A stretch of DNA of 64,000 nt from an uncultured Paracoccaceae bacterium. Lineage in GTDB: Bacteria > Pseudomonadota > Alphaproteobacteria > Rhodobacterales > Rhodobacteraceae. Below are positions 1 to 64,000 of the stretch, one piece after another. The notes beneath the pieces were generated by a model. That model had not been told where the DNA came from and made no database searches. It saw nothing but the letters and a program-made list of their open reading frames with translations. The stretch is from the NCBI GenBank assembly GCA_934500835.1, contig CAKSTR010000013.1:1-64000 (forward strand), written 5' to 3'. Each line of letters starts with the position of its first letter. Position 1 is the stretch's first letter. The translations under genes were made by a program, and so were the position numbers.

Positions 1-683
1 CGCAGTTTCACCTTGTAGCGCATCGCCAGCTCGACCGAGCGGGTCTGCAGCACCTTGGCGCCAAGCGAGGCCAGTTCCAGCATCTCCTCGAAGGCGATGC
101 GGTCCAGCTTGCGGGCCTTGGCGGCAATGCGCGGGTCGGTGGTATAGACGCCGTCGACATCGGTGTAGATGTCGCAGCGTTCCGCCCCGAAGGCGGCGGC
201 AAAGGCGACGGCGGTGGTGTCGCTGCCGCCGCGGCCAAGGGTGGTGATCCGGCCCTCGGTGCTGACGCCCTGGAAGCCTGCGACCACGGCAACCTTGAAG
301 CCTTCGGCGAATTTCGCATCCAGATTGTCGCGCGGGATCGACACGAAACGGGCCGAGCCATGGGCAGACGTGGTGTTGATCGGCACCTGCCAGCCCTGCC
401 AGCTGCGCGCCGGCACGCCCATTTCCTGCAGGCGCAAGGCCATCAGCCCGGCGGTGACATTCTCGCCGCTGGCAACGACGGCATCATATTCGCGCGCGTC
501 GTACAGTTTCGAGGTGGTCTCGACCCAGCCGACAAGCTCATTGGTCTTGCCCGACATGGCCGAGACGATGACGATGACGTCATAGCCACGCTCGACCTCG
601 GCCTGCACCTTGGCGGCGGCATTCTCGATGCGGCCCAGATCAGCCACCGAGGTTCCGCCGAATTTCATCACCAGAAGCGGCAT
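1..683 (-). CDS. lysC: Aspartate kinase, N-terminal part (cut by window edge)
   Basis: Phosphorylates L-aspartate, the first step to lysine, threonine, methionine and diaminopimelate, in the cytoplasm. About 227 N-terminal residues are visible. The amino-acid-kinase motif KFGGTSVAD lies near residue 7, followed by [11 protein letters not shown] near residue 70 and [11 protein letters not shown] near residue 150. These are the ATP and aspartate sites of the family. The C-terminal ACT regulatory domains lie outside the window. The ATG at 683 is chosen because the family usually begins a few residues before the KFGGTS motif. It is on the same strand as purD upstream, about 118 bp away. Confidence 0.93.
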
Positions 684-801
684 GGACATCCTCCGGGCCG
701 TTCAAATCCGCGGGTCTCATAGGCGCGGGCGGGGGCGGGCGCAAGAGGCGGCGATGGCCGACGACGAGAGGCAGGTTTGCGGCGGCAGGCGCGCCTTTTG
801 A

Positions 802-2064
802 TCAGAGGGCGCGCCAGCCGATGTCGCGGCGGCAGAAGCCTTCCGGCCAGTCGATGGCATCGACCATCGTATAAGCCTCGGTGCGGGCCTCTTGCAGGCT
901 GGAGCCGCGCGCGGTGACGTTCAGGACGCGGCCGCCATTGGCGGTGACCTTTCCGTCCCGGAGCCTGGTGCCGGCGTGAAAGACCATGTGGCGGCTGTCC
1001 TCGGCCTGCCGGTCCAACCCGCCGATCACGCTGCCCTTGGCATAGGCGCCGGGATAGCCATTTGCGGCCATCACCACGGTCAGGGCATGGTCCTCGGCCC
1101 AGTTCACGCAGGTTCCGGCCAGCCGTCCTTCGGCGCAGGCCAGAAGAAGATCCAGCGCCTGCGCGCCAAGCCGCATCATCAGCACCTGCGCCTCGGGATC
1201 GCCGAAGCGGCAGTTGTATTCCACCAGCCGGCCGCGGCCGTTCTCGATCATCAGCCCGGCATAGAGCACCCCCTCATAGGGCGTGCCACGGCGGGCCATT
1301 TCGCGGATCGTGGGCAGGACGATCTCGTCCATCGCCTGCTGTTGCAGGGCTTCGGTCAGGACGGGAGCCGGCGAATAGGCGCCCATGCCGCCGGTATTGG
1401 GGCCGGTGTCGCCATCGCCCACCCGCTTGTGGTCCTGCGCGGTGCCGATGGGCAGGGCGTTCACCCCGTCCGAGAGGACGAAGAAGCTGGCTTCCTCACC
1501 CGACATGAATTCCTCGATCACCACTTCGGCCCCGGCTTCGCCAAAGGCGCCGCCGAAGATCTCGTCGATGCCGGCAAGGGCCTCGGCCTCGGTCATGCCC
1601 ATGATCACGCCCTTGCCGGCGGCAAGCCCGTCGGCCTTGATGACAAGGGGCGCGCCCTGGGTGCGGACATGGTCGCGGGCCAAAGCGGCATCGGTGAAGC
1701 GGGCATAGGCGGCGGTCGGCGCGCCACAGGCATCGCAGACCTCCTTGGTGAAGGCTTTCGACGCTTCAAGCCGCGCCGCTGCCGCCGATGGCCCGAAGGT
1801 CAGCACGCCGGCCGCGCGGGTGGCATCGGCAACGCCGGCGGCCAAAGGGGCCTCGGGGCCGACGATCACGAAGTCGATCGCATTGGCCGCGCAGAAACCC
1901 ACCACTTCGGTGCCCGACAGGATGTCCAGATCGGCCAGTTCGGCCAGCTGCGCGATCCCGGCATTGCCTGGCGCCACGATCAGCCGGTCGCATTTCGGGT
2001 TCTGTTTCACTGCCCAGGCCAGCGCATGTTCGCGGCCACCGGAACCGAGGATCAGGATGTTCAT
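802..2064 (-). CDS. purD: Phosphoribosylamine--glycine ligase
   Basis: ATP-grasp enzyme joining glycine to 5-phosphoribosylamine in purine synthesis; cytoplasmic. It has 420 residues, normal for PurD. The N-terminus MNILILGSGGREHALAW is the family hallmark. The ATP-grasp core follows (KADGLAAGKGV near residue 140) with the metal-binding end YNCRFGDPEAQ near residue 290. The reading frame is open to 2139, but the ATG at 2064 is preferred because AGGAGG lies about 7 nt upstream and the Rossmann motif starts there. It is divergent from xseA across 190 bp. Confidence 0.97.
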   Translation of the reverse strand: MNILILGSGGREHALAWAVKQNPKCDRLIVAPGNAGIAQLAELADLDILSGTEVVGFCAANAIDFVIVGPEAPLAAGVADATRAAGVLTFGPSAAAARLEASKAFTKEVCDACGAPTAAYARFTDAALARDHVRTQGAPLVIKADGLAAGKGVIMGMTEAEALAGIDEIFGGAFGEAGAEVVIEEFMSGEEASFFVLSDGVNALPIGTAQDHKRVGDGDTGPNTGGMGAYSPAPVLTEALQQQAMDEIVLPTIREMARRGTPYEGVLYAGLMIENGRGRLVEYNCRFGDPEAQVLMMRLGAQALDLLLACAEGRLAGTCVNWAEDHALTVVMAANGYPGAYAKGSVIGGLDRQAEDSRHMVFHAGTRLRDGKVTANGGRVLNVTARGSSLQEARTEAYTMVDAIDWPEGFCRRDIGWRAL

Positions 2065-2156
2065 GGCGCCGCCTCCTGCTGTTCGCCGCCTCATAGGTTG
2101 CGCAGGCCCCCAAGGCAAGCGATGGCAGCTCCGGAACATACCTCCTTCCTCCTCGG

Positions 2157-2186
2157 GAAGCCGCCTCTTTCAGAAGGCAAATATCC
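2157..2186. repeat. Dispersed intergenic repeat, copy A
   Basis: This 30-nt stretch in the purD-xseA spacer matches 39790-39819 at 28 of 30 positions, ending in AAATATCC in both. At the other site it forms one arm of a long hairpin; here the partner arm is not recognisable. It belongs to a group of intergenic GGATATTT-type elements in this window. Confidence 0.7.
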
Positions 2187-2254
2187 CCGCCGGAGGCCCC
2201 GGCCGATGCCGGGCGGGCGGTTGCCAAGGCGGCGCGGGGCGGGCATGAAAGGCC

Positions 2255-3850
2255 ATGGACCTGATCGACGACGCCCCGGCCCCCGGCAACAGCCCCGAAT
2301 ACACCGTCTCGGAACTTTCCGGCGCGGTGAAACGCGTGATCGAGGGCGAGTTCGGCCTTGTCCGCGTGCGGGGCGAGGTGGGGCGGGTGTCGCGCCCGGC
2401 CTCGGGCCATCTTTACTTCGACCTGAAAGACGACCGCAGCGTGATCGCCGCGATCAGCTGGAAGGGGCAGGTCGCAAGAATGCAGGTGCGGCCCGAGGAG
2501 GGGATGGAGGTCATTGCCACCGGGCGGATGACCACCTTTCCGGGCCAGTCGAAATATCAGCTGATCGTCGAGGATGTGGCACCCGCCGGGGCGGGTGCCC
2601 TGATGGCGATGCTGGAGAAACGCCGCGCCGCGCTGCAGGCCGAGGGGCTGTTCGATCCCGCCCGCAAGCAGCCGATCCCCTATCTGCCGCAGGTGATCGG
2701 CGTGATCACCTCGCCCTCGGGTGCGGTGATCCGCGACATCCTGCACCGCTTGCGCGACCGCTTTCCGCGCCGGGTGCTGATCTGGCCGGTGGCGGTGCAG
2801 GGTCAGGCCTGCGCGCCCGAGGTGGCGGCGGCGATCCGCGGCTTCAACGCCCTGCCCGGCGACGGCCCGGTGCCGCGGCCCGATGTGATCATCGTGGCGC
2901 GGGGCGGTGGCTCGCTTGAGGATCTGTGGGGCTTCAACGAGGAAATCGTTGTGCGGGCGGCGGCGGAAAGCCGGATCCCGCTGATCTCGGCCGTGGGGCA
3001 CGAGACGGATACCACGCTGATCGACATTGCCGCCGATCTGCGGGCGCCGACGCCGACGGCTGCGGCCGAACTGGCCGTGCCGGTGCGGCTGGACCTGCTG
3101 GCCACGGTTGCCGATCTGGCGGCGCGGCAGGGCAGAGCCGTCGGGCATGGCGTGGAGCGGCGGCAGCAGCGGCTGCGCGATCTGTCGCGGGCACTGCCGC
3201 GCGCCGATGCGCTGACCGCCACCGCAGCACAGCGGCTGGACCTGTGGTCGGGCCGGCTGGCCGGGGCGCTGGAGGTGATGATCGCGCGCAAGCGAGGTGC
3301 CTTCGACAAGGCATCGGGGCCGATGCGGCCCGAGATACTGGCGGGCGGGCTGGCGCGCCGCCGGGACGCGCTGGCACTTTGCGACGGCCAGTTGCAGGAC
3401 CGGATCTCAAGAGTGCTGGAGCGGCGCCGGACCCAGTTCGGCAACTGGGCCTCCCGGCTGGCACCGTCGCTGGCAAATCGGGTCGCGGCGGCGGATCGGC
3501 AGGCGGCAGACGCGCGCAAGGTCTTGTCCGGCCTGGCCGAACGGCTTGAGGCGGCGGCACTTCGGCGCCTTGATCACACGGGCCAGCGGGTTGCGCAAAG
3601 CGGCCGCATGCTGGAGACGCTGAGCTATGCCAAGACCCTGGAGCGGGGTTTCGCGGTGGTGCGCGGCGACGGCAAGGTCGTCACCAGCCGGGCAGAAGCC
3701 GCGGCGGCCACTGCGCTGGAGGTGGAGTTCCGGGACGGCAGGCTTGCGCTGGCGGCCGGCGGCACCCCCGCGCCTTCGCCCGCGCCGGTTCCAGTCGCCG
3801 TCCGCAAGACAAAACCCGGCGGCGACGGCGGGCAGGGCAGCCTGTTCTGA
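2255..3850 (+). CDS. xseA: Exodeoxyribonuclease VII large subunit
   Basis: Large subunit of exonuclease VII, which degrades single-stranded DNA to oligonucleotides together with XseB. 531 residues. The N-terminal OB-fold shows VRGEVGRVSRPASGHLYFDL near residue 35. The catalytic core has GVITSPSGAVIRDI near residue 150, ARGGGSLEDLWGFNEE near residue 215 and SAVGHETDTTLID near residue 245, all standard for XseA. A helical, Arg/Leu-rich coiled-coil region follows from about 280 to 450, then the LERGFAVVR end motif and a Pro/Ala-rich tail. xseB is not in the window. Confidence 0.97.
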   Translation: MDLIDDAPAPGNSPEYTVSELSGAVKRVIEGEFGLVRVRGEVGRVSRPASGHLYFDLKDDRSVIAAISWKGQVARMQVRPEEGMEVIATGRMTTFPGQSKYQLIVEDVAPAGAGALMAMLEKRRAALQAEGLFDPARKQPIPYLPQVIGVITSPSGAVIRDILHRLRDRFPRRVLIWPVAVQGQACAPEVAAAIRGFNALPGDGPVPRPDVIIVARGGGSLEDLWGFNEEIVVRAAAESRIPLISAVGHETDTTLIDIAADLRAPTPTAAAELAVPVRLDLLATVADLAARQGRAVGHGVERRQQRLRDLSRALPRADALTATAAQRLDLWSGRLAGALEVMIARKRGAFDKASGPMRPEILAGGLARRRDALALCDGQLQDRISRVLERRRTQFGNWASRLAPSLANRVAAADRQAADARKVLSGLAERLEAAALRRLDHTGQRVAQSGRMLETLSYAKTLERGFAVVRGDGKVVTSRAEAAAATALEVEFRDGRLALAAGGTPAPSPAPVPVAVRKTKPGGDGGQGSLF

Positions 3851-3908
3851 TGCCTGCCACCGGCCGCGGCGATATTTTTCGCAGGAGAATCGGGGTCCGG
3901 CGCCGCCG

Positions 3909-4313
3909 TCACGCACCGATGTATTCGTTGCAGGTCATCGGCCCGCCGTTGGGCGTCAGATAGATCGGCTGCGCCGCCGGATCGCCGCGGAACTGCGCCG
4001 ACAGCCCGGTGTCGGTCTTGAAATAGGTCCAGCAATCGGGATTGCCGGGATCGTCCTCGTAGCTGAAGCAGATCTGGTCGCCGACCTGCTCCCATGTGGC
4101 ATACATGCAGCCGCGCGAATCCTCCCAGATCGACCGGCGGCCGGGCAGGAACCTTTCGACCCCGTAGACGCTGCCCCCCGACCATGTGTCCATGATCTGG
4201 CCCAGGGTCAGGGCGTCGAACTCCTCGGCCGTCAGGGGCAGGGGGCCTTCAGCCCCGGCGGGCAGGGCAAGGGTCAGCGACAGAAGGGCTGCGGTCAGCG
4301 ACAAGTGGCGCAT
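3909..4313 (-). CDS. Small secreted protein, tandem paralogue 2
   Basis: Function unknown. 134 residues. A signal peptide (MRHLSLTAALLSLTLALPAGA) precedes a mature domain starting with LTAEEFDALTLGQIMDTW. It contains four cysteines, likely paired in the periplasm, and aromatic motifs WEQVGDQICFSYED and CWTYF. The gene upstream (4316-4714) has the same plan: TAEEFDA, a Y/W-rich middle, CFxYE and a CWxF motif, so the two are duplicated copies. They are separated by 2 nt and probably co-transcribed. The frame is open to 4448, but the start at 4313 gives a clean signal peptide and follows directly on the neighbour's stop. Confidence 0.8.
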   Translation of the reverse strand: MRHLSLTAALLSLTLALPAGAEGPLPLTAEEFDALTLGQIMDTWSGGSVYGVERFLPGRRSIWEDSRGCMYATWEQVGDQICFSYEDDPGNPDCWTYFKTDTGLSAQFRGDPAAQPIYLTPNGGPMTCNEYIGA

Positions 4314-4315
4314 CG

Positions 4316-4714
4316 TTAAACCCCCACATCCAGATCGGGGCAGCTGAGGCCCCGAGTCGCATCCTTCACCTCGGACAGTTCGGACCCCGGCAGATCCTCG
4401 GTGGACAGGGCGCGCAGGCCGCCATCCTCCTGCCAGAAGGACCAGCAATGCTCGCCGGTCGAGTATTCATAGGTGAAGCAGATCAGCCCGCCCTTCTCAT
4501 ACCAATGGCCATATTGGCAAAGGTCGCCCGTCACCTGCCAGCGGACACGGCGGTCTGGCAGGTATTCCTCGGTGCCATAGATCTCTCCGAATTGCGAATA
4601 GGTCAGGGTCTTGCCGGTGGCATAGGCGTCGAACTCCTCGGCTGTCATCGGGTCCTGTGCCGCGGCCAGCACGGGCAGGGCCGACAGGCAGGCGGCAAGG
4701 GCGAGGGCACGCAT
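4316..4714 (-). CDS. Small secreted protein, tandem paralogue 1
   Basis: Function unknown. 132 residues with a signal peptide (MRALALAACLSALPVLAAAQ), then PMTAEEFDAYATGKTLTYSQ. It resembles the next gene (3909-4313) over its whole length: TAEEFDA, YG.E.YLPDRR/FLPGRR, cysteine-centred aromatic motifs and a CW.F segment. A periplasmic, disulfide-stabilised domain is the likely form. The pair is transcribed minus-strand; no enzyme motif was recognised. Confidence 0.8.
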   Translation of the reverse strand: MRALALAACLSALPVLAAAQDPMTAEEFDAYATGKTLTYSQFGEIYGTEEYLPDRRVRWQVTGDLCQYGHWYEKGGLICFTYEYSTGEHCWSFWQEDGGLRALSTEDLPGSELSEVKDATRGLSCPDLDVGV

Positions 4715-4802
4715 CGGCAGATCTCCAGCAGCGGGGTGTCGCGGCGGATGCTGCCAGAGCGAAAGCGGAAAGGCCAGTCAGCCTTGCGTGACCTTGCCGG
4801 GA

Positions 4803-5876
4803 TCAGTCGCGCGGATGCCAGCGCCGCAGGGCCGGACGGATGGCGCGCTTCCACAGCGGCGGGAAAAGCGCCAGCGTGCAGGCCACCGGCAGGGGCCAGG
4901 GCAGGCGGGGGGCCTCGGTCTCATCCCCAAGCCGCAGCGCCGGATAGGGGCGCGAGGGATGGGCGTGGTGATCGGAATGGCGCGGCGCGTTCAGCATCAG
5001 CGCCGATGAGAACCAGGGGCCGGAGTTCCAGCTGTGCGCCGCCCCCACCGGGGCGGGCCTGCCGCCGGGCAGGGGGGCGCGGCGCAGCCCGTAGTGCTGG
5101 ACGTAATCCGACAACAGGATCTGCGATTGCGCCATCACGGCCAGCGCCCACCACGCAACAACGCCACCCCAACCGGCCAGGGCATACCCCGCCGCCAGCC
5201 CCGCCAGACTGCCGGCAAGATGCCAGACATAGGGGTGCGGGCCACGCTTGTTGCCGCGCTTGCGCAGCGCGGTTTCCGCCCGCCGTCCCTGCCGGTAGCT
5301 GCCGACCCAGGCCCGCAGCCAGAAGCGGTAGAATCCCATGCCCTCGGGCGCGGAATTGGGGTCTTCGGCGGTGGCGACATGGCGGTGATGCACCAGCCGG
5401 TGCGCCGATGCGTGCTGGCCGAACAGGATCGCGGCATAAAAGCCGCTGCCAAGCCGGAACATCCAGCGGCCGGGGCGGTGGATCAGCTCATGCGCGGCCG
5501 GGTGGCCGACCTGTCCCAGCCAGAGACCGGCGCCGATCAGGATCAGCGCGCGGCCTGCGCCGGACAGATCCGGGTCGCCGGCCGCCGCCCAGACCGCGGC
5601 GGGCATGAGGCACAGGGCCGACAGCCCGACGCAGACAAGCAGGAGGTCCGAGCCGGGAAACTCCTGCCCCTCGGCGGCATCGCCGGCGACATGGGGGATC
5701 AGCCGGTCGATGATGGCGGAAAGACCGGCCATGTAAAGGAAGCCGGCCCAGACCCATGCCCCGCCCAGCCAGAGGCCAAGCGCAAGAAGCGGCAGCGGCG
5801 CCAGCGCCACCGCAGCAAAGGCGGCAAGGGGCAGGGGGCGGGGCAGGGGCTGGCGAAGGCGCGGGGCATCGGTCAT
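4803..5876 (-). CDS. alkB: AlkB-type integral-membrane alkane monooxygenase / fatty acid hydroxylase
   Basis: Di-iron membrane hydroxylase that oxidises terminal C-H bonds of alkanes or related chains, taking electrons from rubredoxin. 357 residues with about six membrane segments. The histidine boxes are in family order: HELIHRP (about 139), HRLVHHRH (about 168) and a final HSDHHAHPSRPYPAL (about 310), with DYVQHYGL between them. This pattern distinguishes AlkB-type enzymes from ordinary desaturases. The frame extends upstream to 6242, but the ATG at 5876 starts just before the first membrane segment; an ATG at 5903 is possible. No rubredoxin gene is adjacent, so the substrate cannot be read from context. 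Confidence 0.88.
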   Translation of the reverse strand: MTDAPRLRQPLPRPLPLAAFAAVALAPLPLLALGLWLGGAWVWAGFLYMAGLSAIIDRLIPHVAGDAAEGQEFPGSDLLLVCVGLSALCLMPAAVWAAAGDPDLSGAGRALILIGAGLWLGQVGHPAAHELIHRPGRWMFRLGSGFYAAILFGQHASAHRLVHHRHVATAEDPNSAPEGMGFYRFWLRAWVGSYRQGRRAETALRKRGNKRGPHPYVWHLAGSLAGLAAGYALAGWGGVVAWWALAVMAQSQILLSDYVQHYGLRRAPLPGGRPAPVGAAHSWNSGPWFSSALMLNAPRHSDHHAHPSRPYPALRLGDETEAPRLPWPLPVACTLALFPPLWKRAIRPALRRWHPRD

Positions 5877-5954
5877 GGTCCGGCAAGGGAAGCATGAAAC
5901 CATGGCCGCGAAAAGGCCGCGGGGTGACGCAGAGTCCGGCGAGGGGGGCACGCT

Positions 5955-6650
5955 ATGGGGGGGCTTGGGGCTGAATGGGTCTTGGGGCTGATCGCGCTCG
6001 CGGCCGCTGTGGCCTACTGGCTTTGGTTCAGCACGCGCGACGACCCCGGCCCGAAGGGGGCAGCGGTGAAGGCGGCATCGACCGGCGCCCTTGCGCTGAT
6101 CCTGTGGCATCTCTCGCCGGGACTGCCGCTGTTCTGGCTGTGGGCCGCTGGAATGACCCTTGGCGCCTTGGGCGACTGGTGTCTTGCCCGCCGGGGCGAG
6201 GCCCTTTTTCTGGCCGGGATGGCCGCCTTCGGACTGGGGCATCTGGCCTATGCCGCCGCGATGCTGGCCTTTGCCGCAGGGCCGGACTTTGCCCGGCTGT
6301 CTTTGCCGGAGGGGGGCGCGCTTGCGGTGCTTGTGGCTCTGCTCCTCTCGACCGAGGTCTGGCTGGCCCCGCGCACTGGCCGCTTGCGATGGCCGGTGCG
6401 GGCCTATGTGCTGCTGATCGGCCTGATGGGGGTGGCGGCGATCCTGCTGCCCGCCGGCCCCGGTAAGGGCGTCCTGCGTCTGGGGGCGGCGCTGTTCCTG
6501 CTGTCGGACCTGCTGCTTTCCATCCGGCTTTTCGTCACCGGCGACCCCGCACGGCAGCGGCTGCTGTCGCTGACGCTTTGGCCCGCCTATTGGTGCGGGC
6601 AGGCGTTGATCGCCTATGGGGCGGCTGTCGCGTGGATCTCGCGCGCTTGA
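5955..6650 (+). CDS. YhhN/TMEM86-family membrane protein (lysoplasmalogenase-like)
   Basis: Eight-helix membrane protein of the YhhN family, whose animal members hydrolyse lysoplasmalogens; the bacterial role is unsettled. 231 residues. Family signposts: KAASTGALALIL near residue 40, LGALGDWCLARR near residue 72, FGLGHLAYA near residue 93 and GAALFLLSDLLLSIRLF near residue 178. The start has GAGGGGG about 7 nt upstream. It is divergent from alkB with roughly 80 bp between starts; a shared role in lipid metabolism is possible but unproved. Confidence 0.8.
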   Translation: MGGLGAEWVLGLIALAAAVAYWLWFSTRDDPGPKGAAVKAASTGALALILWHLSPGLPLFWLWAAGMTLGALGDWCLARRGEALFLAGMAAFGLGHLAYAAAMLAFAAGPDFARLSLPEGGALAVLVALLLSTEVWLAPRTGRLRWPVRAYVLLIGLMGVAAILLPAGPGKGVLRLGAALFLLSDLLLSIRLFVTGDPARQRLLSLTLWPAYWCGQALIAYGAAVAWISRA

Positions 6651-6725
6651 CGATCCCCTTCCCTTCGCGGGCCTCAGGGATTAGGTGACAGGAAACCGGC
6701 AGCACCGCCGGGCCGGGGGCTGCCC

Positions 6726-7901
6726 ATGTCTTTCTTCAAGAAGCTCAAGGATCGGATGTTCCGGTCATCGTCGAAGATCGGCGAAGGGCTGGACAATCTG
6801 GTGGCCGAGGGCGCCGCTGAGGAAGCCCCCGTCGAAGCCCCCGTCGAAGCCTCCGTCGAGGCACCCGAACCCGAGGCCCCTGTCGCCGCCGCGCCTGCAG
6901 CCCCTGCGCCGCTGTCCGAACCCGTGCCCGTCAGCCCTGCTCCCGTCAGCCCCGCACCCTTGCCTGCCCCCGAACCGGCCCGCCCCCCCGAACCGTCCCC
7001 GGACCCCGCCGCCAGATCCGGCCTTATGGGCCGTCTCTTCGGACGCGGTGCCGCCGCGGACGAGCCGCGCCGGGTGCTGGACGATGCCATGCTGGAAAGT
7101 CTGGAAGAGGTGCTGATCCAGGCCGATCTTGGCCCCGAGACCGCGGTCCGCGTCACCGCCAATATTGCCGAGGGGCGCTTTGGCAGGAAGGTCTCGACGC
7201 GTGAACTGAAAGAGGCCCTCGCCGCCGAGGTGGCGCGGATCATGGGCCCGGTCGCGCGGCCCCTGCCGCTTTATCCGCAGAAACCGCAGGTCGTGCTGGT
7301 GGTCGGCGTCAACGGCTCGGGCAAGACCACGACCATCGGCAAGCTGGCCAGCCAGTTCAAGGCCGCCGGCAAGACGGTGGTGATCGCGGCGGGCGATACC
7401 TTCCGCGCGGCGGCGGTGGAGCAGCTGAAGGTTTGGGGCGACCGCGCCGGAGTGCCGGTGCTGACCGCGCCCGAGGGCAGCGATCCGGCAAGCCTTGCCT
7501 TCGACGCCCTGACCAGGGCCAGGGCCGATGGCGCCGACCTGCTGATGATCGACACCGCCGGCCGGCTGCAGAACCGGGCCGACCTGATGGAAGAGCTGGC
7601 CAAGATCGTCCGCGTCATCCGCAAGGTCGATCCCACCGCGCCGCACAACACCTTGCTGGTGCTGGATGCCACCACGGGCCAGAACGCCGTCACGCAGGTC
7701 GACATCTTCCGCAAGATCGCCGATGTCTCGGGCCTTGTGATGACCAAGCTGGACGGCACGGCCAAGGGCGGTGTCCTTGTGGCGCTGGCCGACCGCTTCG
7801 GCCTGCCGATCCATGCCATCGGCGTGGGCGAGCAGATCGACGATCTTTCCCCCTTCGACCCCGAGGATTTCGCCCGGGCGCTGGTGGGGCTTGGGGACTA
7901 G
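6726..7901 (+). CDS. ftsY: Signal recognition particle receptor FtsY
   Basis: SRP-receptor GTPase that docks ribosome-nascent chains at the inner membrane. 391 residues. An N-terminal amphipathic helix (MSFFKKLKDRMFR) is followed by an acidic Ala/Pro/Glu-rich linker (about 25-100), then the N domain and the G domain. The G domain carries GVNGSGKTTT near residue 193, DTFRAAAVEQ, DTAGRLQNR, TKLDGTAKGG and the C-terminal GVGEQIDDLSPFDPEDF. This order is diagnostic of FtsY rather than Ffh. yciB begins 5 nt after the stop, so the two are co-transcribed. Confidence 0.98.
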   Translation: MSFFKKLKDRMFRSSSKIGEGLDNLVAEGAAEEAPVEAPVEASVEAPEPEAPVAAAPAAPAPLSEPVPVSPAPVSPAPLPAPEPARPPEPSPDPAARSGLMGRLFGRGAAADEPRRVLDDAMLESLEEVLIQADLGPETAVRVTANIAEGRFGRKVSTRELKEALAAEVARIMGPVARPLPLYPQKPQVVLVVGVNGSGKTTTIGKLASQFKAAGKTVVIAAGDTFRAAAVEQLKVWGDRAGVPVLTAPEGSDPASLAFDALTRARADGADLLMIDTAGRLQNRADLMEELAKIVRVIRKVDPTAPHNTLLVLDATTGQNAVTQVDIFRKIADVSGLVMTKLDGTAKGGVLVALADRFGLPIHAIGVGEQIDDLSPFDPEDFARALVGLGD

Positions 7902-7905
7902 GGCC

Positions 7906-8550
7906 ATGACGGAAAAGACCGCGCGCAAGATCAACCCGATCCTGAAACTGGTGCTGGAACTGGGGCCGATCGTCCTGTTCTTCGTGATCTTCGGCCGGGT
8001 GAAGGACCAGACCTTCCACATCGCCGGCAGCGACTATTCCGGCTTCATCGTCACCACGGCGGTCTTTGTCGGGCTGATCATCGTGACCACGGCGATCCTT
8101 TGGCTGCTGACCGGCCGGCTGTCGCGGATGCAGATCCTGACGCTGGTGCTGGTGGTGGTGATGGGCGGGTTGTCGGTCTGGCTGAAGGACGAGCGGTTCA
8201 TCAAGATGAAGCCGACCTTCCTTTACCTTGCCTTCGGCGGCATCCTCGGGTTCGGCCTTCTGCGCGGCCAAAGCTACCTTTCTTCCGTAATGGAAGAGGC
8301 GGTGCCGATGACGCCCGAGGGCTGGATGATCCTGACCCGCCGGATGACCCTTTTCTTCTTCGCCCTTGCCGTGGCGAACGAACTGGTCTGGCGGCTGATG
8401 TCGACCGATGCCTGGGTGAACTTCAAGACCTTCGGCCTGACGGCGGCACTGTTCTTCTTCATCCTGTCGCAAGGCCGGTTGTTCGAGACCTACGCGCCCG
8501 AAACCGCCGACCGCGAAGCCGCCGACCCCGAACCCGCCGACAAGGAGTGA
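7906..8550 (+). CDS. yciB: YciB/IspZ family inner-membrane septation protein
   Basis: Polytopic inner-membrane protein of the YciB (intracellular septation protein A) family, linked to cell-envelope synthesis and division. 214 residues with about five membrane segments. Family features are LKLVLELGPIVLFFVIF near residue 12, VVVMGGLSVWLKDERFIKMKPTF near residue 80 and NELVWRLMSTDAWVNFKTFG near residue 158. The C-terminus is an acidic Ala/Asp/Pro tail. The frame opens at 7771 inside ftsY, but the ATG at 7906 lies right after the ftsY stop and matches the family start. Confidence 0.92.
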   Translation: MTEKTARKINPILKLVLELGPIVLFFVIFGRVKDQTFHIAGSDYSGFIVTTAVFVGLIIVTTAILWLLTGRLSRMQILTLVLVVVMGGLSVWLKDERFIKMKPTFLYLAFGGILGFGLLRGQSYLSSVMEEAVPMTPEGWMILTRRMTLFFFALAVANELVWRLMSTDAWVNFKTFGLTAALFFFILSQGRLFETYAPETADREAADPEPADKE

Positions 8551-8671
8551 CCCCCGGCCGCCGGCCGGGCCGGCGCGCTGGCGGCATCGCCCCCCGAATG
8601 GCCCTTTGACGCCACACCGCTGCCCGATTTTCCGTGCAGGTCGGGTGAAGCTGCTCAAAGGACTCCTGCCC

Positions 8672-9310
8672 ATGCTGCGCCACACGCTGGAATCTGTCCG
8701 CCTGTTCCTGGAACTGTTCCGCGACGTGCCCCCGATGCCGCGCAGGGCCTTTCTGCCCGGGGCGGTGCTGATCGTCGCCTATCCGCTGATGTCGGTGCTG
8801 CTTGGCCCGGGCGAGAACGGGCAGGCTTTCGTCACCGCTTTCCTGCTGGCCCTGGCGGTGCGGATCTCGGTGCGGTTCGAGGGCATCGTCAAGCGGCTTC
8901 TGGACCAGTTCAGCCGGCGCGAGACGGTTCTGATCGCCATGCTGGTAGCACTTGGGCCGCTGTTCCTGCTGGCGTCGGTCGATGATCCGCTGTGGTGCCA
9001 GCGCAGCCAGAGCGCCTACTACATCATCCTCGGCTCGATGTTCGTCTCGGACATGCTGGCGGGGCGGCATGACATGGCCGCGCGGTTCTGGCCATGGCCC
9101 GAGATGGAGGCCCATCTGCCGGCCATGACCCGGATCATGGTGCTGTTCAACCTTGGCTTTCTTGTGCTGAACGAAGCCCTGATCCGCACCTTCGATCCGT
9201 CGCATTGGCTGCTGTTCTGGGCGGTGCTGCCGGTCGCGGCGCATGTGGTGCTGTCGGCCCTGATCCTGGCCGTCCTTCACAGCGATGACGATGGTGAGGC
9301 CCTGAACTGA
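8672..9310 (+). CDS. Integral membrane protein of unknown function
   Basis: No family recognised with confidence. 212 residues with four to five hydrophobic segments: LPGAVLIVAYPLMSVLL, AFLLALAVRISV, VLIAMLVALGPLFLLAS, VLFNLGFLVLNEALI and LLFWAVLPVAAHVVLSALIL. Between helices 3 and 4 is a Trp/Pro-rich loop (ARFWPWPEMEAHLP). Overall size and topology resemble YciB, which sits just upstream. AAAGGA lies about 9 nt before the ATG at 8672; the frame is open to 8606. It is probably in the ftsY-yciB transcript. Confidence 0.75.
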   Translation: MLRHTLESVRLFLELFRDVPPMPRRAFLPGAVLIVAYPLMSVLLGPGENGQAFVTAFLLALAVRISVRFEGIVKRLLDQFSRRETVLIAMLVALGPLFLLASVDDPLWCQRSQSAYYIILGSMFVSDMLAGRHDMAARFWPWPEMEAHLPAMTRIMVLFNLGFLVLNEALIRTFDPSHWLLFWAVLPVAAHVVLSALILAVLHSDDDGEALN

Positions 9311-9317
9311 GGCGGGC

Positions 9318-10451
9318 CTAACTGCCCAGCCGGCAGTCCTTGTCCCTGGCGTCAAGGCAGCGCCGCAGCGCCTGGGTCACATCGTGGCGCGAGGCCGTCA
9401 GCGGCAGGAAACCAAGCTCCGACAACGTGCGGGCATAAAGGCGGGTCAAGGCGGGGTCCAGCGCCATGGCCATGGCGAAGTGGCGCGCGGCGGCCCCGGT
9501 TTCTGCCCGGGCCAGATCCAGCTGGCCAAGCGCATCATGGAACGCGCCCCGCATCGATGTGCCGGCGGCTTCCGCCTCGCGCAGCGGGGCAGAAGCGGTC
9601 TGCGCCTCGTCAAGGCGGCCGGCGCGGGTCAGGACGCGGGTTTTCACGGCCGGAATGGTCAGGTTGTCGGGGTAGTCGGCGGCCAGCGAGTCCGCCCTTG
9701 CCAGAGTGTCCTCAAGGCTCTGGCTGCGCGACACCGCGTCAAGCGCCAGCATCTGCAGCTCTTCCCTGACCCAGGCGTCATCCTCGGCAGCGTCTGTCAG
9801 CGCCTCCTCGGCCGCGGTCAGCGCCTCCTCGGCACGGCCAAGCGCCAGAAGGGCCGAAATCCGGCCCAGCCGCGCCGGGACCGAGGCCGCATCGTCCGCA
9901 AGCGCACGGTCCAGATGGGCCAGCCCCTCTTCGGCGCGGCCAAGGGCGGTCAGGCAGCGGCCCTGCACCAGATTGGCCCAAGGATCTTCCGGCTTGTCCT
10001 CCAGCACAGGACTGCTGTCGGCGATGCAGCGGTCGGGGGCATTCAGCTTCCACCATGCTTCGGCCCGGTTCAGCAGGGCATATTCGTTGCGCGGATCAAG
10101 GTTGATCGCGGTGGAGTAATGCGCCACCGCCCCTGCCGGGTCCTCGGCGTCCGAGCGGACATTGCCAAGCTCCACCCAATACCATGCGTTCAGCGGCGCA
10201 AGGCGCAAAGCCTCATGCAGGGCGTCGGTTGCCTCGTCCAGCCGGTCCAGAAGCCGCAGCGCCTCGGCCTTGTAGCCAAGCGCGACGGCGGCATCGTCGG
10301 GGGTGGTGGCTGCGGCGAAGGCCTGTTCGCACAGGGCCACCTGGGCCTGAAGTTCGGCGCTGCGATCCTCGCACAAGGGGGCGGCAAGCGCCGCGGACGG
10401 CGCAAGCAGGGCGATGCAAAGGGCAAGGGGGCGGAGAAGCGCGTCGGCCAT
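9318..10451 (-). CDS. Exported tetratricopeptide-repeat protein
   Basis: Role unknown. 377 residues: a signal peptide (ALCIALLAPSAALAAP), then successive TPR helices from about residue 55 to 350, for example ALGYKAEALRLLDRLDEATD, WYWVELGNVRSDAEDPAGAV and YALLNRAEAWWKLNAPDRCI. TPR solenoids are protein-protein scaffolds, so a periplasmic partner is expected. A cysteine pair near the C-terminus (RRCLDARDKDCRLG) may form a disulfide. It is convergent with the membrane-protein gene ending at 9310. Confidence 0.82.
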   Translation of the reverse strand: MADALLRPLALCIALLAPSAALAAPLCEDRSAELQAQVALCEQAFAAATTPDDAAVALGYKAEALRLLDRLDEATDALHEALRLAPLNAWYWVELGNVRSDAEDPAGAVAHYSTAINLDPRNEYALLNRAEAWWKLNAPDRCIADSSPVLEDKPEDPWANLVQGRCLTALGRAEEGLAHLDRALADDAASVPARLGRISALLALGRAEEALTAAEEALTDAAEDDAWVREELQMLALDAVSRSQSLEDTLARADSLAADYPDNLTIPAVKTRVLTRAGRLDEAQTASAPLREAEAAGTSMRGAFHDALGQLDLARAETGAAARHFAMAMALDPALTRLYARTLSELGFLPLTASRHDVTQALRRCLDARDKDCRLGS

Positions 10452-10500
10452 GGCAGTCCCTGAAAAGCTGGCGGCAGCCTCGGTCAGGGCCGGCGGAAAA

Positions 10501-11418
10501 TCAAGTGTGGCCGGCCAGTCCCGGCAGTTCGGCGATCGGCCGGGGCAGCGGCATCAGCAGGCGCGACCAGCGCCGCGACGGGCGAAGCGCGGGCAGGGCG
10601 CCGGGGGGCAGGCTGCCATCGATCAGCGCGCGATACAGGCCGAAGACGCCGGGGCGCAGATAGGGCGACCAGTGGCAGATCCGTTGCGGCGGAGGAGGCA
10701 ATCGGTGGCCCAGCCGCTCCAGCGCGATCAGGCTCTCGGCATGGTCGATCCAGAGGTCATGCCAGTTCGGGGCCCGCCGACCCAGCCCCTGCCCGACAGA
10801 GGTGTGCCGCCCCAGATGCACCCCCCATTCGTAAAGCGCATCGTAAAGGTCGTTCTCGCGCGTCATCACATTGACCACGGTCGCCGCGCGCCCGGCCGGA
10901 GTGTCCAGTGCCCGCGCGGAGTCGGCCCGTGATTCGGCGGGGGTCAGCAGCACCATGCGGCCAAGGTCGCCGGGCCGGGCGTGGTGCAGGGCGGCAAGGG
11001 CGACCCGCGCGCCCATCGAATGGCCGATGACATGCAACTGGCGTCCGGGCGACAGTTCGGCCACGGCGCGGGCGATGGCGGCCAGCGCCAGCCCGGCGGT
11101 GCGGGCGCGCGCATGTGCGGGCCAAAGCCCGCAGCGGCCTTGCCAGCCAAGGGCTATGCCAAGGCCAAGCCTGCCATCCAGCTGCAGATGGCGGGGCCAG
11201 CTGATCGCGCGGCGGTCGTTGGGATCGGGGTCCAGCGACAGGATCGACCGGTGCGGGCAGTCGTTGCCGAAAGCAGGCGCATAGCGCCAGCCGTGGATCA
11301 TCGCCACCACCGGCGCCTGATCGGGCAGGGCGGACAGGGCCGCAGCAAGGGCGGGCTGGTCCAGCGTCAGCCGGCCATTCACGACATCGGCGCGGATCGG
11401 GCGAAGGGGCTGTTGCAT
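10501..11418 (-). CDS. Alpha/beta-hydrolase fold protein
   Basis: Predicted serine hydrolase, substrate unknown. 305 residues. MIHGWRYAP near residue 42 corresponds to the oxyanion strand, and GHSMGARVALAALHHARP (about 134) is the nucleophile elbow with Ser in GxSxG form. VNVMTRENDLYD (about 182) may supply the acid and WHDLWIDHAES the histidine region. No signal peptide is evident, so it is probably cytoplasmic. The ATG at 11418 begins the recognisable domain; the frame is open to 11472. It is divergent from the metZ riboswitch region. Confidence 0.78.
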   Translation of the reverse strand: MQQPLRPIRADVVNGRLTLDQPALAAALSALPDQAPVVAMIHGWRYAPAFGNDCPHRSILSLDPDPNDRRAISWPRHLQLDGRLGLGIALGWQGRCGLWPAHARARTAGLALAAIARAVAELSPGRQLHVIGHSMGARVALAALHHARPGDLGRMVLLTPAESRADSARALDTPAGRAATVVNVMTRENDLYDALYEWGVHLGRHTSVGQGLGRRAPNWHDLWIDHAESLIALERLGHRLPPPPQRICHWSPYLRPGVFGLYRALIDGSLPPGALPALRPSRRWSRLLMPLPRPIAELPGLAGHT

Positions 11419-11512
11419 CGCGGCATTCTCGGCGGGGGGAACCGATGCCGGCAGACTGCACCTCTGCCGCAACGCAGCAATGACGTCGGCGTGACGATCC
11501 GGTGAAGGCGCG

Positions 11513-11541
11513 TTGACCTCTGGCCCGAATGGGCGTAAGCC
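11513..11541 (+). promoter_or_regulatory. Candidate sigma-70-type promoter for metZ
   Basis: TTGACC at 11513-11518 and TAAGCC at 11536-11541 are separated by exactly 17 nt. Transcription would begin near 11548, at the first base pair of the riboswitch below, which supports the assignment. The -10 box is poor, as is common in this family. Confidence 0.5.
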
Positions 11542-11545
11542 GCCC

Positions 11546-11601
11546 CTCGTGGCGCTTTGTTACCGGATTGCGGGCCACGTTAAACAAGCCGCTAAAGAGG
11601 T
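11546..11601 (+). ncRNA. SAM-II riboswitch upstream of metZ
   Basis: S-adenosylmethionine-sensing pseudoknot RNA of the alphaproteobacterial SAM-II (metA motif) class. Helix P1 is CGTGGC (11548-11553) with GCCACG (11574-11579). The loop contains GCTTTGTTACCGG. The 3' side has the conserved TTAAACA (11580-11586) and GCTAAAGAGG (11591-11600) that form the pseudoknot. SAM-II elements typically precede metA, metX, metZ or metC; here the next gene is metZ. A terminator hairpin follows at 11612, so control may be at termination. High SAM should lower metZ expression. Confidence 0.9.
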
Positions 11602-11611
11602 TCGGGCATCG

Positions 11612-11644
11612 GCCCCGGCACCTCTGGTTTGCCGGGGCTTTTTT
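11612..11644 (+). terminator. Rho-independent terminator in the metZ leader
   Basis: Nine-base-pair stem GCCCCGGCA (11612-11620) with TGCCGGGGC (11630-11638), loop of 9 nt, then six T residues (11639-11644). It lies between the SAM-II pseudoknot and metZ. AGAGG at 11596-11600, inside the pseudoknot, is complementary to CCTCT at 11621-11625 in the terminator loop, suggesting a possible switching contact. Confidence 0.85.
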
Positions 11645-11665
11645 CATTGGCCGGAGGGCCGCGCG

Positions 11666-12847
11666 ATGACCAGGGACTGGAAAACCCGCACGAAACTTGT
11701 CCATCAGGGCATCCGGCGCAGCCAGTATGGCGAGATGGCCGAGGCAATCTTCCTGACGCAAGGGTTTGCCTATCCCGATGCGGAATCCGCCGAGGCGCGC
11801 TTCGTCAAGGCGGGCGAGGACGAGTTCATCTATGCCCGCTACGGCAACCCCACCACGCGGATGTTCGAGGAGCGCATCGCGGCCCTCGAGGGGACCGAGG
11901 ACGCCTTTGCCACCGCCTCCGGCATGGCGGCCGTCAACGGGGCGCTGGTCTCGGGGCTGAAGGCGGGCGATCATGTCGTCTCGGCCCGGGCGCTGTTCGG
12001 GTCCTGCCTTTACATCCTTGAAGACCTGCTCCGGCGCTTCGGCGTGAATGTCACCTTCGTCGATGGTGCCGATCTGGAGCAATGGAGGCAGGCGGTCACT
12101 CCGGGCACCAAGCTGGTGTTCTTCGAGTCGATGTCGAACCCCACGCTGGAACTGGTGGATATCGAAGGCGTTGCGAAGATCGCGCATTCCGTCGGGGCGC
12201 TGGTGGTCGTGGACAACGTCTTCGCCACGCCGATCTTCTCGCGCGCGGTCGAACAGGGCGCGGATGTCGTGGTCTATTCGACCACCAAGCATATCGACGG
12301 TCACGGCCGCGCCCTGGGCGGGGTGATCTGCGGCACGAAGGAATTCATCCGCAAGGTGGCCGAGCCCTACATGAAACACACCGGCGCCGCGATGAGCCCG
12401 TTGACCGCCTGGATGCATCTGCACGGCCTTGCAACGCTGGACCTGCGCTGCCGGTCGATGGCGGACGGGGCGCTGAAGATCGCCGGGGCGCTGGAATCGC
12501 ACAAGAAGATCAGCAAGGTGATCTACCCCGGTCTGGCCAGCCACCCCCAGCATGGGCTGGCGATGGCGCAGATGGGGTGCGGCGGCACGCTGATCGCCTT
12601 CGAGGTGAAAGGCGGCAAGGAAGCCGCGTTCCGCTTCCTGAACGGGCTGGAAGTCGCCTGCATTTCCAACAACCTTGGCGATGCGAAGTCGATCGCCACC
12701 CATCCTGCCACGACGACGCACCAACGCCTGCCGCAAGAGCAGAAGGATGCGCTTGGCATCACGCCCGGACTGATCCGCTTCTCGGTCGGCCTTGAGGATA
12801 CGGACGACCTGATCGCCGATCTGACCCGGGCGCTGGAGCAGGCCTGA
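11666..12847 (+). CDS. metZ: O-succinylhomoserine sulfhydrylase
   Basis: PLP enzyme of the Cys/Met-metabolism family that makes homocysteine by direct sulfhydrylation. 393 residues. Markers: RYGNPTTRMFEERIAALEG near residue 57, ATASGMAAV near residue 83, VVDNVFATPIFSRA near residue 182 and the PLP lysine K208 in STTKHIDGHGR. The C-terminal SNNLGDAKSIATHPATTTH and LIRFSVGLEDTDDL are standard. The open frame reaches back to 11513 through the riboswitch, but GGAGG lies 8 nt before the ATG at 11666. Whether the acyl donor is succinyl- or acetylhomoserine cannot be read from sequence alone. Regulated by the upstream SAM-II element. Confidence 0.94.
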   Translation: MTRDWKTRTKLVHQGIRRSQYGEMAEAIFLTQGFAYPDAESAEARFVKAGEDEFIYARYGNPTTRMFEERIAALEGTEDAFATASGMAAVNGALVSGLKAGDHVVSARALFGSCLYILEDLLRRFGVNVTFVDGADLEQWRQAVTPGTKLVFFESMSNPTLELVDIEGVAKIAHSVGALVVVDNVFATPIFSRAVEQGADVVVYSTTKHIDGHGRALGGVICGTKEFIRKVAEPYMKHTGAAMSPLTAWMHLHGLATLDLRCRSMADGALKIAGALESHKKISKVIYPGLASHPQHGLAMAQMGCGGTLIAFEVKGGKEAAFRFLNGLEVACISNNLGDAKSIATHPATTTHQRLPQEQKDALGITPGLIRFSVGLEDTDDLIADLTRALEQA

Positions 12848-13039
12848 GCGGAACCTTTCCGCCTGCGCGGCGTAATCCGGGACCGGGACGTCGGGAACGG
12901 CGCTTGATTTGCGGGTGGGAAGCTCTATTTTTAAGGTTCGCGGTCGGACCAGGGTGATCCGGGCGCGGGCTGCCGCCTTCAACATCAATCCGGAAATTGA
13001 CGGCTGGCCGATGCCCGCCCGAACCGAAAGGATCCGCCC

Positions 13040-14131
<1,092 letters not shown>

Positions 14132-14223
14132 GGCGCGGGCAGGATAACGCCAAGGTGAAGCGCGCCCTTTTGCTCCGGCGCTGAATTCCGTCCAGACTGC
14201 CGCCAAAGCCTGGAGGGTCTGTG

Positions 14224-14916
14224 ATGGTGCGTGGTGCTCTTGTGGCCGGGGTGGTGATCGGGGCCGCGGCATTTCTTTTCCCGCATCAGGCGCGTCTGGG
14301 CTGGCAGATCCTGTCGGCCGCCATCGTCACGCCCTCGGCCGCCGATACGCCGCAGGTCGCGGCGGCACCCGAGGCCGGGCGGCTGATCCGCGCGGCCGAA
14401 GGGCAGGTCGGCGTGACCACCGTCTATGACCCGGCCTATGTGACGCTGGACTTTCCCGGCGGCGACGTGCCGCAGGGGCGCGGGGTCTGCACCGATGTGG
14501 TGATCCGCGCCCTGCGCGAGGCGCATGGCATCGACTTGCAGCTGGCGGTCAATGCCGACATGAAGGCGAATTTCTCGAAATACCCGGCGAACTGGGGGCT
14601 GACGCGGACCGATCGCAACATCGATCACCGCCGGGTGCCGAACATGGCAAAGCTCTTGCAGCGGATGGGCGCCGAACTGCCGCTGACCTCGGAGCCCGCA
14701 GATTTCCAGCCCGGCGATATCGTCACCTCGATGCTGCCGGGGAATCTGCCGCATGTGATGATCGTGACCGACAGGCCGGGGGCCGGGGCGCTGATGGTCG
14801 TGCACAACATCGGGGCGGGAACGCGGATCGAGGACCGGCTGTTCGAATACCCTCTGACGGGACACTACCGGCTGACGCCCGAAGTACTGGCACGGATGCG
14901 GGCGCTTGGCGGCTGA
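14224..14916 (+). CDS. DUF1287 exported protein
   Basis: DUF1287 family (YijF-like); biochemical role unknown. The fold suggests an NlpC/P60-like papain-fold hydrolase. 230 residues. The N-terminal hydrophobic segment (GALVAGVVIGAAAFLF) is a signal or anchor. DPAYVTLDFPGGDVPQGRGV is followed by CTDVVIRALR near residue 96, with the cysteine in the position of a papain-like nucleophile. PHVMIVTDR near residue 177 supplies a candidate histidine. GGAGGG ends 5 nt before the ATG at 14224; GTG at 14221 is too close. Confidence 0.8.
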   Translation: MVRGALVAGVVIGAAAFLFPHQARLGWQILSAAIVTPSAADTPQVAAAPEAGRLIRAAEGQVGVTTVYDPAYVTLDFPGGDVPQGRGVCTDVVIRALREAHGIDLQLAVNADMKANFSKYPANWGLTRTDRNIDHRRVPNMAKLLQRMGAELPLTSEPADFQPGDIVTSMLPGNLPHVMIVTDRPGAGALMVVHNIGAGTRIEDRLFEYPLTGHYRLTPEVLARMRALGG

Positions 14917-15018
14917 CGCCCGTCGCAGGCTTCGCCGCCCCGACGAAAAGCCATCGGGCGGCTGAGCGGCCCTTGCCGCGTTTGACGGAAGGACCGCAAG
15001 CGCCTAAGCCTTGCGGCC

Positions 15019-16467
15019 ATGATCGACCTGCGCCCTGTCGCCTATGTGATCGGACGAATCCTTGTCGTCCTGGCCATCCTTATGGTGGCGCCCGCGATCA
15101 TCGACTGGCGCGCGGGCGATGCCAATGCCGCGGCCTTCGCGCAGTCGGCGATTCTGACCGGGGTCGTCGGCATGGCGCTGACGCTGGCCACGGCGAACGG
15201 GCTTTCGGCCGCGCTGGATGTGCGGCAGGCCTATCTTCTGACCGTGGGGATCTGGACGCTGGTGCCGGTCTTCGGGGCGCTGCCGATGTGGCTGGGCGCG
15301 CCGGGCCTGCCGCCGATCTACGCCTATTTCGAGGCCACCTCCGGCATCACCACCACCGGCTCCAGCGTCATCATCGGGCTTGAAGGGCTGCCCGAGGGGC
15401 TGAATCTGTGGCGGGGAATGATGCATTGGCTGGGCGGCCTTGGCATCGCCTTCATCGCGATGATCTTCCTGCCGATCATGCGGGTCGGCGGCATGCAGTT
15501 CTTCCGCACCGAAGGTTTCGACACCTTCGGCAAGGCGCTGCCGCGGGCAACCGACATCGCGCGCCAGCTTCTGGTTCTTTATTTCAGTCTGACGGTGATC
15601 TTCGTGCTGGTCTATTCCGCGCTGGGGATGGAAGTGCTGGATGCGGTGGTGCACGGCATGTCCACCGTCTCTACCGGCGGGTTCGGCACGCGCGACGACA
15701 GTTTCAGCGACTATTCCCCGGCGGTGCATTATGCGGCTTCGGTCTTCATGATCATGTCGTCGCTGCCCTATATCCGCTATGTCCAGCTGATGAACGGGCA
15801 GGCGGGACCGCTGTGGCGTGACAGCCAGGCACGGGCCTATCTGCGCTGGCTGATGACCGCGGTGATCTTCGTGGCCGGCTGGCAGGTGTGGTCGACCGGC
15901 ATGGCGGTGGAGACCGCCTTCCGCGAGAGCCTGTTCAACTTCAGCTCGATCATGTCCTCGACCGGGTTCTACGCCGGCAGCTTCCCGCAATGGGGCGGCG
16001 TGATGCTGGTGGTGGCGCTGACCCTTGGGGTGGTCGGGGCCTGTTCGGGGTCATCCGCGTCGGGGCTGTCGGTGTTCCGGGTGCAGATCGCCATGGCGGT
16101 GCTGCGCCGGCAGATCCGGCAGATCACCACGCCATCGGCCATCGACCCGGTGAAATATGACGGGCGAACAGTCAGCGAGGACGTGATCTCGGCCCTGATC
16201 ATGTTCATCTCGGGCTTCATCGTCATTCTGGGCGTGCTGACGGTGGCGATGACGCTGACCGGGGTGGATATCGAAAGCGCGCTGTTCGGGGTGTGGCAGG
16301 CCCTGGGCAATGCCGGCTACGGCTTCGGCCCCCTCGTGGCGCGGACGGGGTCCTTCATCGATTACCCCGAGCCTGCGATCCTGATCATGACGCTGGCGAT
16401 GATCATGGGCCGGCTGGGGCTGATGGCGGTGCTGGTGCTGCTGTTGCCGAGCTTCTGGCGGCGGTAG
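15019..16467 (+). CDS. trkH: TrkH family potassium uptake protein
   Basis: Membrane subunit of the Trk/Ktr potassium importer, working with cytoplasmic TrkA (not in the window). 482 residues with about ten membrane segments. Pore-loop motifs are recognisable: FEATSGITTTGSSV near residue 108, STVSTGGFGTRDDS near residue 215, SSTGFYAGSFP near residue 315 and ALGNAGYGFGP near residue 430, matching the four P-loops. GACSGSSASGLSVFRVQIAM near 337 is another family signature. ATG at 15019. Confidence 0.95.
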   Translation: MIDLRPVAYVIGRILVVLAILMVAPAIIDWRAGDANAAAFAQSAILTGVVGMALTLATANGLSAALDVRQAYLLTVGIWTLVPVFGALPMWLGAPGLPPIYAYFEATSGITTTGSSVIIGLEGLPEGLNLWRGMMHWLGGLGIAFIAMIFLPIMRVGGMQFFRTEGFDTFGKALPRATDIARQLLVLYFSLTVIFVLVYSALGMEVLDAVVHGMSTVSTGGFGTRDDSFSDYSPAVHYAASVFMIMSSLPYIRYVQLMNGQAGPLWRDSQARAYLRWLMTAVIFVAGWQVWSTGMAVETAFRESLFNFSSIMSSTGFYAGSFPQWGGVMLVVALTLGVVGACSGSSASGLSVFRVQIAMAVLRRQIRQITTPSAIDPVKYDGRTVSEDVISALIMFISGFIVILGVLTVAMTLTGVDIESALFGVWQALGNAGYGFGPLVARTGSFIDYPEPAILIMTLAMIMGRLGLMAVLVLLLPSFWRR

Positions 16468-16495
16468 GGCTGTCGCCGGGCTTTCTTGCCGGCGG

Positions 16496-16518
16496 CCGGG
16501 GGGCTTTGCGCCCCCCGG
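16496..16518. terminator. Strong GC hairpin after trkH
   Basis: CCGGGGGGC (16496-16504) pairs with GCCCCCCGG (16510-16518) around a TTTGC loop. No T-run follows on either strand, so termination is plausible but unproved. It lies between convergent trkH and the protease-like gene. Confidence 0.5.
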
Positions 16519-16528
16519 ACCCCCCGCA

Positions 16529-16551
16529 GGATATTTGAGCCAAAGTGAAGG
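16529..16551. repeat. Dispersed intergenic repeat, copy C
   Basis: GGATATTTGAGCC followed by AAAGTGAAGG. It matches 57869-57891 at 20 of 23 positions. Both copies lie directly after a strong hairpin and beside the 3' end of a minus-strand gene. Confidence 0.65.
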
Positions 16552-16588
16552 TGGCAGGGGCAAGAGGATCTGCTGCCGGCGCCGGGGG

Positions 16589-18334
16589 CTATTCCCAGCA
16601 GGAGACCAGAACGGTCATGCCGGTGGCTTTGGCCGTCAGTTTCACCGGTGGCAGGCGGTCGGTCAGCGTCGCTTCGGTTACCGTGATGCCCGCGCCTTTC
16701 AGGAAGCTGGCGACCGAGGAGGCGGAGGCCGCGAAGGACACGCCTGCCGGCAGTTGCTGGCTGCCGCCCGTTGCGGCGGGCAACAGAAGGCCGGTCACGC
16801 CGCCTGCGGCGTCGACCACCGGGCCGCCCGCATCGCCGGGCAGCGCGGTGAGGGCCAGCCGTTTCACCCCCTCTTCGCCGTTCAGGCCCTTGCTGTCCTC
16901 GAGCGTGCCGAAGGTCAGGGCGGGGGCGGGCAGGCGGTCTTCGTAGGAGTAGCCGGCAACCGAAACCTCGGCGCCGATGCGGTCGGCGCCCAGCTGGAAC
17001 TCGGCCACCACCGGGGGGGCGAGGCGCGCGCCGGGGGTCAGGAGGGCAAGGCCGCCGGCCGAGGCCTTCACCACCGCCTCGGTGTCATGGTCAAGGGTGA
17101 TGCGGCTGCATTGGGCCACCGCCTCGGCAGTGGTCACCACGGCGCCCGAGGCATCGACATAGAAACCCGAGCGGCTGAACTTCGGTCGCCGCACTTCAAG
17201 CCCGGCCAGAAGGCCGCGGCGGGCGCTTTCCTCCATCGGCACCATGCCCGGATCAAGCGCGGTGGCGCCGGTGGAGCGGAAGCTTGCCTCCATCACCTGC
17301 AGGATGCGGGCGTCGCGCTCCTCATGGCCGGGGGTGGAGACCAGCATGAAACCCTTGACGGTGCTGTTGCCCTGCTGCGCCCAGGCGTGGCTGTCGCGGG
17401 TGGCCGAGGTGCCGTGGATGCGGAACTCTTTCTCGGTCTTGCTGCGATCCCCGACGGTCGGCATGGCGTCCAGCGTCTGCAGCACGTCATAGAGACCCGA
17501 GAGGGCCGCCGCATCGCCGGGCTGCGAGATCAGCACCAGCGTCATGCCAGAGCCGTTCTTTTCGCGGTAATGCACGAAGGGCGGTTCGTAATGGTCGAAT
17601 TCGACCAGCGAGAGCGGCAGGGTGACCTGAATGCCGGCCTCGTTCTCATCGACGGTGGCAAAGCCGAATTCGGCGACTTCGGCCTGATAGTTGGCGACAA
17701 GGGTGGCGCGCTGGCGGCTGGTCAGGATGCCGGTCGGCTCCAGCGCCATCGCCTCTTGCCAGGCCGCCATCGACGCCCGGGTGCCGCGGCCGAAAGCGCC
17801 GTCGATCCCGCCGTCGTAGAAGCCGAACCATTGCAGCGCGACCTGCAAGAGCTTGCGCTCCTCTGCCGTCAGGGCCGCCTCCGAGGCGCGGGCCTCGCCC
17901 TGGGTTTCCTCAAGCTCGGCCACCGGCTCTGCTTCGGCGGCCGGCTCGGCGGCAGCTTCGGGTTCCGGGGGGGAGACCAGCTCTGGCTCGGCGGCAGGCA
18001 CTGCGCCGGGGGCGGGCCAGAACTGTTCCGAGAAGCTGCCGGCCTCGGCGATGAAACTGTCGCGGGGGATCAGGTTTTCCGATTTCAGCGCATTCAGCCG
18101 GGCCGCCCCTTCGGCCACGCCATAGGGGCCAAGCGCGATGGCATACCAGCCTGACCGCAGGCGGAAGCCGTTGGTGTCGGGGAAGACCCCGGAATAGGCC
18201 TCGGCCCGTTCCTGGGCTTCTGCCAGCGTGGGCTGGGCTTCGATCTGCAACCAGATCTGCTCTTGCGCATGGACCGGGGAAAACTGGAGGAGAAGGGCGG
18301 CAACGAACAGGAAAGCGCGCAAGGCAGCTGGCAT
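16589..18334 (-). CDS. Exported SPOR / peptidoglycan-binding protein with a trypsin-like domain lacking its triad
   Basis: 581 residues. A signal peptide ends near VHAQ. A SPOR-like region (about 27-90), an acidic Ala/Pro/Glu linker (about 110-150) and a PG_binding_1 domain (about 155-215, WFGFYDGGIDGAFGRGTRASM) follow. The C-terminal half has a trypsin/HtrA-like fold. Where active enzymes have TNAHVV, this has TTAEAV near residue 398. Where DLALL is usual, it has GLALL near 426. GDSGGP is GDAGGP near 499. So His, Asp and Ser are all replaced. The fold remains recognisable (FYVDASGAVVT, GGVTGLLLPA). A periplasmic binding or scaffold role at the cell wall is more likely than proteolysis. Confidence 0.82.
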   Translation of the reverse strand: MPAALRAFLFVAALLLQFSPVHAQEQIWLQIEAQPTLAEAQERAEAYSGVFPDTNGFRLRSGWYAIALGPYGVAEGAARLNALKSENLIPRDSFIAEAGSFSEQFWPAPGAVPAAEPELVSPPEPEAAAEPAAEAEPVAELEETQGEARASEAALTAEERKLLQVALQWFGFYDGGIDGAFGRGTRASMAAWQEAMALEPTGILTSRQRATLVANYQAEVAEFGFATVDENEAGIQVTLPLSLVEFDHYEPPFVHYREKNGSGMTLVLISQPGDAAALSGLYDVLQTLDAMPTVGDRSKTEKEFRIHGTSATRDSHAWAQQGNSTVKGFMLVSTPGHEERDARILQVMEASFRSTGATALDPGMVPMEESARRGLLAGLEVRRPKFSRSGFYVDASGAVVTTAEAVAQCSRITLDHDTEAVVKASAGGLALLTPGARLAPPVVAEFQLGADRIGAEVSVAGYSYEDRLPAPALTFGTLEDSKGLNGEEGVKRLALTALPGDAGGPVVDAAGGVTGLLLPAATGGSQQLPAGVSFAASASSVASFLKGAGITVTEATLTDRLPPVKLTAKATGMTVLVSCWE

Positions 18335-18515
18335 CGTGACAGAAGTTCCATCGGGAGGGGGCCTTGAGCCGCAGGGCTGGCCCGGTTTGCGTGTTGACAG
18401 GGCACCTTAACCACCGCCCCCGCGAGGGCAAGGCCAAAGGGGCGGCGATTTCGGGGAATTGACCACCCCGGGGCCAATGGGTAGGGAGAGCGCGCATCAG
18501 ATAGGGGCAGGACCG

Positions 18516-19454
18516 ATGGCCGAGACGACCGCCACGCCGCGCAGCTTTCAGGAGATCATCCTGCGACTGCAGACCTATTGGGCGCGCCATGGCTGCGCAG
18601 TGCTGCAGCCCTATGACATGGAGGTTGGCGCCGGCACCTTCCACCCGGCGACCACGCTGCGGTCGCTGGGAACGAAGCCCTGGGCGGCGGCCTATGTCCA
18701 GCCCTCGCGCCGCCCGACCGACGGGCGCTATGGCGAGAACCCCAACCGGCTGCAGCATTACTACCAGTATCAGGTGATCATCAAACCCTCGCCCCCCGAC
18801 CTGCAGGCGCTGTATCTCGGCTCTCTGGCGGCGATCGGCATCGACCTTGCGCTGCATGACATCCGCTTTGTCGAGGATGACTGGGAAAGCCCCACGCTGG
18901 GTGCCTGGGGTCTGGGCTGGGAGGTCTGGTGCGACGGGATGGAGGTCAGCCAGTTCACCTATTTCCAGCAGGTCGGCGGTCATGACTGCCGCCCGGTCAG
19001 CGGAGAGCTGACCTATGGTCTGGAACGGCTGGCGATGTATGTGATGAACGTGGCCCATGTCATGGACATGCCCTTCAACGATCCGCAATCGCCGATCCCG
19101 CTGACCTATGGCGACATCTTCCGCCAGACCGAAGAGGAATACTCGCGCCACAACTTCGACGGGGCCACCACCGAGATGCTGTTCCGGCATTTCGAGGACG
19201 CGGAAGCCGAATGCCAGCGCCTGCTGGACTTCCCGCCCGAAGACCCCAAGACCGGCAAGCGCATCATCATGGCGCATCCGGCCTATGACCAGACCATCAA
19301 GGCCAGCCACCTGTTCAACCTTCTCGACGCCCGCGGCGTGATTTCGGTCACTGAACGGCAGGCCTATATCGGCCGGGTCCGCGCGCTGGCGAAGAAATGC
19401 GCCGATGCCTTCCGTCTGACCGAGGCGGGCAAGGATGCCGAGGTGGCGGCGTGA
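18516..19454 (+). CDS. glyQ: Glycyl-tRNA synthetase alpha subunit
   Basis: Alpha subunit of the bacterial alpha2-beta2 glycyl-tRNA synthetase, a class II enzyme. 312 residues. Markers: [17 protein letters not shown] near residue 11, [20 protein letters not shown] near residue 60, [26 protein letters not shown] near residue 137 and [12 protein letters not shown] near residue 165. ATG at 18516 is preferred over the open frame at 18459 because GGGGCAGG precedes it and the domain begins there. Its stop overlaps the next gene by 4 nt. Confidence 0.97.
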
Positions 19455-20005
19455 ATGCGAGCAAGCTGGCGGCGGGGGCGATCGTGATCAGTGCTTTGGT
19501 GGCGGGCGTCGCCATGTATTACCTGCAGGTCTACGCCTTCTATGACGAAGTGAAGTTCGAGCCGGGCAACGAGATCCGCCTCGTCCCCATCGCCAGCGAT
19601 GTGCCCGAAGCCATCGTGGCCGATGACGTGAAAGGGATCGACGGCGATGCCTCGCCGCTGAAATTCCGGGCCTGCTTTACCACGCCCCTGTCGCAGGCGA
19701 TGCTGACCGAAACCTACCGGCTTTACGAAGACCGGCCCGAACCCAACTATGCACCGGGCTGGTTCGACTGTTTCGATGCCGAAGCCATCGGCGAGGCGCT
19801 GGAGCGGGGCGAGGCGCTGGCCTTCCTGTCCGAACCCCTGAAGGAATACGGCATGGACCGCGTGGTCGCCGTCTTCCCCGATGGCCAGGCTTATGCCTGG
19901 CACCAGATCAACAGCTGCGGCAAGGCCTACTACGATGGCCGCGACCTGCCCGCCGGCTGCCCGACCCCGCCCGCCGATGACGGCACCCCCGAAGGGAGCA
20001 ACTGA
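19451..20005 (+). CDS. Small membrane-anchored protein between glyQ and glyS (DUF6446-like)
   Basis: Function unknown. I recall glyQ and glyS being separated by such a gene in other Rhodobacteraceae. 184 residues: one N-terminal membrane segment ([20 protein letters not shown]), then a periplasmic domain beginning YAFYDEVKF, with conserved-looking [33 protein letters not shown] and [17 protein letters not shown]. The three cysteines may form disulfides. It starts with GTG in a GTGA overlap with glyQ, and its stop TGA overlaps the glyS ATG, so all three are translationally coupled. Confidence 0.78.
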
Positions 20006-22269
20006 TGCCTGATCTTCTGATCGAACTCTTCTCGGAGGAAATCCCGGCGCGGTTGCAGGGCATGGCCCGCGAGGCGCTGAAGAAATCGGTGACGGACGGG
20101 CTGGTGGAGGCCGGGCTGACCTATGCCTCGGCCGGCGCCTTTTCCACGCCGCGGCGGCTTGTGCTGGCCGTCGAGGGGCTGACGGCGGAATCGCAGCCCC
20201 TGCGCGAGGAACGCAAGGGGCCGAACGTCTCGGCCCCGCCGGCCGCGCTGGAGGGGTTTCTGCGCTCGACCGGGTTGACGGTCGATCAACTGCAGAAGCG
20301 GGCCGAGAAGAAGGGCGAGGTCTATTACGCCGTGATCGAAAAGTCCGGCCGGGCGGCTGCCGCCATCGTGGCCGAGGTGCTGGAAGCCACCATCCGCACC
20401 TTCCCCTGGCCGAAGTCGATGCGCTGGGGGTCGGGTTCCCTGCGCTGGGTGCGGCCGCTGCATTCGATCCTGTGCCTGCTGACCGACGAGACCGGCGCGC
20501 AGGTCGTGCCGCTGACGGTCGAGGGCATCACCGCGGGCAATACCACCGAAGGCCACCGCTTCATGGGGGCGGGGCGCTTTGCCGTCACCGGCTTCGACGA
20601 TTACGCCGCCAAGCTGCGCCGCGCTCGCGTCATGCTGGACACGGCCGAGCGCGAGACCGCAATCTGGTCCGGCGCGCAGAACCTTGCCTTTGCCCAGGGG
20701 TTGGAGCTGGTCGAGGACAAGGGCCTGCTGACCGAAGTAGCCGGGCTGGTCGAATGGCCGGTGCCGCTGATGGGCCGCATCGCGCCCGAATTCCTTGGCC
20801 TGCCGCCCGAGGTGCTGCAGACCTCGATGAAGGAACACCAGAAGTTCTTTTCGGTGAAGAACCCGAAGACCGGCCGCATCGAAGGCTTCGTGACCGTGGC
20901 GAACATCGAGACCCCGGACCATGGCGCAACCATCCTGAAGGGCAACCAGAAGGTGCTTGCCGCCCGCCTGTCGGACGCGCGCTTCTTCTGGGAGAACGAC
21001 CTGCGGGTGGCGAAGGCGGGCATGGGCGAATGGGCCGAGGGGCTGAAGGCCGTGACCTTCCACAACAAGCTGGGGTCTCAGGCCGACCGGATCGACCGCA
21101 TCGCCGCGCTGGCGCGCGAGATCGCGCCCTTGGTGGGGGCCGACCCCGATCAGGCCGACCGCGCCGCCCGGCTGGCCAAGCTGGACCTGCGCTCGGCCAT
21201 GGTCGGCGAATTCCCGGAGTTGCAAGGCACGATGGGCCGCTATTACGCGCTGGAGGCCGGAGAGCCTGCGGCGGTGGCCGATGCCGCCCGCGACCACTGG
21301 CGGCCGAAGGGCGAGGGGGATTCGGTGCCCGCCGATCCGGTCTCGGTTGCCGTGGCGCTGGCCGACAAGATCGACACGCTGACGGGGTTCTGGGCGATTG
21401 ACGAAAAGCCTACGGGGTCGAAAGACCCGTTTGCCCTGCGGCGCGCCGCGCTGGGGGTGATCCGGCTGGTGCTGGGGAATGGGGTGCGTGGCGGTCTTCG
21501 TAGGCTTATCTGTAGCGCCTTAGTGGAGTTGTATGGGCTTTCACCCCTCATTTATCTGTATGAAGCCAACGGCGATCTGGAGTCCGACGAGTACTACTTC
21601 CGGAGTGAACTTGAGCCTACCCTTAGTAAGGAAGAAGGCGAGCTTGGTGATTTTGCACGGGTGCATATTAACGAGTGCCGTGCACGAAAACTGGTTCTGG
21701 GGGATGCTGTTCGGGCGGCGCTGCAAAAAATTTGGGTAGTCGCAGACGACCTCCTCTCCTTCTTCCACGACCGCCTCAAGGTCTACCTCCGCGACCAGGG
21801 CATCCGGCACGACATCATCGACGCCTGCCTTGCCATGCCCGGCAATGACGACCTCACCCTTCTGGTCAAACGGGCCGAGGCGCTGTCGGCCACGCTGAAG
21901 ACCGAGGATGGGGCGAACCTCATTCAGGGCTTCAAGCGGGCCAACAACATCCTGTCTCAGGCCGAGGCCAAGGATGGCGTGGAATATTCCTTCGGTGCCG
22001 ATCCGAAATATGCCGAAAGCGACGAGGAACGCGCGCTGTTCACCGCGCTGGATCAGGCCGAAGCGAAGATCACCCCGGCGATGGCGGCCGAGGATTTCCC
22101 CGCCGCCATGGCTGCGATGGCCGCCCTGCGCGCGCCGATCGACGCCTTATTCACCGCGGTGCAGATCAACACCGACAACGCCACCGTGCGCCGCAACCGG
22201 CTGAACCTGTTGCACCGGATCCGCGCTGTCTGTTCCGGCGTTGCCGATCTTTCACGCATCGAGGGCTGA
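20005..22269 (+). CDS. glyS: Glycyl-tRNA synthetase beta subunit with an atypical in-frame insert
   Basis: Beta subunit of glycyl-tRNA synthetase, binding the tRNA. It is 754 residues, longer than the usual 690 or so. Normal family sequence runs from [18 protein letters not shown] to about residue 496 (ALRRAALGVIRLVLGNGVR) and resumes near residue 582 (DLLSFFHDRLKVYLRDQGIRH). It then continues to GFKRANNIL and the anticodon-binding C-terminus. The segment between (about 497-581) has unusual composition; see the separate entry. The frame is intact. ATG overlaps the preceding stop (TGATG). Confidence 0.95.
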   Translation: MPDLLIELFSEEIPARLQGMAREALKKSVTDGLVEAGLTYASAGAFSTPRRLVLAVEGLTAESQPLREERKGPNVSAPPAALEGFLRSTGLTVDQLQKRAEKKGEVYYAVIEKSGRAAAAIVAEVLEATIRTFPWPKSMRWGSGSLRWVRPLHSILCLLTDETGAQVVPLTVEGITAGNTTEGHRFMGAGRFAVTGFDDYAAKLRRARVMLDTAERETAIWSGAQNLAFAQGLELVEDKGLLTEVAGLVEWPVPLMGRIAPEFLGLPPEVLQTSMKEHQKFFSVKNPKTGRIEGFVTVANIETPDHGATILKGNQKVLAARLSDARFFWENDLRVAKAGMGEWAEGLKAVTFHNKLGSQADRIDRIAALAREIAPLVGADPDQADRAARLAKLDLRSAMVGEFPELQGTMGRYYALEAGEPAAVADAARDHWRPKGEGDSVPADPVSVAVALADKIDTLTGFWAIDEKPTGSKDPFALRRAALGVIRLVLGNGVRGGLRRLICSALVELYGLSPLIYLYEANGDLESDEYYFRSELEPTLSKEEGELGDFARVHINECRARKLVLGDAVRAALQKIWVVADDLLSFFHDRLKVYLRDQGIRHDIIDACLAMPGNDDLTLLVKRAEALSATLKTEDGANLIQGFKRANNILSQAEAKDGVEYSFGADPKYAESDEERALFTALDQAEAKITPAMAAEDFPAAMAAMAALRAPIDALFTAVQINTDNATVRRNRLNLLHRIRAVCSGVADLSRIEG
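21493..21747 (+). other. AT-richer in-frame insert within glyS
   Basis: About 255 bp encoding 85 residues inside glyS. By hand count 21481-21780 is 162/300 G+C (54%), against 209/300 (70%) for 21181-21480. It uses codons rare around it (AGG, TTA, TTG, TCA, ATT). The encoded peptide is charged and protein-like (YLYEANGDLESDEYYF, ELGDFARVHINECRARKLV) and contains no stop. An internal palindrome, TGCACGG (21654-21660) with CCGTGCA (21678-21684), is present. Origin unknown; transfer or a mobile in-frame element is inferred. Confidence 0.75.
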
Positions 22270-22338
22270 ACAGCAAAAATATGTTACGCTTGCGTGAAAG
22301 CGCAGGCGGCGTATGCTGCGCGCGCGAAAGGTGCCGCA

Positions 22339-24885
22339 GTGCAGAAACACGATCCGATTCTGGAATTCACCGAGATTACCCCCGCCGCCAGAATCGTGAC
22401 CGAGGATCACGGCTGGCGGGCGAAATGCCTGCAAAGGCTGGTCCGGCTTGACCTGCCGGTGCCGAAATCGGTGGCGCTTCCGGCGGCAACCGTGCGCTCC
22501 ATCGCGGCGGGCCATGGCGTCGATGCGGCGGGCATCCTTGATCTGTTCGGGGATGGGCCGCTGGTCTCTGTCCGGCCCTCGCCGGCGAATCCCGATTGGG
22601 GCGGGCCGGCGACCATCCTAAACATCGGGCTGAACGCCAAGCGCCACGCCAGGCTGGCCGAGACCCATGGCGAAACCGCCGCTGACGCGCTTTATGTCCG
22701 TTTTGTGCAGGCTTACGCGATCCACGTTGCCCGTCTTGACCCCGATATGTTCGAAGACGTCAAGCCGGGGCCGGGCGCCCTGCGCGAGGTGCTGAAGCTA
22801 TACGAGGCCGAGACCGACGATCCCTTCCCGCAGGACCCCGCCCAGCAGCTGTCCGAAGTGCTGCGCAGCATGGCGCGCGCCTGGGAGGGCACTTCGGCCC
22901 GCCTTCTGCGTCAGGCCAAGGGCGCGCCGCCCGAAGCCGCACTTGGCCTTGTGGTGCAAGAGATGGCGCAGGGCATCGGGCAGGGGATTTCCGGCTCGGG
23001 CGTGATCCAGTTCGTCGACCCGGTGACCGGACAGCCGCAGGTGACGGGGCGCTACCTTGGCCAAAGCCAGGGCCGCGATGCGCTGAAGACGCAGGAGGCG
23101 CTGTTCCTGACCCGCGACAAGCGCGGTCCCTCGCTGGAGGATGCCGCCCCGGCGCTGTTTGCCGAGTTGGTGGGCTTTGGCGTCGCCTGCCGCGCGCGCC
23201 TGCGCGAAGAAATGCAGATCGAATTCACCATCGAGGATGGCCGTCTGGCCGTTCTGGACGCGGTGAAGGTGCAGCGCAGCGCCCGGGCGGGTCTGCGGAT
23301 CGCGGTGGCGCTGGCCGAGGACGGCGTGATCGCCAAGGAAGAAGCCGTGCTGCGGGTGGAGCCGCGGGCGCTGTCGGAACTCTTGCACCATCAGGTTGAC
23401 CCGCGCGGGACCCGTGACGTCATCGCGCGCGGCATAGCGGCCTCGCCGGGGGCGGCGACGGGCCGGCTGGCGTTCAGCTCGGACGCGGCGCAGGCGGCTG
23501 CGGCGCGGGGCGAAGGCTGCATCCTTGTGCGGCGCGAAACCGCACCCGAGGACATTCGCGGCATGCATTCGGCGGTCGCGGTGCTGACCGAACGCGGCGG
23601 CATGACCAGCCACGCGGCTGTGATCGCGCGCGGCCTGGGCCTGCCTTGCGTGGTGGGGGCCAGCGACATGCGGCTGGATACGCGCGACCGCAAGCTGACG
23701 GCCGCCGACGGGCGCGTCTTCCGCGAAGGCGATGTCGTCACGCTGGACGGCACCAAGGGCGAGGCGCTGGCAGGTGCGGCGGACATGCTGCCGCCGGCGC
23801 TGGACGAGTCGTTCCGGCTTTTGCTGGCCTGGGCGGACGGGTTCCGCGACATCGGCATCCGGGCCAATGCCGACACGCCGTCGGACGCGGCCACCGCGCG
23901 CCGGTTCGAGGCGCAGGGCATCGGCCTGTGCCGGACCGAGCACATGTTCTTCGAAGAAGACCGTCTGGTGGTGATGCGCGAGATGATCTTTGCCGACACG
24001 CCTTCAGACCGGGCCGCGGCGCTGACGCGGCTTTTGCCGATGCAGCGCGAGGATTTCGTCCAGTTGTTCGAGATCATGCAGGGGCTGCCCGTCTGCATCC
24101 GCCTGTTCGACCCGCCGCTGCACGAGTTCCTGCCGCATGACCGCGAGGGGCTGCGGGCACTGTCCGAGGCGCTGGACCGGCCGCTGTCCGAAGTCACCCG
24201 CCGGGCCGACGCGCTGCGCGAGGTGAACCCGATGCTGGGGATGCGCGGGGTGCGGCTGGGCGTGGTGCTGCCCGAGATCTACGATATGCAGGCGCAGGCG
24301 ATCTTCGAGGCGACGCTGGAATCCGCCCGGCGCGGTGCCCCCGTGGTGCCCGAAGTGATGATTCCTCTGGTCAGTGCCCGGCGCGAGGTCGAGATGGTCA
24401 AGGCCCGGATCGACGGGGTGGCGGCCATGGTGCGGATGAAGGCCAAGGCCGATTTCGACTACAAGCTGGGCGTGATGGTGGAGACGCCGCGCGCGGCGCT
24501 GCGGGCGGGCGAGATCGCGCAGCACGCCGCCTTCCTGTCCTTCGGCACCAATGACCTGACGCAGATGACCTACGGGCTGAGCCGCGACGATGCCGGGCGG
24601 TTCATGAACACCTATGTGCAGCAGGGCGTCTATCCCGAGGACCCGTTCCACATTCTTGACGTGGACGGGGTGGGAGAACTCTTGCTGATGGGGGCCGAGC
24701 GTGGCCGCGCGACGCGCCCGGATCTTACCCTCAGCATCTGCGGCGAGCATGGCGGCAACCCCGAATCAATCGATTTCTGCCGCCGTGCGGGCTTTGACTA
24801 TGTGTCCTGCAGCCCCTATCGGGTGCCGATGGCGCGTCTTGCAGCGGCCCGGCTGGCCCTGAAAGATCGTGTGGGTAACTCATAA
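22339..24885 (+). CDS. Pyruvate phosphate dikinase-like PEP-utilising protein
   Basis: Resembles PPDK (pyruvate + ATP + Pi to PEP + AMP + PPi). 848 residues, a little short. The central phosphohistidine domain is intact (GGMTSHAAVIARGLGLPCVVG, His near residue 428). So is the C-terminal PEP/pyruvate TIM barrel (GIGLCRTEHMF, GTNDLTQMTYGLSRDDAGRF, CGEHGG with Cys near 806). The N-terminal ATP-grasp region is divergent: where PPDK has GGKGANLAEM it reads GWRAKCLQRL, and VSVRSGA..SMPGMMDT is VSVRPSPANPDWGGPATI. ATP use is therefore uncertain. The GTG at 22339 has GAAAGG 7 nt upstream; an in-frame GTG at 22294 has no ribosome site. Confidence 0.82.
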   Translation: MQKHDPILEFTEITPAARIVTEDHGWRAKCLQRLVRLDLPVPKSVALPAATVRSIAAGHGVDAAGILDLFGDGPLVSVRPSPANPDWGGPATILNIGLNAKRHARLAETHGETAADALYVRFVQAYAIHVARLDPDMFEDVKPGPGALREVLKLYEAETDDPFPQDPAQQLSEVLRSMARAWEGTSARLLRQAKGAPPEAALGLVVQEMAQGIGQGISGSGVIQFVDPVTGQPQVTGRYLGQSQGRDALKTQEALFLTRDKRGPSLEDAAPALFAELVGFGVACRARLREEMQIEFTIEDGRLAVLDAVKVQRSARAGLRIAVALAEDGVIAKEEAVLRVEPRALSELLHHQVDPRGTRDVIARGIAASPGAATGRLAFSSDAAQAAAARGEGCILVRRETAPEDIRGMHSAVAVLTERGGMTSHAAVIARGLGLPCVVGASDMRLDTRDRKLTAADGRVFREGDVVTLDGTKGEALAGAADMLPPALDESFRLLLAWADGFRDIGIRANADTPSDAATARRFEAQGIGLCRTEHMFFEEDRLVVMREMIFADTPSDRAAALTRLLPMQREDFVQLFEIMQGLPVCIRLFDPPLHEFLPHDREGLRALSEALDRPLSEVTRRADALREVNPMLGMRGVRLGVVLPEIYDMQAQAIFEATLESARRGAPVVPEVMIPLVSARREVEMVKARIDGVAAMVRMKAKADFDYKLGVMVETPRAALRAGEIAQHAAFLSFGTNDLTQMTYGLSRDDAGRFMNTYVQQGVYPEDPFHILDVDGVGELLLMGAERGRATRPDLTLSICGEHGGNPESIDFCRRAGFDYVSCSPYRVPMARLAAARLALKDRVGNS

Positions 24886-24912
24886 ATCTACACAATATCA
24901 TGTGTTTGCGAT

Positions 24913-24931
24913 TGTTTCTTAATGAGAAACA
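24913..24931. promoter_or_regulatory. Inverted repeat, candidate operator
   Basis: TGTTTCT (24913-24919), spacer TAATG, AGAAACA (24925-24931): perfect 7-bp arms in an AT-rich 200-bp leader ahead of the cell wall hydrolase gene. A dimeric regulator could bind here. The regulator is unknown. Confidence 0.45.
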
Positions 24932-24937
24932 TCAACA

Positions 24938-24961
24938 ATTTCGGCAAGATTCCGCCGAAAT
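24938..24961 (+). promoter_or_regulatory. Stem-loop in the cell wall hydrolase leader
   Basis: ATTTCGGC (24938-24945) and GCCGAAAT (24954-24961) are perfect 8-bp arms around an 8-nt loop, about 125 bp before the hydrolase start. It could be an operator or a leader RNA hairpin. No T-run follows, so it is not a standard terminator. Confidence 0.4.
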
Positions 24962-25084
24962 GCCGCTAATTTCGATGGCATTTTTGCAACACGGCGTGGA
25001 CCGCCCCCGCAAATAGCCCGTAAGTCCGCCCTCTGTTGCGTGATGGCTTTGGTCACACGCTGGGGGTAACGACGGGAACCTGCC

Positions 25085-25810
25085 ATGAACCGCCTGGTCA
25101 GGCACGCGGCACCCGCCCTTGTGGTCATCTCGATGACCCTGGGCGCGGCCGCCAACCAAGCAACGGCCGAACTCTCGGTCAGTACGAAAAATACGCCCGC
25201 GGGCGAGATCGGCCTGCAACTGGGCGATCTGCTGGGGCTGGAGCACAAGGGGCTGAAGCGCCTGCCCGAGGACACGCTTGGCGCGATTGCAAGTGGTCCT
25301 GCAAAGGCCGCTGCGCCGGTCAGGGCGCCCAAGGTGGTGGTCAAGAACACCGAGCCGAAGATCGACCCGGGCCTGCGCTATGACGCGGCCTGGCTGGCCG
25401 CGCAGCCGGTCCCCGAGGGCGGGGCCGAATGGCAGTGCCTGACCGAGGCGCTGTATTTCGAGGCGCGGGGCGAGACCGTCAAGGGCCAGTTCGCCGTGGC
25501 CGAGGTGATCCTGAACCGCCGCGACTCGGGGCTTTATCCGCATTCGGTCTGCGGGGTGGTGGGTCAGCGCGGCAGCGGGGCCTGTGCCTTCTCTTACGTC
25601 TGCGACGGGCATTCGGATGTCATGCGTGACCGCGCCAGCCGGGATCGTGCAGCGCGCATCGCCCGCGTCATGCTGGACGGTGCGCCGCGGCTGCTGACCG
25701 ACGGGGCGACGCATTTCCACACCCGGGCCGTGCGGCCGGGCTGGGCGCGCAAGTTCCGCCATACCGCCACCATCGGCGCGCATGTGTTCTATCGCCAGCC
25801 GGGCGCCTGA
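25085..25810 (+). CDS. SleB/CwlJ-family cell wall hydrolase
   Basis: Exported peptidoglycan hydrolase of the Hydrolase_2 (SleB/CwlJ) family, named after spore cortex enzymes but common in non-sporing alphaproteobacteria. 241 residues. A signal peptide (VVISMTLGAAANQATAE) and a linker of about 90 residues precede the catalytic domain. Family motifs: CLTEALYFEARGE near residue 119 with the catalytic glutamate, VAEVILNRRDSGLYPHSVCGVV near residue 139, and CAFSYVCDGHSD near residue 170. DGATHFHTRAVRPGWARK is the usual C-terminal block. A 200-bp AT-rich leader with two inverted repeats lies upstream. Confidence 0.87.
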   Translation: MNRLVRHAAPALVVISMTLGAAANQATAELSVSTKNTPAGEIGLQLGDLLGLEHKGLKRLPEDTLGAIASGPAKAAAPVRAPKVVVKNTEPKIDPGLRYDAAWLAAQPVPEGGAEWQCLTEALYFEARGETVKGQFAVAEVILNRRDSGLYPHSVCGVVGQRGSGACAFSYVCDGHSDVMRDRASRDRAARIARVMLDGAPRLLTDGATHFHTRAVRPGWARKFRHTATIGAHVFYRQPGA

Positions 25811-25924
25811 GTCGGAAACGGACGTCTCCTGCGCGGTTCCGGTGCTTGCCTTGGCAGCCGTCTTGGCGCTAGGGCTGCGAAGGGCGGGGCCGGTGCGGCC
25901 TCCCGACGCGACGGAAGGGCCGCG

Positions 25925-26818
25925 ATGACCACAGATACCAAGCTTGCCTTCGCGCATCCCGAAGAGCGGGCCGAAGCTTCCGCCGGCGGCGATCCGCGTG
26001 ACAGGATCAGTCTGCGCGACCATGTGGTCGAGGCCGACATCGGCGCCTTCCAGAAGGAACGCGGCCACAAGCAGCGCCTGCGCTTCAACGTGGTGGTCGA
26101 GGTGCGTCCGGCACCCGCCCCGCTGGAAGATGACGTGGACCGGATCCTGTCCTACGACCGGATCACCGAGACCATTGCAGCACTTCTGGCCGAAGAGCGG
26201 CTGAACCTTCTGGAAACGCTGGCCGAAAAGCTGGCCGAGCGAATCCTGGGCGAGCCTCAGGCGATGCGCGCCTTCATCCGCATCGAGAAGCTGGATGTCG
26301 GTCCCTATGCCCTGGGGGTGGAGATCGTCCGTTCGCGCGCCGAGGTGCCCTTGCGGGCCGAGGGCGAGCCGGTGCATCCGCTGGTGGTCTATTTCGACAA
26401 TGACTCTGCGCAGGGGCCGGATCTGGCGGCGCGGCTGGACCGCATCCTGTCCCGCGGGGTGCCGGCGGTGTTCTGTGTCGGCCTGCCGGACTTTCCGCGC
26501 CCGATGACCGGCCACAAGCCGACGCAGCGCCGGATCGACCTGCTGGCGATCGAGCAGAACGCCTGGGCACTGGCCGCGCGCGATCCGCGCTGCGTGGTGG
26601 TGGCCAGCCGGACCGAAATCGACTGGGCGATCAAGCGCGGGCGTTCGGTCGTCTGGGCGCCGTCGAAGATCGTGCTGGATGCGGTGGACGGACCCAAGGC
26701 CACCGATCCGATGGCGCTGGCGCTGTGGCTGGCCGAAGAGCTGGCCGCCGAAAGCCTGCTGGTTCACGGCCCTGCAACGGTGCCGGCAGGAAGCCGCGTG
26801 AAGGTGGAGCGCGGCTGA
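25925..26818 (+). CDS. folB: Dihydroneopterin aldolase with a C-terminal extension
   Basis: FolB cleaves dihydroneopterin to 6-hydroxymethyl-dihydropterin in folate synthesis. Residues about 25-145 match FolB: ISLRDHVVEADIGAFQKERGHKQ, the LSYDRITETI block, LNLLETLAEKLAERIL and IRIEKLDVGPYALGVEIVR. FolB is usually about 120 residues; this protein has 297. The extra 150 residues (VVYFDNDSAQGPDLAARLDR to the end) include WAPSKIVLDAVDGPKATD and ALALWLAEELAAESLLVHG, faintly like the C-terminal part of amino-acid-kinase-fold proteins. It is followed by folP 45 bp downstream, and glmM, in one operon. Confidence 0.88.
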   Translation: MTTDTKLAFAHPEERAEASAGGDPRDRISLRDHVVEADIGAFQKERGHKQRLRFNVVVEVRPAPAPLEDDVDRILSYDRITETIAALLAEERLNLLETLAEKLAERILGEPQAMRAFIRIEKLDVGPYALGVEIVRSRAEVPLRAEGEPVHPLVVYFDNDSAQGPDLAARLDRILSRGVPAVFCVGLPDFPRPMTGHKPTQRRIDLLAIEQNAWALAARDPRCVVVASRTEIDWAIKRGRSVVWAPSKIVLDAVDGPKATDPMALALWLAEELAAESLLVHGPATVPAGSRVKVERG

Positions 26819-26863
26819 TCCTTCCCCCTTGCCAAGGCGCGCGTCCTCCGGCACTTCCGGCGG

Positions 26864-27868
26864 ATGATCTATTGGCGCCCCCTTGTGCAATCCGGCGCGG
26901 CCCGCCCGAAAGGCGCGGTGCCGCTGGCAGGTGGCGGCCTGTGGTTCGCGCAGGTCGAACGACTGGAGCGCGGGCGCCGGTCCGAGGTCGTCCCCGCCGC
27001 CGAGGCTGGCGCCGCGCTTGAGCTGCTGTCCGCCCCCCGCGCGGATTTCGCGGGCCTGCCGATGGCCACGCCGCGGATCATGGGAATCCTGAACGTAACA
27101 CCCGACAGTTTCTCGGATGGCGGGCGGTTTCTGGCCGCCGGGGCGGCGGTGGAACAGGCCCGGGCGATGGCAGAAGCCGCCGACATTCTGGACATCGGCG
27201 GCGAAAGCACCCGGCCCGGTGCGGCGCAGGTGGAAGCCGACGAGGAAATCGCCCGCACCGCCCCGGTGATCGCCGCGCTGCGGGCGGGCGGCGTGCCGGT
27301 GCCGATTTCCATCGACACCCGCAAGGCGGCGGTGGCCGAGGCGGCCCTTGGCGCCGGCGCGCAGATCGTCAACGATGTCGCGGCGCTGACCTATGATGCG
27401 GGTCTTGGGCCGCTGGTCGCCGCAAAAGGCGCCCCGGTCATCCTGATGCATCACCAGGGCACGCCCGAGGTGATGCAGGCCGATCCGCGTTACGATGATG
27501 TGTTGCTGGACGTCTATGACTGGCTGGCCGACCGACTCGCGGCGGCATTGGCCATGGGTATCCCGCGCGACAGGATCGCGCTGGACCCGGGGATCGGCTT
27601 TGGCAAGACGGTGGAGCATAATCTTGCGCTTCTCAGGGGGCTGTCGCTGTTTCAGGGGCTTGGCCAGCCGGTCCTTCTGGGGGCCAGCCGCAAGCGCTTT
27701 ATCGGCAGCATCGGCGGGGCCGCCGAGGCGCAGGGACGGATGCCGGGATCGGTGGCGGTTGCGCTTGCCGGGGTGGCGCAGGGCGTGCAGATGATACGGG
27801 TGCATGACGTGGCCGAGACGCGGCAGGCGCTGCGGCTTTGGCAGGCGGTGAATGGAGAGCAGGGATGA
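26864..27868 (+). CDS. folP: Dihydropteroate synthase
   Basis: Joins hydroxymethyl-dihydropterin diphosphate to p-aminobenzoate; target of sulfonamides. 334 residues, longer than the 280 typical because of an N-terminal stretch of about 65 residues ([11 protein letters not shown] to FAGLPMATP). The TIM barrel begins [17 protein letters not shown], followed by [32 protein letters not shown] [23 protein letters not shown] and [11 protein letters not shown]. All substrate-binding motifs are intact. Its stop overlaps the glmM ATG (ATGA). Confidence 0.95.
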
Positions 27869-29208
27869 GCCGGAAACTCTTTGGCACCGATGGCGTGCGC
27901 GGCCGGGCCAATACCTATCCGATGACGGCCGAGGTGGCGCTGAAGCTGGGGGCGGCGGCGGGCCGCTACTTCCGCCGCGACGGATCGGCTGCGCATCGGG
28001 TGGTGATCGGCAAGGATACCCGGCTGTCGGGCTATATGCTGGAAAATGCGCTGACGGCTGGCCTGTGCTCGACGGGCATGAACGTGCTGCTGCTGGGACC
28101 GGTGCCGACGCCTGGGGTGGGGTTCCTGACCCGCTCGATGCGGGCGGATCTGGGGGTGATGATCTCGGCCAGCCACAACCCGCATCAGGACAACGGCATC
28201 AAGTTCTTCGGCCCCGACGGGTTCAAGCTGTCGGACGCCGCCGAGGCCGAGATCGAAGCGATGCTGGACGGAGAGATCCAGCCCGCACAGGCCGAGAACA
28301 TCGGCCGGGCCAGGCGGATCGAGGATGGCCGCGGCCGCTATCAGGAATTCGTCAAGACCAGCTTCCCCTCGGGGCTGCGGCTGGATGGGCTGAATGTGGT
28401 GGTCGATTGCGCCAATGGCGCGGCCTGGCGCGCCGCCCCCGAAGTGCTGTGGGAACTGGGGGCCGATGTGATTCCGATCGGGGTCAGCCCCAATGGCACC
28501 AATATCAACGACCGCTGCGGATCGACCCATACCGAGACGGCGGCCGAGGCCGTGGTGGCCCATGGTGCCCATGTCGGCATCGCGCTGGATGGCGACGCCG
28601 ACCGGGTGATGATCCTGGACGAGAACGGCAATGTCGCCGATGGCGATCAGATCATGGCGCTTCTGGCGGCCCGCTGGGCCGATGAGGGGCGGCTGAAGGG
28701 CGGCACACTGGTCGCCACGGTGATGTCGAACCTGGGGCTGGAGCGGTTTCTCGATGGCCGGGGCCTGCGGCTGGAGCGCACTGCGGTGGGCGACCGCTAC
28801 GTCGTCGAGGCGATGCGGTCGGGCGGGTTCAATCTGGGCGGAGAGCAGTCGGGCCATATCGTGATGACCGACTATGCCACCACCGGGGACGGCCTGATCG
28901 CGGCGCTGCAGTTCCTGGCCGAGATGGTGCGCAGCGGCCAGAAGGCCAGCCAGTTGGTCCGCCAGTTCGAGACCGTGCCCCAGATGCTGAAGAACGTGCG
29001 CTTTGCCGCCGGAAAGAAGCCTTTGGACGAGGCCGGCGTGAAAGCGGCGATTGCGGCGAACGAGGCCCGGATCAAGGGCAAGGGCCGCATCCTTATCCGC
29101 AAATCCGGCACCGAACCGCTGATCCGGGTGATGGCGGAATGCGAGGACGAAACCCTGCTTGTGGCCGTGGTGGACGAGATCGTCGGCGCCGTCGAGGCGG
29201 CGGTCTGA
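27865..29208 (+). CDS. glmM: Phosphoglucosamine mutase
   Basis: Interconverts glucosamine-6-P and glucosamine-1-P for UDP-GlcNAc, feeding peptidoglycan and LPS. 447 residues. Markers: [14 protein letters not shown] at the N-terminus, the phosphoserine loop [19 protein letters not shown] with Ser103, metal loop [11 protein letters not shown] near residue 241, and sugar loop GEQSGHIVM near residue 325. The [12 protein letters not shown] phosphate-binding loop lies near residue 412. The position of the phosphoserine matches the E. coli enzyme within one residue. Translationally coupled to folP; the folP-glmM order is conserved in many proteobacteria. Confidence 0.97.
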
Positions 29209-29304
29209 CGCCTGCCTGCCGGTTCGGGGGCATTCGGCATCTGGCCTTGGTCCGTCCACGGGCGTAGCCTTGGGCCAAAGGGTCGAAGGCCCGACGGAGG
29301 CAAC

Positions 29305-30102
29305 ATGAAACCGATCTGGATCGCATTGGCGCTGCTGCCCGGCATGGCCGGGGCCGAGGAATGGGCCTTGGCCGGGCACAAGGTGCAGTTGGAAGAGCTT
29401 GCCGAAGGCGGCTATCGGCTGACGGCCGATGGCGCAGTGATGCTTGAGGACTGGCAGGTCTTCGCCAATGAGGCGGCCGAGATTCCGGGCGGGGCGCTGA
29501 TCCATGGCAGTTCGGGCCCCGGCGGCAATGCCTGCGCAGCGCCTCCCTTCGTCCTGTGGCTGCCCGACGGTGCCCCCGCACGGCTGGATGGTCCGGCAGA
29601 CACCTGTTCCTATCTGGAAGGGCAGCTGCAAGACGGCCGTATCACTTGGACCAGCGAGCCGGTGCCCGGCGAGATGACCGAAAGCTGGCTCTGGACCGCC
29701 GAGGGTGGGCTGGTCGCGGGACCGTCCTCGGCCTTTGCCCCCGATCCCGGCCGCGGCTGGGAGGCGCTGCCCGAACTGGCCGACCAGCACCCGGCCGAGG
29801 CGATGCGGCTGCAGCCGGTCTATGACGCGGTGAAATCGGGTCTGGGCGATGAGTTTCCCGACTTTGCCGAACGCATCTCGGGCCTTGGCTCGGGCGGGTT
29901 GATCGGGACGGACTATTATGGCGAGGCCTGCATCAAGGCGACCTGCGACATCGACACTGCAGCACTGTGGCTGGACGCCGCCCGGCGCGAGGTCTTTGCC
30001 TTCTGGCGCACCGCCGAAGGCGGAGAACTGCGGCTTTACCCGGCCGACCGGACGCTGTGGCCCGAAGGGGCGCTGGCGAAACTGGTCGAAGCGGGCGGCT
30101 GA
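29305..30102 (+). CDS. Exported protein of unknown function
   Basis: Not recognised. 265 residues with a signal peptide (MKPIWIALALLPGMAGAEE). The mature protein contains four cysteines (GGNACAAPP, ADTCSYLEG, EACIKATCD) that could form two disulfides, and Trp-rich strands (RITWTSEPVP, ESWLWTAEGG) suggesting a beta-rich periplasmic domain. GGAGG lies close before the ATG. It is convergent with the methyltransferase gene, 6 bp between stops. Confidence 0.75.
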   Translation: MKPIWIALALLPGMAGAEEWALAGHKVQLEELAEGGYRLTADGAVMLEDWQVFANEAAEIPGGALIHGSSGPGGNACAAPPFVLWLPDGAPARLDGPADTCSYLEGQLQDGRITWTSEPVPGEMTESWLWTAEGGLVAGPSSAFAPDPGRGWEALPELADQHPAEAMRLQPVYDAVKSGLGDEFPDFAERISGLGSGGLIGTDYYGEACIKATCDIDTAALWLDAARREVFAFWRTAEGGELRLYPADRTLWPEGALAKLVEAGG

Positions 30103-30108
30103 CAGGAT

Positions 30109-30936
30109 TCAGGCCCGGCTGAGCCAAAGCGAGCCGCCACCGGAAGCGGAGATCATCGGCAGCGCCGGGCAGATTGGGGCAAGGTCTGCCGCCATGTCTC
30201 GATGGACGAAATAGGTCGAAAGCTCGGGCCGGAAGGCACCGGACAGTAGCCAGCCGATCAACGCAGTCTGTTCGTTCCAGCGAGCGCCTTCCCATTCGGC
30301 GGGGTAGGGGTAGGGCAGATAGATGTCATGCAGATGGACGATCACCCCCGACTTGAGCCGGGGGAACATCCGGTTCAACAGGATGTCAAGATCGAAGCCC
30401 TGCTGAAGCAGGTGACTGCCATCGATGAAGAGGATGTCGCTTGCGGTCAGCTCTTCAGCAAGCGGCACATCCGCGATTGACAGTACACGTCGCCGGAAAG
30501 TGACGGGCAGGGTCTCGATACCGATGCGGGGCGCGGGGTCGATGCAGGTGATCCGGGTTCCCGTGGCATTGTCGAGTGCGGCACGCGCCATGAAATGAGT
30601 GGAATTGCCCGATCCGATTTCCAGGATGCGCGCCGGGCGCCAGCGGGCAACAGCGGTATAGATCGCAGCGCCGTCGAGAGGCGAAAGATAGGAGCTTTGC
30701 CACTCGGGGCGGGGCGCATCGCCTTGGTCGAAGGCGGCAAAGCGCGCCTCTTGCGCATGGATGTCGGCAAGAAAGGCGCGGAAAGACGGGCGCTGCGCAT
30801 CAAAGATCGCGCGAACCTCCGGGTAGTCCGGCACCGCCCAGGGTGATGCGTCAAGATAGGCATAGGGCGTTACAAAGCCCCGGCGGCCGAGACCCATGCG
30901 GGACAGAAGGTTCCAGATCCTCTGGCTGCCGGACAT
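30109..30936 (-). CDS. Class I SAM-dependent methyltransferase-like protein
   Basis: 275 residues. The glycine-rich SAM motif is ARILEIGSGNSTHFMARA near residue 97, with a following acidic residue in ITCIDPAPRIG and FIDGSHLLQQGFDLDILLN near residue 165. HLHDIYLPYPYPAEW near 200 is typical of Methyltransf_24-type proteins acting on sugars or small metabolites. Substrate unknown. GGAGG lies 9 nt before the ATG at 30936, which is preferred over the open frame to 31017. It follows ilvC on the same strand after a hairpin. Confidence 0.8.
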   Translation of the reverse strand: MSGSQRIWNLLSRMGLGRRGFVTPYAYLDASPWAVPDYPEVRAIFDAQRPSFRAFLADIHAQEARFAAFDQGDAPRPEWQSSYLSPLDGAAIYTAVARWRPARILEIGSGNSTHFMARAALDNATGTRITCIDPAPRIGIETLPVTFRRRVLSIADVPLAEELTASDILFIDGSHLLQQGFDLDILLNRMFPRLKSGVIVHLHDIYLPYPYPAEWEGARWNEQTALIGWLLSGAFRPELSTYFVHRDMAADLAPICPALPMISASGGGSLWLSRA

Positions 30937-30960
30937 CGCTTGGGCCCTCCCGTTGGGGTC

Positions 30961-30984
30961 AGGATGGGCTGGTCCGCCCATCCT
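30961..30984. terminator. Hairpin between ilvC and the methyltransferase gene
   Basis: AGGATGGGC (30961-30969) pairs with GCCCATCCT (30976-30984) around a 6-nt loop. A four-T run follows on the plus strand only, so it is a good structure but not an ideal terminator for minus-strand ilvC. Confidence 0.45.
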
Positions 30985-30997
30985 GTTTTGGTTCAGA

Positions 30998-32602
<1,605 letters not shown>

Positions 32603-32606
<4 letters not shown>

Positions 32607-33085
32607 TCGACCTTGATGACACCGACCGCGCCTTTCTGCGCGCGCTGTCGCAGGATGCCACGCTGTCGGCGGGCGAGTTGGGCCGGCGCTTCGGGCTAAG
32701 CCAGCCCGCGGCATGGCGGCGGGTCAGGCGGCTGGAGGAGGCGGGGGTGATCGCCGGGCGCCGGGTGGTGGTGGACCGGGCCGCACTCGGCTTTGGGGTG
32801 ACGGTCTTTCTTGGCATCAAGCTGGCAACGCGCGGCCGGGTCAGCCTTGAGGATTTCGAACGCGCCGTTGCCGCCATCCCCGAGGTGCAGCTGGTCCAGC
32901 ACGTCCTTGGCCTGTTCGACTACCGCCTGCGCGTGGTGGCCCGCGACATCGCGGATTTTGAACGGGTGCTGCGGCGGCGGATCATGACACTGCCGGGGGT
33001 GGGCAACGTCGAGGCCAATGTGCTTTTGACCGAAGAGCGACGACCCGGGCCGCTTGGTGTGGCGGAATTGGTCGTGAAGGGATGA
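32603..33085 (+). CDS. Lrp/AsnC-family regulator 2
   Basis: Second Lrp-type regulator, 160 residues. HTH: LDDTDRAFLRALSQDATLSAGELGRRFGLSQPAAWRRVRRLEEAG; effector domain from LGFGVTVFLGIKL onwards with LVQHVLGLFDYRLRVVARD. It is related to the upstream copy but clearly divergent. It starts with GTG inside the upstream stop. Control of ilvC by one or both is inferred from position only. Confidence 0.9.
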
Positions 33086-33125
33086 CCTGTTGCCGCTAGT
33101 CTGCCCCGCAGTCAGGGAGTTGCAG

Positions 33126-34229
33126 ATGAAGATTGCGAAACTTGAGACTTTCGGCACCGAATTCGTGTGCTTCGTCAAGGTGACGGCCGATACGGGCGAT
33201 TTCGGCTGGGGCCAGTGCTCGACCTATATGGCCGACGTGACGGCCGAAGTGTTCCACCGCCAGGTCGCGCCTCATGCCCTGGGCACGCGGGTCGAGGATC
33301 TGGAAGACACGCTGCGGCTGATCTACGAGCGCGAGCACAAGTTCCCGGGCAGCTATCTGCGCCGGGCGCAGGCGGGCCTTGATACGGCGGTCTGGGATCT
33401 TCTGGGCCGCGTGCAGGGCAAGCCGGTGGCGGAGCTTCTGGGAGGCTCGGCAGGGCCGGTGCGGGCCTATGCGTCCTCGATGAAGCGCGACATCACCCCG
33501 CAGGATGAGGCCGCGCGTTTCCTGCGCCTGCGCGATGCGCATGGTTTCACCGCCTTCAAATGGCGGGTGGGTGCCGAATGCGGGCGTGACCGCGACGAAT
33601 GGCCTGGACGGACCGAAGAGGTGATTCCGGTGGTCTCCAAGGCCTTGGGCGACGGCGTGGACAAGTTGGTCGATGGCAACTCTTGCTACTCGCCGGCGAA
33701 GGCCATCGAGGTCGGCCGGATGCTGGAAGACAACGGCATCGGCCATTTCGAGGAGCCCTGCCCCTATTGGGAGGTGGACCAGACCGCCGAAGTCCGCCGC
33801 GCACTGAAGATCGACGTCGCGGGGGGCGAGCAGGATTGCGAACTGACCGCATGGCAATTGGCGATCGAGCACAAGGCCGTCGACATCCTGCAACCCGACA
33901 TCATGTATATGGGCGGCATCTGCCGCACGCTTGAGGTCTGCCGGATGGGCCATGCCGCCGGCCTGCCGATCACGCCCCATGCGGCGAATATGGGGCTGGT
34001 GACGATGTGCACCATGCACCTTTTGCGGGCGATCCCGAATCCGGGCAAGTATCTGGAGTTCTCCATCGAGGGTCCGGACTATTACCCCTGGCAGGACGGG
34101 CTGTTCCTTGGCGACCCCCACCGGATCGTCGATGGCAATGCCATTGTCACGGACGCCCCGGGCTGGGGCGTGGAGATCAATCCCGCCTGGCTGGAGAAGT
34201 CGCGGCACCGGGTCAGCGAACGGGGCTGA
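33126..34229 (+). CDS. Enolase-superfamily (mandelate racemase/muconate lactonising-type) enzyme
   Basis: Probably an acid-sugar dehydratase or racemase/epimerase. 367 residues. The N-terminal capping domain has LRRAQAGLDTAVWDLLGRVQGKPV near residue 77. In the barrel are FKWRVGAE near residue 144 (KxR catalytic motif), metal ligands in LVDGNS, FEEPCPYW and GGEQDC, then QPDIMYMGG and the general base in PHAANMG (His near 287). The His-Asp dyad places it in the mandelate racemase subgroup; KxR is seen in several sugar-acid dehydratases. AGGGAG precedes the ATG at 33126. The substrate cannot be assigned. Confidence 0.82.
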   Translation: MKIAKLETFGTEFVCFVKVTADTGDFGWGQCSTYMADVTAEVFHRQVAPHALGTRVEDLEDTLRLIYEREHKFPGSYLRRAQAGLDTAVWDLLGRVQGKPVAELLGGSAGPVRAYASSMKRDITPQDEAARFLRLRDAHGFTAFKWRVGAECGRDRDEWPGRTEEVIPVVSKALGDGVDKLVDGNSCYSPAKAIEVGRMLEDNGIGHFEEPCPYWEVDQTAEVRRALKIDVAGGEQDCELTAWQLAIEHKAVDILQPDIMYMGGICRTLEVCRMGHAAGLPITPHAANMGLVTMCTMHLLRAIPNPGKYLEFSIEGPDYYPWQDGLFLGDPHRIVDGNAIVTDAPGWGVEINPAWLEKSRHRVSERG

Positions 34230-34565
34230 GTGACTCGGAAAACCGCTGCTCGGCTGGGTTGAGTGGATCATACCAGCGGCCGGATTACCGTCCCGGCCGG
34301 ATTGACAGGCGCGTAAGCGCCCCCGGCCAGCGCCCGACCGCCCCATGGGCGGGCGCTTTTGCGCCGTCTGCTCTTCGTTCAGGCTGCGGGAGAGGCCGCA
34401 CCATAAACCGCCAGCCTCGCAGCGTCCTATGCGCCCGCCCGCGGTCGGGCGCTGGCCTGTCGTCGCGCTGATGGTTCTGTCCAGATCGGGCTTTATCTGG
34501 CGTTTTCTGGCCCTTGCAGTTCGCGCGGCAACCTCAGACACTGGCGGCAAAAGCAGGAGGAACCC
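34230..34565. other. Intergenic region of 336 bp
   Basis: No gene supported. It holds a hairpin terminator (34329-34360), a repeated CCGGCCGGATT segment (around 34278 and 34294), and AGGAGG close before the aminotransferase start at 34566. Short frames here have shadow-like composition. Confidence 0.6.
34329..34360 (+). terminator. Terminator after the enolase-superfamily gene
   Basis: AGCGCCCG (34329-34336) pairs with CGGGCGCT (34350-34357), 13-nt loop, with four T residues ending the stem. It lies 100 bp after the gene stop and separates it from the aminotransferase gene. Confidence 0.6.
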
Positions 34566-35690
34566 ATGCCCGGATTGCACGCCCATATCGACCCCGAGGG
34601 GCTTGAGGAATTCTCGGTCGTCTTCACCGACCGCAGCCTGAACCACATGTCGGCGCGGTTCCAGGGCGTGATGCGCGATGTCTCGGGCCTGGTGAAAGAG
34701 GTCTACAAGGGCAGTGCGGTGGCATTGGTGCCCGGCGGCGGCACCTATGCGATGGAGGCGGTGGCGCGGCAGTTCGGGCAGGGCCGGGCGCTGATCGTGC
34801 GCAATGGCTGGTTCAGCTATCGCTGGACGCAGATATTTGACGCCGGCGGCTTCGCAGCCGAAACCCATGTGGCGATGGCCCGGCCATCGGGCAATGCGCC
34901 GCAATCGGCCTACGCCCCGCCGCCGATCGACGAGGTGTTGGCCAAGATCCACGAGGTGAAGCCCGAAGCGGTGTTCGCGCCGCATGTCGAAACCTCAAGC
35001 GGGATCATCCTGCCCGACGACTATATCGCCGCGCTGGCCAGGGCCGCGCATGAGGTGGGCGCGCTGCTGGTGCTGGATTGCATCGCCTCGGGCTGCATCT
35101 GGGTGGATATGGCGGCGACCGGGGTGGATGTGCTGATCTCGGCCCCGCAAAAGGGCTGGTCGGCCTCGCCCTCTGCCGGGATCGTGGTGCTGTCGCCGGC
35201 GGCAGAGAAGCGGCTGGAGGAAACCGCCTCCAATTCCTTTGCGCTGGATCTGAAGAAATGGCGCAGCATCATGGCGGCCTATGAGGGCGGCGGGCATGCC
35301 TATCATGCCACCATGCCCACGGACGCGATCCTTGGCATGCGCGACGCCATGGCCGAGACCAAGGCCATGGGCTTTGACGCCGCGCGCGACGCGCAATGGG
35401 CGCTTGGCCGGGCGGTGCGCAAGATGCTGGCTGAACGCGGGGTGAAATCGGTGGCGGCCGAGGGCTTCCAGGCCCCGGGCGTGGTGGTCAGCTTCACCGA
35501 AGACCCCGCCGTGCAGAACGGCGCCAAGTTCCGCGAGAGGGGCGTGCAGATCGCGGCCGGGGTGCCGCTGCAAGTGGGCGAGGGCGCCGAGTTCCGCACC
35601 TTCCGCCTTGGGCTGTTCGGACTGGACAAGCTGAAGGATGTGCCGGGCACGGTGGCGCGGCTGGAGCGTGCGGCCGAGGGTGTGCTTTAA
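34566..35690 (+). CDS. Class V aminotransferase
   Basis: Fold-type I PLP enzyme of the alanine-glyoxylate/serine-pyruvate aminotransferase group. 374 residues. VALVPGGGTYAMEAVARQF near residue 55 binds phosphate, HVETSSGIILPDDY near residue 140 and LLVLDCIASGCIWVDM near residue 168 carry the PLP aspartate. ISAPQKGWSASPSAG near residue 192 carries the Schiff-base lysine. The C-terminal FRLGLFGLDK is the usual end block. AGGAGG lies just upstream. Its neighbours (enolase-superfamily enzyme and racemase-like protein) hint at hydroxy/amino acid metabolism, but the substrate is unknown. Confidence 0.87.
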   Translation: MPGLHAHIDPEGLEEFSVVFTDRSLNHMSARFQGVMRDVSGLVKEVYKGSAVALVPGGGTYAMEAVARQFGQGRALIVRNGWFSYRWTQIFDAGGFAAETHVAMARPSGNAPQSAYAPPPIDEVLAKIHEVKPEAVFAPHVETSSGIILPDDYIAALARAAHEVGALLVLDCIASGCIWVDMAATGVDVLISAPQKGWSASPSAGIVVLSPAAEKRLEETASNSFALDLKKWRSIMAAYEGGGHAYHATMPTDAILGMRDAMAETKAMGFDAARDAQWALGRAVRKMLAERGVKSVAAEGFQAPGVVVSFTEDPAVQNGAKFRERGVQIAAGVPLQVGEGAEFRTFRLGLFGLDKLKDVPGTVARLERAAEGVL

Positions 35691-35755
35691 CCCTCGCTTC
35701 CGAACTGTCGGCGGGACGGGGGATGCCGGAGACGGACGATCCGCCCACTCGCCGC

Positions 35756-36442
35756 TCAGGCCAGATCCGCAAGCGACAAGCGATCCGTGGCAAGGTCGGC
35801 CAACATGGCCGCATGGACCTCCAGCGCGTCAATGACCGGAAATCCGGGATCGCGGCCATCGAAGGCCAGAAGCAGATCGGTTCCGGCCAGCGCCACCGCT
35901 TCGGCCTCGCGCCGGATCATGCTGTGCCCGGCTTCGAACAGAAGCTGCCGGGTCGCCTCATCACACTGGCCCGCGACCGCCATGTCCTGATAGGCCTTGC
36001 CGACGGCATCCAGATTGTCGGGCACCAGCAACTCGCAGCGGCGCATCTGGCCGAAAAGCCGGGTTTGCATCGCGCGGCCCGTCCCCAGAAGCCCGACTTT
36101 CGCAAAGCCACGGTCCGCGCAGAACAGATCCAGCGGCAGGACGGCCGATAGCAACGGCAGGGGGCTGAGGGCAAGCGTCTCTTCCCAGCAAAACAGCGGG
36201 CCGATGGCTGTGATGCTGGCGAGTTGTGCGCCGGCGGCCTTCAGCCGGTGCAGAAGGCTGGCGAAGATCTCGGCCTGCGCTTGCGTGCGACCGGCCAGAT
36301 TGTTGGCCAGAACCTCACGGATGTCAGCCTCGACCATGGTAAGGTCCAGCTTTGCGCCGCGTGCGGCGGCGATCTGGGTAAGACGTTGATAGTAAACCAC
36401 CGAAGCCGCAGGGCCGAGACCGGAAATCAGGCCTATATGCAA
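35756..36442 (-). CDS. Asp/Glu racemase-like protein lacking both catalytic cysteines
   Basis: 228 residues aligning by eye along its length with YgeA-type aspartate/glutamate racemases: IGLISGLGPAASVVYY at the N-terminus, LLHRLKAAGAQ near residue 64, KVGLLGTGRAMQT near residue 113 and FPVIDALEVHAA near the end. The first cysteine motif (CTNTMH in YgeA) is replaced by TAIGPL, and the second (GCTEI) by AFDGRD. Two-base racemisation therefore seems impossible. It may bind an amino acid or catalyse another reaction. The start is TTG, with AAGGGGG about 6 nt upstream. Confidence 0.72.
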   Translation of the reverse strand: MHIGLISGLGPAASVVYYQRLTQIAAARGAKLDLTMVEADIREVLANNLAGRTQAQAEIFASLLHRLKAAGAQLASITAIGPLFCWEETLALSPLPLLSAVLPLDLFCADRGFAKVGLLGTGRAMQTRLFGQMRRCELLVPDNLDAVGKAYQDMAVAGQCDEATRQLLFEAGHSMIRREAEAVALAGTDLLLAFDGRDPGFPVIDALEVHAAMLADLATDRLSLADLA

Positions 36443-36665
36443 GGTTGCCCCCTTGTTGAACGCCGGCAGGACCGGGCCTGCAGTATTCCACAGAGCCGCA
36501 GCCGCTGTCGATCCGTGGCAAGGAAAGCACGGTGCGCCCTGCGGCGGATGGGACGGCGCCCGGCTTTGCCCGCCGTATCGTGGGGAAGAAGCTGCGCGGT
36601 TGGACCTTGGCCACAGCCAGTCCGCGGCCCGGCATGATAATCAGGCCGGGGGCGGGTTCACCCTA

Positions 36666-37862
36666 TCAGCGCAGACCCAGCCCGGCCCGCATCAGCGTCC
36701 GGCGCAGGGGGGCGATGGAGTAGAGCGTGTCCAGAACCCCGGCACGCAGGTCGCGCAGCCCCTGGGCACCCATCATCGAGGCGCGGTTCAGCGCGTCGAT
36801 TCCGGTGACGCGCATCCGCACGTCGCGGTGGCGGGCGCGGTGATAGGCGTCCAGCATCGCGGCCGATCCCACATCGTCAGGGCGCGCGGTGGCAAGCTTC
36901 AGCAGGGCGGCCAGATCGGCCAGACTCATGTTCAGCCCCTGCGCGCCGATGGGCGGCACGACATGCGCGGCTTCGGCCAGAAGGGCGGTGCGCTGGCCGG
37001 CCAGCCGCTCGGCGATCTGCGCGATGATCGGCCAGGTCGTCAGCCGCGACACCACGGTCAGCGGCCCGAGGATGCCGCAGGAACGCGCGTTCAGCGCCGC
37101 GCCGAAGTCGCCTGCCGGCAGGGCGGCAAGACGCGCGACCTCGGGCCCGGTCTCCATCCAGACCACGGCCGAGGCCGGTTTGCCCTCCCGGTCGGGCAGG
37201 GGGACAAGGGTGAACGGCCCGCCGGAGCGGTGGATCTCGGTCGAGACATTGCCATGCGGGATCGGGTGGGTGACGGCAAAGGCCAGCGCCTTCTGGCCAT
37301 AGCGCAGCGTCTTGACCGGAATGCCAAGGGCTGCGCGCATGGTCGAGTTGCGGCCATCGGCGGCGGCGACCATCCGTGCCGCGACAGTGTTGCCGTCCGA
37401 CAGGGTCACCAGCGCCTCGGTCTCGCGGGTGAACAGGGCGGTGGCTGACGTCCCCGGCCGGAATGAGACATTGGGCATCCCGGCCAGGCGGGCGGAAATC
37501 TCGCGCCGCAACAACCAGTTGGGCAGGTTCCAGCCGAATGGCTGGTCCGAGATTTCGGCGGCGTTGAAGTCTTTGACGATGCGCGGCTCGGCCACCGGCC
37601 CGCCGGCATCGATGATGCGCATGATCTGCAGGGGGGCGGCAAAGGGCAGAAGCCGGTCCCAAAGACCGGCGGTCCGCAGCACGGCGATGGAAGGCTGCAG
37701 GAAGGCGGTCGAGCGCAGATCGGAGCCGGCGGCATCCTCTTGCGTCACCGGCGGGTCGGGATCGACACAGATCACCTGGAACCCGGCGGCCCCGAAAGCC
37801 GCCGCCGCCGTCAGCCCGGCGATACCGCCGCCGGATACAAGGATATCGGTGTTCTCACGCAA
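36666..37862 (-). CDS. UbiH/UbiF-family FAD-dependent ubiquinone-biosynthesis hydroxylase
   Basis: Flavin monooxygenase hydroxylating the ubiquinone ring, or a close relative. 398 residues. ILVSGGGIAGLTAAAAF (about 7) is the FAD dinucleotide fold. AADGRNSTMRAALGI near residue 165 is the DG motif. LLAEAAHVVPPIGAQGLNMSLADLAALLKL near residue 290 is the GD-type FAD-ribityl motif, here EAAH in place of the common GDAAH. Position-specific hydroxylation cannot be told from sequence. TTG is the only plausible start before the FAD fold. Confidence 0.87.
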   Translation of the reverse strand: MRENTDILVSGGGIAGLTAAAAFGAAGFQVICVDPDPPVTQEDAAGSDLRSTAFLQPSIAVLRTAGLWDRLLPFAAPLQIMRIIDAGGPVAEPRIVKDFNAAEISDQPFGWNLPNWLLRREISARLAGMPNVSFRPGTSATALFTRETEALVTLSDGNTVAARMVAAADGRNSTMRAALGIPVKTLRYGQKALAFAVTHPIPHGNVSTEIHRSGGPFTLVPLPDREGKPASAVVWMETGPEVARLAALPAGDFGAALNARSCGILGPLTVVSRLTTWPIIAQIAERLAGQRTALLAEAAHVVPPIGAQGLNMSLADLAALLKLATARPDDVGSAAMLDAYHRARHRDVRMRVTGIDALNRASMMGAQGLRDLRAGVLDTLYSIAPLRRTLMRAGLGLR

Positions 37863-37934
37863 AGCACTGGCCCGCCTTTCGCCGCTTGGTATAGGCCCAT
37901 GCGCGATGCTTGGCGAGGCGGCAATCTGCCCCGG

Positions 37935-38177
37935 TCAGCCCTTGCCCTTCGGACCGAAGGGCCAGGAGATGACGATGAAGAACAGAAAGACCAGCGGCAC
38001 GGCGGCAATGGCCGCAAGGGTGAACACCACGGCGCCCCATTTCAGCGCGGCCAGCACGAGAAGGGTGAAGGCAATGACAATGGCGTAAAGCACATTGTCG
38101 GTATCTTCGGAAATCTCGCGGGCCATGCGTCCGATCACGGGAATGGCGTAAAGCGGGTTGGCGGCGGGCTGGGGCAT
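37935..38177 (-). CDS. Small inner-membrane protein
   Basis: Unknown function. 80 residues with two membrane helices (VLYAIVIAFTLLVLAAL and FTLAAIAAVPLVFLFFIVISW) and a positively charged end (GPKGKG). The short N-terminus reads MPQPAANPLYAIPVIGRMA. AGGA precedes the ATG at 38177 by about 7 nt. It lies upstream of the ubiH-type gene on the same strand, with about 70 bp between them. Confidence 0.75.
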   Translation of the reverse strand: MPQPAANPLYAIPVIGRMAREISEDTDNVLYAIVIAFTLLVLAALKWGAVVFTLAAIAAVPLVFLFFIVISWPFGPKGKG

Positions 38178-38255
38178 CGGCGGTTCCTGTGCTGTGCCGG
38201 CACTATAGAAAATGCCGGCCTGCCCGCCCATCGGACCGAATGACGCATCCTTCGT

Positions 38256-38906
38256 TCAGCTTTGCAGAAGCCGGCCCAGAAACTCGGTCAGATCGGTGGC
38301 GTGGTGGTGGATATGCGGCGCCTCCAGCCGCTCGGGCGCGATATGGACCGTGCGCATTCCAAGAGCATGCGGCACGGCCAGATTGCGCGGATCATCCTCG
38401 AACATCGAGGCAGAGGAAGGATCGAAGCCGTCGGCGGCCAGAACCGCGTCAAAAGCCGCGCGCGCGGGCTTGGGGTGGAAGGCGGTCTCCTCGACACCGT
38501 AGACCGCGTCGAACAGCCCGCTCAGCCCGCGCGCCTGCAGCACCCGGCCGGCATAGGCCGCATCGGCATTGGTATGGACGATCCGCCGGCCGGGCAGCGC
38601 GGCAAGTCTCGTTGCCAGCAGCGGATCGGGCCGCAGGGTCGAAAAATCGATGTCATGCACCGCCGCCAGATACTCGCCCGGGGCGATGTCATGTTCGGCC
38701 ATCAGCCCGGCAAGGGTGGTGCCGTAAAGGCTCCAGTATTCCCGGCGCAGCTGGTCGGCGTGGTCGCGGCTTACCGACAGGCGGGCCATGACCCAATCGG
38801 TCATCTTGACTTCGATCTGGTCGAAAAGACGGGCCGAGGGTGGGTAAAGCGTGTTGTCGAGGTCGAAGACCCAGGTCTTCACATGCTGGAAATCATGATG
38901 GGGCAT
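38256..38906 (-). CDS. HAD-superfamily pyrimidine 5'-nucleotidase
   Basis: Phosphatase of the HAD family, SDT1-like subgroup, dephosphorylating pyrimidine nucleoside monophosphates or similar. 216 residues. Motif I WVFDLDNTLYPPSARLFDQI near residue 12 has the nucleophile Asp and the SDT1-type tail. Motif II is VHTNAD near 110, motif III K in FHPKPARAAFD near 143 and motif IV MFEDDPRNL near 167. A clear four-motif HAD. It is transcribed away from the gntR gene. Confidence 0.85.
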   Translation of the reverse strand: MPHHDFQHVKTWVFDLDNTLYPPSARLFDQIEVKMTDWVMARLSVSRDHADQLRREYWSLYGTTLAGLMAEHDIAPGEYLAAVHDIDFSTLRPDPLLATRLAALPGRRIVHTNADAAYAGRVLQARGLSGLFDAVYGVEETAFHPKPARAAFDAVLAADGFDPSSASMFEDDPRNLAVPHALGMRTVHIAPERLEAPHIHHHATDLTEFLGRLLQS

Positions 38907-39037
38907 GGCTCATTGATAGGCCGGCGCGGTCGGGTTGGAAAGGCCCGGACTGCGGCGGAAGGTGGGCTTGATCGGGCGGCGGGCGGCGGCTAGGGTGCGC
39001 GCCCGTAACGGATTTGCGACGAAGGGTCAGGGACGCG

Positions 39038-39673
39038 GTGCAGAAGGATGCCTATACGCTGATCCTCGAGGCGATCGAGGGTGGGACCTACAAGCCGGGC
39101 GACCGGCTGGTGGAAAGCGAGCTGGCCGAACGGCTGGGTGTGTCGCGGACCCCGGTGCGCGAGGCGCTGCAGCGGCTGGAGACCCAGGCGATGCTGACGC
39201 GCGACGGCCGCAGCCTGATCGTCGCCAGCCTTGACCACAACCAGCTGGCCGAGCTTTACGCCGTACGGACCGAACTTGAAGGGCTGGCCGCGCGGCTGGC
39301 GGCCCGTCATGCCACGGATGAGGAACTGCGGGTGCTGCAAAGCATGGTGGCGGACGATCGGGCCCTGCTGGGCGGCGACCCGCGCGAGTTGAGCCGGGCC
39401 AACAAGCGCTTTCACAAACAGATCCATCTGGCCAGCCACAACCGCTTTCTGGTGCAGCAACTGGACCTTGTCCACCGGTCGATGGCGCTGATGGCGAACA
39501 CCTCCTTTGCGGCTGAAGGGCGCGACGAGGTGGCGCTGGCAGAGCATGACCAGATTGTCGCGGCGATTGCCGCCCGCGACGGTGAAGCGGCCTATCAGGC
39601 GCTGAAGACCCATATCAGCCGCGCCTTCGAAACCCGGCTGCGGGTCGAGGCAGGCGAAATCCGCACCCGGTAA
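39038..39673 (+). CDS. GntR-family regulator with FCD ligand domain
   Basis: FadR-type transcription factor. 211 residues from the GTG. The winged HTH spans about 10-70 (YKPGDRLVESELAERLGVSR, TPVREALQRLETQAML). The all-helical FCD domain follows, with its metal/carboxylate-binding residues in AELYAVRTELEG, RANKRFHKQIH and EHDQIVAAIAARD. FCD domains sense organic acids or sugars. An upstream TTG (39014) lacks a ribosome site, whereas AGGGA precedes the GTG at 39038. Target genes unknown; the HAD gene is divergent next to it. Confidence 0.85.
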   Translation: MQKDAYTLILEAIEGGTYKPGDRLVESELAERLGVSRTPVREALQRLETQAMLTRDGRSLIVASLDHNQLAELYAVRTELEGLAARLAARHATDEELRVLQSMVADDRALLGGDPRELSRANKRFHKQIHLASHNRFLVQQLDLVHRSMALMANTSFAAEGRDEVALAEHDQIVAAIAARDGEAAYQALKTHISRAFETRLRVEAGEIRTR

Positions 39674-39770
39674 CGACGGGCAGTTGAAACGCGCGCCTTG
39701 CGGCGCATTCCTTTTGTCTCGCCTCTGCGCGTAAGCGCGCAACCGGCTCGGGCGGATGCGCGCCGCGCGG

Positions 39771-39819
39771 GGATATTTTCATTCTGAAAGAAGCCGCCTC
39801 TTTCAGAATGTAAATATCC
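39771..39819. repeat. Long near-perfect palindrome (dispersed repeat, copy B)
   Basis: Left arm 39771-39791 and right arm 39799-39819 pair over 21 positions with a single T-T mismatch, around a 7-nt AGCCGCC loop. The outer part reads GGATATTT. The right arm with its loop matches copy A at 2157-2186 in 28 of 30 positions. It sits between convergent gntR and the glycosyltransferase gene, so it may terminate both. No T-run is present on either side. Confidence 0.75.
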
Positions 39820-39917
39820 TCAGGGGTTTGGGGCAGAATGCCCCATCAGGCGACAGCAGTCACAGGGGATACCTTCAGCCACAACGAAAGACTTGCGGCG
39901 GCAGCCGCGCCGCTGGA

Positions 39918-41777
39918 TCACCCCTTTGGGCCGGCCGGGTCGAAAATGCCGTGATGGGTCTTGTCCCAGTAGAAGGGGCGGGTCAGCATCTCCCACAGCC
40001 CCTTGTAGGCGGCGAAGGCGGCCAAAGGGAAGTAAAGTTGCAACGTCGGAACCCAGAGGGCCGAGATGCGGTGGCCGCTGCGACGCAGGGCGATGATGCC
40101 CATGGCTACATTGACGGCTTCGGACAGCAGAAAAAGGCCGATCATCGACCACAGCGCCGCCCGTGGCAGGGCGGCGGCCAAAGGGTGCCCCAGGCCGAAG
40201 GGCAGGACCCAGAAGCTCCATATCAAGGGGGCCAGCAGCGATTGCAGGATAGAGCCGAGGAACATCACCTGAAAGCCCGCGAACTGCCTTAGCCCCAGTT
40301 GGCGCCACAACAGGCCCGGGCGCCGCATATGTACGGCCCAGGTCATCATATAGCCCTTGATCCAGCGTGAGCGTTGCTTGATCCAGGGGATCATCCGGCA
40401 GTTGGCCTCTTCGCCGGTGACGGTATCCACCAATTCGGTCCGGTAGCCGCGACGGGCGAGGCGGATGCCGAGATCGGCGTCTTCGGTGACATTGTGGGCA
40501 TCCCAGCCGCCAAGCTCTTCCAGAACCTGGCGGCGGAAGAACAGGGTGGTGCCGCCCAGCGGGACGGCAAGGCCCAGCCGGGCGATGCCGGGCAGCATCA
40601 GCCGGAACCAGCCGGCATATTCGATGGTGAAGCACCGCGACAGCCAGTTGGTGTGCGGGTTGTAATAGTCCAGCATACCCTGCAGGCAGGCCACCTCGGG
40701 GCCGCGGGCGTGGAAGCGGTCGACGACCTTGCGGATCTGGGCGGGTTCGGGCGCGTCCTCGGCATCATAGATGCCGATGATCGAGCCGCGGCAATGGTCC
40801 AGCGCAAGGTTCAGCGCGCGCGGCTTGGTCTTTACCTTGCCCGGCGGCACGGCGATGACCCGCATCCAGGGCGGCAGCACCGTTGCGGCAAGCGCCTCGC
40901 GGGTCATGCGATCTTCGGCCTCGACCGCCAGGACCACGTCCAGAAGATCGTGCGGGTAGTCGAGCCGGGACAGCCGGCGGATCAGCCGGGGGGCAATGTC
41001 GCTTTCGCGGTAAAGCGCCACGATGATCGAGACCTGCGGCAGGCGGGCTGCGGGCAGGGGCGGGGGTTCTTCGCCGGGGGCCTGCAAGGTGGCCAGGGTG
41101 GCGGCGACCTTGAGCGCCGTCGACAACACCAAGGCCACCAGCGCAAGGCCAAGGAGGGCGCGCGCCAGCCCAAGCGGCGAGAGCCAGAGCAGCGTGGCCA
41201 GAAGAAGCCCGCTGAAGGCCAGCCCGGCCGCGCCGCCCGGAAACGCCCATCCCCTGGCGCTTTCGTCTGCCGCAACGCGGTTTTCCGCCGCCAGCGCCAG
41301 CCGGGGACCGCGGCGGGCGTGGACCGCCTCCTCGACCGCGGCGGCGGTGGCGACGGCCATCAGGACCGGGCCGAGCGCCTGTTCCAGCCTGGGGCGAAGG
41401 CGGTGGAAATCCTCGGGGCGAGAGGTGGCGACGATGGTGGCGGCCCCGGCCTGCCGCCAGGGAACAAGCCCCATGCGCAGGCAGTCGGCGGCACCGAGCC
41501 TGTCGATCAGGTCGGGGTCGGGCAGGGCGGCCGCGGGGTCGGCGCAGGCCACCCCGAAATGCCGCGCGGCAGCCGCGAGAAGATCCGCCTCACTGGCGCG
41601 GCCGTGCGACAGGAGACCGTCGAGCAGCCGTCCCTGCTGCCGTGGCAGCGTGGCAAGCGCCTGCATCAGTTCCTCGGGGCGTACCAACCCCTCGCGCAGG
41701 AGCGCGGTCGCCAGCCCCTCCTTGGGCCGTAGAGGGGCGGATCTTGCGGGAAATTCGAACCGTCGCGCCGTCGCCAT
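39918..41777 (-). CDS. GspE-N (MshEN-like) domain fused to a processive family-2 glycosyltransferase
   Basis: Membrane polysaccharide synthase candidate. 619 residues. Residues about 20-165 resemble the type II secretion ATPase N-terminal (MshEN) domain: ATALLREGLVRPEELMQAL, ADLLAAAARHFGVACADP. Two membrane helices follow (about 180-230), then a GT-A domain: VSIIVALYRESD, DAEDAPEPAQI, NVTEDADLGIRLARRGY and QRSRWIKGYMMTW. The D, DxD, TED and QxxRW motifs mark a cellulose-synthase-like processive enzyme. Several C-terminal helices follow. MshEN domains in other proteins bind cyclic di-GMP. ATG at 41777 is chosen; 41804 is possible but lacks a ribosome site. Confidence 0.82.
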   Translation of the reverse strand: MATARRFEFPARSAPLRPKEGLATALLREGLVRPEELMQALATLPRQQGRLLDGLLSHGRASEADLLAAAARHFGVACADPAAALPDPDLIDRLGAADCLRMGLVPWRQAGAATIVATSRPEDFHRLRPRLEQALGPVLMAVATAAAVEEAVHARRGPRLALAAENRVAADESARGWAFPGGAAGLAFSGLLLATLLWLSPLGLARALLGLALVALVLSTALKVAATLATLQAPGEEPPPLPAARLPQVSIIVALYRESDIAPRLIRRLSRLDYPHDLLDVVLAVEAEDRMTREALAATVLPPWMRVIAVPPGKVKTKPRALNLALDHCRGSIIGIYDAEDAPEPAQIRKVVDRFHARGPEVACLQGMLDYYNPHTNWLSRCFTIEYAGWFRLMLPGIARLGLAVPLGGTTLFFRRQVLEELGGWDAHNVTEDADLGIRLARRGYRTELVDTVTGEEANCRMIPWIKQRSRWIKGYMMTWAVHMRRPGLLWRQLGLRQFAGFQVMFLGSILQSLLAPLIWSFWVLPFGLGHPLAAALPRAALWSMIGLFLLSEAVNVAMGIIALRRSGHRISALWVPTLQLYFPLAAFAAYKGLWEMLTRPFYWDKTHHGIFDPAGPKG

Positions 41778-41844
41778 GCCAGCCCCATCCAACCGGGGCA
41801 GCATCGGGGCGGAAGGTTAACAGCCCGTAAACCCCGGAGGGGCG

Positions 41845-42999
41845 TCAGGCGGCGCGGCGGGCTTTCATCGCGGCCGAGAACCGGTCGAACAGGTAGTAGC
41901 TGTCCTGCGGGCCGGGGCTGGCCTCGGGGTGATACTGCACCGAGAACACCGGCTTGCCGTCCAGTGCGATGCCGCAATTGGTGCCGTCGAACAGCGAGAC
42001 GTGAGTCTCGGACACGCCTTTGGGCAGAGTGTCGGAATCGACGGTGAAGCCGTGGTTCATCGAGGTGATCTCGACCTTGCCGGTGGTCAGATCCTTCACC
42101 GGATGGTTGGCGCCGTGGTGGCCGTGGTTCATCTTGCGGGTCTGCGCGCCAAGCGCCAGCGCCAGCATCTGATGGCCAAGGCAGATGCCGAACAGCGGCA
42201 GGTCGGCCTTCAGGACACCCTGGATCATCGGCACCGCATATTCGCCGGTGGCGGCCGGATCGCCGGGGCCGTTCGACAGAAAGACGCCTTCGGGCTTCAG
42301 GGCCAGCACATCCTCGGCCGTGGCGGTGGCGGGCAGGACCGTCACATCGCAACCCGCCGAGGCAAGGCAGCGCAGGATGTTGCGTTTCGCGCCATAGTCC
42401 ACGGCGACGACCTTGAATCCGGGTTCGGTCCGGGGGGAATAGCCCTCGGGCCAGGCCCAACGTTTTTCCTTCCAGGTATAGCTTTGGGCGCAGGTCACAT
42501 CCTTGGCCAGATCAAGGCCGACAAGGCCCTTCCACCCGCGGGCCCGTGCCACCAGCTTTTCAATGTCGAACTTGCCCGAAGGGTCATGGGCCAGCGCCAC
42601 ATGCGGCGCGCCCTGCTGGCGGATGGCACGGGTCAGGCGGCGGGTGTCGATGCCGCCGATGCCGATGCGGCCGATCTTGGCCAGCCAGTCCTGCAACTCG
42701 CCCGTGGCGCGCCAGTTCGACGACTCGGTCGGGTCCCATTTCACCACCATGCCGGCAGCGGCGGGGGTGGCTGTCTCGTCATCCTCGGGCGTGATGCCGG
42801 TGTTGCCGATATGGGGGAAAGTGAAGGTGACGACCTGCCCGGCATAGGAAGGGTCGGTCATGATTTCCTGATAGCCGGTCATCGCGGTGTTGAACACCAG
42901 CTCGGCCACCGTCTCGCCCGTGGCACCGAAGCCTTGCCCGTAGAACAGCGTCCCGTCGGCAAGAGCGAGACAGGCGGTAGCGGTCTGCGGCGCAGGCAT
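41845..42999 (-). CDS. carA: Carbamoyl-phosphate synthase small subunit
   Basis: Glutaminase subunit supplying ammonia to CarB for carbamoyl phosphate (arginine, pyrimidines). 384 residues. N-terminal domain: LVFNTAMTGYQEIMTDPSY. The class I amidotransferase has the nucleophile in GICLGHQMLALALG near residue 268 and the His/Glu pair in QYHPEASPGP near residue 353. FLSNGPGDP near 240 forms the oxyanion loop. ATG at 42999 fits the family; an open frame extends to 43062. It is divergent from yqeY. carB is not in the window. Confidence 0.97.
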   Translation of the reverse strand: MPAPQTATACLALADGTLFYGQGFGATGETVAELVFNTAMTGYQEIMTDPSYAGQVVTFTFPHIGNTGITPEDDETATPAAAGMVVKWDPTESSNWRATGELQDWLAKIGRIGIGGIDTRRLTRAIRQQGAPHVALAHDPSGKFDIEKLVARARGWKGLVGLDLAKDVTCAQSYTWKEKRWAWPEGYSPRTEPGFKVVAVDYGAKRNILRCLASAGCDVTVLPATATAEDVLALKPEGVFLSNGPGDPAATGEYAVPMIQGVLKADLPLFGICLGHQMLALALGAQTRKMNHGHHGANHPVKDLTTGKVEITSMNHGFTVDSDTLPKGVSETHVSLFDGTNCGIALDGKPVFSVQYHPEASPGPQDSYYLFDRFSAAMKARRAA

Positions 43000-43181
43000 G
43001 GGCTGAGTCTCCGGGCTTTGGCGAATTGGCCGGAACCTAAAGGGCAGGGGCATCCGGGTCAAGGTCCGGCGAGGAAAAGGATTTCCATGGTTTTACAATA
43101 TCTTGCTGCGATGCGGCATAGTTGCGGAGCCACGGGCTTTCCGCTATATTGGGCCTTCCGAAACCAATGGAGTGGCTGACG

Positions 43182-43640
43182 ATGTCACTGCGCGACCGGC
43201 TGCAGCTGGCCCTGAAGGATGCGATGAAGGCGAAAGCGGCCGACCGGCTGTCAACGCTGCGGCTGATCAATGCGGCGATCAAGGACCGTGACATTGCCTC
43301 GCGGGGGGAGGGCGGGCCCGAGATGGTCTCGGATGCCGATATCACGGCGATCATGGGCAAGATGGTCAAGCAGCGCCAGGAATCGGCGCGCGCCTACGAA
43401 GAGGGCGGGCGGCTGGAGCTGGCCGAGAAGGAACTGGCCGAGATCGCGGTCATTCAGGAATACCTGCCGCGCCAGATGACCGAGGCGGAAGTGGCCGCCG
43501 CGATCGAGGCGGCCGTGGCCGAGACCGGCGCCGCCAGCATCCGTGATGTCGGCAAAGTCATGGGCGTGCTCAAGGGCAAATACGCCGGCCAGATGGATTT
43601 CGGCGCCGTCGGTGGTCTGGTCAAGGCGCGCTTCGGCTGA
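43182..43640 (+). CDS. GatB/YqeY domain protein
   Basis: YqeY-family protein with the tail domain of amidotransferase GatB, possibly tRNA-binding; role unsettled. 152 residues. Recognised by LRDRLQLALKDAMKAKAADR, TLRLINAAIKDRDI, MVKQRQESARAYEEGGR, IAVIQEYLPRQMTEAEV and MGVLKGKYAGQMDFGAV. It is commonly found near carA, dnaG and rpoD in proteobacteria. The ATG at 43182 matches the family start. Confidence 0.93.
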   Translation: MSLRDRLQLALKDAMKAKAADRLSTLRLINAAIKDRDIASRGEGGPEMVSDADITAIMGKMVKQRQESARAYEEGGRLELAEKELAEIAVIQEYLPRQMTEAEVAAAIEAAVAETGAASIRDVGKVMGVLKGKYAGQMDFGAVGGLVKARFG

Positions 43641-43707
43641 GGCCGACGACGATTTTTCTGCGAAGTATCATGCGGGCCTGATGCAGAGCGCGCGATTGGC
43701 CGGGGGG

Positions 43708-43728
43708 CGATTTTTCGTCGAAAAATCG
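43708..43728. terminator. Bidirectional palindromic terminator
   Basis: CGATTTTTCG (43708-43717) pairs with CGAAAAATCG (43719-43728) around one base. The T and A tracts inside the arms give U-rich ends on both strands. It lies between convergent yqeY and the DUF2244 gene. Confidence 0.6.
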
Positions 43729-43739
43729 TGGCCCTTGAG

Positions 43740-44231
43740 TCAGGTGTTGCGCATGTCGGCAAGGGCGGCTGACAACTCGCGGCGCAGGTCGATGCGCTCC
43801 TCTTCCGACAGGAAGGCTCCGATTTCCACCTCGCGCGGGGCGCCCCTCAGGGTCAGGTAGTTCGGCACCGGGCCACCGGCGGGGTGGTTCTCGACTCGCA
43901 CCCAATGGGTGTTGGCCTCCCAGTCCTGCCGGCGGCCTTTCGGGCCATGGCGGGTCAGCCGGACGGTGTTGCGGGTCAGCACCAGCTCTTCGACGATGTC
44001 GCGGTCGCGCCCGTTCTTGCGCAGCGCGAACCAGATCGCCCAGATCGCGGCGACAACGAAGGGAAGCAGGCCCCAGAGCACGGGGTTGCCGAACACCGCG
44101 ATGAGCGGGGCGGCGATCAGCGCCGCCGTGCAGCCGATGAACCAGACGAACCCCCTCTGGCTGAGCGAGCGGTGCGGCCAGAGGTGCAGCCGGCGGGTGT
44201 CGTCTTCGGTGGGCATCCATTGGTAGGGCAT
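43740..44231 (-). CDS. DUF2244 membrane protein
   Basis: Small inner-membrane protein of the DUF2244 family, often found near cytochrome oxidase genes in alphaproteobacteria; function unknown. 163 residues. Two helices (GFVWFIGCTAALIAAPLIAVF and LLPFVVAAIWAIWFAL) precede a cytoplasmic part with RDRDIVEELVLTRNTVRLTR, WEANTHWVRVENH, and FLSEEERIDLRRELSAAL. Start ATG 44231 (ATG at 44216 also possible). ctaD lies about 245 bp upstream on the same strand with a terminator between. Confidence 0.85.
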   Translation of the reverse strand: MPYQWMPTEDDTRRLHLWPHRSLSQRGFVWFIGCTAALIAAPLIAVFGNPVLWGLLPFVVAAIWAIWFALRKNGRDRDIVEELVLTRNTVRLTRHGPKGRRQDWEANTHWVRVENHPAGGPVPNYLTLRGAPREVEIGAFLSEEERIDLRRELSAALADMRNT

Positions 44232-44430
44232 GAGGATTCGCGGGCCGGTGTGACTGAACGGATTTGGACGCACGAACGGGGCGGGGTGCAAGGGGCGTCA
44301 GTGCAGGACAGGCGCCGGACGACCGAAGACCGGCGCCCGACCGCCGCCGGATGCTGCCCCCGGGGGGGGCCTTGCAGAGGCCATCCGCAACGGGGTTCGC
44401 CGCATCGCCTTTCGCGCCGCTGAAAAGCAA

Positions 44431-44454
44431 AAGGCCCCGGTCTCCCGGGGCCTT
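44431..44454 (-). terminator. Rho-independent terminator of ctaD
   Basis: AAGGCCCCGG (44431-44440) pairs with CCGGGGCCTT (44445-44454) around a 4-nt loop. On the minus strand the stem runs into TTTTGCTTTT, giving a clear terminator about 20 bp after the ctaD stop. Confidence 0.85.
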
Positions 44455-44475
44455 CGCGGTTCCATCGGGTTTGCC

Positions 44476-46167
44476 TCAGTGGGCGTGACCCTTGTCCCAG
44501 TCGCTTTGCTTGGGCAGCTGCTCGAACGTGTGTTCGGGCGGCGGCGAGGGCAGGGTCCATTCCAGCGTGTCGGCGTATTCGTTCCAGTAGTTGTTCTCGG
44601 TCACGCGGCGGCCCCAGAAGAGGGTGTAGAACACGATGCCGATGAAGAACACGAAGGAAGCGAACGACAGGAACGCGCCCATCGAAGACCACCAGTTCCA
44701 GTAGGCAAAGGCCTCGGGGTATTCGATGTAGCGGCGCGGCATGCCCTGACGGCCCAGGAAGTGCTGCGGGAAGAAGGTCAGGTTGGCACCGATGAACATC
44801 GCCCAGAAGTGCAGCTTGCCCGCCCATTCCGGGTATTGCCGGCCCGACATCTTGCCGATCCAGAAGTAGATCCCGGCGAAGATCCCGAAGACGGCGCCAA
44901 GGCTCATCACATAGTGGAAGTGGGCCACGACATAGTAGCCGTCATGGTACACCCGGTCCAGCGGGGCCTGGCTCAGCACGATGCCGGTCACGCCACCCAC
45001 GGTGAACAGGAACAGGAAGCCGAAGGCCCAGAGCATCGGCGTCTTGAACTCGATCGAGCCGCCCCACATCGTGGCGATCCAGGAGAACACCTTGATGCCG
45101 GTGGGCACAGCGATGACCATGGTGGCCAGCATGAAGTAGGACTGCTGGGTCAGCGACATGCCGACCGTATACATGTGGTGCGCCCAGACGATGAAGCCCA
45201 GAACACCGATGCCGACCATGGCGTAGACCATCGGCAGGTAGCCGAAGATCGGCTTCTTCGAGAAGGTCGAGATCACCTGAGAGATGATGCCGAAGGCCGG
45301 CAGCACGATGATATAGACCTCGGGGTGGCCGAAGAACCACAGGATGTGCTGATAAAGGATCGGGTCGCCGCCGCCGGCCGGGTCGAAGAAGGTCGTGCTC
45401 CAGTTGCGGTCGGTGATCAGCATGGTGATGGCACCGGCCAGCACCGGCAGCGCCAGCAGGATCATCCAGGCGGTGACGAAGATCGACCAGCCGAACAGCG
45501 GCACCTTGTGGATGGTCATCCCCGGGGCGCGCATGTTGAGGAAGGTGGTGATCATGTTGATCGCGCCAAGGATCGACGAAGCTCCCGAGAGGTGGACGGC
45601 GAACAGCGCCAGGTCCATCGAGAAGCCCGATTCCTTGACCGAAAGCGGCGGGTAAAGCACCCAGCCCACGCCCGATCCGGTTGCGACCGAGCCATCGGCC
45701 CAGGTGCCGCCGCCGGGCGCGAAGAGCGAGGCCACCGCCAGCGAGGTGCCGGCGACATAAAGCCAGTAGCTCAGGTTGTTCATCCGCGGGAAGGCCATGT
45801 CCGGCGCACCGATCTGCAGCGGCATGAAGTAGTTGCCGAAGCCGCCGAACAGTGCGGGAATGACCACGAAGAACATCATCAGGATGCCATGGGCCGTGAT
45901 GGTGACGTTCCACAGATGGCCGTTCGGCGTACAGGCCTCACCGGCCTTGGCGGCGATCAGGCGCATGCCCTCGTCGCACATGTACTGCACACCGGGGTGC
46001 ATCAGCTCCATCCGCATATAGACGGTGAAGATGACCGAGATCAGCCCGACGACGCCGCCGGTGAACAGGTAAAGGATCCCGATGTCCTTGTGGTTTGTCG
46101 ACATGAACCAACGGGTGAAGAATCCCTTCTTCCCGTGGTCATCGCCGTGGATGGCTGCATCGGCCAT
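44476..46167 (-). CDS. ctaD: Cytochrome c oxidase subunit I (aa3 type)
   Basis: Catalytic core of the aa3 oxidase: haems a and a3 plus CuB, reducing O2 and pumping protons. 563 residues with twelve membrane helices. Signatures: [16 protein letters not shown], heme-a ligand in [15 protein letters not shown]-channel [21 protein letters not shown], CuB/crosslink block [24 protein letters not shown]-channel residues near [13 protein letters not shown], and heme ligands in [13 protein letters not shown] at 46167 has GGAG about 9 nt upstream. Subunits II and III are not adjacent, as is usual for this family where ctaD can stand alone. A candidate FNR-type site lies upstream. Confidence 0.98.
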
Positions 46168-46278
46168 TTGGCTACTCCCGCTTCGATTCCGTATCTGCGC
46201 CGCGGGTTGGCCCGGGACGGCAGCTTGCGTTGCGAGATCAGGTGTAGCCCTGCAAACGGGCGCCCGCAATCGGTGACT

Positions 46279-46292
46279 TTGACGCAGATCAA
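46279..46292 (-). promoter_or_regulatory. Candidate FNR/FixK-type box upstream of ctaD
   Basis: TTGACGCAGATCAA is one base from the perfect TTGAT-N4-ATCAA FNR consensus. It is centred about 118 bp upstream of the ctaD ATG. Oxygen-responsive control of aa3 oxidase by FnrL is plausible, but activation or repression cannot be told without the start site. Confidence 0.5.
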
Positions 46293-46376
46293 GAAATCAT
46301 GGCGGGCGGCGCGCGAATCGTCGCAGGGCGGTCCGGGACAGCCCCTGCGACAAGGATCATACGGGGACGGGGGTAT

Positions 46377-46405
46377 CTGCGCCCCGGGGAAAGCCCGGGG
46401 CGCAG
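46377..46405 (-). terminator. Perfect 12-bp hairpin after cycA
   Basis: CTGCGCCCCGGG (46377-46388) pairs with CCCGGGGCGCAG (46394-46405), 5-nt loop. It follows the cycA stop by 19 bp on the minus strand. No T-run follows. A direct repeat AGGATATT-CC-AGGATATT (46408-46425) sits between it and the stop. Confidence 0.6.
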
Positions 46406-46423
46406 CAAGGATATTCCAGGATA

Positions 46424-46834
46424 TTACTGCGAGACCGAGGCCAGATAGGCCGCGATATCGTCACCGCCGGCCCCCAGCTTGAAGGTCATCTTGCTCCTGG
46501 CGCTGTCGTCGCCAAGCGTCGCCTTCAGCCAGCCCGCCGGGTCCGAGACATAGGCCGCAATCGCGGATTCGTCCCAGACCGCGCCCGTCGCGCCAACCGC
46601 GAGGATCGAGGCGCCATATTTGAAGTCCGGGTCAGAGGCGACGACATGTCCGACGATGCCATACAGGTTCGGCCCGGTCTTGCCGCCCTTCTGAATATCG
46701 GTTCCATCGGGGGCCACGATCGAATGGCATGCCTTGCACTTCTTGAAATCCGCCTCGCCTGCGGCCGGATCGCCCGCAAACGCGGGACCTGCGACGGCCA
46801 TGGCAAGGACGGCAAGGAAGGTGAGCTTGGTCAT
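46424..46834 (-). CDS. cycA: Cytochrome c2-like class I c-type cytochrome
   Basis: Soluble periplasmic electron carrier, likely donating to cytochrome oxidase. 136 residues. A signal peptide (FLAVLAMAVAGPAFA) precedes the haem site CKACH near residue 30. KTGPNLYGIVGHVVAS is the large-cytochrome-c loop with the conserved Pro, WDESAIAAYVSDPAGWL follows, and the axial methionine is in KMTFKL near residue 118. This matches the cytochrome c2/c550 class of Rhodobacter and Paracoccus. GAGGAC precedes the ATG at 46834. It is encoded just upstream of ctaD on the same strand, fitting a shared respiratory role. Confidence 0.88.
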   Translation of the reverse strand: MTKLTFLAVLAMAVAGPAFAGDPAAGEADFKKCKACHSIVAPDGTDIQKGGKTGPNLYGIVGHVVASDPDFKYGASILAVGATGAVWDESAIAAYVSDPAGWLKATLGDDSARSKMTFKLGAGGDDIAAYLASVSQ

Positions 46835-47043
46835 TTTGTCCTCATCATCGGGGCGCGATGAGTCGTGCGCCACGCCCCCTACATGAGGGAGAGGGCCTCT
46901 GTTATGCAATAGCAGCGCCCCGGCAGCGCTCCTGTGACGCACCGGCACGGCCCGCCGGGCAGGCCTCGGCATTCCGCGCGGGCCGCTGGAAACACAAGGA
47001 CGACTCGCCCCTTCATCTTGGCAAAACTATCCTGCGGGGAGGT

Positions 47044-47068
47044 CTGGAGGGGTGCAAAACCCCTCCAG
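47044..47068. terminator. Hairpin between cycA and lipB
   Basis: CTGGAGGGGT (47044-47053) pairs with ACCCCTCCAG (47059-47068), 5-nt loop, 31 bp beyond the lipB stop on the minus strand. There is no clear T-run, so factor-independent termination is uncertain. Confidence 0.5.
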
Positions 47069-47098
47069 CCGCCGGCCAGAGGCGCAGGGCTGGCCATC

Positions 47099-47773
47099 CT
47101 AGCCTCTGGTGCAGACGGCGGTGCCCTCGCCGAAGGCATTGTCGAACGTGCGGATCAGGGCGGCGTCCAGATCCGCCATGCCGACCGGAAGGCCCAGATC
47201 GACAAGGCTGGTCACGCCGTGCTCGCGGATGCCGCAGGGCACGATGCCGTTGAAATGGCTCAGGTCCGGTTCGACATTGATCGAGATGCCGTGAAAGCTG
47301 ATCCAGCGCCGCAGCTTGATGCCTATCGCGGCGATCTTGTCCTCGGCCGGGGTGCCGTCGGCGTTCGCCGGCCGGTCGGGCCGCGTGACCCAGACCCCGA
47401 CGCGGCCGGGGCGGATCTCGCCCTTCACGTTGAACTCGGCCAGCGTGGCGATCACCCAGTTCTCCAGCGCGCGGACAAAGCAGCGCACATCGGCACCGCG
47501 CTCCTTCACGTTCAGCATCGTGTAGATCACCCGCTGGCCGGGCCCGTGATAGGTGTATTGCCCGCCGCGCCCCACCGGATAGACCGGGAACCGGCCGGGA
47601 TCGACCAGATCGCCGTCCCGCGCCGAGGTGCCTGCTGTGTAAAGCGGCGGATGTTCCAGAAGCCAGATCGCCTCATCGGCCTCGCCGCGCGAGATGGCCT
47701 CGACCCGGGCCTCCATCGCGGCCAGCGTGGCCTCGTAGGGCGCAAGGCCGGGGATATGCGTCCATTCCACCAT
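47099..47773 (-). CDS. lipB: Octanoyl-[acyl-carrier-protein]:protein N-octanoyltransferase
   Basis: Transfers octanoyl groups from ACP to lipoyl domains, before LipA adds sulfur. 224 residues. Motifs: [16 protein letters not shown] near residue 35, [25 protein letters not shown] near residue 62, [20 protein letters not shown] near residue 148 with the catalytic lysine, and [17 protein letters not shown] near residue 175 with the acyl-accepting cysteine. AAAGGA lies about 6 nt before the ATG at 47773; the open frame to 47872 is not supported. Confidence 0.95.
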
Positions 47774-47965
47774 GTCAGTCCTTTGATCCTTCGCCCTGCT
47801 CCGATGACGATGCCCGATTGTGGTGCCCGCCCGTGCTGCCCGCCCGTGCTGCCCGATGACGGCACTTGTCACCGGACGTCGGGATTTCCGGGCTTTCGGT
47901 CTGCGCCAGTCATGCTAACATGCCGGCGGTTTTCAGACCTCTCCCCCGAATTTCGGAGTGATGCA

Positions 47966-49723
47966 ATGAAGTTCAAGTACCTTGCAAGCGGCGCTGTGGT
48001 GGCTTCCCTGTCGCTTTCCCCCATTTCCCCGATGGCCAATCCTGCCCGCGCCGACAGCGGCGATGTCGTGGCGGGCCTGATCGTGGGTGCGATCATCGGC
48101 GGCGCCGTCGCCAATGAGAACGCCAAGAAGAAAAGCAAGGGCAAGGCCAAGGCCAAGACCAAATCCACGAAATCGAAGGCCAAGGCCAGCACTCCCGCCA
48201 TTTCGGCCGAACAGAAGGCCGAGAACGTCTCGGTCCAGGAATCGCTGAACCACTTCGGCTGGCCGGTTGGCGCCGCCGATGGCGCGCTTGGTCCGAAGTC
48301 CAAGTCGGCGATCAAGGAATATCAGGCGTTCATGGGCTATCCGGTCACGGGGGATCTGACCGCCGACCAGCGCAATGTGCTTGTGACCGCCTATCACCGG
48401 TCGATGGCCGGCGGCTCGGTGATCTCGGAAATCGTGTCCGGTTCGGTCTATGGGCTGCGCGGCGTGCTGATTGCCCAGGCCGAAGAAATGGCGCCGGGCG
48501 GTGGCACCATGGCCGCCGCCGGCCCGATCGCCAGCGAACCGGGGGTAAAGCCCGGCTCCGTGGCGGCGGCCGCCGCGGCCGCGATCCCCAGCCTTCTGCC
48601 CGAGGCGGAAGAGACCGTCGCCGGCCCCGCCGCGCCGATCACGCCCACGGCCCCCGCCGCGGTGGAGCCGGTGATTCCGTCGGCACCTGTCGTGACGCCG
48701 GTCACGGCGCCTGTCGTGGCCCCCGAAGCCGCCGCGCCGATTCCGCTGCCTGTGGTCTCGGCAGAGCCGGCGGCCACCCCGGCCCCCACCCCCGCCGAAG
48801 AACCCGAGGCCGCGACGGCGGATGCCACCGGCCCCGGCCTGCCGACCTTCCTTGGCGGCGGCGACAAGGGCACGTTGACGGCGACCTGCAACTCGGTGGC
48901 GATGCAAAGCTCGGTCAACGGCGGTGCAGTTGACGCGCTGACAGCCGAGAATGCCGGTCTTGCGCTGGACGAACAGTTCTGTGCCGCGCGGATCGAAGCC
49001 GTCGCCGTCGGGACCGAACTGTCCGCCCAGGTCCAGGGCTTCACGCCCGAACAGATCGCCCAGCAATGCGATGCGCTGGCGCCGGCCCTGAAGGAACATG
49101 TCGCCGCCCTGTCCGCGCAGCCCGCCCAGGAGGTGCTGGCCGGGGTGAGAGAGTTCATGCTGGCCTCGGGCATGTCGCCCGAACAACTGACCGGCACCGC
49201 CAAGGTTTGCCTTGGCGTCGGCTATGGCTCCGACAAGTCCGACGTCGCCCTGGGATCGGCGCTTTTGCTGATCGCCATGGGACAGGATGGCTATGCCGAA
49301 CTGCCGGGCTGGCATCTGGCGCGTGGACAGGCGGATGCGCCGCGCACCGATCTGGCCGAAGGCTGGTATGAAATCTCGGCCTCTGCGGCAGGCAATGGCG
49401 GCGGCGTGTTCGGCGGCGGCGATACCGCAAGGGCCGGGATGCTGGTCGATGCGGCCTATGCGCTGAACGGCCATGGCGCGGTCTTCGACCAACCTGCGGC
49501 TTTGCCCAGCTTCGTGGTGGAGCCGGCCGCCCCCGCGGTGGCGGCGCCGGCCGTCGTAGCCCCTTCAGTTGAAGCCATGGCGGCCGAACCGGCCCCGCTG
49601 CCGGCTGCCCCAGCAGAATCGGCCGGAATGACGGTCGAAGGCCCCGGCGCCGATGCCATGCGCATGGGGGCCGAGGTGTTCCGCGCCGCCCTGACCGCGC
49701 CTTTCGCGGCGATGGCGCAATAG
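47966..49723 (+). CDS. Large exported peptidoglycan-binding-domain protein
   Basis: Role unknown. 585 residues. A signal peptide (MKFKYLASGAVVASLSLSPI) is followed by a glycine-rich hydrophobic patch (GDVVAGLIVGAIIGGAVA). A Lys-rich stretch (about 52-75) leads into a PG_binding_1 domain (about 85-145, VQESLNHFGWPVGAADGALGPKSK). A long Ala/Pro/Val linker (about 185-290) precedes a C-terminal domain (about 295-500) with paired cysteines and an Ala/Pro-rich tail. ATG at 47966 has GGAG upstream; an ATG at 47961 stops after one codon. Expected to sit in the periplasm on the cell wall. A terminator follows. Confidence 0.82.
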   Translation: MKFKYLASGAVVASLSLSPISPMANPARADSGDVVAGLIVGAIIGGAVANENAKKKSKGKAKAKTKSTKSKAKASTPAISAEQKAENVSVQESLNHFGWPVGAADGALGPKSKSAIKEYQAFMGYPVTGDLTADQRNVLVTAYHRSMAGGSVISEIVSGSVYGLRGVLIAQAEEMAPGGGTMAAAGPIASEPGVKPGSVAAAAAAAIPSLLPEAEETVAGPAAPITPTAPAAVEPVIPSAPVVTPVTAPVVAPEAAAPIPLPVVSAEPAATPAPTPAEEPEAATADATGPGLPTFLGGGDKGTLTATCNSVAMQSSVNGGAVDALTAENAGLALDEQFCAARIEAVAVGTELSAQVQGFTPEQIAQQCDALAPALKEHVAALSAQPAQEVLAGVREFMLASGMSPEQLTGTAKVCLGVGYGSDKSDVALGSALLLIAMGQDGYAELPGWHLARGQADAPRTDLAEGWYEISASAAGNGGGVFGGGDTARAGMLVDAAYALNGHGAVFDQPAALPSFVVEPAAPAVAAPAVVAPSVEAMAAEPAPLPAAPAESAGMTVEGPGADAMRMGAEVFRAALTAPFAAMAQ

Positions 49724-49757
49724 AACGTTCGGCGCTGCCGACCGGATCAACGACATC

Positions 49758-49787
49758 AGGCGAAGGTCCTTGCGGCCTTCGCCTTTT
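49758..49787 (+). terminator. Rho-independent terminator
   Basis: AGGCGAAGG (49758-49766) pairs with CCTTCGCCT (49776-49784), 9-nt loop, running into TTTT then CTCTTC. It ends the transcript of the peptidoglycan-binding protein gene. Confidence 0.75.
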
Positions 49788-49901
49788 CTCTTCGTCCAAG
49801 GTGTCGGCCACGGCGGAATTGCGCCCGCATGCAAAGCCGAAATAGCCCCTTCCAATCCGCTGCGACTGCGGCTAGACAGCCGCATCAGGAAGCCGGATCG
49901 T

Positions 49902-49988
49902 GCGGATGTGGCGGAATTGGTAGACGCGCAGCGTTGAGGTCGCTGTTCCTTAACCGGAGTGAAAGTTCGAGTCTTTTCATCCGCACCA
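49902..49988 (+). tRNA. tRNA-Leu (anticodon GAG)
   Basis: 87 nt including CCA. Acceptor GCGGATG pairs with CATCCGC at 49978-49984. The D-loop has GGTAG-type AATTGGTAGACG. The anticodon stem-loop CAGCG-TTGAGGT-CGCTG gives GAG, reading CUC/CUU. A long variable arm and TTCGAGT T-loop mark a class II leucine tRNA. CCA is encoded. A terminator follows at 50001. An excisionase-like gene and AT-richer genes start just downstream. Confidence 0.95.
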
Positions 49989-50000
49989 GCTTCCCTGCCT

Positions 50001-50024
50001 AAGCCCCGGACCCCCGGGGCTTTT
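50001..50024 (+). terminator. Terminator of tRNA-Leu
   Basis: AAGCCCCGG (50001-50009) pairs with CCGGGGCTT (50014-50022), loop ACCC, continuing into TTTT. It lies 12 bp after the tRNA. Confidence 0.8.
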
Positions 50025-50040
50025 GCATTTCTGATGCCGG

Positions 50041-50253
50041 TCATCCCCCATTTTGGCCCCCCATCTGCGAAGTGCTGAAGCACCTCTGTTCGACTACGGC
50101 GGCGACTTCGGCGCCCTTCAGTAGGGGCTTGTTCCCGGTTTTGCAGATCGTGATCTCCGCGCGAGCCGCCATCTCGTAGATGGTTGACTTGGCGATCCCG
50201 AAATCGGCGCGGGAATCGCAGACCCGGACCCGGATCGGCTGCATTTCAACCAT
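50041..50253 (-). CDS. Excisionase/AlpA-like helix-turn-helix protein
   Basis: 70-residue DNA-binding protein. The core SRADFGIAKSTIYEMAARAEI resembles the winged HTH of AlpA/excisionase proteins of mobile elements, where a wing with basic residues follows (TICKTGNKPLLKGAEVAAVV). Such proteins direct excision or regulate an element. AGGAGG lies about 8 nt before the ATG at 50253. It sits directly next to tRNA-Leu, a common integration site, but no integrase is visible here, so it may be a remnant. Confidence 0.6.
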   Translation of the reverse strand: MVEMQPIRVRVCDSRADFGIAKSTIYEMAARAEITICKTGNKPLLKGAEVAAVVEQRCFSTSQMGGQNGG

Positions 50254-50557
50254 GGCCGATCCTCCTCTCGAACGCCGGCCAGCAAATACGACAGGCCGCT
50301 TCACAGATGCCGCGCACGATCTCTTCCTCGCTCAGTGGGGCCGCCCGGCCCTACACGCTGACCCCGGGGGCACGGCAGTGATCCGCGTCCTGACCGCGAT
50401 CCCCGGTTGCGCCAAGCCGGACCCGCAGGGCAGGGCCGATGGGGCCAGGCTGGCAGCCACCCGGGAACGAAACGCGATCTGGAGCGTTGCCTCCATGACT
50501 TGGATGAGTGCGCAGTTGCCGCCTGAACGATGGGATCGCCGTGCGTTTCAGTACTAA
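50252..50557 (+). CDS. Possible small hypothetical protein
   Basis: A 101-residue frame starting MADPPLERRPANTTGRF, overlapping head-to-head with the excisionase-like gene at CCATGG. Its composition is plausible (HDLFLAQWGRPALHADPGG, NAIWSVASMTWMSAQL) but no family is recognised and no clear ribosome site precedes it. It may be spurious. Otherwise 50254-50585 holds no recognisable gene. Confidence 0.3.
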   Translation: MADPPLERRPANTTGRFTDAAHDLFLAQWGRPALHADPGGTAVIRVLTAIPGCAKPDPQGRADGARLAATRERNAIWSVASMTWMSAQLPPERWDRRAFQY

Positions 50558-50585
50558 GTCGCAACTCGTAAAGGAGGTTGTTACA

Positions 50586-51050
50586 ATGTTGAAGGCGCTT
50601 ACACTTCTGACCTCGGCTGTCGTTGTTTCGTCTGCCTCGGCCCTTTGGGCTCAAGAAGCCCCGGTGGTTGATTGCGCCACTGAGTTTGCGTCATTCGACG
50701 CCGACGGAAACGGGCGGATCAGCGAAGACGAGGCGCCGGCCGTCTATGCCCGAGCTCGCGTTGATGGTGTTACGGTCAGTCCAGAAGGTCTGACATCTGA
50801 CGAATACGCAGCCATCTGCGGCTCTGACCATTGGAAGGCGCAAGCAGTGGACGAAGGGGCTCCGCTTGAAGGGGCAAACAGCTTCACCGAAGAGCAGGCC
50901 AAAGACCGTGCCTTGTCCTGGAACTTCACCGAAGTCTCTGCCTTGCAGCAAGATGACAAAGGCATCTGGCGCGGCACTGCCAAGCAGGGCGACGCGACAG
51001 TGAACATTGCCATTGACTACAAGGGCAATGTCGTCGCCACCCCGCAGTAA
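50586..51050 (+). CDS. Exported EF-hand calcium-binding protein
   Basis: 154 residues. Signal peptide LTLLTSAVVVSSASALWAQ. One canonical EF-hand loop, DADGNGRISEDE (about residue 38), with Asp, Asp, Asn and Glu at calcium positions 1, 3, 5 and 12. The rest (SFTEEQAKDRALSWNFTEVSALQQ, GIWRGTAKQGDATVNIAIDYKGNVVA) has a PepSY-like look. AAAGGAGG lies about 8 nt before the ATG. By hand count 50581-50880 is 176/300 G+C (59%), below its surroundings, suggesting acquisition. Function unknown; periplasmic calcium-dependent binding is inferred. Confidence 0.75.
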   Translation: MLKALTLLTSAVVVSSASALWAQEAPVVDCATEFASFDADGNGRISEDEAPAVYARARVDGVTVSPEGLTSDEYAAICGSDHWKAQAVDEGAPLEGANSFTEEQAKDRALSWNFTEVSALQQDDKGIWRGTAKQGDATVNIAIDYKGNVVATPQ

Positions 51051-51145
51051 ACACTCCCTCGAACATTCGAACGGTTCCGGATCAAGGGCGCTTCTTGGCT
51101 GCCCGGGGCAGGAACATGTTTGACGCTGAACAAGGACCAAATGAC

Positions 51146-51724
51146 ATGGCTATCATCACGCGTGTGTATGCAACCTATGAGGAGGCTCGTCGTGCAGCGG
51201 AGGCTGTCGAGGCGCTTCATTTGAGCGGCGCTGAGGCATCCGTTCTTGGGAACGAGTCTCTGCGAGAGCACTACACCAACCCTGATGCGGCTTCCGGTGC
51301 TGCGACCGGGGCAGGTGTAGGCGCGGCAGTCGGCGGCGGTGCAGGGCTGCTTGCAGGGCTTGGCATGTTGGCTATCCCCGGGATCGGGCCCCTGGTCGCC
51401 GCAGGTTGGCTTGCCGCTACCGCAGTTGGTGCCGCAGGCGGTGCGCTTGCTGGCGGTGCAGTAGGCGCAATTGCCGATCTGGGCCTGTCTGCCGAGGAGG
51501 CGCCGGTGTTCTCCGAGGCGGTGCGTCGCGGGAATGTTGCGGTCTCTGTTCGCTTCCGTGACGAAGATCGAGCAGCCGTCGAGGGCGCCCTGAGCGCACA
51601 CCGGAACCACGAGTATGATCGGCTGAGAGACACCTATGAAGCCGAGGGTTGGCGGTATGACGAAGCTCCCGAAGAACGGGAGGCCCGCATCGCGCGCGCA
51701 CAAAGTACCCGACCCATGTTGTAA
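51146..51724 (+). CDS. YflT/general-stress-protein-like protein with glycine zipper
   Basis: 192 residues. The N-terminus (MAIITRVYATYEEARRAAEAVEAL, then ASVLGNES) resembles the YflT/GSP17M alpha-beta domain. The middle (about 50-110) is a glycine/alanine-rich membrane-like stretch, for example GAATGAGVGAAVGGGAGLLA and AATAVGAAGGALAGGAVGA, of glycine-zipper type. The C-terminus (EAPVFSEAVRRGNVAVSVRF, then DTYEAEGWRYDEAPEEREAR) is a second soluble domain. Such proteins are associated with stress in Bacillus and alphaproteobacteria. CAAGGA lies about 10 nt before the ATG at 51146. No partner gene. Confidence 0.7.
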   Translation: MAIITRVYATYEEARRAAEAVEALHLSGAEASVLGNESLREHYTNPDAASGAATGAGVGAAVGGGAGLLAGLGMLAIPGIGPLVAAGWLAATAVGAAGGALAGGAVGAIADLGLSAEEAPVFSEAVRRGNVAVSVRFRDEDRAAVEGALSAHRNHEYDRLRDTYEAEGWRYDEAPEEREARIARAQSTRPML

Positions 51725-52254
51725 AACCGGCAGGCGCGGCTCTAGAGCCGCGCCGCGCATATTGGACCAGGCTGAACGCAGATACTGATGTTGAGTTGCC
51801 GCCGCCAGCAGGGCGGCGGTGGTCATCCCGCCCCGCAAGAACACCACGCCCTGCAAGCCCGTCAGCGCCGGCGCGATACCCCGCATCGAGATGCTGCGCA
51901 GGTCGATGCGCGTCCGGCCGAACCATCTGGCGACGATGGAGCGGATACAGGCGCGCCGCAATCTGGTGTTCGTGAATGGCGAAGGGATGAAATCCCCCGG
52001 CGATTCTGGCAAGCCTTGGAAACCCTGCCCCGGGGCCAGCGGTGCGGCGCCGACGCCCGCCCGGTCCGGCTGGCGGCTCGCCGCAGCCGGCGGTCAATCT
52101 TCCGCCACTTTCCCCGCAGGACTGACCGACTTTCCCGCATTTGCCCTCTGAAGGGCCGAGCGCCTACATGAGCGTTGCATTGCGGGACGTCATTTGCTTA
52201 CGTCCAAGGCAATAGAGCGCAGGATCACCTGCCGGACGATGGGGAGACGAAAGC
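51725..52254. other. Stretch of 530 bp without a convincing gene
   Basis: Frames on both strands are open for up to 110 codons here, but none shows a ribosome site or recognisable family. On the minus strand a 331-codon frame (52012-51017) runs antisense through the two preceding genes and looks like a shadow. The GC content returns to the regional level. It may be the decayed edge of an inserted segment. A palindrome (52179-52213) lies before the ABC operon. Confidence 0.5.
52179..52213. promoter_or_regulatory. Two-part palindrome upstream of the ABC operon
   Basis: ATTGC (52179-52183) and GGACGT (52185-52190) are mirrored by ACGTCC (52200-52205) and GCAAT (52209-52213). It ends 41 bp before the ATPase start. 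It could be an operator or leader hairpin for the polyamine-type transporter genes; the binding protein is unknown. Confidence 0.45.
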
Positions 52255-53358
52255 TTGGCAGCAGCGCCACGGGATGACGCATATGTCGCGTTCGAACATG
52301 TCCAGAAAAGCTATGATGGCGTTTCGCTGGTCGTTAAGGACCTGAACCTGACGATCGCAAAGGGTGAGTTCCTGACCATGCTGGGGCCCTCCGGCTCTGG
52401 CAAGACAACTTGCCTGATGATGCTGGCCGGCTTCGAGACCGCCACCAATGGCAAGATCCTGCTGGACGGCGTCAACATCAACGTGGTGCCGCCGCACAAG
52501 CGCGGCATCGGGATGGTGTTCCAGAATTACGCGCTTTTCCCGCATATGACGGTGGGCGAGAACCTGTCCTTCCCGCTGGAAGTGCGCGGCCTGGGCAAGT
52601 CCGAACGCGAAGCCAAGATCAAGCGCGCGCTGGACATGGTGCAGATGGGCGCCTTTGCCGCGCGCCGCCCGGCCCAGCTTTCGGGCGGCCAGCAGCAGCG
52701 CATCGCGCTGGCGCGGGCGCTGGTCTTCGATCCCGCCCTGGTGCTGATGGACGAACCCCTCGGCGCGCTGGACAAGCAGTTGCGCGAACATATGCAGTTC
52801 GAGATCAAGCACCTGCATGAAAGCCTTGGCATCACGGTGGTCTATGTCACCCATGATCAGGGTGAGGCGCTGACCATGTCCGACCGCATCGCCGTCTTCA
52901 ACGATGGCCGCATCCAGCAGCTTGCGCCGCCGGCGGATCTGTATGAACGCCCCGACAACAGCTTTGTCGCCGGCTTTATCGGCGAGAACAACAAGCTGCC
53001 CGGCACCATCGAGGAGCTGAACGGCGACAAGGCCCTTGTGCGGCTGGCGACCGGGGAACTGATCGACGCCACCGCCGTCAACGTGCGCGAGAAGGGCCAG
53101 AAGACCCTGGTCTCGATCCGGCCCGAACGGGTGGAGTTCAAGCCCGGGATGATGCCCGCCGGCGCCCATACCATCGGCGCCGAGGTGCTTGAGGTGATCT
53201 ATATGGGCGACATCCTGCGGGCGCGCCTCGGGGTGGCCGGATCGGATGATTTCGTCATCAAGATGCGCAACACCCTTGGCCAGACCAGATTGGCACAGGG
53301 GCAGAAGATCAATGTGGGCTGGCATCCGCAGGATGCCCGCGCGCTTGATCCCAACTGA
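52255..53358 (+). CDS. ABC transporter ATPase, polyamine (PotA/PotG) type
   Basis: Drives import by the adjacent permeases. 367 residues. Walker A GPSGSGKTT near residue 44, Q-loop VFQNYALFPHMTV near 88, signature LSGGQQQRIALARAL near 142, Walker B LVLMDEPLGALD near 163 and the switch His in VTHDQGEALTMSDR near 198. The C-terminal TOBE-type regulatory domain (SIRPERVEFKPG, IYMGDILRARL) is typical of PotA/MalK-like importers. The start is TTG with GGGGAG about 8 nt upstream. First gene of a four-gene operon. Confidence 0.92.
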   Translation: MAAAPRDDAYVAFEHVQKSYDGVSLVVKDLNLTIAKGEFLTMLGPSGSGKTTCLMMLAGFETATNGKILLDGVNINVVPPHKRGIGMVFQNYALFPHMTVGENLSFPLEVRGLGKSEREAKIKRALDMVQMGAFAARRPAQLSGGQQQRIALARALVFDPALVLMDEPLGALDKQLREHMQFEIKHLHESLGITVVYVTHDQGEALTMSDRIAVFNDGRIQQLAPPADLYERPDNSFVAGFIGENNKLPGTIEELNGDKALVRLATGELIDATAVNVREKGQKTLVSIRPERVEFKPGMMPAGAHTIGAEVLEVIYMGDILRARLGVAGSDDFVIKMRNTLGQTRLAQGQKINVGWHPQDARALDPN

Positions 53359-53426
53359 CGCCGGCGACGGCGGCAATAAAAGGCCCGGACAAGGGGCTGC
53401 AAACGAAAACCAACAGGAGAATGACG

Positions 53427-54506
53427 ATGAAAAGACTTCTGGTCCTGACCACTGCGCTTGGCGCCTTCGCGCTGCCAGCCGCGGCTGATGATGTCACCGT
53501 GATGGGCTGGGGCGGCGCCTATGCCAACAGCCAGATCGAGGCCTATTTCAAGCCCTTCGAAGCCGCCACCGGCAACAAGGTGATCTCGATCGACAGCGAC
53601 AACCCGGCCACGCCCCTGAAGGCGCAGGTCGAGGCAAGCAACGTCACCATGGATGTCGCCGTCCTTGAGATCGCCGATGCCGTGCGCCTTTGCGACGAAG
53701 GCATGATCATCCCGATCGACGTGGCCAGCCTGCCCGCGGGTGCCGACGGCACCGCCGCTGCCGACGATTTCCTGGCCGGCACCGTCACCGAATGCATGAT
53801 CCCGACCGACATCTATTCGACCATCATCGGCTATGACACCTCGAAATTCGCCGAAGGCGCCGGGCCGAAAACCATGGCCGACTTCTTCGACACCGAGAAG
53901 TTCCCCGGCAAGCGCGGCGTTCGCAAGAGCCCGAAGGCAACACTGGAAATGGCACTGATGGCGGATGGCGTTCCGGCCTCCGAAGTCTATGCCCTGCTGG
54001 CGACGCCCGAAGGCGTGGACCGCGCTTTCGCCAAGCTGGATACCATCAAGAAGGATTCCGTGTTCTGGGAAGCCGGGGCGCAGCCGCCGCAACTTCTGGC
54101 CGATGGCGAGGTGGTGATGACCATGTCCTACAACGGCCGGATCTTCAACGCGGCCCATCAGGAAGGCAAGACCTTCGGCATCATGTGGGACGGCCAGGTC
54201 TATGACTGGGAAGGCATGGTTATACCGAAGGGCGCCCCGAATGAGGCCGGCGCGCTTGAGCTGATCAAGTTCGCCACCTCGTCCGAAGCTTCGGCCAAGG
54301 CGGCCGAGTACATCTCCTACGGCCCGCCGCGCAAATCGGCTGCCGCACTGGTTGGCAATATCCAGGGGGCCGATCAGCCGATGCTGCCGAACCTGCCGAC
54401 CGCGCCGGACAACATGACCAATGCCCTGGGCTCGTCGCTGGAGTTCTGGGCCGACCGCGACACCGAGCTGGGTGAGCGTTTCAACGCCTGGCTTGCCGCC
54501 AACTGA
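53427..54506 (+). CDS. ABC transporter substrate-binding protein, polyamine type
   Basis: Periplasmic receptor of the spermidine/putrescine-type (PotD/PotF) family. 359 residues with a signal peptide (MKRLLVLTTALGAFALPAAA). TVMGWGGAYANSQIEAYFKP at the N-terminus, VPAS/GYDTSKFAEG-type hinge and WDGQVYDWEGMVIPKGAPN near residue 255 are in line with the family. A cysteine pair (RLCDEG, VTECMIP) could form a disulfide. The ATG at 53427 is preferred because AGGAGA is only 1 nt from the alternative at 53421. Exact ligand unknown. Confidence 0.88.
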   Translation: MKRLLVLTTALGAFALPAAADDVTVMGWGGAYANSQIEAYFKPFEAATGNKVISIDSDNPATPLKAQVEASNVTMDVAVLEIADAVRLCDEGMIIPIDVASLPAGADGTAAADDFLAGTVTECMIPTDIYSTIIGYDTSKFAEGAGPKTMADFFDTEKFPGKRGVRKSPKATLEMALMADGVPASEVYALLATPEGVDRAFAKLDTIKKDSVFWEAGAQPPQLLADGEVVMTMSYNGRIFNAAHQEGKTFGIMWDGQVYDWEGMVIPKGAPNEAGALELIKFATSSEASAKAAEYISYGPPRKSAAALVGNIQGADQPMLPNLPTAPDNMTNALGSSLEFWADRDTELGERFNAWLAAN

Positions 54507-54593
54507 TGACCAGAGGCGCGGCGCGGGGGAACCCTCGCGCCGCATCCCTTTGATGCCGCTTTCACAGCACGCCGTTGAACGGACCCGGACCCG

Positions 54594-55850
54594 ATGACCT
54601 CTGCGCCCCAGGCTTCTGCACCGCTGACCACCTCTGACGGGCGCCCGCTGAAGGCGGCGCTTGCGGCCGCCGGTGCCCGGGCGCGTCGGCGGGCCTTTCT
54701 TCTGGTGGCCCCGCTTCTGGCCTTTGTGCTTATCACCTTCGTGATCCCGATCGGGCAGATGCTGCACCAGTCGGTCTATCACTCGGGCTTCTCGCAGAAC
54801 GCACCCGCCATTGCCGCCTGGTTCGACGCCAACCCTTCGGGGACTGTGCCGGACGAGGCCGCCTATGCCGCCCTGGCCGAGGATTTCCGCCAGATGCAGG
54901 CCAACAAGACCGCGGGTGAGGCGGGAACCCGCATCAACTATACCCTGCCCGAGACCCGCTCGCTGGTCACCAAGACCGCCCGCGCCGCCGCCGGGATGGA
55001 GCCGCCCTTCAAGGAGGCCTTCCTGGCCGTCGATGCCAAATGGGGCGATCCGGCAGTCTGGCAGGCGATGCGCTCTTCCGCCAAGGCCTATACGAGCGAT
55101 TTCTTCCTTGCCGCGATGGATCTGGAGCGCGGGCCGGATGGCGCGATCAAGCAGGTCGATCAGAACAAGCGGGTCTATATGACGCTTTTCGTCAAGACCT
55201 TCGCCCTTGCGCTTGCGATCACGGTGATCTGCCTGATTCTGGCCTTTCCCATCGCGCATCTTCTGGCGACGCTGCCGATGGCCAAGGCCAACCTTCTGAT
55301 GATCCTTGTGCTTTTGCCGTTCTGGACCTCGCTTCTGGTGCGGACGACCAGCTGGATCGTGCTGTTGCAGGAACAGGGCGTGGTCAATTCGCTGCTGGTC
55401 TATACCGGGGCGATCGGAGACGACGGCCGGCTGCGGATGATCTACAACCAGACGGGCACCATCATCGTGATGACGCATATCCTGCTGCCCTTCATGGTGC
55501 TGCCGCTTTATTCGGTGATGCGGGTCATCCCGCCCAGCTACGCCCGCGCCGCGCGCAGCCTTGGCGCGACAAGCTGGACCACCTTCCGCCGGATATATCT
55601 GCCGCAGACTCTGCCGGGGATCGGGGCCGGCTCGCTTCTCGTCTTCATTCTGGCCGTGGGCTACTACATCACGCCCGCGCTGGTCGGCGGGGCCGATGGG
55701 CAGCTGATCTCGAACATGATCGCCTTCCACATGGGCAAGTCGAACTGGTCGATGGCCGCGGCGCTGGCCGCGATGCTGCTGGCCGGGGTTCTGCTGCTTT
55801 ACTGGCTCTATGACCGTATGGTCGGCATCGACAAGCTGAAGCTTGGCTGA
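54594..55850 (+). CDS. ABC transporter permease, PotB type, with large periplasmic loop
   Basis: Inner-membrane channel subunit. 418 residues, longer than the usual 280-300. After helix 1 (AFLLVAPLLAFVLITFVIPI) comes a loop of about 140 residues (YHSGFSQNAPA to NKRVYMTLFV), then five helices. The ATPase-coupling EAA motif is YARAARSLGATSWTTFRRIY near residue 317. The enlarged loop could meet the substrate-binding protein. Operon member; about 88 bp follow the SBP stop. Confidence 0.9.
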   Translation: MTSAPQASAPLTTSDGRPLKAALAAAGARARRRAFLLVAPLLAFVLITFVIPIGQMLHQSVYHSGFSQNAPAIAAWFDANPSGTVPDEAAYAALAEDFRQMQANKTAGEAGTRINYTLPETRSLVTKTARAAAGMEPPFKEAFLAVDAKWGDPAVWQAMRSSAKAYTSDFFLAAMDLERGPDGAIKQVDQNKRVYMTLFVKTFALALAITVICLILAFPIAHLLATLPMAKANLLMILVLLPFWTSLLVRTTSWIVLLQEQGVVNSLLVYTGAIGDDGRLRMIYNQTGTIIVMTHILLPFMVLPLYSVMRVIPPSYARAARSLGATSWTTFRRIYLPQTLPGIGAGSLLVFILAVGYYITPALVGGADGQLISNMIAFHMGKSNWSMAAALAAMLLAGVLLLYWLYDRMVGIDKLKLG

Positions 55851-55864
55851 GGAGGAAACAACCG

Positions 55865-56797
55865 ATGGCCCTTCCGACCTATGCCGACCCGCTGGAGCGC
55901 ATCTGGTATTACGCCTATCTGGCGATCTGCACGCTGATCTTCATCTTCCTGATCGCGCCGATCCTGGTGATCATGCCGCTCTCGTTCAACGCCGAGCCCT
56001 ATTTCACCTTTACCGAGAAGATGCTGACGCTTGATCCGGCCGGATATTCCCTGCGCTGGTATGACACGCTTGTCACGGTCGGGATGACGGCCCCGGACGC
56101 CACCAGCGGCTGGTGGGCGGACATGTGGTCCAATGCGACCTGGGTGAAGGCCGCGAAGAACTCGGTCATCATAGGGTTCTGGGCGACGATCCTGGCCACC
56201 TGTCTGGGCACTCTGGCAGCCCTTGGCCTGTCGCGCCCCGAGATGCCCTTTCGCCGCATCATCATGGCGATCCTGATCAGCCCGATGATCGTCCCGATCA
56301 TCATCATCGCAACGGGTGTGTTCTTCTTCTACTCCTCGCCCTGCGGCATCGTCGGGCTGGACTGCGGGCGGCTGACCTCGACCTATTCCGGGGTGATCCT
56401 GGCGCATACCACGCTGGGGATTCCCTTCGTGATCATCACGGTGACGGCAACGCTGTCGGGCTTCGATCAGTCGCTGATCCGCGCTGCCGCCAGCCTGGGG
56501 GCCAATCCGCGGACGACCTTCTTCAAGGTGGTGATGCCGCTGATCCTGCCGGGTGTGATCTCGGGCGGGCTGTTCGCCTTCGTCACCTCGTTCGACGAGG
56601 TGGTCGCCGTCCTGTTTCTTGCGGGGCCGGAACAGCAGACCATCCCGCGCCAGATGTGGAACGGCATCCGCGAACAGATCAGCCCGGCGATCCTGTCGGT
56701 GGCGACGATCCTTGTGGTGATCTCCATCGCGCTTCTGGCGACGGTAGAACTGTTGCGACGGCGGTCGGACCGGCTGCGGGGCGTGACGGGGCGGTAA
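55865..56797 (+). CDS. ABC transporter permease, PotC type
   Basis: Second permease subunit. 310 residues with six helices. The coupling motif is LIRAAASLGANPRTTFFKVV near residue 205, with LPGVISGGLFAFVTSFDEVV, a typical PotC segment, following. Between helices 1 and 2 is an enlarged loop including AGYSLRWYDTLV, and a further loop after helix 4 carries two cysteines (SSPCGIVGLDCGRL), possibly a periplasmic disulfide. GGAGG lies 9 nt before the ATG, 14 bp after the upstream stop. Confidence 0.9.
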   Translation: MALPTYADPLERIWYYAYLAICTLIFIFLIAPILVIMPLSFNAEPYFTFTEKMLTLDPAGYSLRWYDTLVTVGMTAPDATSGWWADMWSNATWVKAAKNSVIIGFWATILATCLGTLAALGLSRPEMPFRRIIMAILISPMIVPIIIIATGVFFFYSSPCGIVGLDCGRLTSTYSGVILAHTTLGIPFVIITVTATLSGFDQSLIRAAASLGANPRTTFFKVVMPLILPGVISGGLFAFVTSFDEVVAVLFLAGPEQQTIPRQMWNGIREQISPAILSVATILVVISIALLATVELLRRRSDRLRGVTGR

Positions 56798-56835
56798 CGC
56801 CCTCTGGCGCGCCATGTCAGGCCGGGCGCGGCCCG

Positions 56836-57774
56836 TCAGGGCAGGATGTTCAGCCAGACCCAGGTGGTGCCGATCGAGGCGGCGGTGGCGAACAGTACCG
56901 CCGAGGCGTTTACCCGTTTCGCCACCCCATACATATGGGCAAAGAGATAGGCGTTGACGCCCGGGGCCATCGCCGCCGTCATCACCGCAGATCGCAGGCT
57001 GGCCTGATCCAGCCCGAAGCCAAACCGGCCAAGCGTCCAGGTGATGCCGGGATGGATCACCAGAGAGGTTGCGCAGATCATCGCGATGGTGGCGCGGTCG
57101 CCGTCGGGCCGATAGCGCAGAAGGACGCCGCCAAGGCCGAAAAGGGCTGCGGGAAGCGAGGCGCGCACCATCATCTCGACCGCGTCCCAGATCGGCAGCG
57201 GCAGGGGGTTGCCCAGAAGATTGACCACGAAGCCGGTGACGATGCCGATCACGAGCGGCTGCGAGAGCACCGATTTCACGATCTGCCGTGCCAGCTTGTG
57301 CAGGGCAAGCCCGTCGCCCCGGCTGCGGGCCCATTCCATCAGGCCGATGCCGAAGGTGTAGAGCAGGGGCGCATGGATCGAGATGATGGCAAGGTTGCCG
57401 GCCAGCGCCTCGGGTCCATAGGCGCGCTCGGTGATCGGGATGCCCAGAAGAAGGGTGTTCGAGAAGCAGCAGGCAAAGCCGATGGCGATGGCGTCGGGCA
57501 GCGGCCGGCGGAAGACCAGCCTTGCGCCAAGGAAACCGGCACAGAAGGCGGCGAAGGCGCCGACGTAGAAGCTGAGCAGCAGGCCGGCGTCATAGGCGGC
57601 CGACAGGTCCAGCAGCGCGATGGAGCGGAAAAGCAGGCAGGGCAGGGCGAAGTTCTGCGCAAAGCGCATCAGCCCGTCCACGGCGTCATCGGGAAAAAGC
57701 CCGGAGCGCGCGGCGGCATAGCCGAAGCCGATCAGCAGGAAAACGGGCAGGATGACTTCGATCAGGGCGGACAT
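56836..57774 (-). CDS. AEC-family (auxin efflux carrier-type) transporter
   Basis: Ten-helix secondary transporter of the AEC/BART superfamily, whose bacterial members export organic acids such as malate or malonate. 312 residues. Family features: LPVFLLIGFGYAAARSGLF at the N-terminus, FCSNTLLLGIPI-type CFSNTLLLGIPITERAYG near residue 105, LSQPLVIGIVTGFVVNLL near residue 190 and APGVNAYLFAHMYGVA near residue 265. Substrate not readable. It is convergent with the ABC operon (39 bp between stops). Confidence 0.88.
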   Translation of the reverse strand: MSALIEVILPVFLLIGFGYAAARSGLFPDDAVDGLMRFAQNFALPCLLFRSIALLDLSAAYDAGLLLSFYVGAFAAFCAGFLGARLVFRRPLPDAIAIGFACCFSNTLLLGIPITERAYGPEALAGNLAIISIHAPLLYTFGIGLMEWARSRGDGLALHKLARQIVKSVLSQPLVIGIVTGFVVNLLGNPLPLPIWDAVEMMVRASLPAALFGLGGVLLRYRPDGDRATIAMICATSLVIHPGITWTLGRFGFGLDQASLRSAVMTAAMAPGVNAYLFAHMYGVAKRVNASAVLFATAASIGTTWVWLNILP

Positions 57775-57801
57775 CGGGCGCTTCCGGCTGTGGCGGAGGC
57801 C

Positions 57802-57860
57802 GGGGGTGTCACACCCCCCGCGACCACGGTTTCTTGAACCAGTGGCGCAACCGTGGTCGC
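57802..57860. terminator. Two adjacent hairpins between the MBL hydrolase and AEC genes
   Basis: The first, GGGGGTGT with ACACCCCC around 57802-57818, is tight. The second has perfect 12-bp arms, GCGACCACGGTT (57820-57831) and AACCGTGGTCGC (57849-57860), with a 17-nt loop. They sit between the end of the MBL gene and the start of the AEC gene on the minus strand. Confidence 0.6.
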
Positions 57861-57868
57861 ACCCCGTG

Positions 57869-57891
57869 GGATATCTGGACCAAAGTGAAGG
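57869..57891. repeat. Dispersed intergenic repeat, copy D
   Basis: GGATATCTGGACC followed by AAAGTGAAGG; 20 of 23 positions match copy C at 16529-16551. It directly borders the MBL gene stop. Confidence 0.65.
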
Positions 57892-57894
57892 CGA

Positions 57895-58698
57895 TCAGGC
57901 GAGGTTCTCGTAGGTGATCACCATGCCGTCGAAGGCGGGGCGGATGTGGGGGGGCAGTTCGGCGCAAAGGGTGTCGTGGTCCATGTCGACATGCATGTCG
58001 GTGATCACCGCGCGGTGGGGCTTGGCGCGGGCGATCCACTCCAGCGTCAGATCAAGATGGGCATGGGTCGGATGCGGCTTGCGGCGCAGCGCATCCACGA
58101 TCCAGCAATCAAGGCCCTGCAGGTGGGGCCAGGTCTCTTCAGGGATGTCCACCGCGTCGGGCAGATAGGCGAGGGGACCGATGCGGAAGCCGAGGGCGTC
58201 GGTCGAGCCGTGGTCGGCGCGGAACGGGGTGAAGGCGATCTCGCCGCCGGGGCCGGGGACGGTGAACGGCCCGTCGATGGTGTGCAGGTCCAGGATCGGC
58301 GGGTAGGGGCTGCCGGCGGGCTGGACGAAGGCATAGCCGAAGCGGCCGAGCAGCGCCTCTTGTGTCGGGCCGTCGGCCCAGACCGGGATGCGGCGGCGCT
58401 GGCGATAGGTCAGCTGGCGCAGGTCGTCGATCCCGTTCATGTGGTCGGCGTGGGAATGGGTATAGACGACGGCGTCCATCGCCTGCACGCCGGCATCAAG
58501 GAGCTGGTCGCGCATATCGGGCGAGGTGTCGATCAGAACCGTGGTCGTGCCCCCGCTACCGATCCGCTCCACCAGAAGCGAGCAGCGGCGGCGGCGGTTC
58601 TTGGGGTTGGCGGGATCGCAAACGCCCCACTCGCCACCGATGCGCGGCACGCCCCCCGAAGAGCCGCAGCCAAGGATGGTGAAGCGCAAGCTGGCCAT
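57895..58698 (-). CDS. MBL-fold metallohydrolase (PhnP/RNase Z-like)
   Basis: Metal-dependent phosphodiesterase-type hydrolase. 267 residues. FTILGCGSSGGVPRIGGEWG with the PhnP-like N-terminal block, metal-binding THSHADHMNGIDDLR near residue 80, FRADHGSTDALGFRIG near residue 158 and THAHLDLTLEWI near residue 218. The cysteines of GCGSSGG and VCDPANPKNRRRRCS resemble the structural zinc region of PhnP. Its ATG overlaps the tatD stop by one base (TGATG), as in many proteobacterial tatD operons. Confidence 0.9.
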   Translation of the reverse strand: MASLRFTILGCGSSGGVPRIGGEWGVCDPANPKNRRRRCSLLVERIGSGGTTTVLIDTSPDMRDQLLDAGVQAMDAVVYTHSHADHMNGIDDLRQLTYRQRRRIPVWADGPTQEALLGRFGYAFVQPAGSPYPPILDLHTIDGPFTVPGPGGEIAFTPFRADHGSTDALGFRIGPLAYLPDAVDIPEETWPHLQGLDCWIVDALRRKPHPTHAHLDLTLEWIARAKPHRAVITDMHVDMDHDTLCAELPPHIRPAFDGMVITYENLA

Positions 58699-59516
58699 CA
58701 GGCAGCCTTGCGGGCCTGAGATGCCTTCCAGAACAGCCGGTCGAAATTGGCGCTGGTGGCGGCGGCGAACTCGGCTTCGGTCACGCCGAAGACCTGCGCG
58801 CCGATGCGGGCGGTGAAGGCGGTATAGGCCGGCTCGTTGCGGCGGCCGCGATGGGGCGGCGGCGCCAGATAGGGGCTGTCGGTTTCGACGAGGATGCGCT
58901 CCAGCGGGGCCTTGGCGAAGATATCCCGCAACTCTCCGCTTTTGGGGAAGGCCGCGATGCCGGACATGGACAGGTAGAACCCCATCTCAAGCGCCGCTTC
59001 GGCCAGCCGTGCGCCCGAGGAGAAGCAGTGCATCACGCAAGGATAGGGCGCGCGGGCCATGCCTTCGGCCAGCATCGCCTCCATCTCGTCATCTGCGGCG
59101 CGGGCGTGGATGATCAGCGGCAGGCCGGTTTCCTGCGCGGCCTCGATATGGATGCGCAGCGAGTCGCGCTGTGCCGGCGCCGAGGCCGGCGTGTAATGGA
59201 AATCCAGCCCGCTTTCCCCGATGCCGACCATCCGGGGATGGCGCGCGGCGGCGACAAGATCGGCGACGGACAGGGGCGGCACTTCGCCCGCGCTCATCGG
59301 GTGGATGCCATAGGCGAAGAAGATGCCTTCGTAGGCCTCGGAGATCTCGATGGCGCGGGGCAGACGGTCGGGCTTGGTGCAGATGTGGACCATGCGGGTG
59401 ACGCCGGCGGCCCGGGCACGCGCGATGATCTGGTCCAGCTCGCCATCGAAATCGGGAAAGTCGAGGTGGCAGTGGCTGTCGACAAGCTGGGGCAGCCCCG
59501 ATTTCGACTCGGTCAT
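58698..59516 (-). CDS. tatD: TatD-family deoxyribonuclease
   Basis: Metal-dependent DNase/hydrolase of the amidohydrolase fold. 272 residues. LVDSHCHLDFPDF near residue 12 (HxH metal site), GIGESGLDFHY near residue 97, LIIHARAADDE near 135, VMHCFSSG near 160 and ILVETDSPYLAPPPHRGRRNEP near 208 are the family blocks. Start ATG 59516; a GTG precedes it. It lies 21 bp after holB in the tmk-holB-tatD operon. Confidence 0.94.
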   Translation of the reverse strand: MTESKSGLPQLVDSHCHLDFPDFDGELDQIIARARAAGVTRMVHICTKPDRLPRAIEISEAYEGIFFAYGIHPMSAGEVPPLSVADLVAAARHPRMVGIGESGLDFHYTPASAPAQRDSLRIHIEAAQETGLPLIIHARAADDEMEAMLAEGMARAPYPCVMHCFSSGARLAEAALEMGFYLSMSGIAAFPKSGELRDIFAKAPLERILVETDSPYLAPPPHRGRRNEPAYTAFTARIGAQVFGVTEAEFAAATSANFDRLFWKASQARKAA

Positions 59517-59537
59517 CACGATCTCGCTGGTAAGACG

Positions 59538-60665
59538 TCAGGGGGCGAGCCGGCCCGCCGTCTCGTCGATCTTCAGAAGGGTATCCATGAGAAGGGCGGC
59601 AGGGTCAAGGTTGACGGCCTTGCCGCGCCGTGCCCTGGCGGCAAGGTTGTGCGACAGATCGGCCCATGCCAGCGCGGCGGCCGGCGTGGGGGCAAGGCGG
59701 GCGATCAGGCGGGCCTCGTCGCGGGCAGCCTCGGGCGGGGTCTGGCCTAGGGTGCCGGCCCGGGCAAGGCGCGACAGGAAGGTGTCCAGCAGCGTCAGGA
59801 TCAGATCGAACCGGTCCGCCCCCTGCCTGCCGGCGGCGGTCTCGGCCAGCGCCAGCGCGCGCGGCCGGTCAAGGCGCGGCAGATCCGACAGAAGGCGCAG
59901 AAGGGCGGCATAGGTCTCAAGCCCTTCGGCGTTGGTCAGGCGGAACGCCTCGCCGACCGATCCCGCGGCAAGTTGCGCCAGCGGCTGACGGTCCTGCGGT
60001 TCGATCTCGCCGCCCGCCTGCACCAGCGCGTCCGACAGGTCTTCGGCGCCAAGCGGATGCAGCCGCAATTCCCGGCAGCGCGAGCGGATGGTGGGCAGAA
60101 GGCGGTTGGGCTGATGGGCGATCAGGAAGAAGAACGCGCCATGCGGCGGCTCTTCCAGCAGTTTCAGAAGCGCATTGGCGGCCGAGGGATTCATCTCGTC
60201 CGCGGCATCGACGATGGCGGTGCGGCGGCCGCCGTCGGCGGCGGACAGGGCGAAGAACGATTTCAGCTTGCGCACCTCATCCACGGTGATGACCTGGCTC
60301 AGGGCGGTGTGCTTGTCATTCGGGCCGCGGCGCAGAAGGAACATCCGCGGCTCGGCCAATGCGCGCAGGCGGCGGGCGACGGGGTGCTCCTCGGGGATGT
60401 CCAGGGTTTCGGGCGGCGGGGCGGCGAACATGCCGCCGTCGTCTTCGGGCGTGGCCAGCAGGAAACGCGACAGGCGCCAGGCCAGCGTGGCCTTGCCGAT
60501 GCCCTTCGGCCCGGTGATCAGCCAGCCGTGATGCATCCGGCCCGAGTGGTAGGCGTCAAGGAAATCGGCCTGCGCGGCGGCATGGCCGAAGAGGGTGCGG
60601 GTTTCGCGCGGGTGGGGGGCGCCCTCGATGCGGTCGGGTTCGGGAAGCAAAGCGGTTTCGGCCAT
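59538..60665 (-). CDS. holB: DNA polymerase III delta' subunit
   Basis: Clamp-loader subunit that helps open the beta clamp. 375 residues. P-loop-like GPKGIGKATLAWRL near residue 52, the SRC motif in TIRSRCRELRLHPL near residue 192, and IVDAADEMNPSAANALLKLLEEPP near residue 152 are standard for delta'/HolB. Unlike E. coli HolB, this has a lysine-containing P-loop. The helical C-terminal domain supports complex assembly. ATG at 60665, after the tmk gene (103 bp). Confidence 0.93.
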   Translation of the reverse strand: MAETALLPEPDRIEGAPHPRETRTLFGHAAAQADFLDAYHSGRMHHGWLITGPKGIGKATLAWRLSRFLLATPEDDGGMFAAPPPETLDIPEEHPVARRLRALAEPRMFLLRRGPNDKHTALSQVITVDEVRKLKSFFALSAADGGRRTAIVDAADEMNPSAANALLKLLEEPPHGAFFFLIAHQPNRLLPTIRSRCRELRLHPLGAEDLSDALVQAGGEIEPQDRQPLAQLAAGSVGEAFRLTNAEGLETYAALLRLLSDLPRLDRPRALALAETAAGRQGADRFDLILTLLDTFLSRLARAGTLGQTPPEAARDEARLIARLAPTPAAALAWADLSHNLAARARRGKAVNLDPAALLMDTLLKIDETAGRLAP

Positions 60666-60768
60666 GGCGCGACATTGCACCAGCGGGCGGGCAGGGGAAA
60701 GGGGGCAAGGGCCGGGCCGGTGGCAACGCTACCGAAGCGCGGGGCGATGCATCCTGAGGTGGCAGCCC

Positions 60769-61389
60769 TCAGCCGTTCAGATGCGGCAGCACGGTTGCCA
60801 GCACTTCGGCCGCAACCGTCTCTGCCGGCCGGTCGCCGTCGATCACGCGATAGCGCGGGAAGCGCTGCGCCAGCGCAAGAAAGCCCTCGCGCGCACGGGT
60901 CTGGAAGGCAAGGCCCATATCCTCGAACCGCATCTCATGGCCCTTGCGGGCGGTGGCGCGGGCAAGGCCGGCGGCCGGGTCCATGTCGAAAAGCAGGGTC
61001 AGATCCGGCTCCACCCCGATCATCAGGTCATGCAGCCGGTCGACCGTCGCCGTAAGATCGCCCCGGGTGATGCCCTGAAAGATCCGGGTGGAATCGGCGA
61101 AGCGGTCGCAGATCACCACTGCCCCCCGGGTCAGTGCCGGACGAATGGTCTTTTCCAGATGATCGCGGCGGGCGGCCGTAAAAAGAAGGATCTCGGTCTC
61201 GGCCGACCATCGGTCGGGGTCGCCCTCCAGCACCAGACGGCGGATTTCCTCGGCCCCCGGGCTGCCGCCCGGCTCTCGGGTCAGGACGGCATCATGGCCC
61301 CGCGTCAGCAGGCTTTGGTGCAACTGCCGGGCCTGCGTGGATTTGCCGGACCCGTCGATGCCCTCGAAGGAAAGGAACAGTCCCGCCAT
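60769..61389 (-). CDS. tmk: Thymidylate kinase
   Basis: Phosphorylates dTMP to dTDP. 206 residues, normal. P-loop FEGIDGSGKSTQARQL near residue 8, DR(Y/F) motif VICDRFADSTRIFQG near residue 95 (DRF, with F in place of the usual Y), and the lid region ATARKGHEMRFEDMG near residue 145. The ATG directly abuts the dacC stop (TGAATG), so translation is coupled. Confidence 0.95.
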   Translation of the reverse strand: MAGLFLSFEGIDGSGKSTQARQLHQSLLTRGHDAVLTREPGGSPGAEEIRRLVLEGDPDRWSAETEILLFTAARRDHLEKTIRPALTRGAVVICDRFADSTRIFQGITRGDLTATVDRLHDLMIGVEPDLTLLFDMDPAAGLARATARKGHEMRFEDMGLAFQTRAREGFLALAQRFPRYRVIDGDRPAETVAAEVLATVLPHLNG

Positions 61390-62541
61390 TCACGACGCCG
61401 GGGCGGAATCGCCCAAATAACGATCGTAAAGCGCCTTGGCCGCGGTCGAGAGCCGTCCCCCGAAACCCGCCTTGGCCACAGCGGATTCCGCCACCAGCTG
61501 CACCTGATGGTCGGGCAGACCGGGCACCTTGATGATCAGTTCTGCGACCGGAACGCCGGCTTCGACCGGCGCCATCAGCGGCCCCTTGTAGACCACCTCG
61601 GCCTGGATCTTGTCCTGCACGAGCGCGGGCACCAGAAGGCGCAGGTCGCCCGCCGGGACAAGGCCCACGGTGGCGGTCTCGCCCAGAAAGACCTCGGCCT
61701 CGGCGACGCGGACGCCGGCCTTGGCCACGGTCTTTTCGGCGAACTGGCGGAAGGCCCAGCCGACGATCCGCTCGGCCTCTTCGGCGCGGGCGGTATCGGA
61801 CGGCAGGCCGGTGATCGCGAAGATGATCCGGCGATTACCCTGTTTGGCGGACCCGACCAGCCCGTAGCCGGCCTCCGAGGTGTGGCCGGTCTTCAGCCCG
61901 TCGGCGCCGATCCCCAGCTTCAGCAGCGGGTTGCGGTTGAAACGGTTGTCGGGCGCGCGGTTCTTGTAGTCGAACTCGGTCTCGGCAAAGACGGGGTAAT
62001 ACTCGGGGAATTCCTCGATCAGCCGACGGGCGAGAATGCCCAGATCGCGCATCGACATCCGCTGCGCCGGGTCCGGCCAGCCCGAGGCATTGGCAAAGGT
62101 CGATGCCGTCATCCCGAGTGCGGGCGCGCGCTGCGTCATCTGCGTGGCAAAGGCCTCTTCGGTGCCGGCCAGCCCTTCGGCCACCACCACGCAGGCATCG
62201 TTGCCCGAGTTGATGATCATGCCGTGGATCAGCTCCTCGACCGTGGGGCGGTCGCTTTCCTGCAGGAACATGGTCGATCCGCCCATGCCCTTGGCGCGCG
62301 ACGAGACTGCGAAAGTGGTGTCCATCTGCACCCGGCCGTCGCGCAGCGCTTCGAACAGCATGTTGATCGTCATCAGCTTCGACATGCTGGCCGGCGGCAC
62401 CGGCTGATCGGCGTTCTTGTCCATCAGCACGGTATGGGTCGTGACGTCATAGACCCAGGCCGCAGTCGCCTGCGTCTCGAAGGCGCGCGCGGGCAGGGCG
62501 ACGACCAGCAGGAGAACGGCAAGATAGAGACGGTGCAGCAT
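61390..62541 (-). CDS. dacC: D-alanyl-D-alanine carboxypeptidase (PBP5/6-like)
   Basis: Periplasmic penicillin-binding protein trimming peptidoglycan stem peptides. 383 residues. Signal peptide LYLAVLLLVVALPARA. The three active-site motifs are present: S52-MSK (ASMSKLMT), SGN in NSGNDACVVVAEG near residue 110 and KTG in LKTGHTSEAGYGLVG near residue 212. The C-terminal PBP5-type beta domain runs from about 265 and ends in an amphipathic region (STAAKALYDRYLG) likely to touch the membrane. It is preceded in the operon by a SPOR lipoprotein gene (11 bp gap). Confidence 0.95.
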   Translation of the reverse strand: MLHRLYLAVLLLVVALPARAFETQATAAWVYDVTTHTVLMDKNADQPVPPASMSKLMTINMLFEALRDGRVQMDTTFAVSSRAKGMGGSTMFLQESDRPTVEELIHGMIINSGNDACVVVAEGLAGTEEAFATQMTQRAPALGMTASTFANASGWPDPAQRMSMRDLGILARRLIEEFPEYYPVFAETEFDYKNRAPDNRFNRNPLLKLGIGADGLKTGHTSEAGYGLVGSAKQGNRRIIFAITGLPSDTARAEEAERIVGWAFRQFAEKTVAKAGVRVAEAEVFLGETATVGLVPAGDLRLLVPALVQDKIQAEVVYKGPLMAPVEAGVPVAELIIKVPGLPDHQVQLVAESAVAKAGFGGRLSTAAKALYDRYLGDSAPAS

Positions 62542-62552
62542 GTGAGATCCTG

Positions 62553-63476
62553 TCACTTCAAGAGATAGGCGTCGGCAAAACCGGCCGATTTGATCTTTTT
62601 CAGCGTTGCGGCATCACCGCGGGCGATGACCGACCAGAAGGCCTTGCCCTTGGCGTTTTCCTTGCGGACCTCGGCCGAAACGCCGGCCTTGGCCAAGGTG
62701 TCGACCGCGCGCTTTGCATTGGCCTCGACCGAGAAGATGCCGATCTGGATCGGCTTGCCGCCGCCAGCGGCGGGGGCAGGGGCCGCCGGCGCCGCAGGGG
62801 CGGGTGCCGGCGCTGCCGCCGTCTTTTTGGGATCGGAGGCGTCAATGGCAGCACCCGCGACAGCCGCGGTTGCCGCGGCTTTCTTGCCGCCTTTCTTGCC
62901 CGGGGCCGCAGGTGCCGCACCCGGCGCATCCAGCGGTTTCGTCTCGACTCCGCCGGCGTCGATCGCGCCTGCCGCTGCGGGCGTTCCGCCGACGGTCTCG
63001 GCGCTGTCGAGGATGGGGGAGGTCGGCGCCACCGCGGGGGCTTCTTCCCGCCGCAGGGCGGTGACCGACAGTCTGGCCGGCGCACCTGCCAGCATGCCAA
63101 GGGCCGCTGCCGCGTCCGAAGAGATCTGCAGCTTCGGCCCCGGATTGTCACGCTCGCGCCGGAACAGCGCCCCGATGACGAACTTGCCATTCGCCGGGTT
63201 GCGCATGATCACGCGTTCGGGGTCCTTGGCATCGGGCGAGGCCACCCAGACGCCGCCGAGGCTGGGCCGTCCGTCCCAAAGCGCCTCTTCCGTGACCTGG
63301 AAGACATTGGGCGCCTCGACATCGCGGTCAACCAGCTTGGTGGATTTCTGTGTCTTCGCAGGCGCTTCGCTGCTTGCTACCGGTTTGGTGCCACTGCCCG
63401 CGCCGTCAACGCAGGCCCCAAGCGCCAGCGCAGCCGCAGAGGCCAGCAGGATAGATCCGATGGATGCCCGTGCCAT
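62553..63476 (-). CDS. SPOR-domain lipoprotein (RlpA-like context)
   Basis: 307 residues. A signal peptide with lipobox (LALGAC, cysteine near 21) indicates a lipoprotein. The middle contains FQVTEEALWDGRPSLGGVWVASP, related to RlpA-type proteins, and a long Ala/Pro/Lys-rich linker (about 160-240). A C-terminal SPOR domain (about 230-307, QIGIFSVEANAKRAVDTL, SVIARGDAATLKKIK) binds denuded septal peptidoglycan. First gene of the dacC-tmk-holB operon. GAGGG precedes the ATG. Confidence 0.87.
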   Translation of the reverse strand: MARASIGSILLASAAALALGACVDGAGSGTKPVASSEAPAKTQKSTKLVDRDVEAPNVFQVTEEALWDGRPSLGGVWVASPDAKDPERVIMRNPANGKFVIGALFRRERDNPGPKLQISSDAAAALGMLAGAPARLSVTALRREEAPAVAPTSPILDSAETVGGTPAAAGAIDAGGVETKPLDAPGAAPAAPGKKGGKKAAATAAVAGAAIDASDPKKTAAAPAPAPAAPAAPAPAAGGGKPIQIGIFSVEANAKRAVDTLAKAGVSAEVRKENAKGKAFWSVIARGDAATLKKIKSAGFADAYLLK

Positions 63477-63646
63477 TGTGCCCTCTCGTTCGCGCGGTCT
63501 TGCTGCCACGCTGATTGCCGTGCCCCAAGGTTCGCCCGGAGCCGTTCCGCTGGCATCATACGTGCCGCGAGAGGCGCTGGAAAGGGCCGAGCACCGATGC
63601 ATCCATCACGATCAGCGGATTTCCCTGCAACCGTGCTCTTTCAGAA

Positions 63647-64000
63647 TCACCCCGCTCCGCGTAACCCGTGCCGGTCGGAGGAGTGGCGGAGCGGTTTAAC
63701 GCACCGGTCTTGAAAACCGACGTGGGTGCAAGCCCACCGTGGGTTCGAATCCCACCTCCTCCGCCACTTCAGTCCCTGAGTGGGCACTGCGTTTACGCCA
63801 CTTCCCGCCACGAGCGTCTGTAGCAGCCGGGACTTCGATCCCATGATACGAACCTCGCCCTCTGCGACCTCGACGCGCTGCGCAAGCGCGCGCAGGTGGT
63901 CGCGGCGATAGCCGCCGCCTTCCAGCCGGATACGCTCGCGGGCGGTTGCGGCGAACTTGCGCAGCATCTGCGGCGTCACGGCCTTCTGCCCCGAGTTCTG
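63647..64000 (-). CDS. Serine recombinase, C-terminal end (cut by window edge) reading into tRNA-Ser
   Basis: The C-terminal part of a site-specific serine recombinase (resolvase/integrase family), entering from the right. Visible part begins QNSGQKAVTPQMLRKFAATAR, then GGGYRRDHLRALAQRVEV and VRIMGSKSRLLQTLV, the end block common to alphaproteobacterial phage/element recombinases. The frame then continues without a stop through the complement of tRNA-Ser (WDSNPR and on) to TGA at 63647. The W-R of the expected terminal KWR motif is encoded by the complement of the tRNA CCA end. The catalytic N-terminus lies outside the window. Confidence 0.75.
   Translation of the reverse strand, partial: QNSGQKAVTPQMLRKFAATARERIRLEGGGYRRDHLRALAQRVEVAEGEVRIMGSKSRLLQTLVAGSGVNAVPTQGLKWRRRWDSNPRWACTHVGFQDRCVKPLRHSSDRHGLRGAG
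63677..63766 (+). tRNA. tRNA-Ser (anticodon TGA)
   Basis: 90 nt with encoded CCA. Acceptor GGAGGAG pairs with CTCCTCC (63756-63762). The anticodon loop CTTGAAA gives TGA, reading UCA/UCG. The long variable arm GTGGGTGCAAGCCCAC and T-loop TTCGAAT fit a class II serine tRNA. The lowest anticodon-stem pair is C-A instead of C-G. A recombinase gene fragment lies immediately 3', on the opposite strand. Confidence 0.93.

Follow-up and report, generated by a model that had tools for sequence, protein, structure and literature searches.

The window analysed here, a stretch of 64,000 nucleotides, carries the genes for both subunits of glycyl-tRNA synthetase (GlyRS), and within the gene of the beta subunit lies a segment of markedly lower G+C content (Table 1). 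The glyS product is the GlyRS beta subunit: the PF02092 profile matched it at 607 bits (curated cut-off, 29.2) over residues 4-609, PF05746 matched at 30 bits, and Foldseek recognized the fold of the family in the predicted structure, with TM (query) values of 0.51-0.71 to 13 solved GlyRS chains, including 7yse, 7eiv and 8ie2, at E values of 0.001 or less. glyS is an essential gene. As a separate observation on gene location, glyS and glyQ were found together on a 197-kb plasmid of Sphingomonas parapaucimobilis (NZ_CP155756.1, 26086-28464, hit H13), and in Pseudorhodobacter turbinis glyS is located on a 1.58-Mb replicon (H6).

Table 1 Features of the glyS locus, in window coordinates
Feature	Position	Strand	Basis or remark
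glyQ, glycyl-tRNA synthetase alpha subunit (partner)	18516..19454	+	PF02091
DUF6446 gene, between glyQ and glyS	19397..20005	+	PF20044
glyS, glycyl-tRNA synthetase beta subunit, 754 aa	20005..22269	+	ORF; PF02092, PF05746; Foldseek
Left edge, conserved stretch to LVLGNGVR	21442..21489	+	Third positions C-poor in AT-rich alleles
Hypervariable slot content, residues 496-581, AT-rich insert allele	21490..21747	+	Slot comparison of relatives, composition
7-bp inverted repeat inside the insert	21654..21684		Chance level: equalled in 32% of codon-shuffled inserts
Right edge, encodes DLLSFFHDRLKV...	21748..21795	+	Codons mostly C-ending in AT-rich alleles

The AT-rich segment of glyS

An initial annotation, made from the sequence alone, had described a drop in G+C from 70% to 54% within glyS, and this was borne out by our recount, which gave 69.7% at 21181-21480 and 54.0% at 21481-21780. 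The boundaries then proposed (21493-21747; 51.8% G+C) were close to the span of the variable residues as delimited by relatives, in which the G+C content is about 52%. The lowest-G+C stretch of 255 bp in the entire window is found here, at 21495-21749 (51.4%, the window mean being 66.7%); the runner-up, at 24860-25114, comes close to this minimum (51.8%) and lies mostly between two ORFs, and a further low stretch occupies 31948-32202 (G+C fraction, 0.537). Codons with a share below 10% among the synonymous codons for their amino acid in the remainder of glyS make up 24 of the 84 insert codons (29%), as against 36 of 670 elsewhere in the gene (5%), so that the codons indeed are rare in the surroundings, as had been noted. 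At codon positions 1/2/3, the G+C values are 67/39/51% for the insert, compared with 72/46/89% for upstream glyS. The frame is open throughout the ORF, the insert is protein-like and the family sequence returns at DLLSFFHDRLKV, all in agreement with the first description. The excess length of about 60 residues that had been given for the protein is correct when minimal-slot relatives (about 674-687 aa) are the reference but not when the many long-slot relatives are, and the 7-bp palindrome likewise exists, but only at the level of chance. Composition of this kind is commoner in glyS than in its neighbours: 150-bp dips of more than 15 points under the ORF mean occurred in 16 of 77 glyS genes, whereas the 165 other long ORFs at these loci included 2 with such a dip.

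Structure was predicted by AlphaFold2 with 67 sequences, which yielded a mean pLDDT of 90.6 (a run with 15 sequences gave 52). In this model, the slot begins after a helix at residues 477-491 and ends inside a long predicted helix, 550-597, the conserved part of which starts at 582. The insert contributes two short, moderately confident helices (498-509 and 513-521), and nearly all of residues 525-558 scored a pLDDT below 50; as modelled, therefore, the insert is largely a low-confidence excursion from a confident core.

Contents of the slot in relatives

Comparison with relatives placed the segment in a fixed slot of GlyRS beta, bordered by LVLGNGVR on the left and DLLSFFHDRLK on the right. 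Among the protein matches listed (120 of 7998 homologues), 106 could be parsed at the conserved flanking motifs, the regular expression having missed 14; their slots, with LVLGNGVR and DLLS counted in, measured 36-160 aa and had little sequence in common. DNA was collected for 80 loci from genome contigs, 30 from a family-wide sample (with matches in 191 of its 198 genomes), and a further 116 from those family-wide genomes; together with the window, 220 of the 227 loci were parsed, and removal of 7 duplicates left 213 distinct ones. The seven that failed comprise five in-frame slots missed by the regular expression (L001, L114, L146, L153, L200), one with a seemingly altered right edge (L030) and one containing Ns (L213). 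In the 81-locus sets, one parse missed 12 of the 81, and the first estimate of edge skew missed 2 of the 81.

In the locus DNA set, the slots were 18-142 aa long and fell into distinct kinds. A minimal slot of 31 aa or less was seen in 25 of the 213 loci; a conserved module of the EIADHGVF type, with a mean G+C 2.5 points under that of the gene, occupied 72; the remaining 116 were variable, and in 75 of these the AT content exceeded that of the gene by more than 8 points. When the 330 slots of loci and proteins were pooled, they offered 289 distinct cores with a length of 34 aa or more (shorter slots were excluded from clustering, here and in the genus set below), which phmmer at an E value of 1e-3 sorted into 172 groups: one of 73 members, corresponding to the conserved EIADHGVF module, 34 groups with 2-4 members each, and 137 with a single member. 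Several of the groups of 2-4 mix members from differently named genera. The only relative of the window insert that was seen is the insert of P0002, at 26% identity. It is to be noted, as an aside, that L068 and L208 have in common a GC-matched insert that ends in an identical stretch, PDLSDERVEKECALVLAGDLLA, better conserved than the remainder of the insert.

A class-wide sample in which 69 of 86 genomes matched supplied 20 loci, of which 17 were parsed and 3 failed. Long or AT-rich slots were found in some of these (L232, L233, L237, L245, L247), and the codon skew at the slot edges that is described below was present in L233 and L247 and absent in L237, the edge analysis having failed on 4 loci. 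Taken together, these comparisons provide good support for a slot that is hypervariable in many, though not all, of the sampled Rhodobacteraceae. As to whether close relatives carry a homologous and similarly composed segment, in which case the initial annotation would have considered it an ordinary lineage feature, AT-rich segments are indeed there in many of them but are mostly non-homologous. By sequence comparison, then, the segment in the window is one allele filling a hypervariable slot, rather than one conserved lineage insert.

Among close relatives, L002 and P0060 are 100% identical in the flanking protein, and their slots are unrelated; the window protein and P0003 are 98.9% identical outside the slot, and P0003 lacks the insert of the window. 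Since the protein database was clustered at 90%, pairs with the same insert are under-sampled and hidden in it, and a genus was therefore examined with one genome per species, namely the genus to which the genome of L015 (Paracoccus aminovorans) belongs. Here 124 of 125 genomes matched, and 90 loci were taken from them, mostly by match score and hence non-randomly; 89 were parsed, L323 being missed. Eight of the 89 had minimal slots, and the 81 longer ones formed 59 groups, 45 of them singletons. There were 14 pairs with at least 90% identity in the flanking glyS DNA, some loci occurring in more than one pair, and the contents were unrelated or absent in 12: both members were long and unrelated in 8 pairs, and a long slot faced a minimal one in 4, while 1 pair was of the same family and 1 was minimal on both sides. 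These sequence comparisons show that close relatives differ by replacement of the whole slot block. In L323 (at about 1738-2155), 1 of the 90 genus loci, stops interrupt the glyS frame within the slot and the right flank is again in register, which may reflect a sequencing error, a broken gene or something odder.

The flanks of such pairs were then inspected for synonymous differences. In L279/L293, which are 96% identical in DNA, these were clustered within about 28 codons to the left and 13 to the right of the slot, and L325/L332 had a wider cluster, spanning some 55 and 65 codons. In 27 pairs whose slots were unrelated (at least 89% identity), left synonymous identity was 0.73-0.80 at 20-180 codons and fell to 0.58-0.68 in the nearest 20, whereas in 6 pairs with slots of the same family or both minimal it was 0.75-0.85 in the nearest 20 codons. 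The pooled right flank had a synonymous identity of 0.74-0.88 near the slot, with no drop. Thus, the left-side pattern apparently fits traces of short-tract homologous replacement, and the right side is an exception that needs an explanation.

Protein constraint, edge codons and the alternatives they bear on

Inserts of the same family were compared by codon position in 12 pairs of loci (709 codons), chosen by protein similarity at 36% or more amino-acid identity. Identity at positions 1/2/3 was 0.58/0.65/0.30; since amino-acid similarity is kept while third positions are near-random, the modules are under constraint at the protein level within families. The 75 AT-rich inserts have a coding-like composition, with mean G+C of 59/39/50% by codon position. 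These sequence patterns show that the module is protein-coding and constrained as protein within its families. A hidden gene in another frame was also considered, but when stops were counted in five frames across 64 slots, the numbers were near those of codon-shuffled slots (largest gap, 4.12 versus 5.27), and the idea was rejected.

Within families, insert identity is often far under that of the hosts, but the conserved module behaves likewise, with 0.42-0.46 at a host identity of 0.70-0.80; since many family inserts diverge like this module at equal host distance, vertical descent is as good an account of them as exchange. Insert divergence was clearly in excess in a few pairs of close hosts, namely P0058/P0080 (0.41 at host 0.91) and P0024/P0085 (0.51 at 0.92), the corresponding identity of the conserved module being 0.66 (12 pairs, host 0.90 or above). 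In other pairs, the inserts were level with their hosts, as in P0023/P0111 (0.89 at 0.88) and L027/P0063 (0.70 at 0.74).

Counterparts of the inserts were also sought outside glyS. Among 732 candidates of GlyS-like length, the window insert matched itself alone, in a search of limited sensitivity, since it also missed the related insert of P0002; phages and plasmids gave no match, none of 295 family genomes matched in a search run without a positive control, and no significant copy was seen elsewhere in the 64-kb window. Of 394 genomes searched with a profile of one other insert family, 3 matched: two were its own glyS sources, and the third match was weak (E 0.007). When 86 inserts were compared with Pfam, a single weak match resulted, belonging to another family (PIMT_C, E 0.0043), with none for the window insert, and PHROGs returned no match for any of the 86. 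An intein was rejected, the window insert having no Pfam match and the 86 inserts no splicing-domain profile. Silent cassettes were rejected for 8 of 11 genomes, in which there was just one match to the right edge at 0-1 mismatches; the other three (G003, G004, G006), where such cassettes may or may not occur, had diverged right edges, with weak matches at about the control rate.

These results bear on a neutral alternative, according to which the loop is merely permissive, so that any in-frame DNA delivered by illegitimate recombination survives with no selection for diversity. The low confidence of the insert in the structure model, the 25 loci that do with a minimal slot, the near lack of similarity to known domains and the long or AT-rich slots in some class-wide loci are all in its favor. 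However, random in-frame DNA sits poorly with near-random third positions in families that keep their protein similarity, with coding-like composition at each codon position, with insert families common to several genera, with AT-rich dips that are commoner in glyS than in neighboring ORFs, and with a window insert that was not found as part of another gene among the candidates, phages, plasmids and 295 genomes searched. We consider this alternative unlikely, although it is the strongest of the rivals.

The codons at the edges of the slot raise a different possibility. The two leucine codons of the right edge are CTC in 91% and 88% of the 75 AT-rich alleles, in 17% and 21% of the 72 conserved-module alleles, and in 32% and 43% of the 25 minimal ones. 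The left edge of AT-rich alleles avoids C; this skew was first overestimated, because the conserved-module alleles share it. Over 173 loci with slots of at least 40 aa, Spearman correlations with the AT-richness of the insert were -0.64 for third-position C and 0.67 for G on the right, and 0.57 for C on the left, with a weaker -0.34 in a distal control. Taken alone, the variable class (n=101) gave -0.43, 0.46 and 0.38, respectively, and the conserved-module class (n=72) gave -0.09 (not significant), 0.38 and 0.28. Codon identity at the right edge stays at 0.85-0.91 over host protein identities from 0.60 to 0.95, compared with 0.61-0.75 in conserved-module alleles. Deamination of a particular strand at a break was considered as the cause of the skew but is a poor fit, since the bases that come in are frequently G at the left edge and C at the right edge, not T and A. 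An RNA stem joining the two edges was rejected, the alifold consensus of the AT-rich group containing no left-right helix. The skew may be sequence of a shared pool that travels with the module, or it may be a signal at the DNA level.

If it is the latter, the slot might belong to a DNA-level element, in which a mobile or diversifying machine, such as a site-specific nuclease, retrohoming or a novel kind of recombinase, recognizes the synonymously conserved right edge and the protein is a by-product. The CTC preference, the link between edge skew and the AT-richness of the insert, and a right-edge codon identity that is indifferent to host distance up to 0.95 speak for such a machine. The remaining evidence points away from it. 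Besides the missing left-right helix, the duplex energy of the edges was alike in all four groups (-39.0 to -41.6, each slightly stabler than codon-resampled controls) and no better in AT-rich than in conserved-module alleles; the window segment folded no better than shuffles (z 0.23), and no overlapping ORF was kept open. A reverse transcriptase domain (RVT_1) was found in 43 of the 125 genomes of the P. aminovorans genus, so that, of its 81 genomes with long slots, at least 38 are without a match. The inserts have no PHROG match and are constrained as protein, the correlation of right-edge C with AT-richness vanishes within the conserved-module class (that of right-edge G persists) and is partly shared by the distal control, and inside the genus the edges differ modestly from those of the 8 minimal alleles. 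We therefore rate a DNA-level element as improbable, slightly below neutral tolerance.

Two further alternatives can be dealt with briefly. A likeness to the palindromic elements of Rickettsia had been drawn initially, and an in-frame repeat family of that kind would agree with an in-frame, AT-richer, protein-like insert with a short inverted repeat, but it is highly improbable and the likeness was not upheld, given a repeat at chance level, no significant copy elsewhere in the window or, in the search without a positive control, in the 295 relatives, and relatives that mostly carry unrelated sequence at the slot rather than one shared repeat. A chimera of assembly or binning is the least credible of all: the exact protein occurs on 3 database contigs, the longest of 261,721 bp, the frame is intact, and a like pattern recurs in numerous further genomes, those of named isolates and throughout one genus, which argues against an artefact confined to one assembly.

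A probably swapped module in a core enzyme, and known systems

The joint reading that we favor, and regard as likely, is that the slot of GlyRS beta accepts an exchangeable protein module, which is swapped by recombination and is probably kept diverse by selection. Gene transfer agents are made by many Rhodobacteraceae, and donor DNA from other strains or species would enter the cell through them, or by transformation or phage; it would then recombine through the conserved flanks, whereby the module would be swapped. We infer a force that keeps the slot diverse, of which the least certain parts are that a putative binder or attacker of GlyRS, such as a phage protein, a toxin or some other partner, might select rare alleles, and that the module might be a changeable surface and not a catalytic part. 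Because GlyRS is cytoplasmic, whatever exerts such selection must do so within the cell. It is conceivable, although we are doubtful, that an arms race takes place there in which GlyRS beta, refreshed by recombination, serves as a polymorphic decoy or surface for recognition, that proteins of phages or competitors dock on it, and that the synonymous edges promote the swap. AtaT2 acts on Gly-tRNA. No account of a hypervariable GlyRS slot was found in the literature at the level of titles and abstract openings. At that level, FaRel2 (PMC11559606, with tRNA-Gly in the title) and AtaT2 (PMC7470980) indicate that toxins can strike the glycine axis, and nothing beyond this.

If selection does drive the diversity of the slot, agents hitherto unknown would be acting on GlyRS within these bacteria, and the module could serve as a ready bait for them. 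Regardless of the driving force, glyS near the slot makes a poor phylogenetic marker, and the slot marks a natural point of the synthetase at which insertions are tolerated.

Surface proteins and specificity proteins are known to have hypervariable modules that are swapped, and we know of none in a core enzyme of translation. The target-recognition domains of HsdS in restriction-modification systems are similar, in that unrelated variable blocks recombine between conserved flanks; the carrier here, however, is a tRNA synthetase subunit, and in 8 of 11 genomes the right edge has no further match at 0-1 mismatches, the edges of the other 3 being diverged. Pilins and outer-membrane receptors also have very different alleles in close relatives and allele families that extend across species, but GlyRS is an enzyme of the cytoplasm. 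Diversity-generating retroelements likewise combine a hypervariable coding region and, at its 3' border, a conserved DNA edge rich in C; the slot contents, in contrast, are unrelated and of different lengths rather than related by substitutions, and the reverse transcriptase is unmatched in at least 38 of the long-slot genomes counted above. With the palindromic elements of Rickettsia, the slot has in common an in-frame insertion into a conserved gene, with the frame kept open, but it is a single slot with unrelated contents, and neither a repeat family nor a meaningful palindrome is associated with it. Lastly, lineage-specific insertions of synthetases resemble it as extra loop modules, and the EIADHGVF type indeed behaves as one of them; those insertions, however, are stable within a lineage, whereas the glyS slot is often wholly different between sister species.
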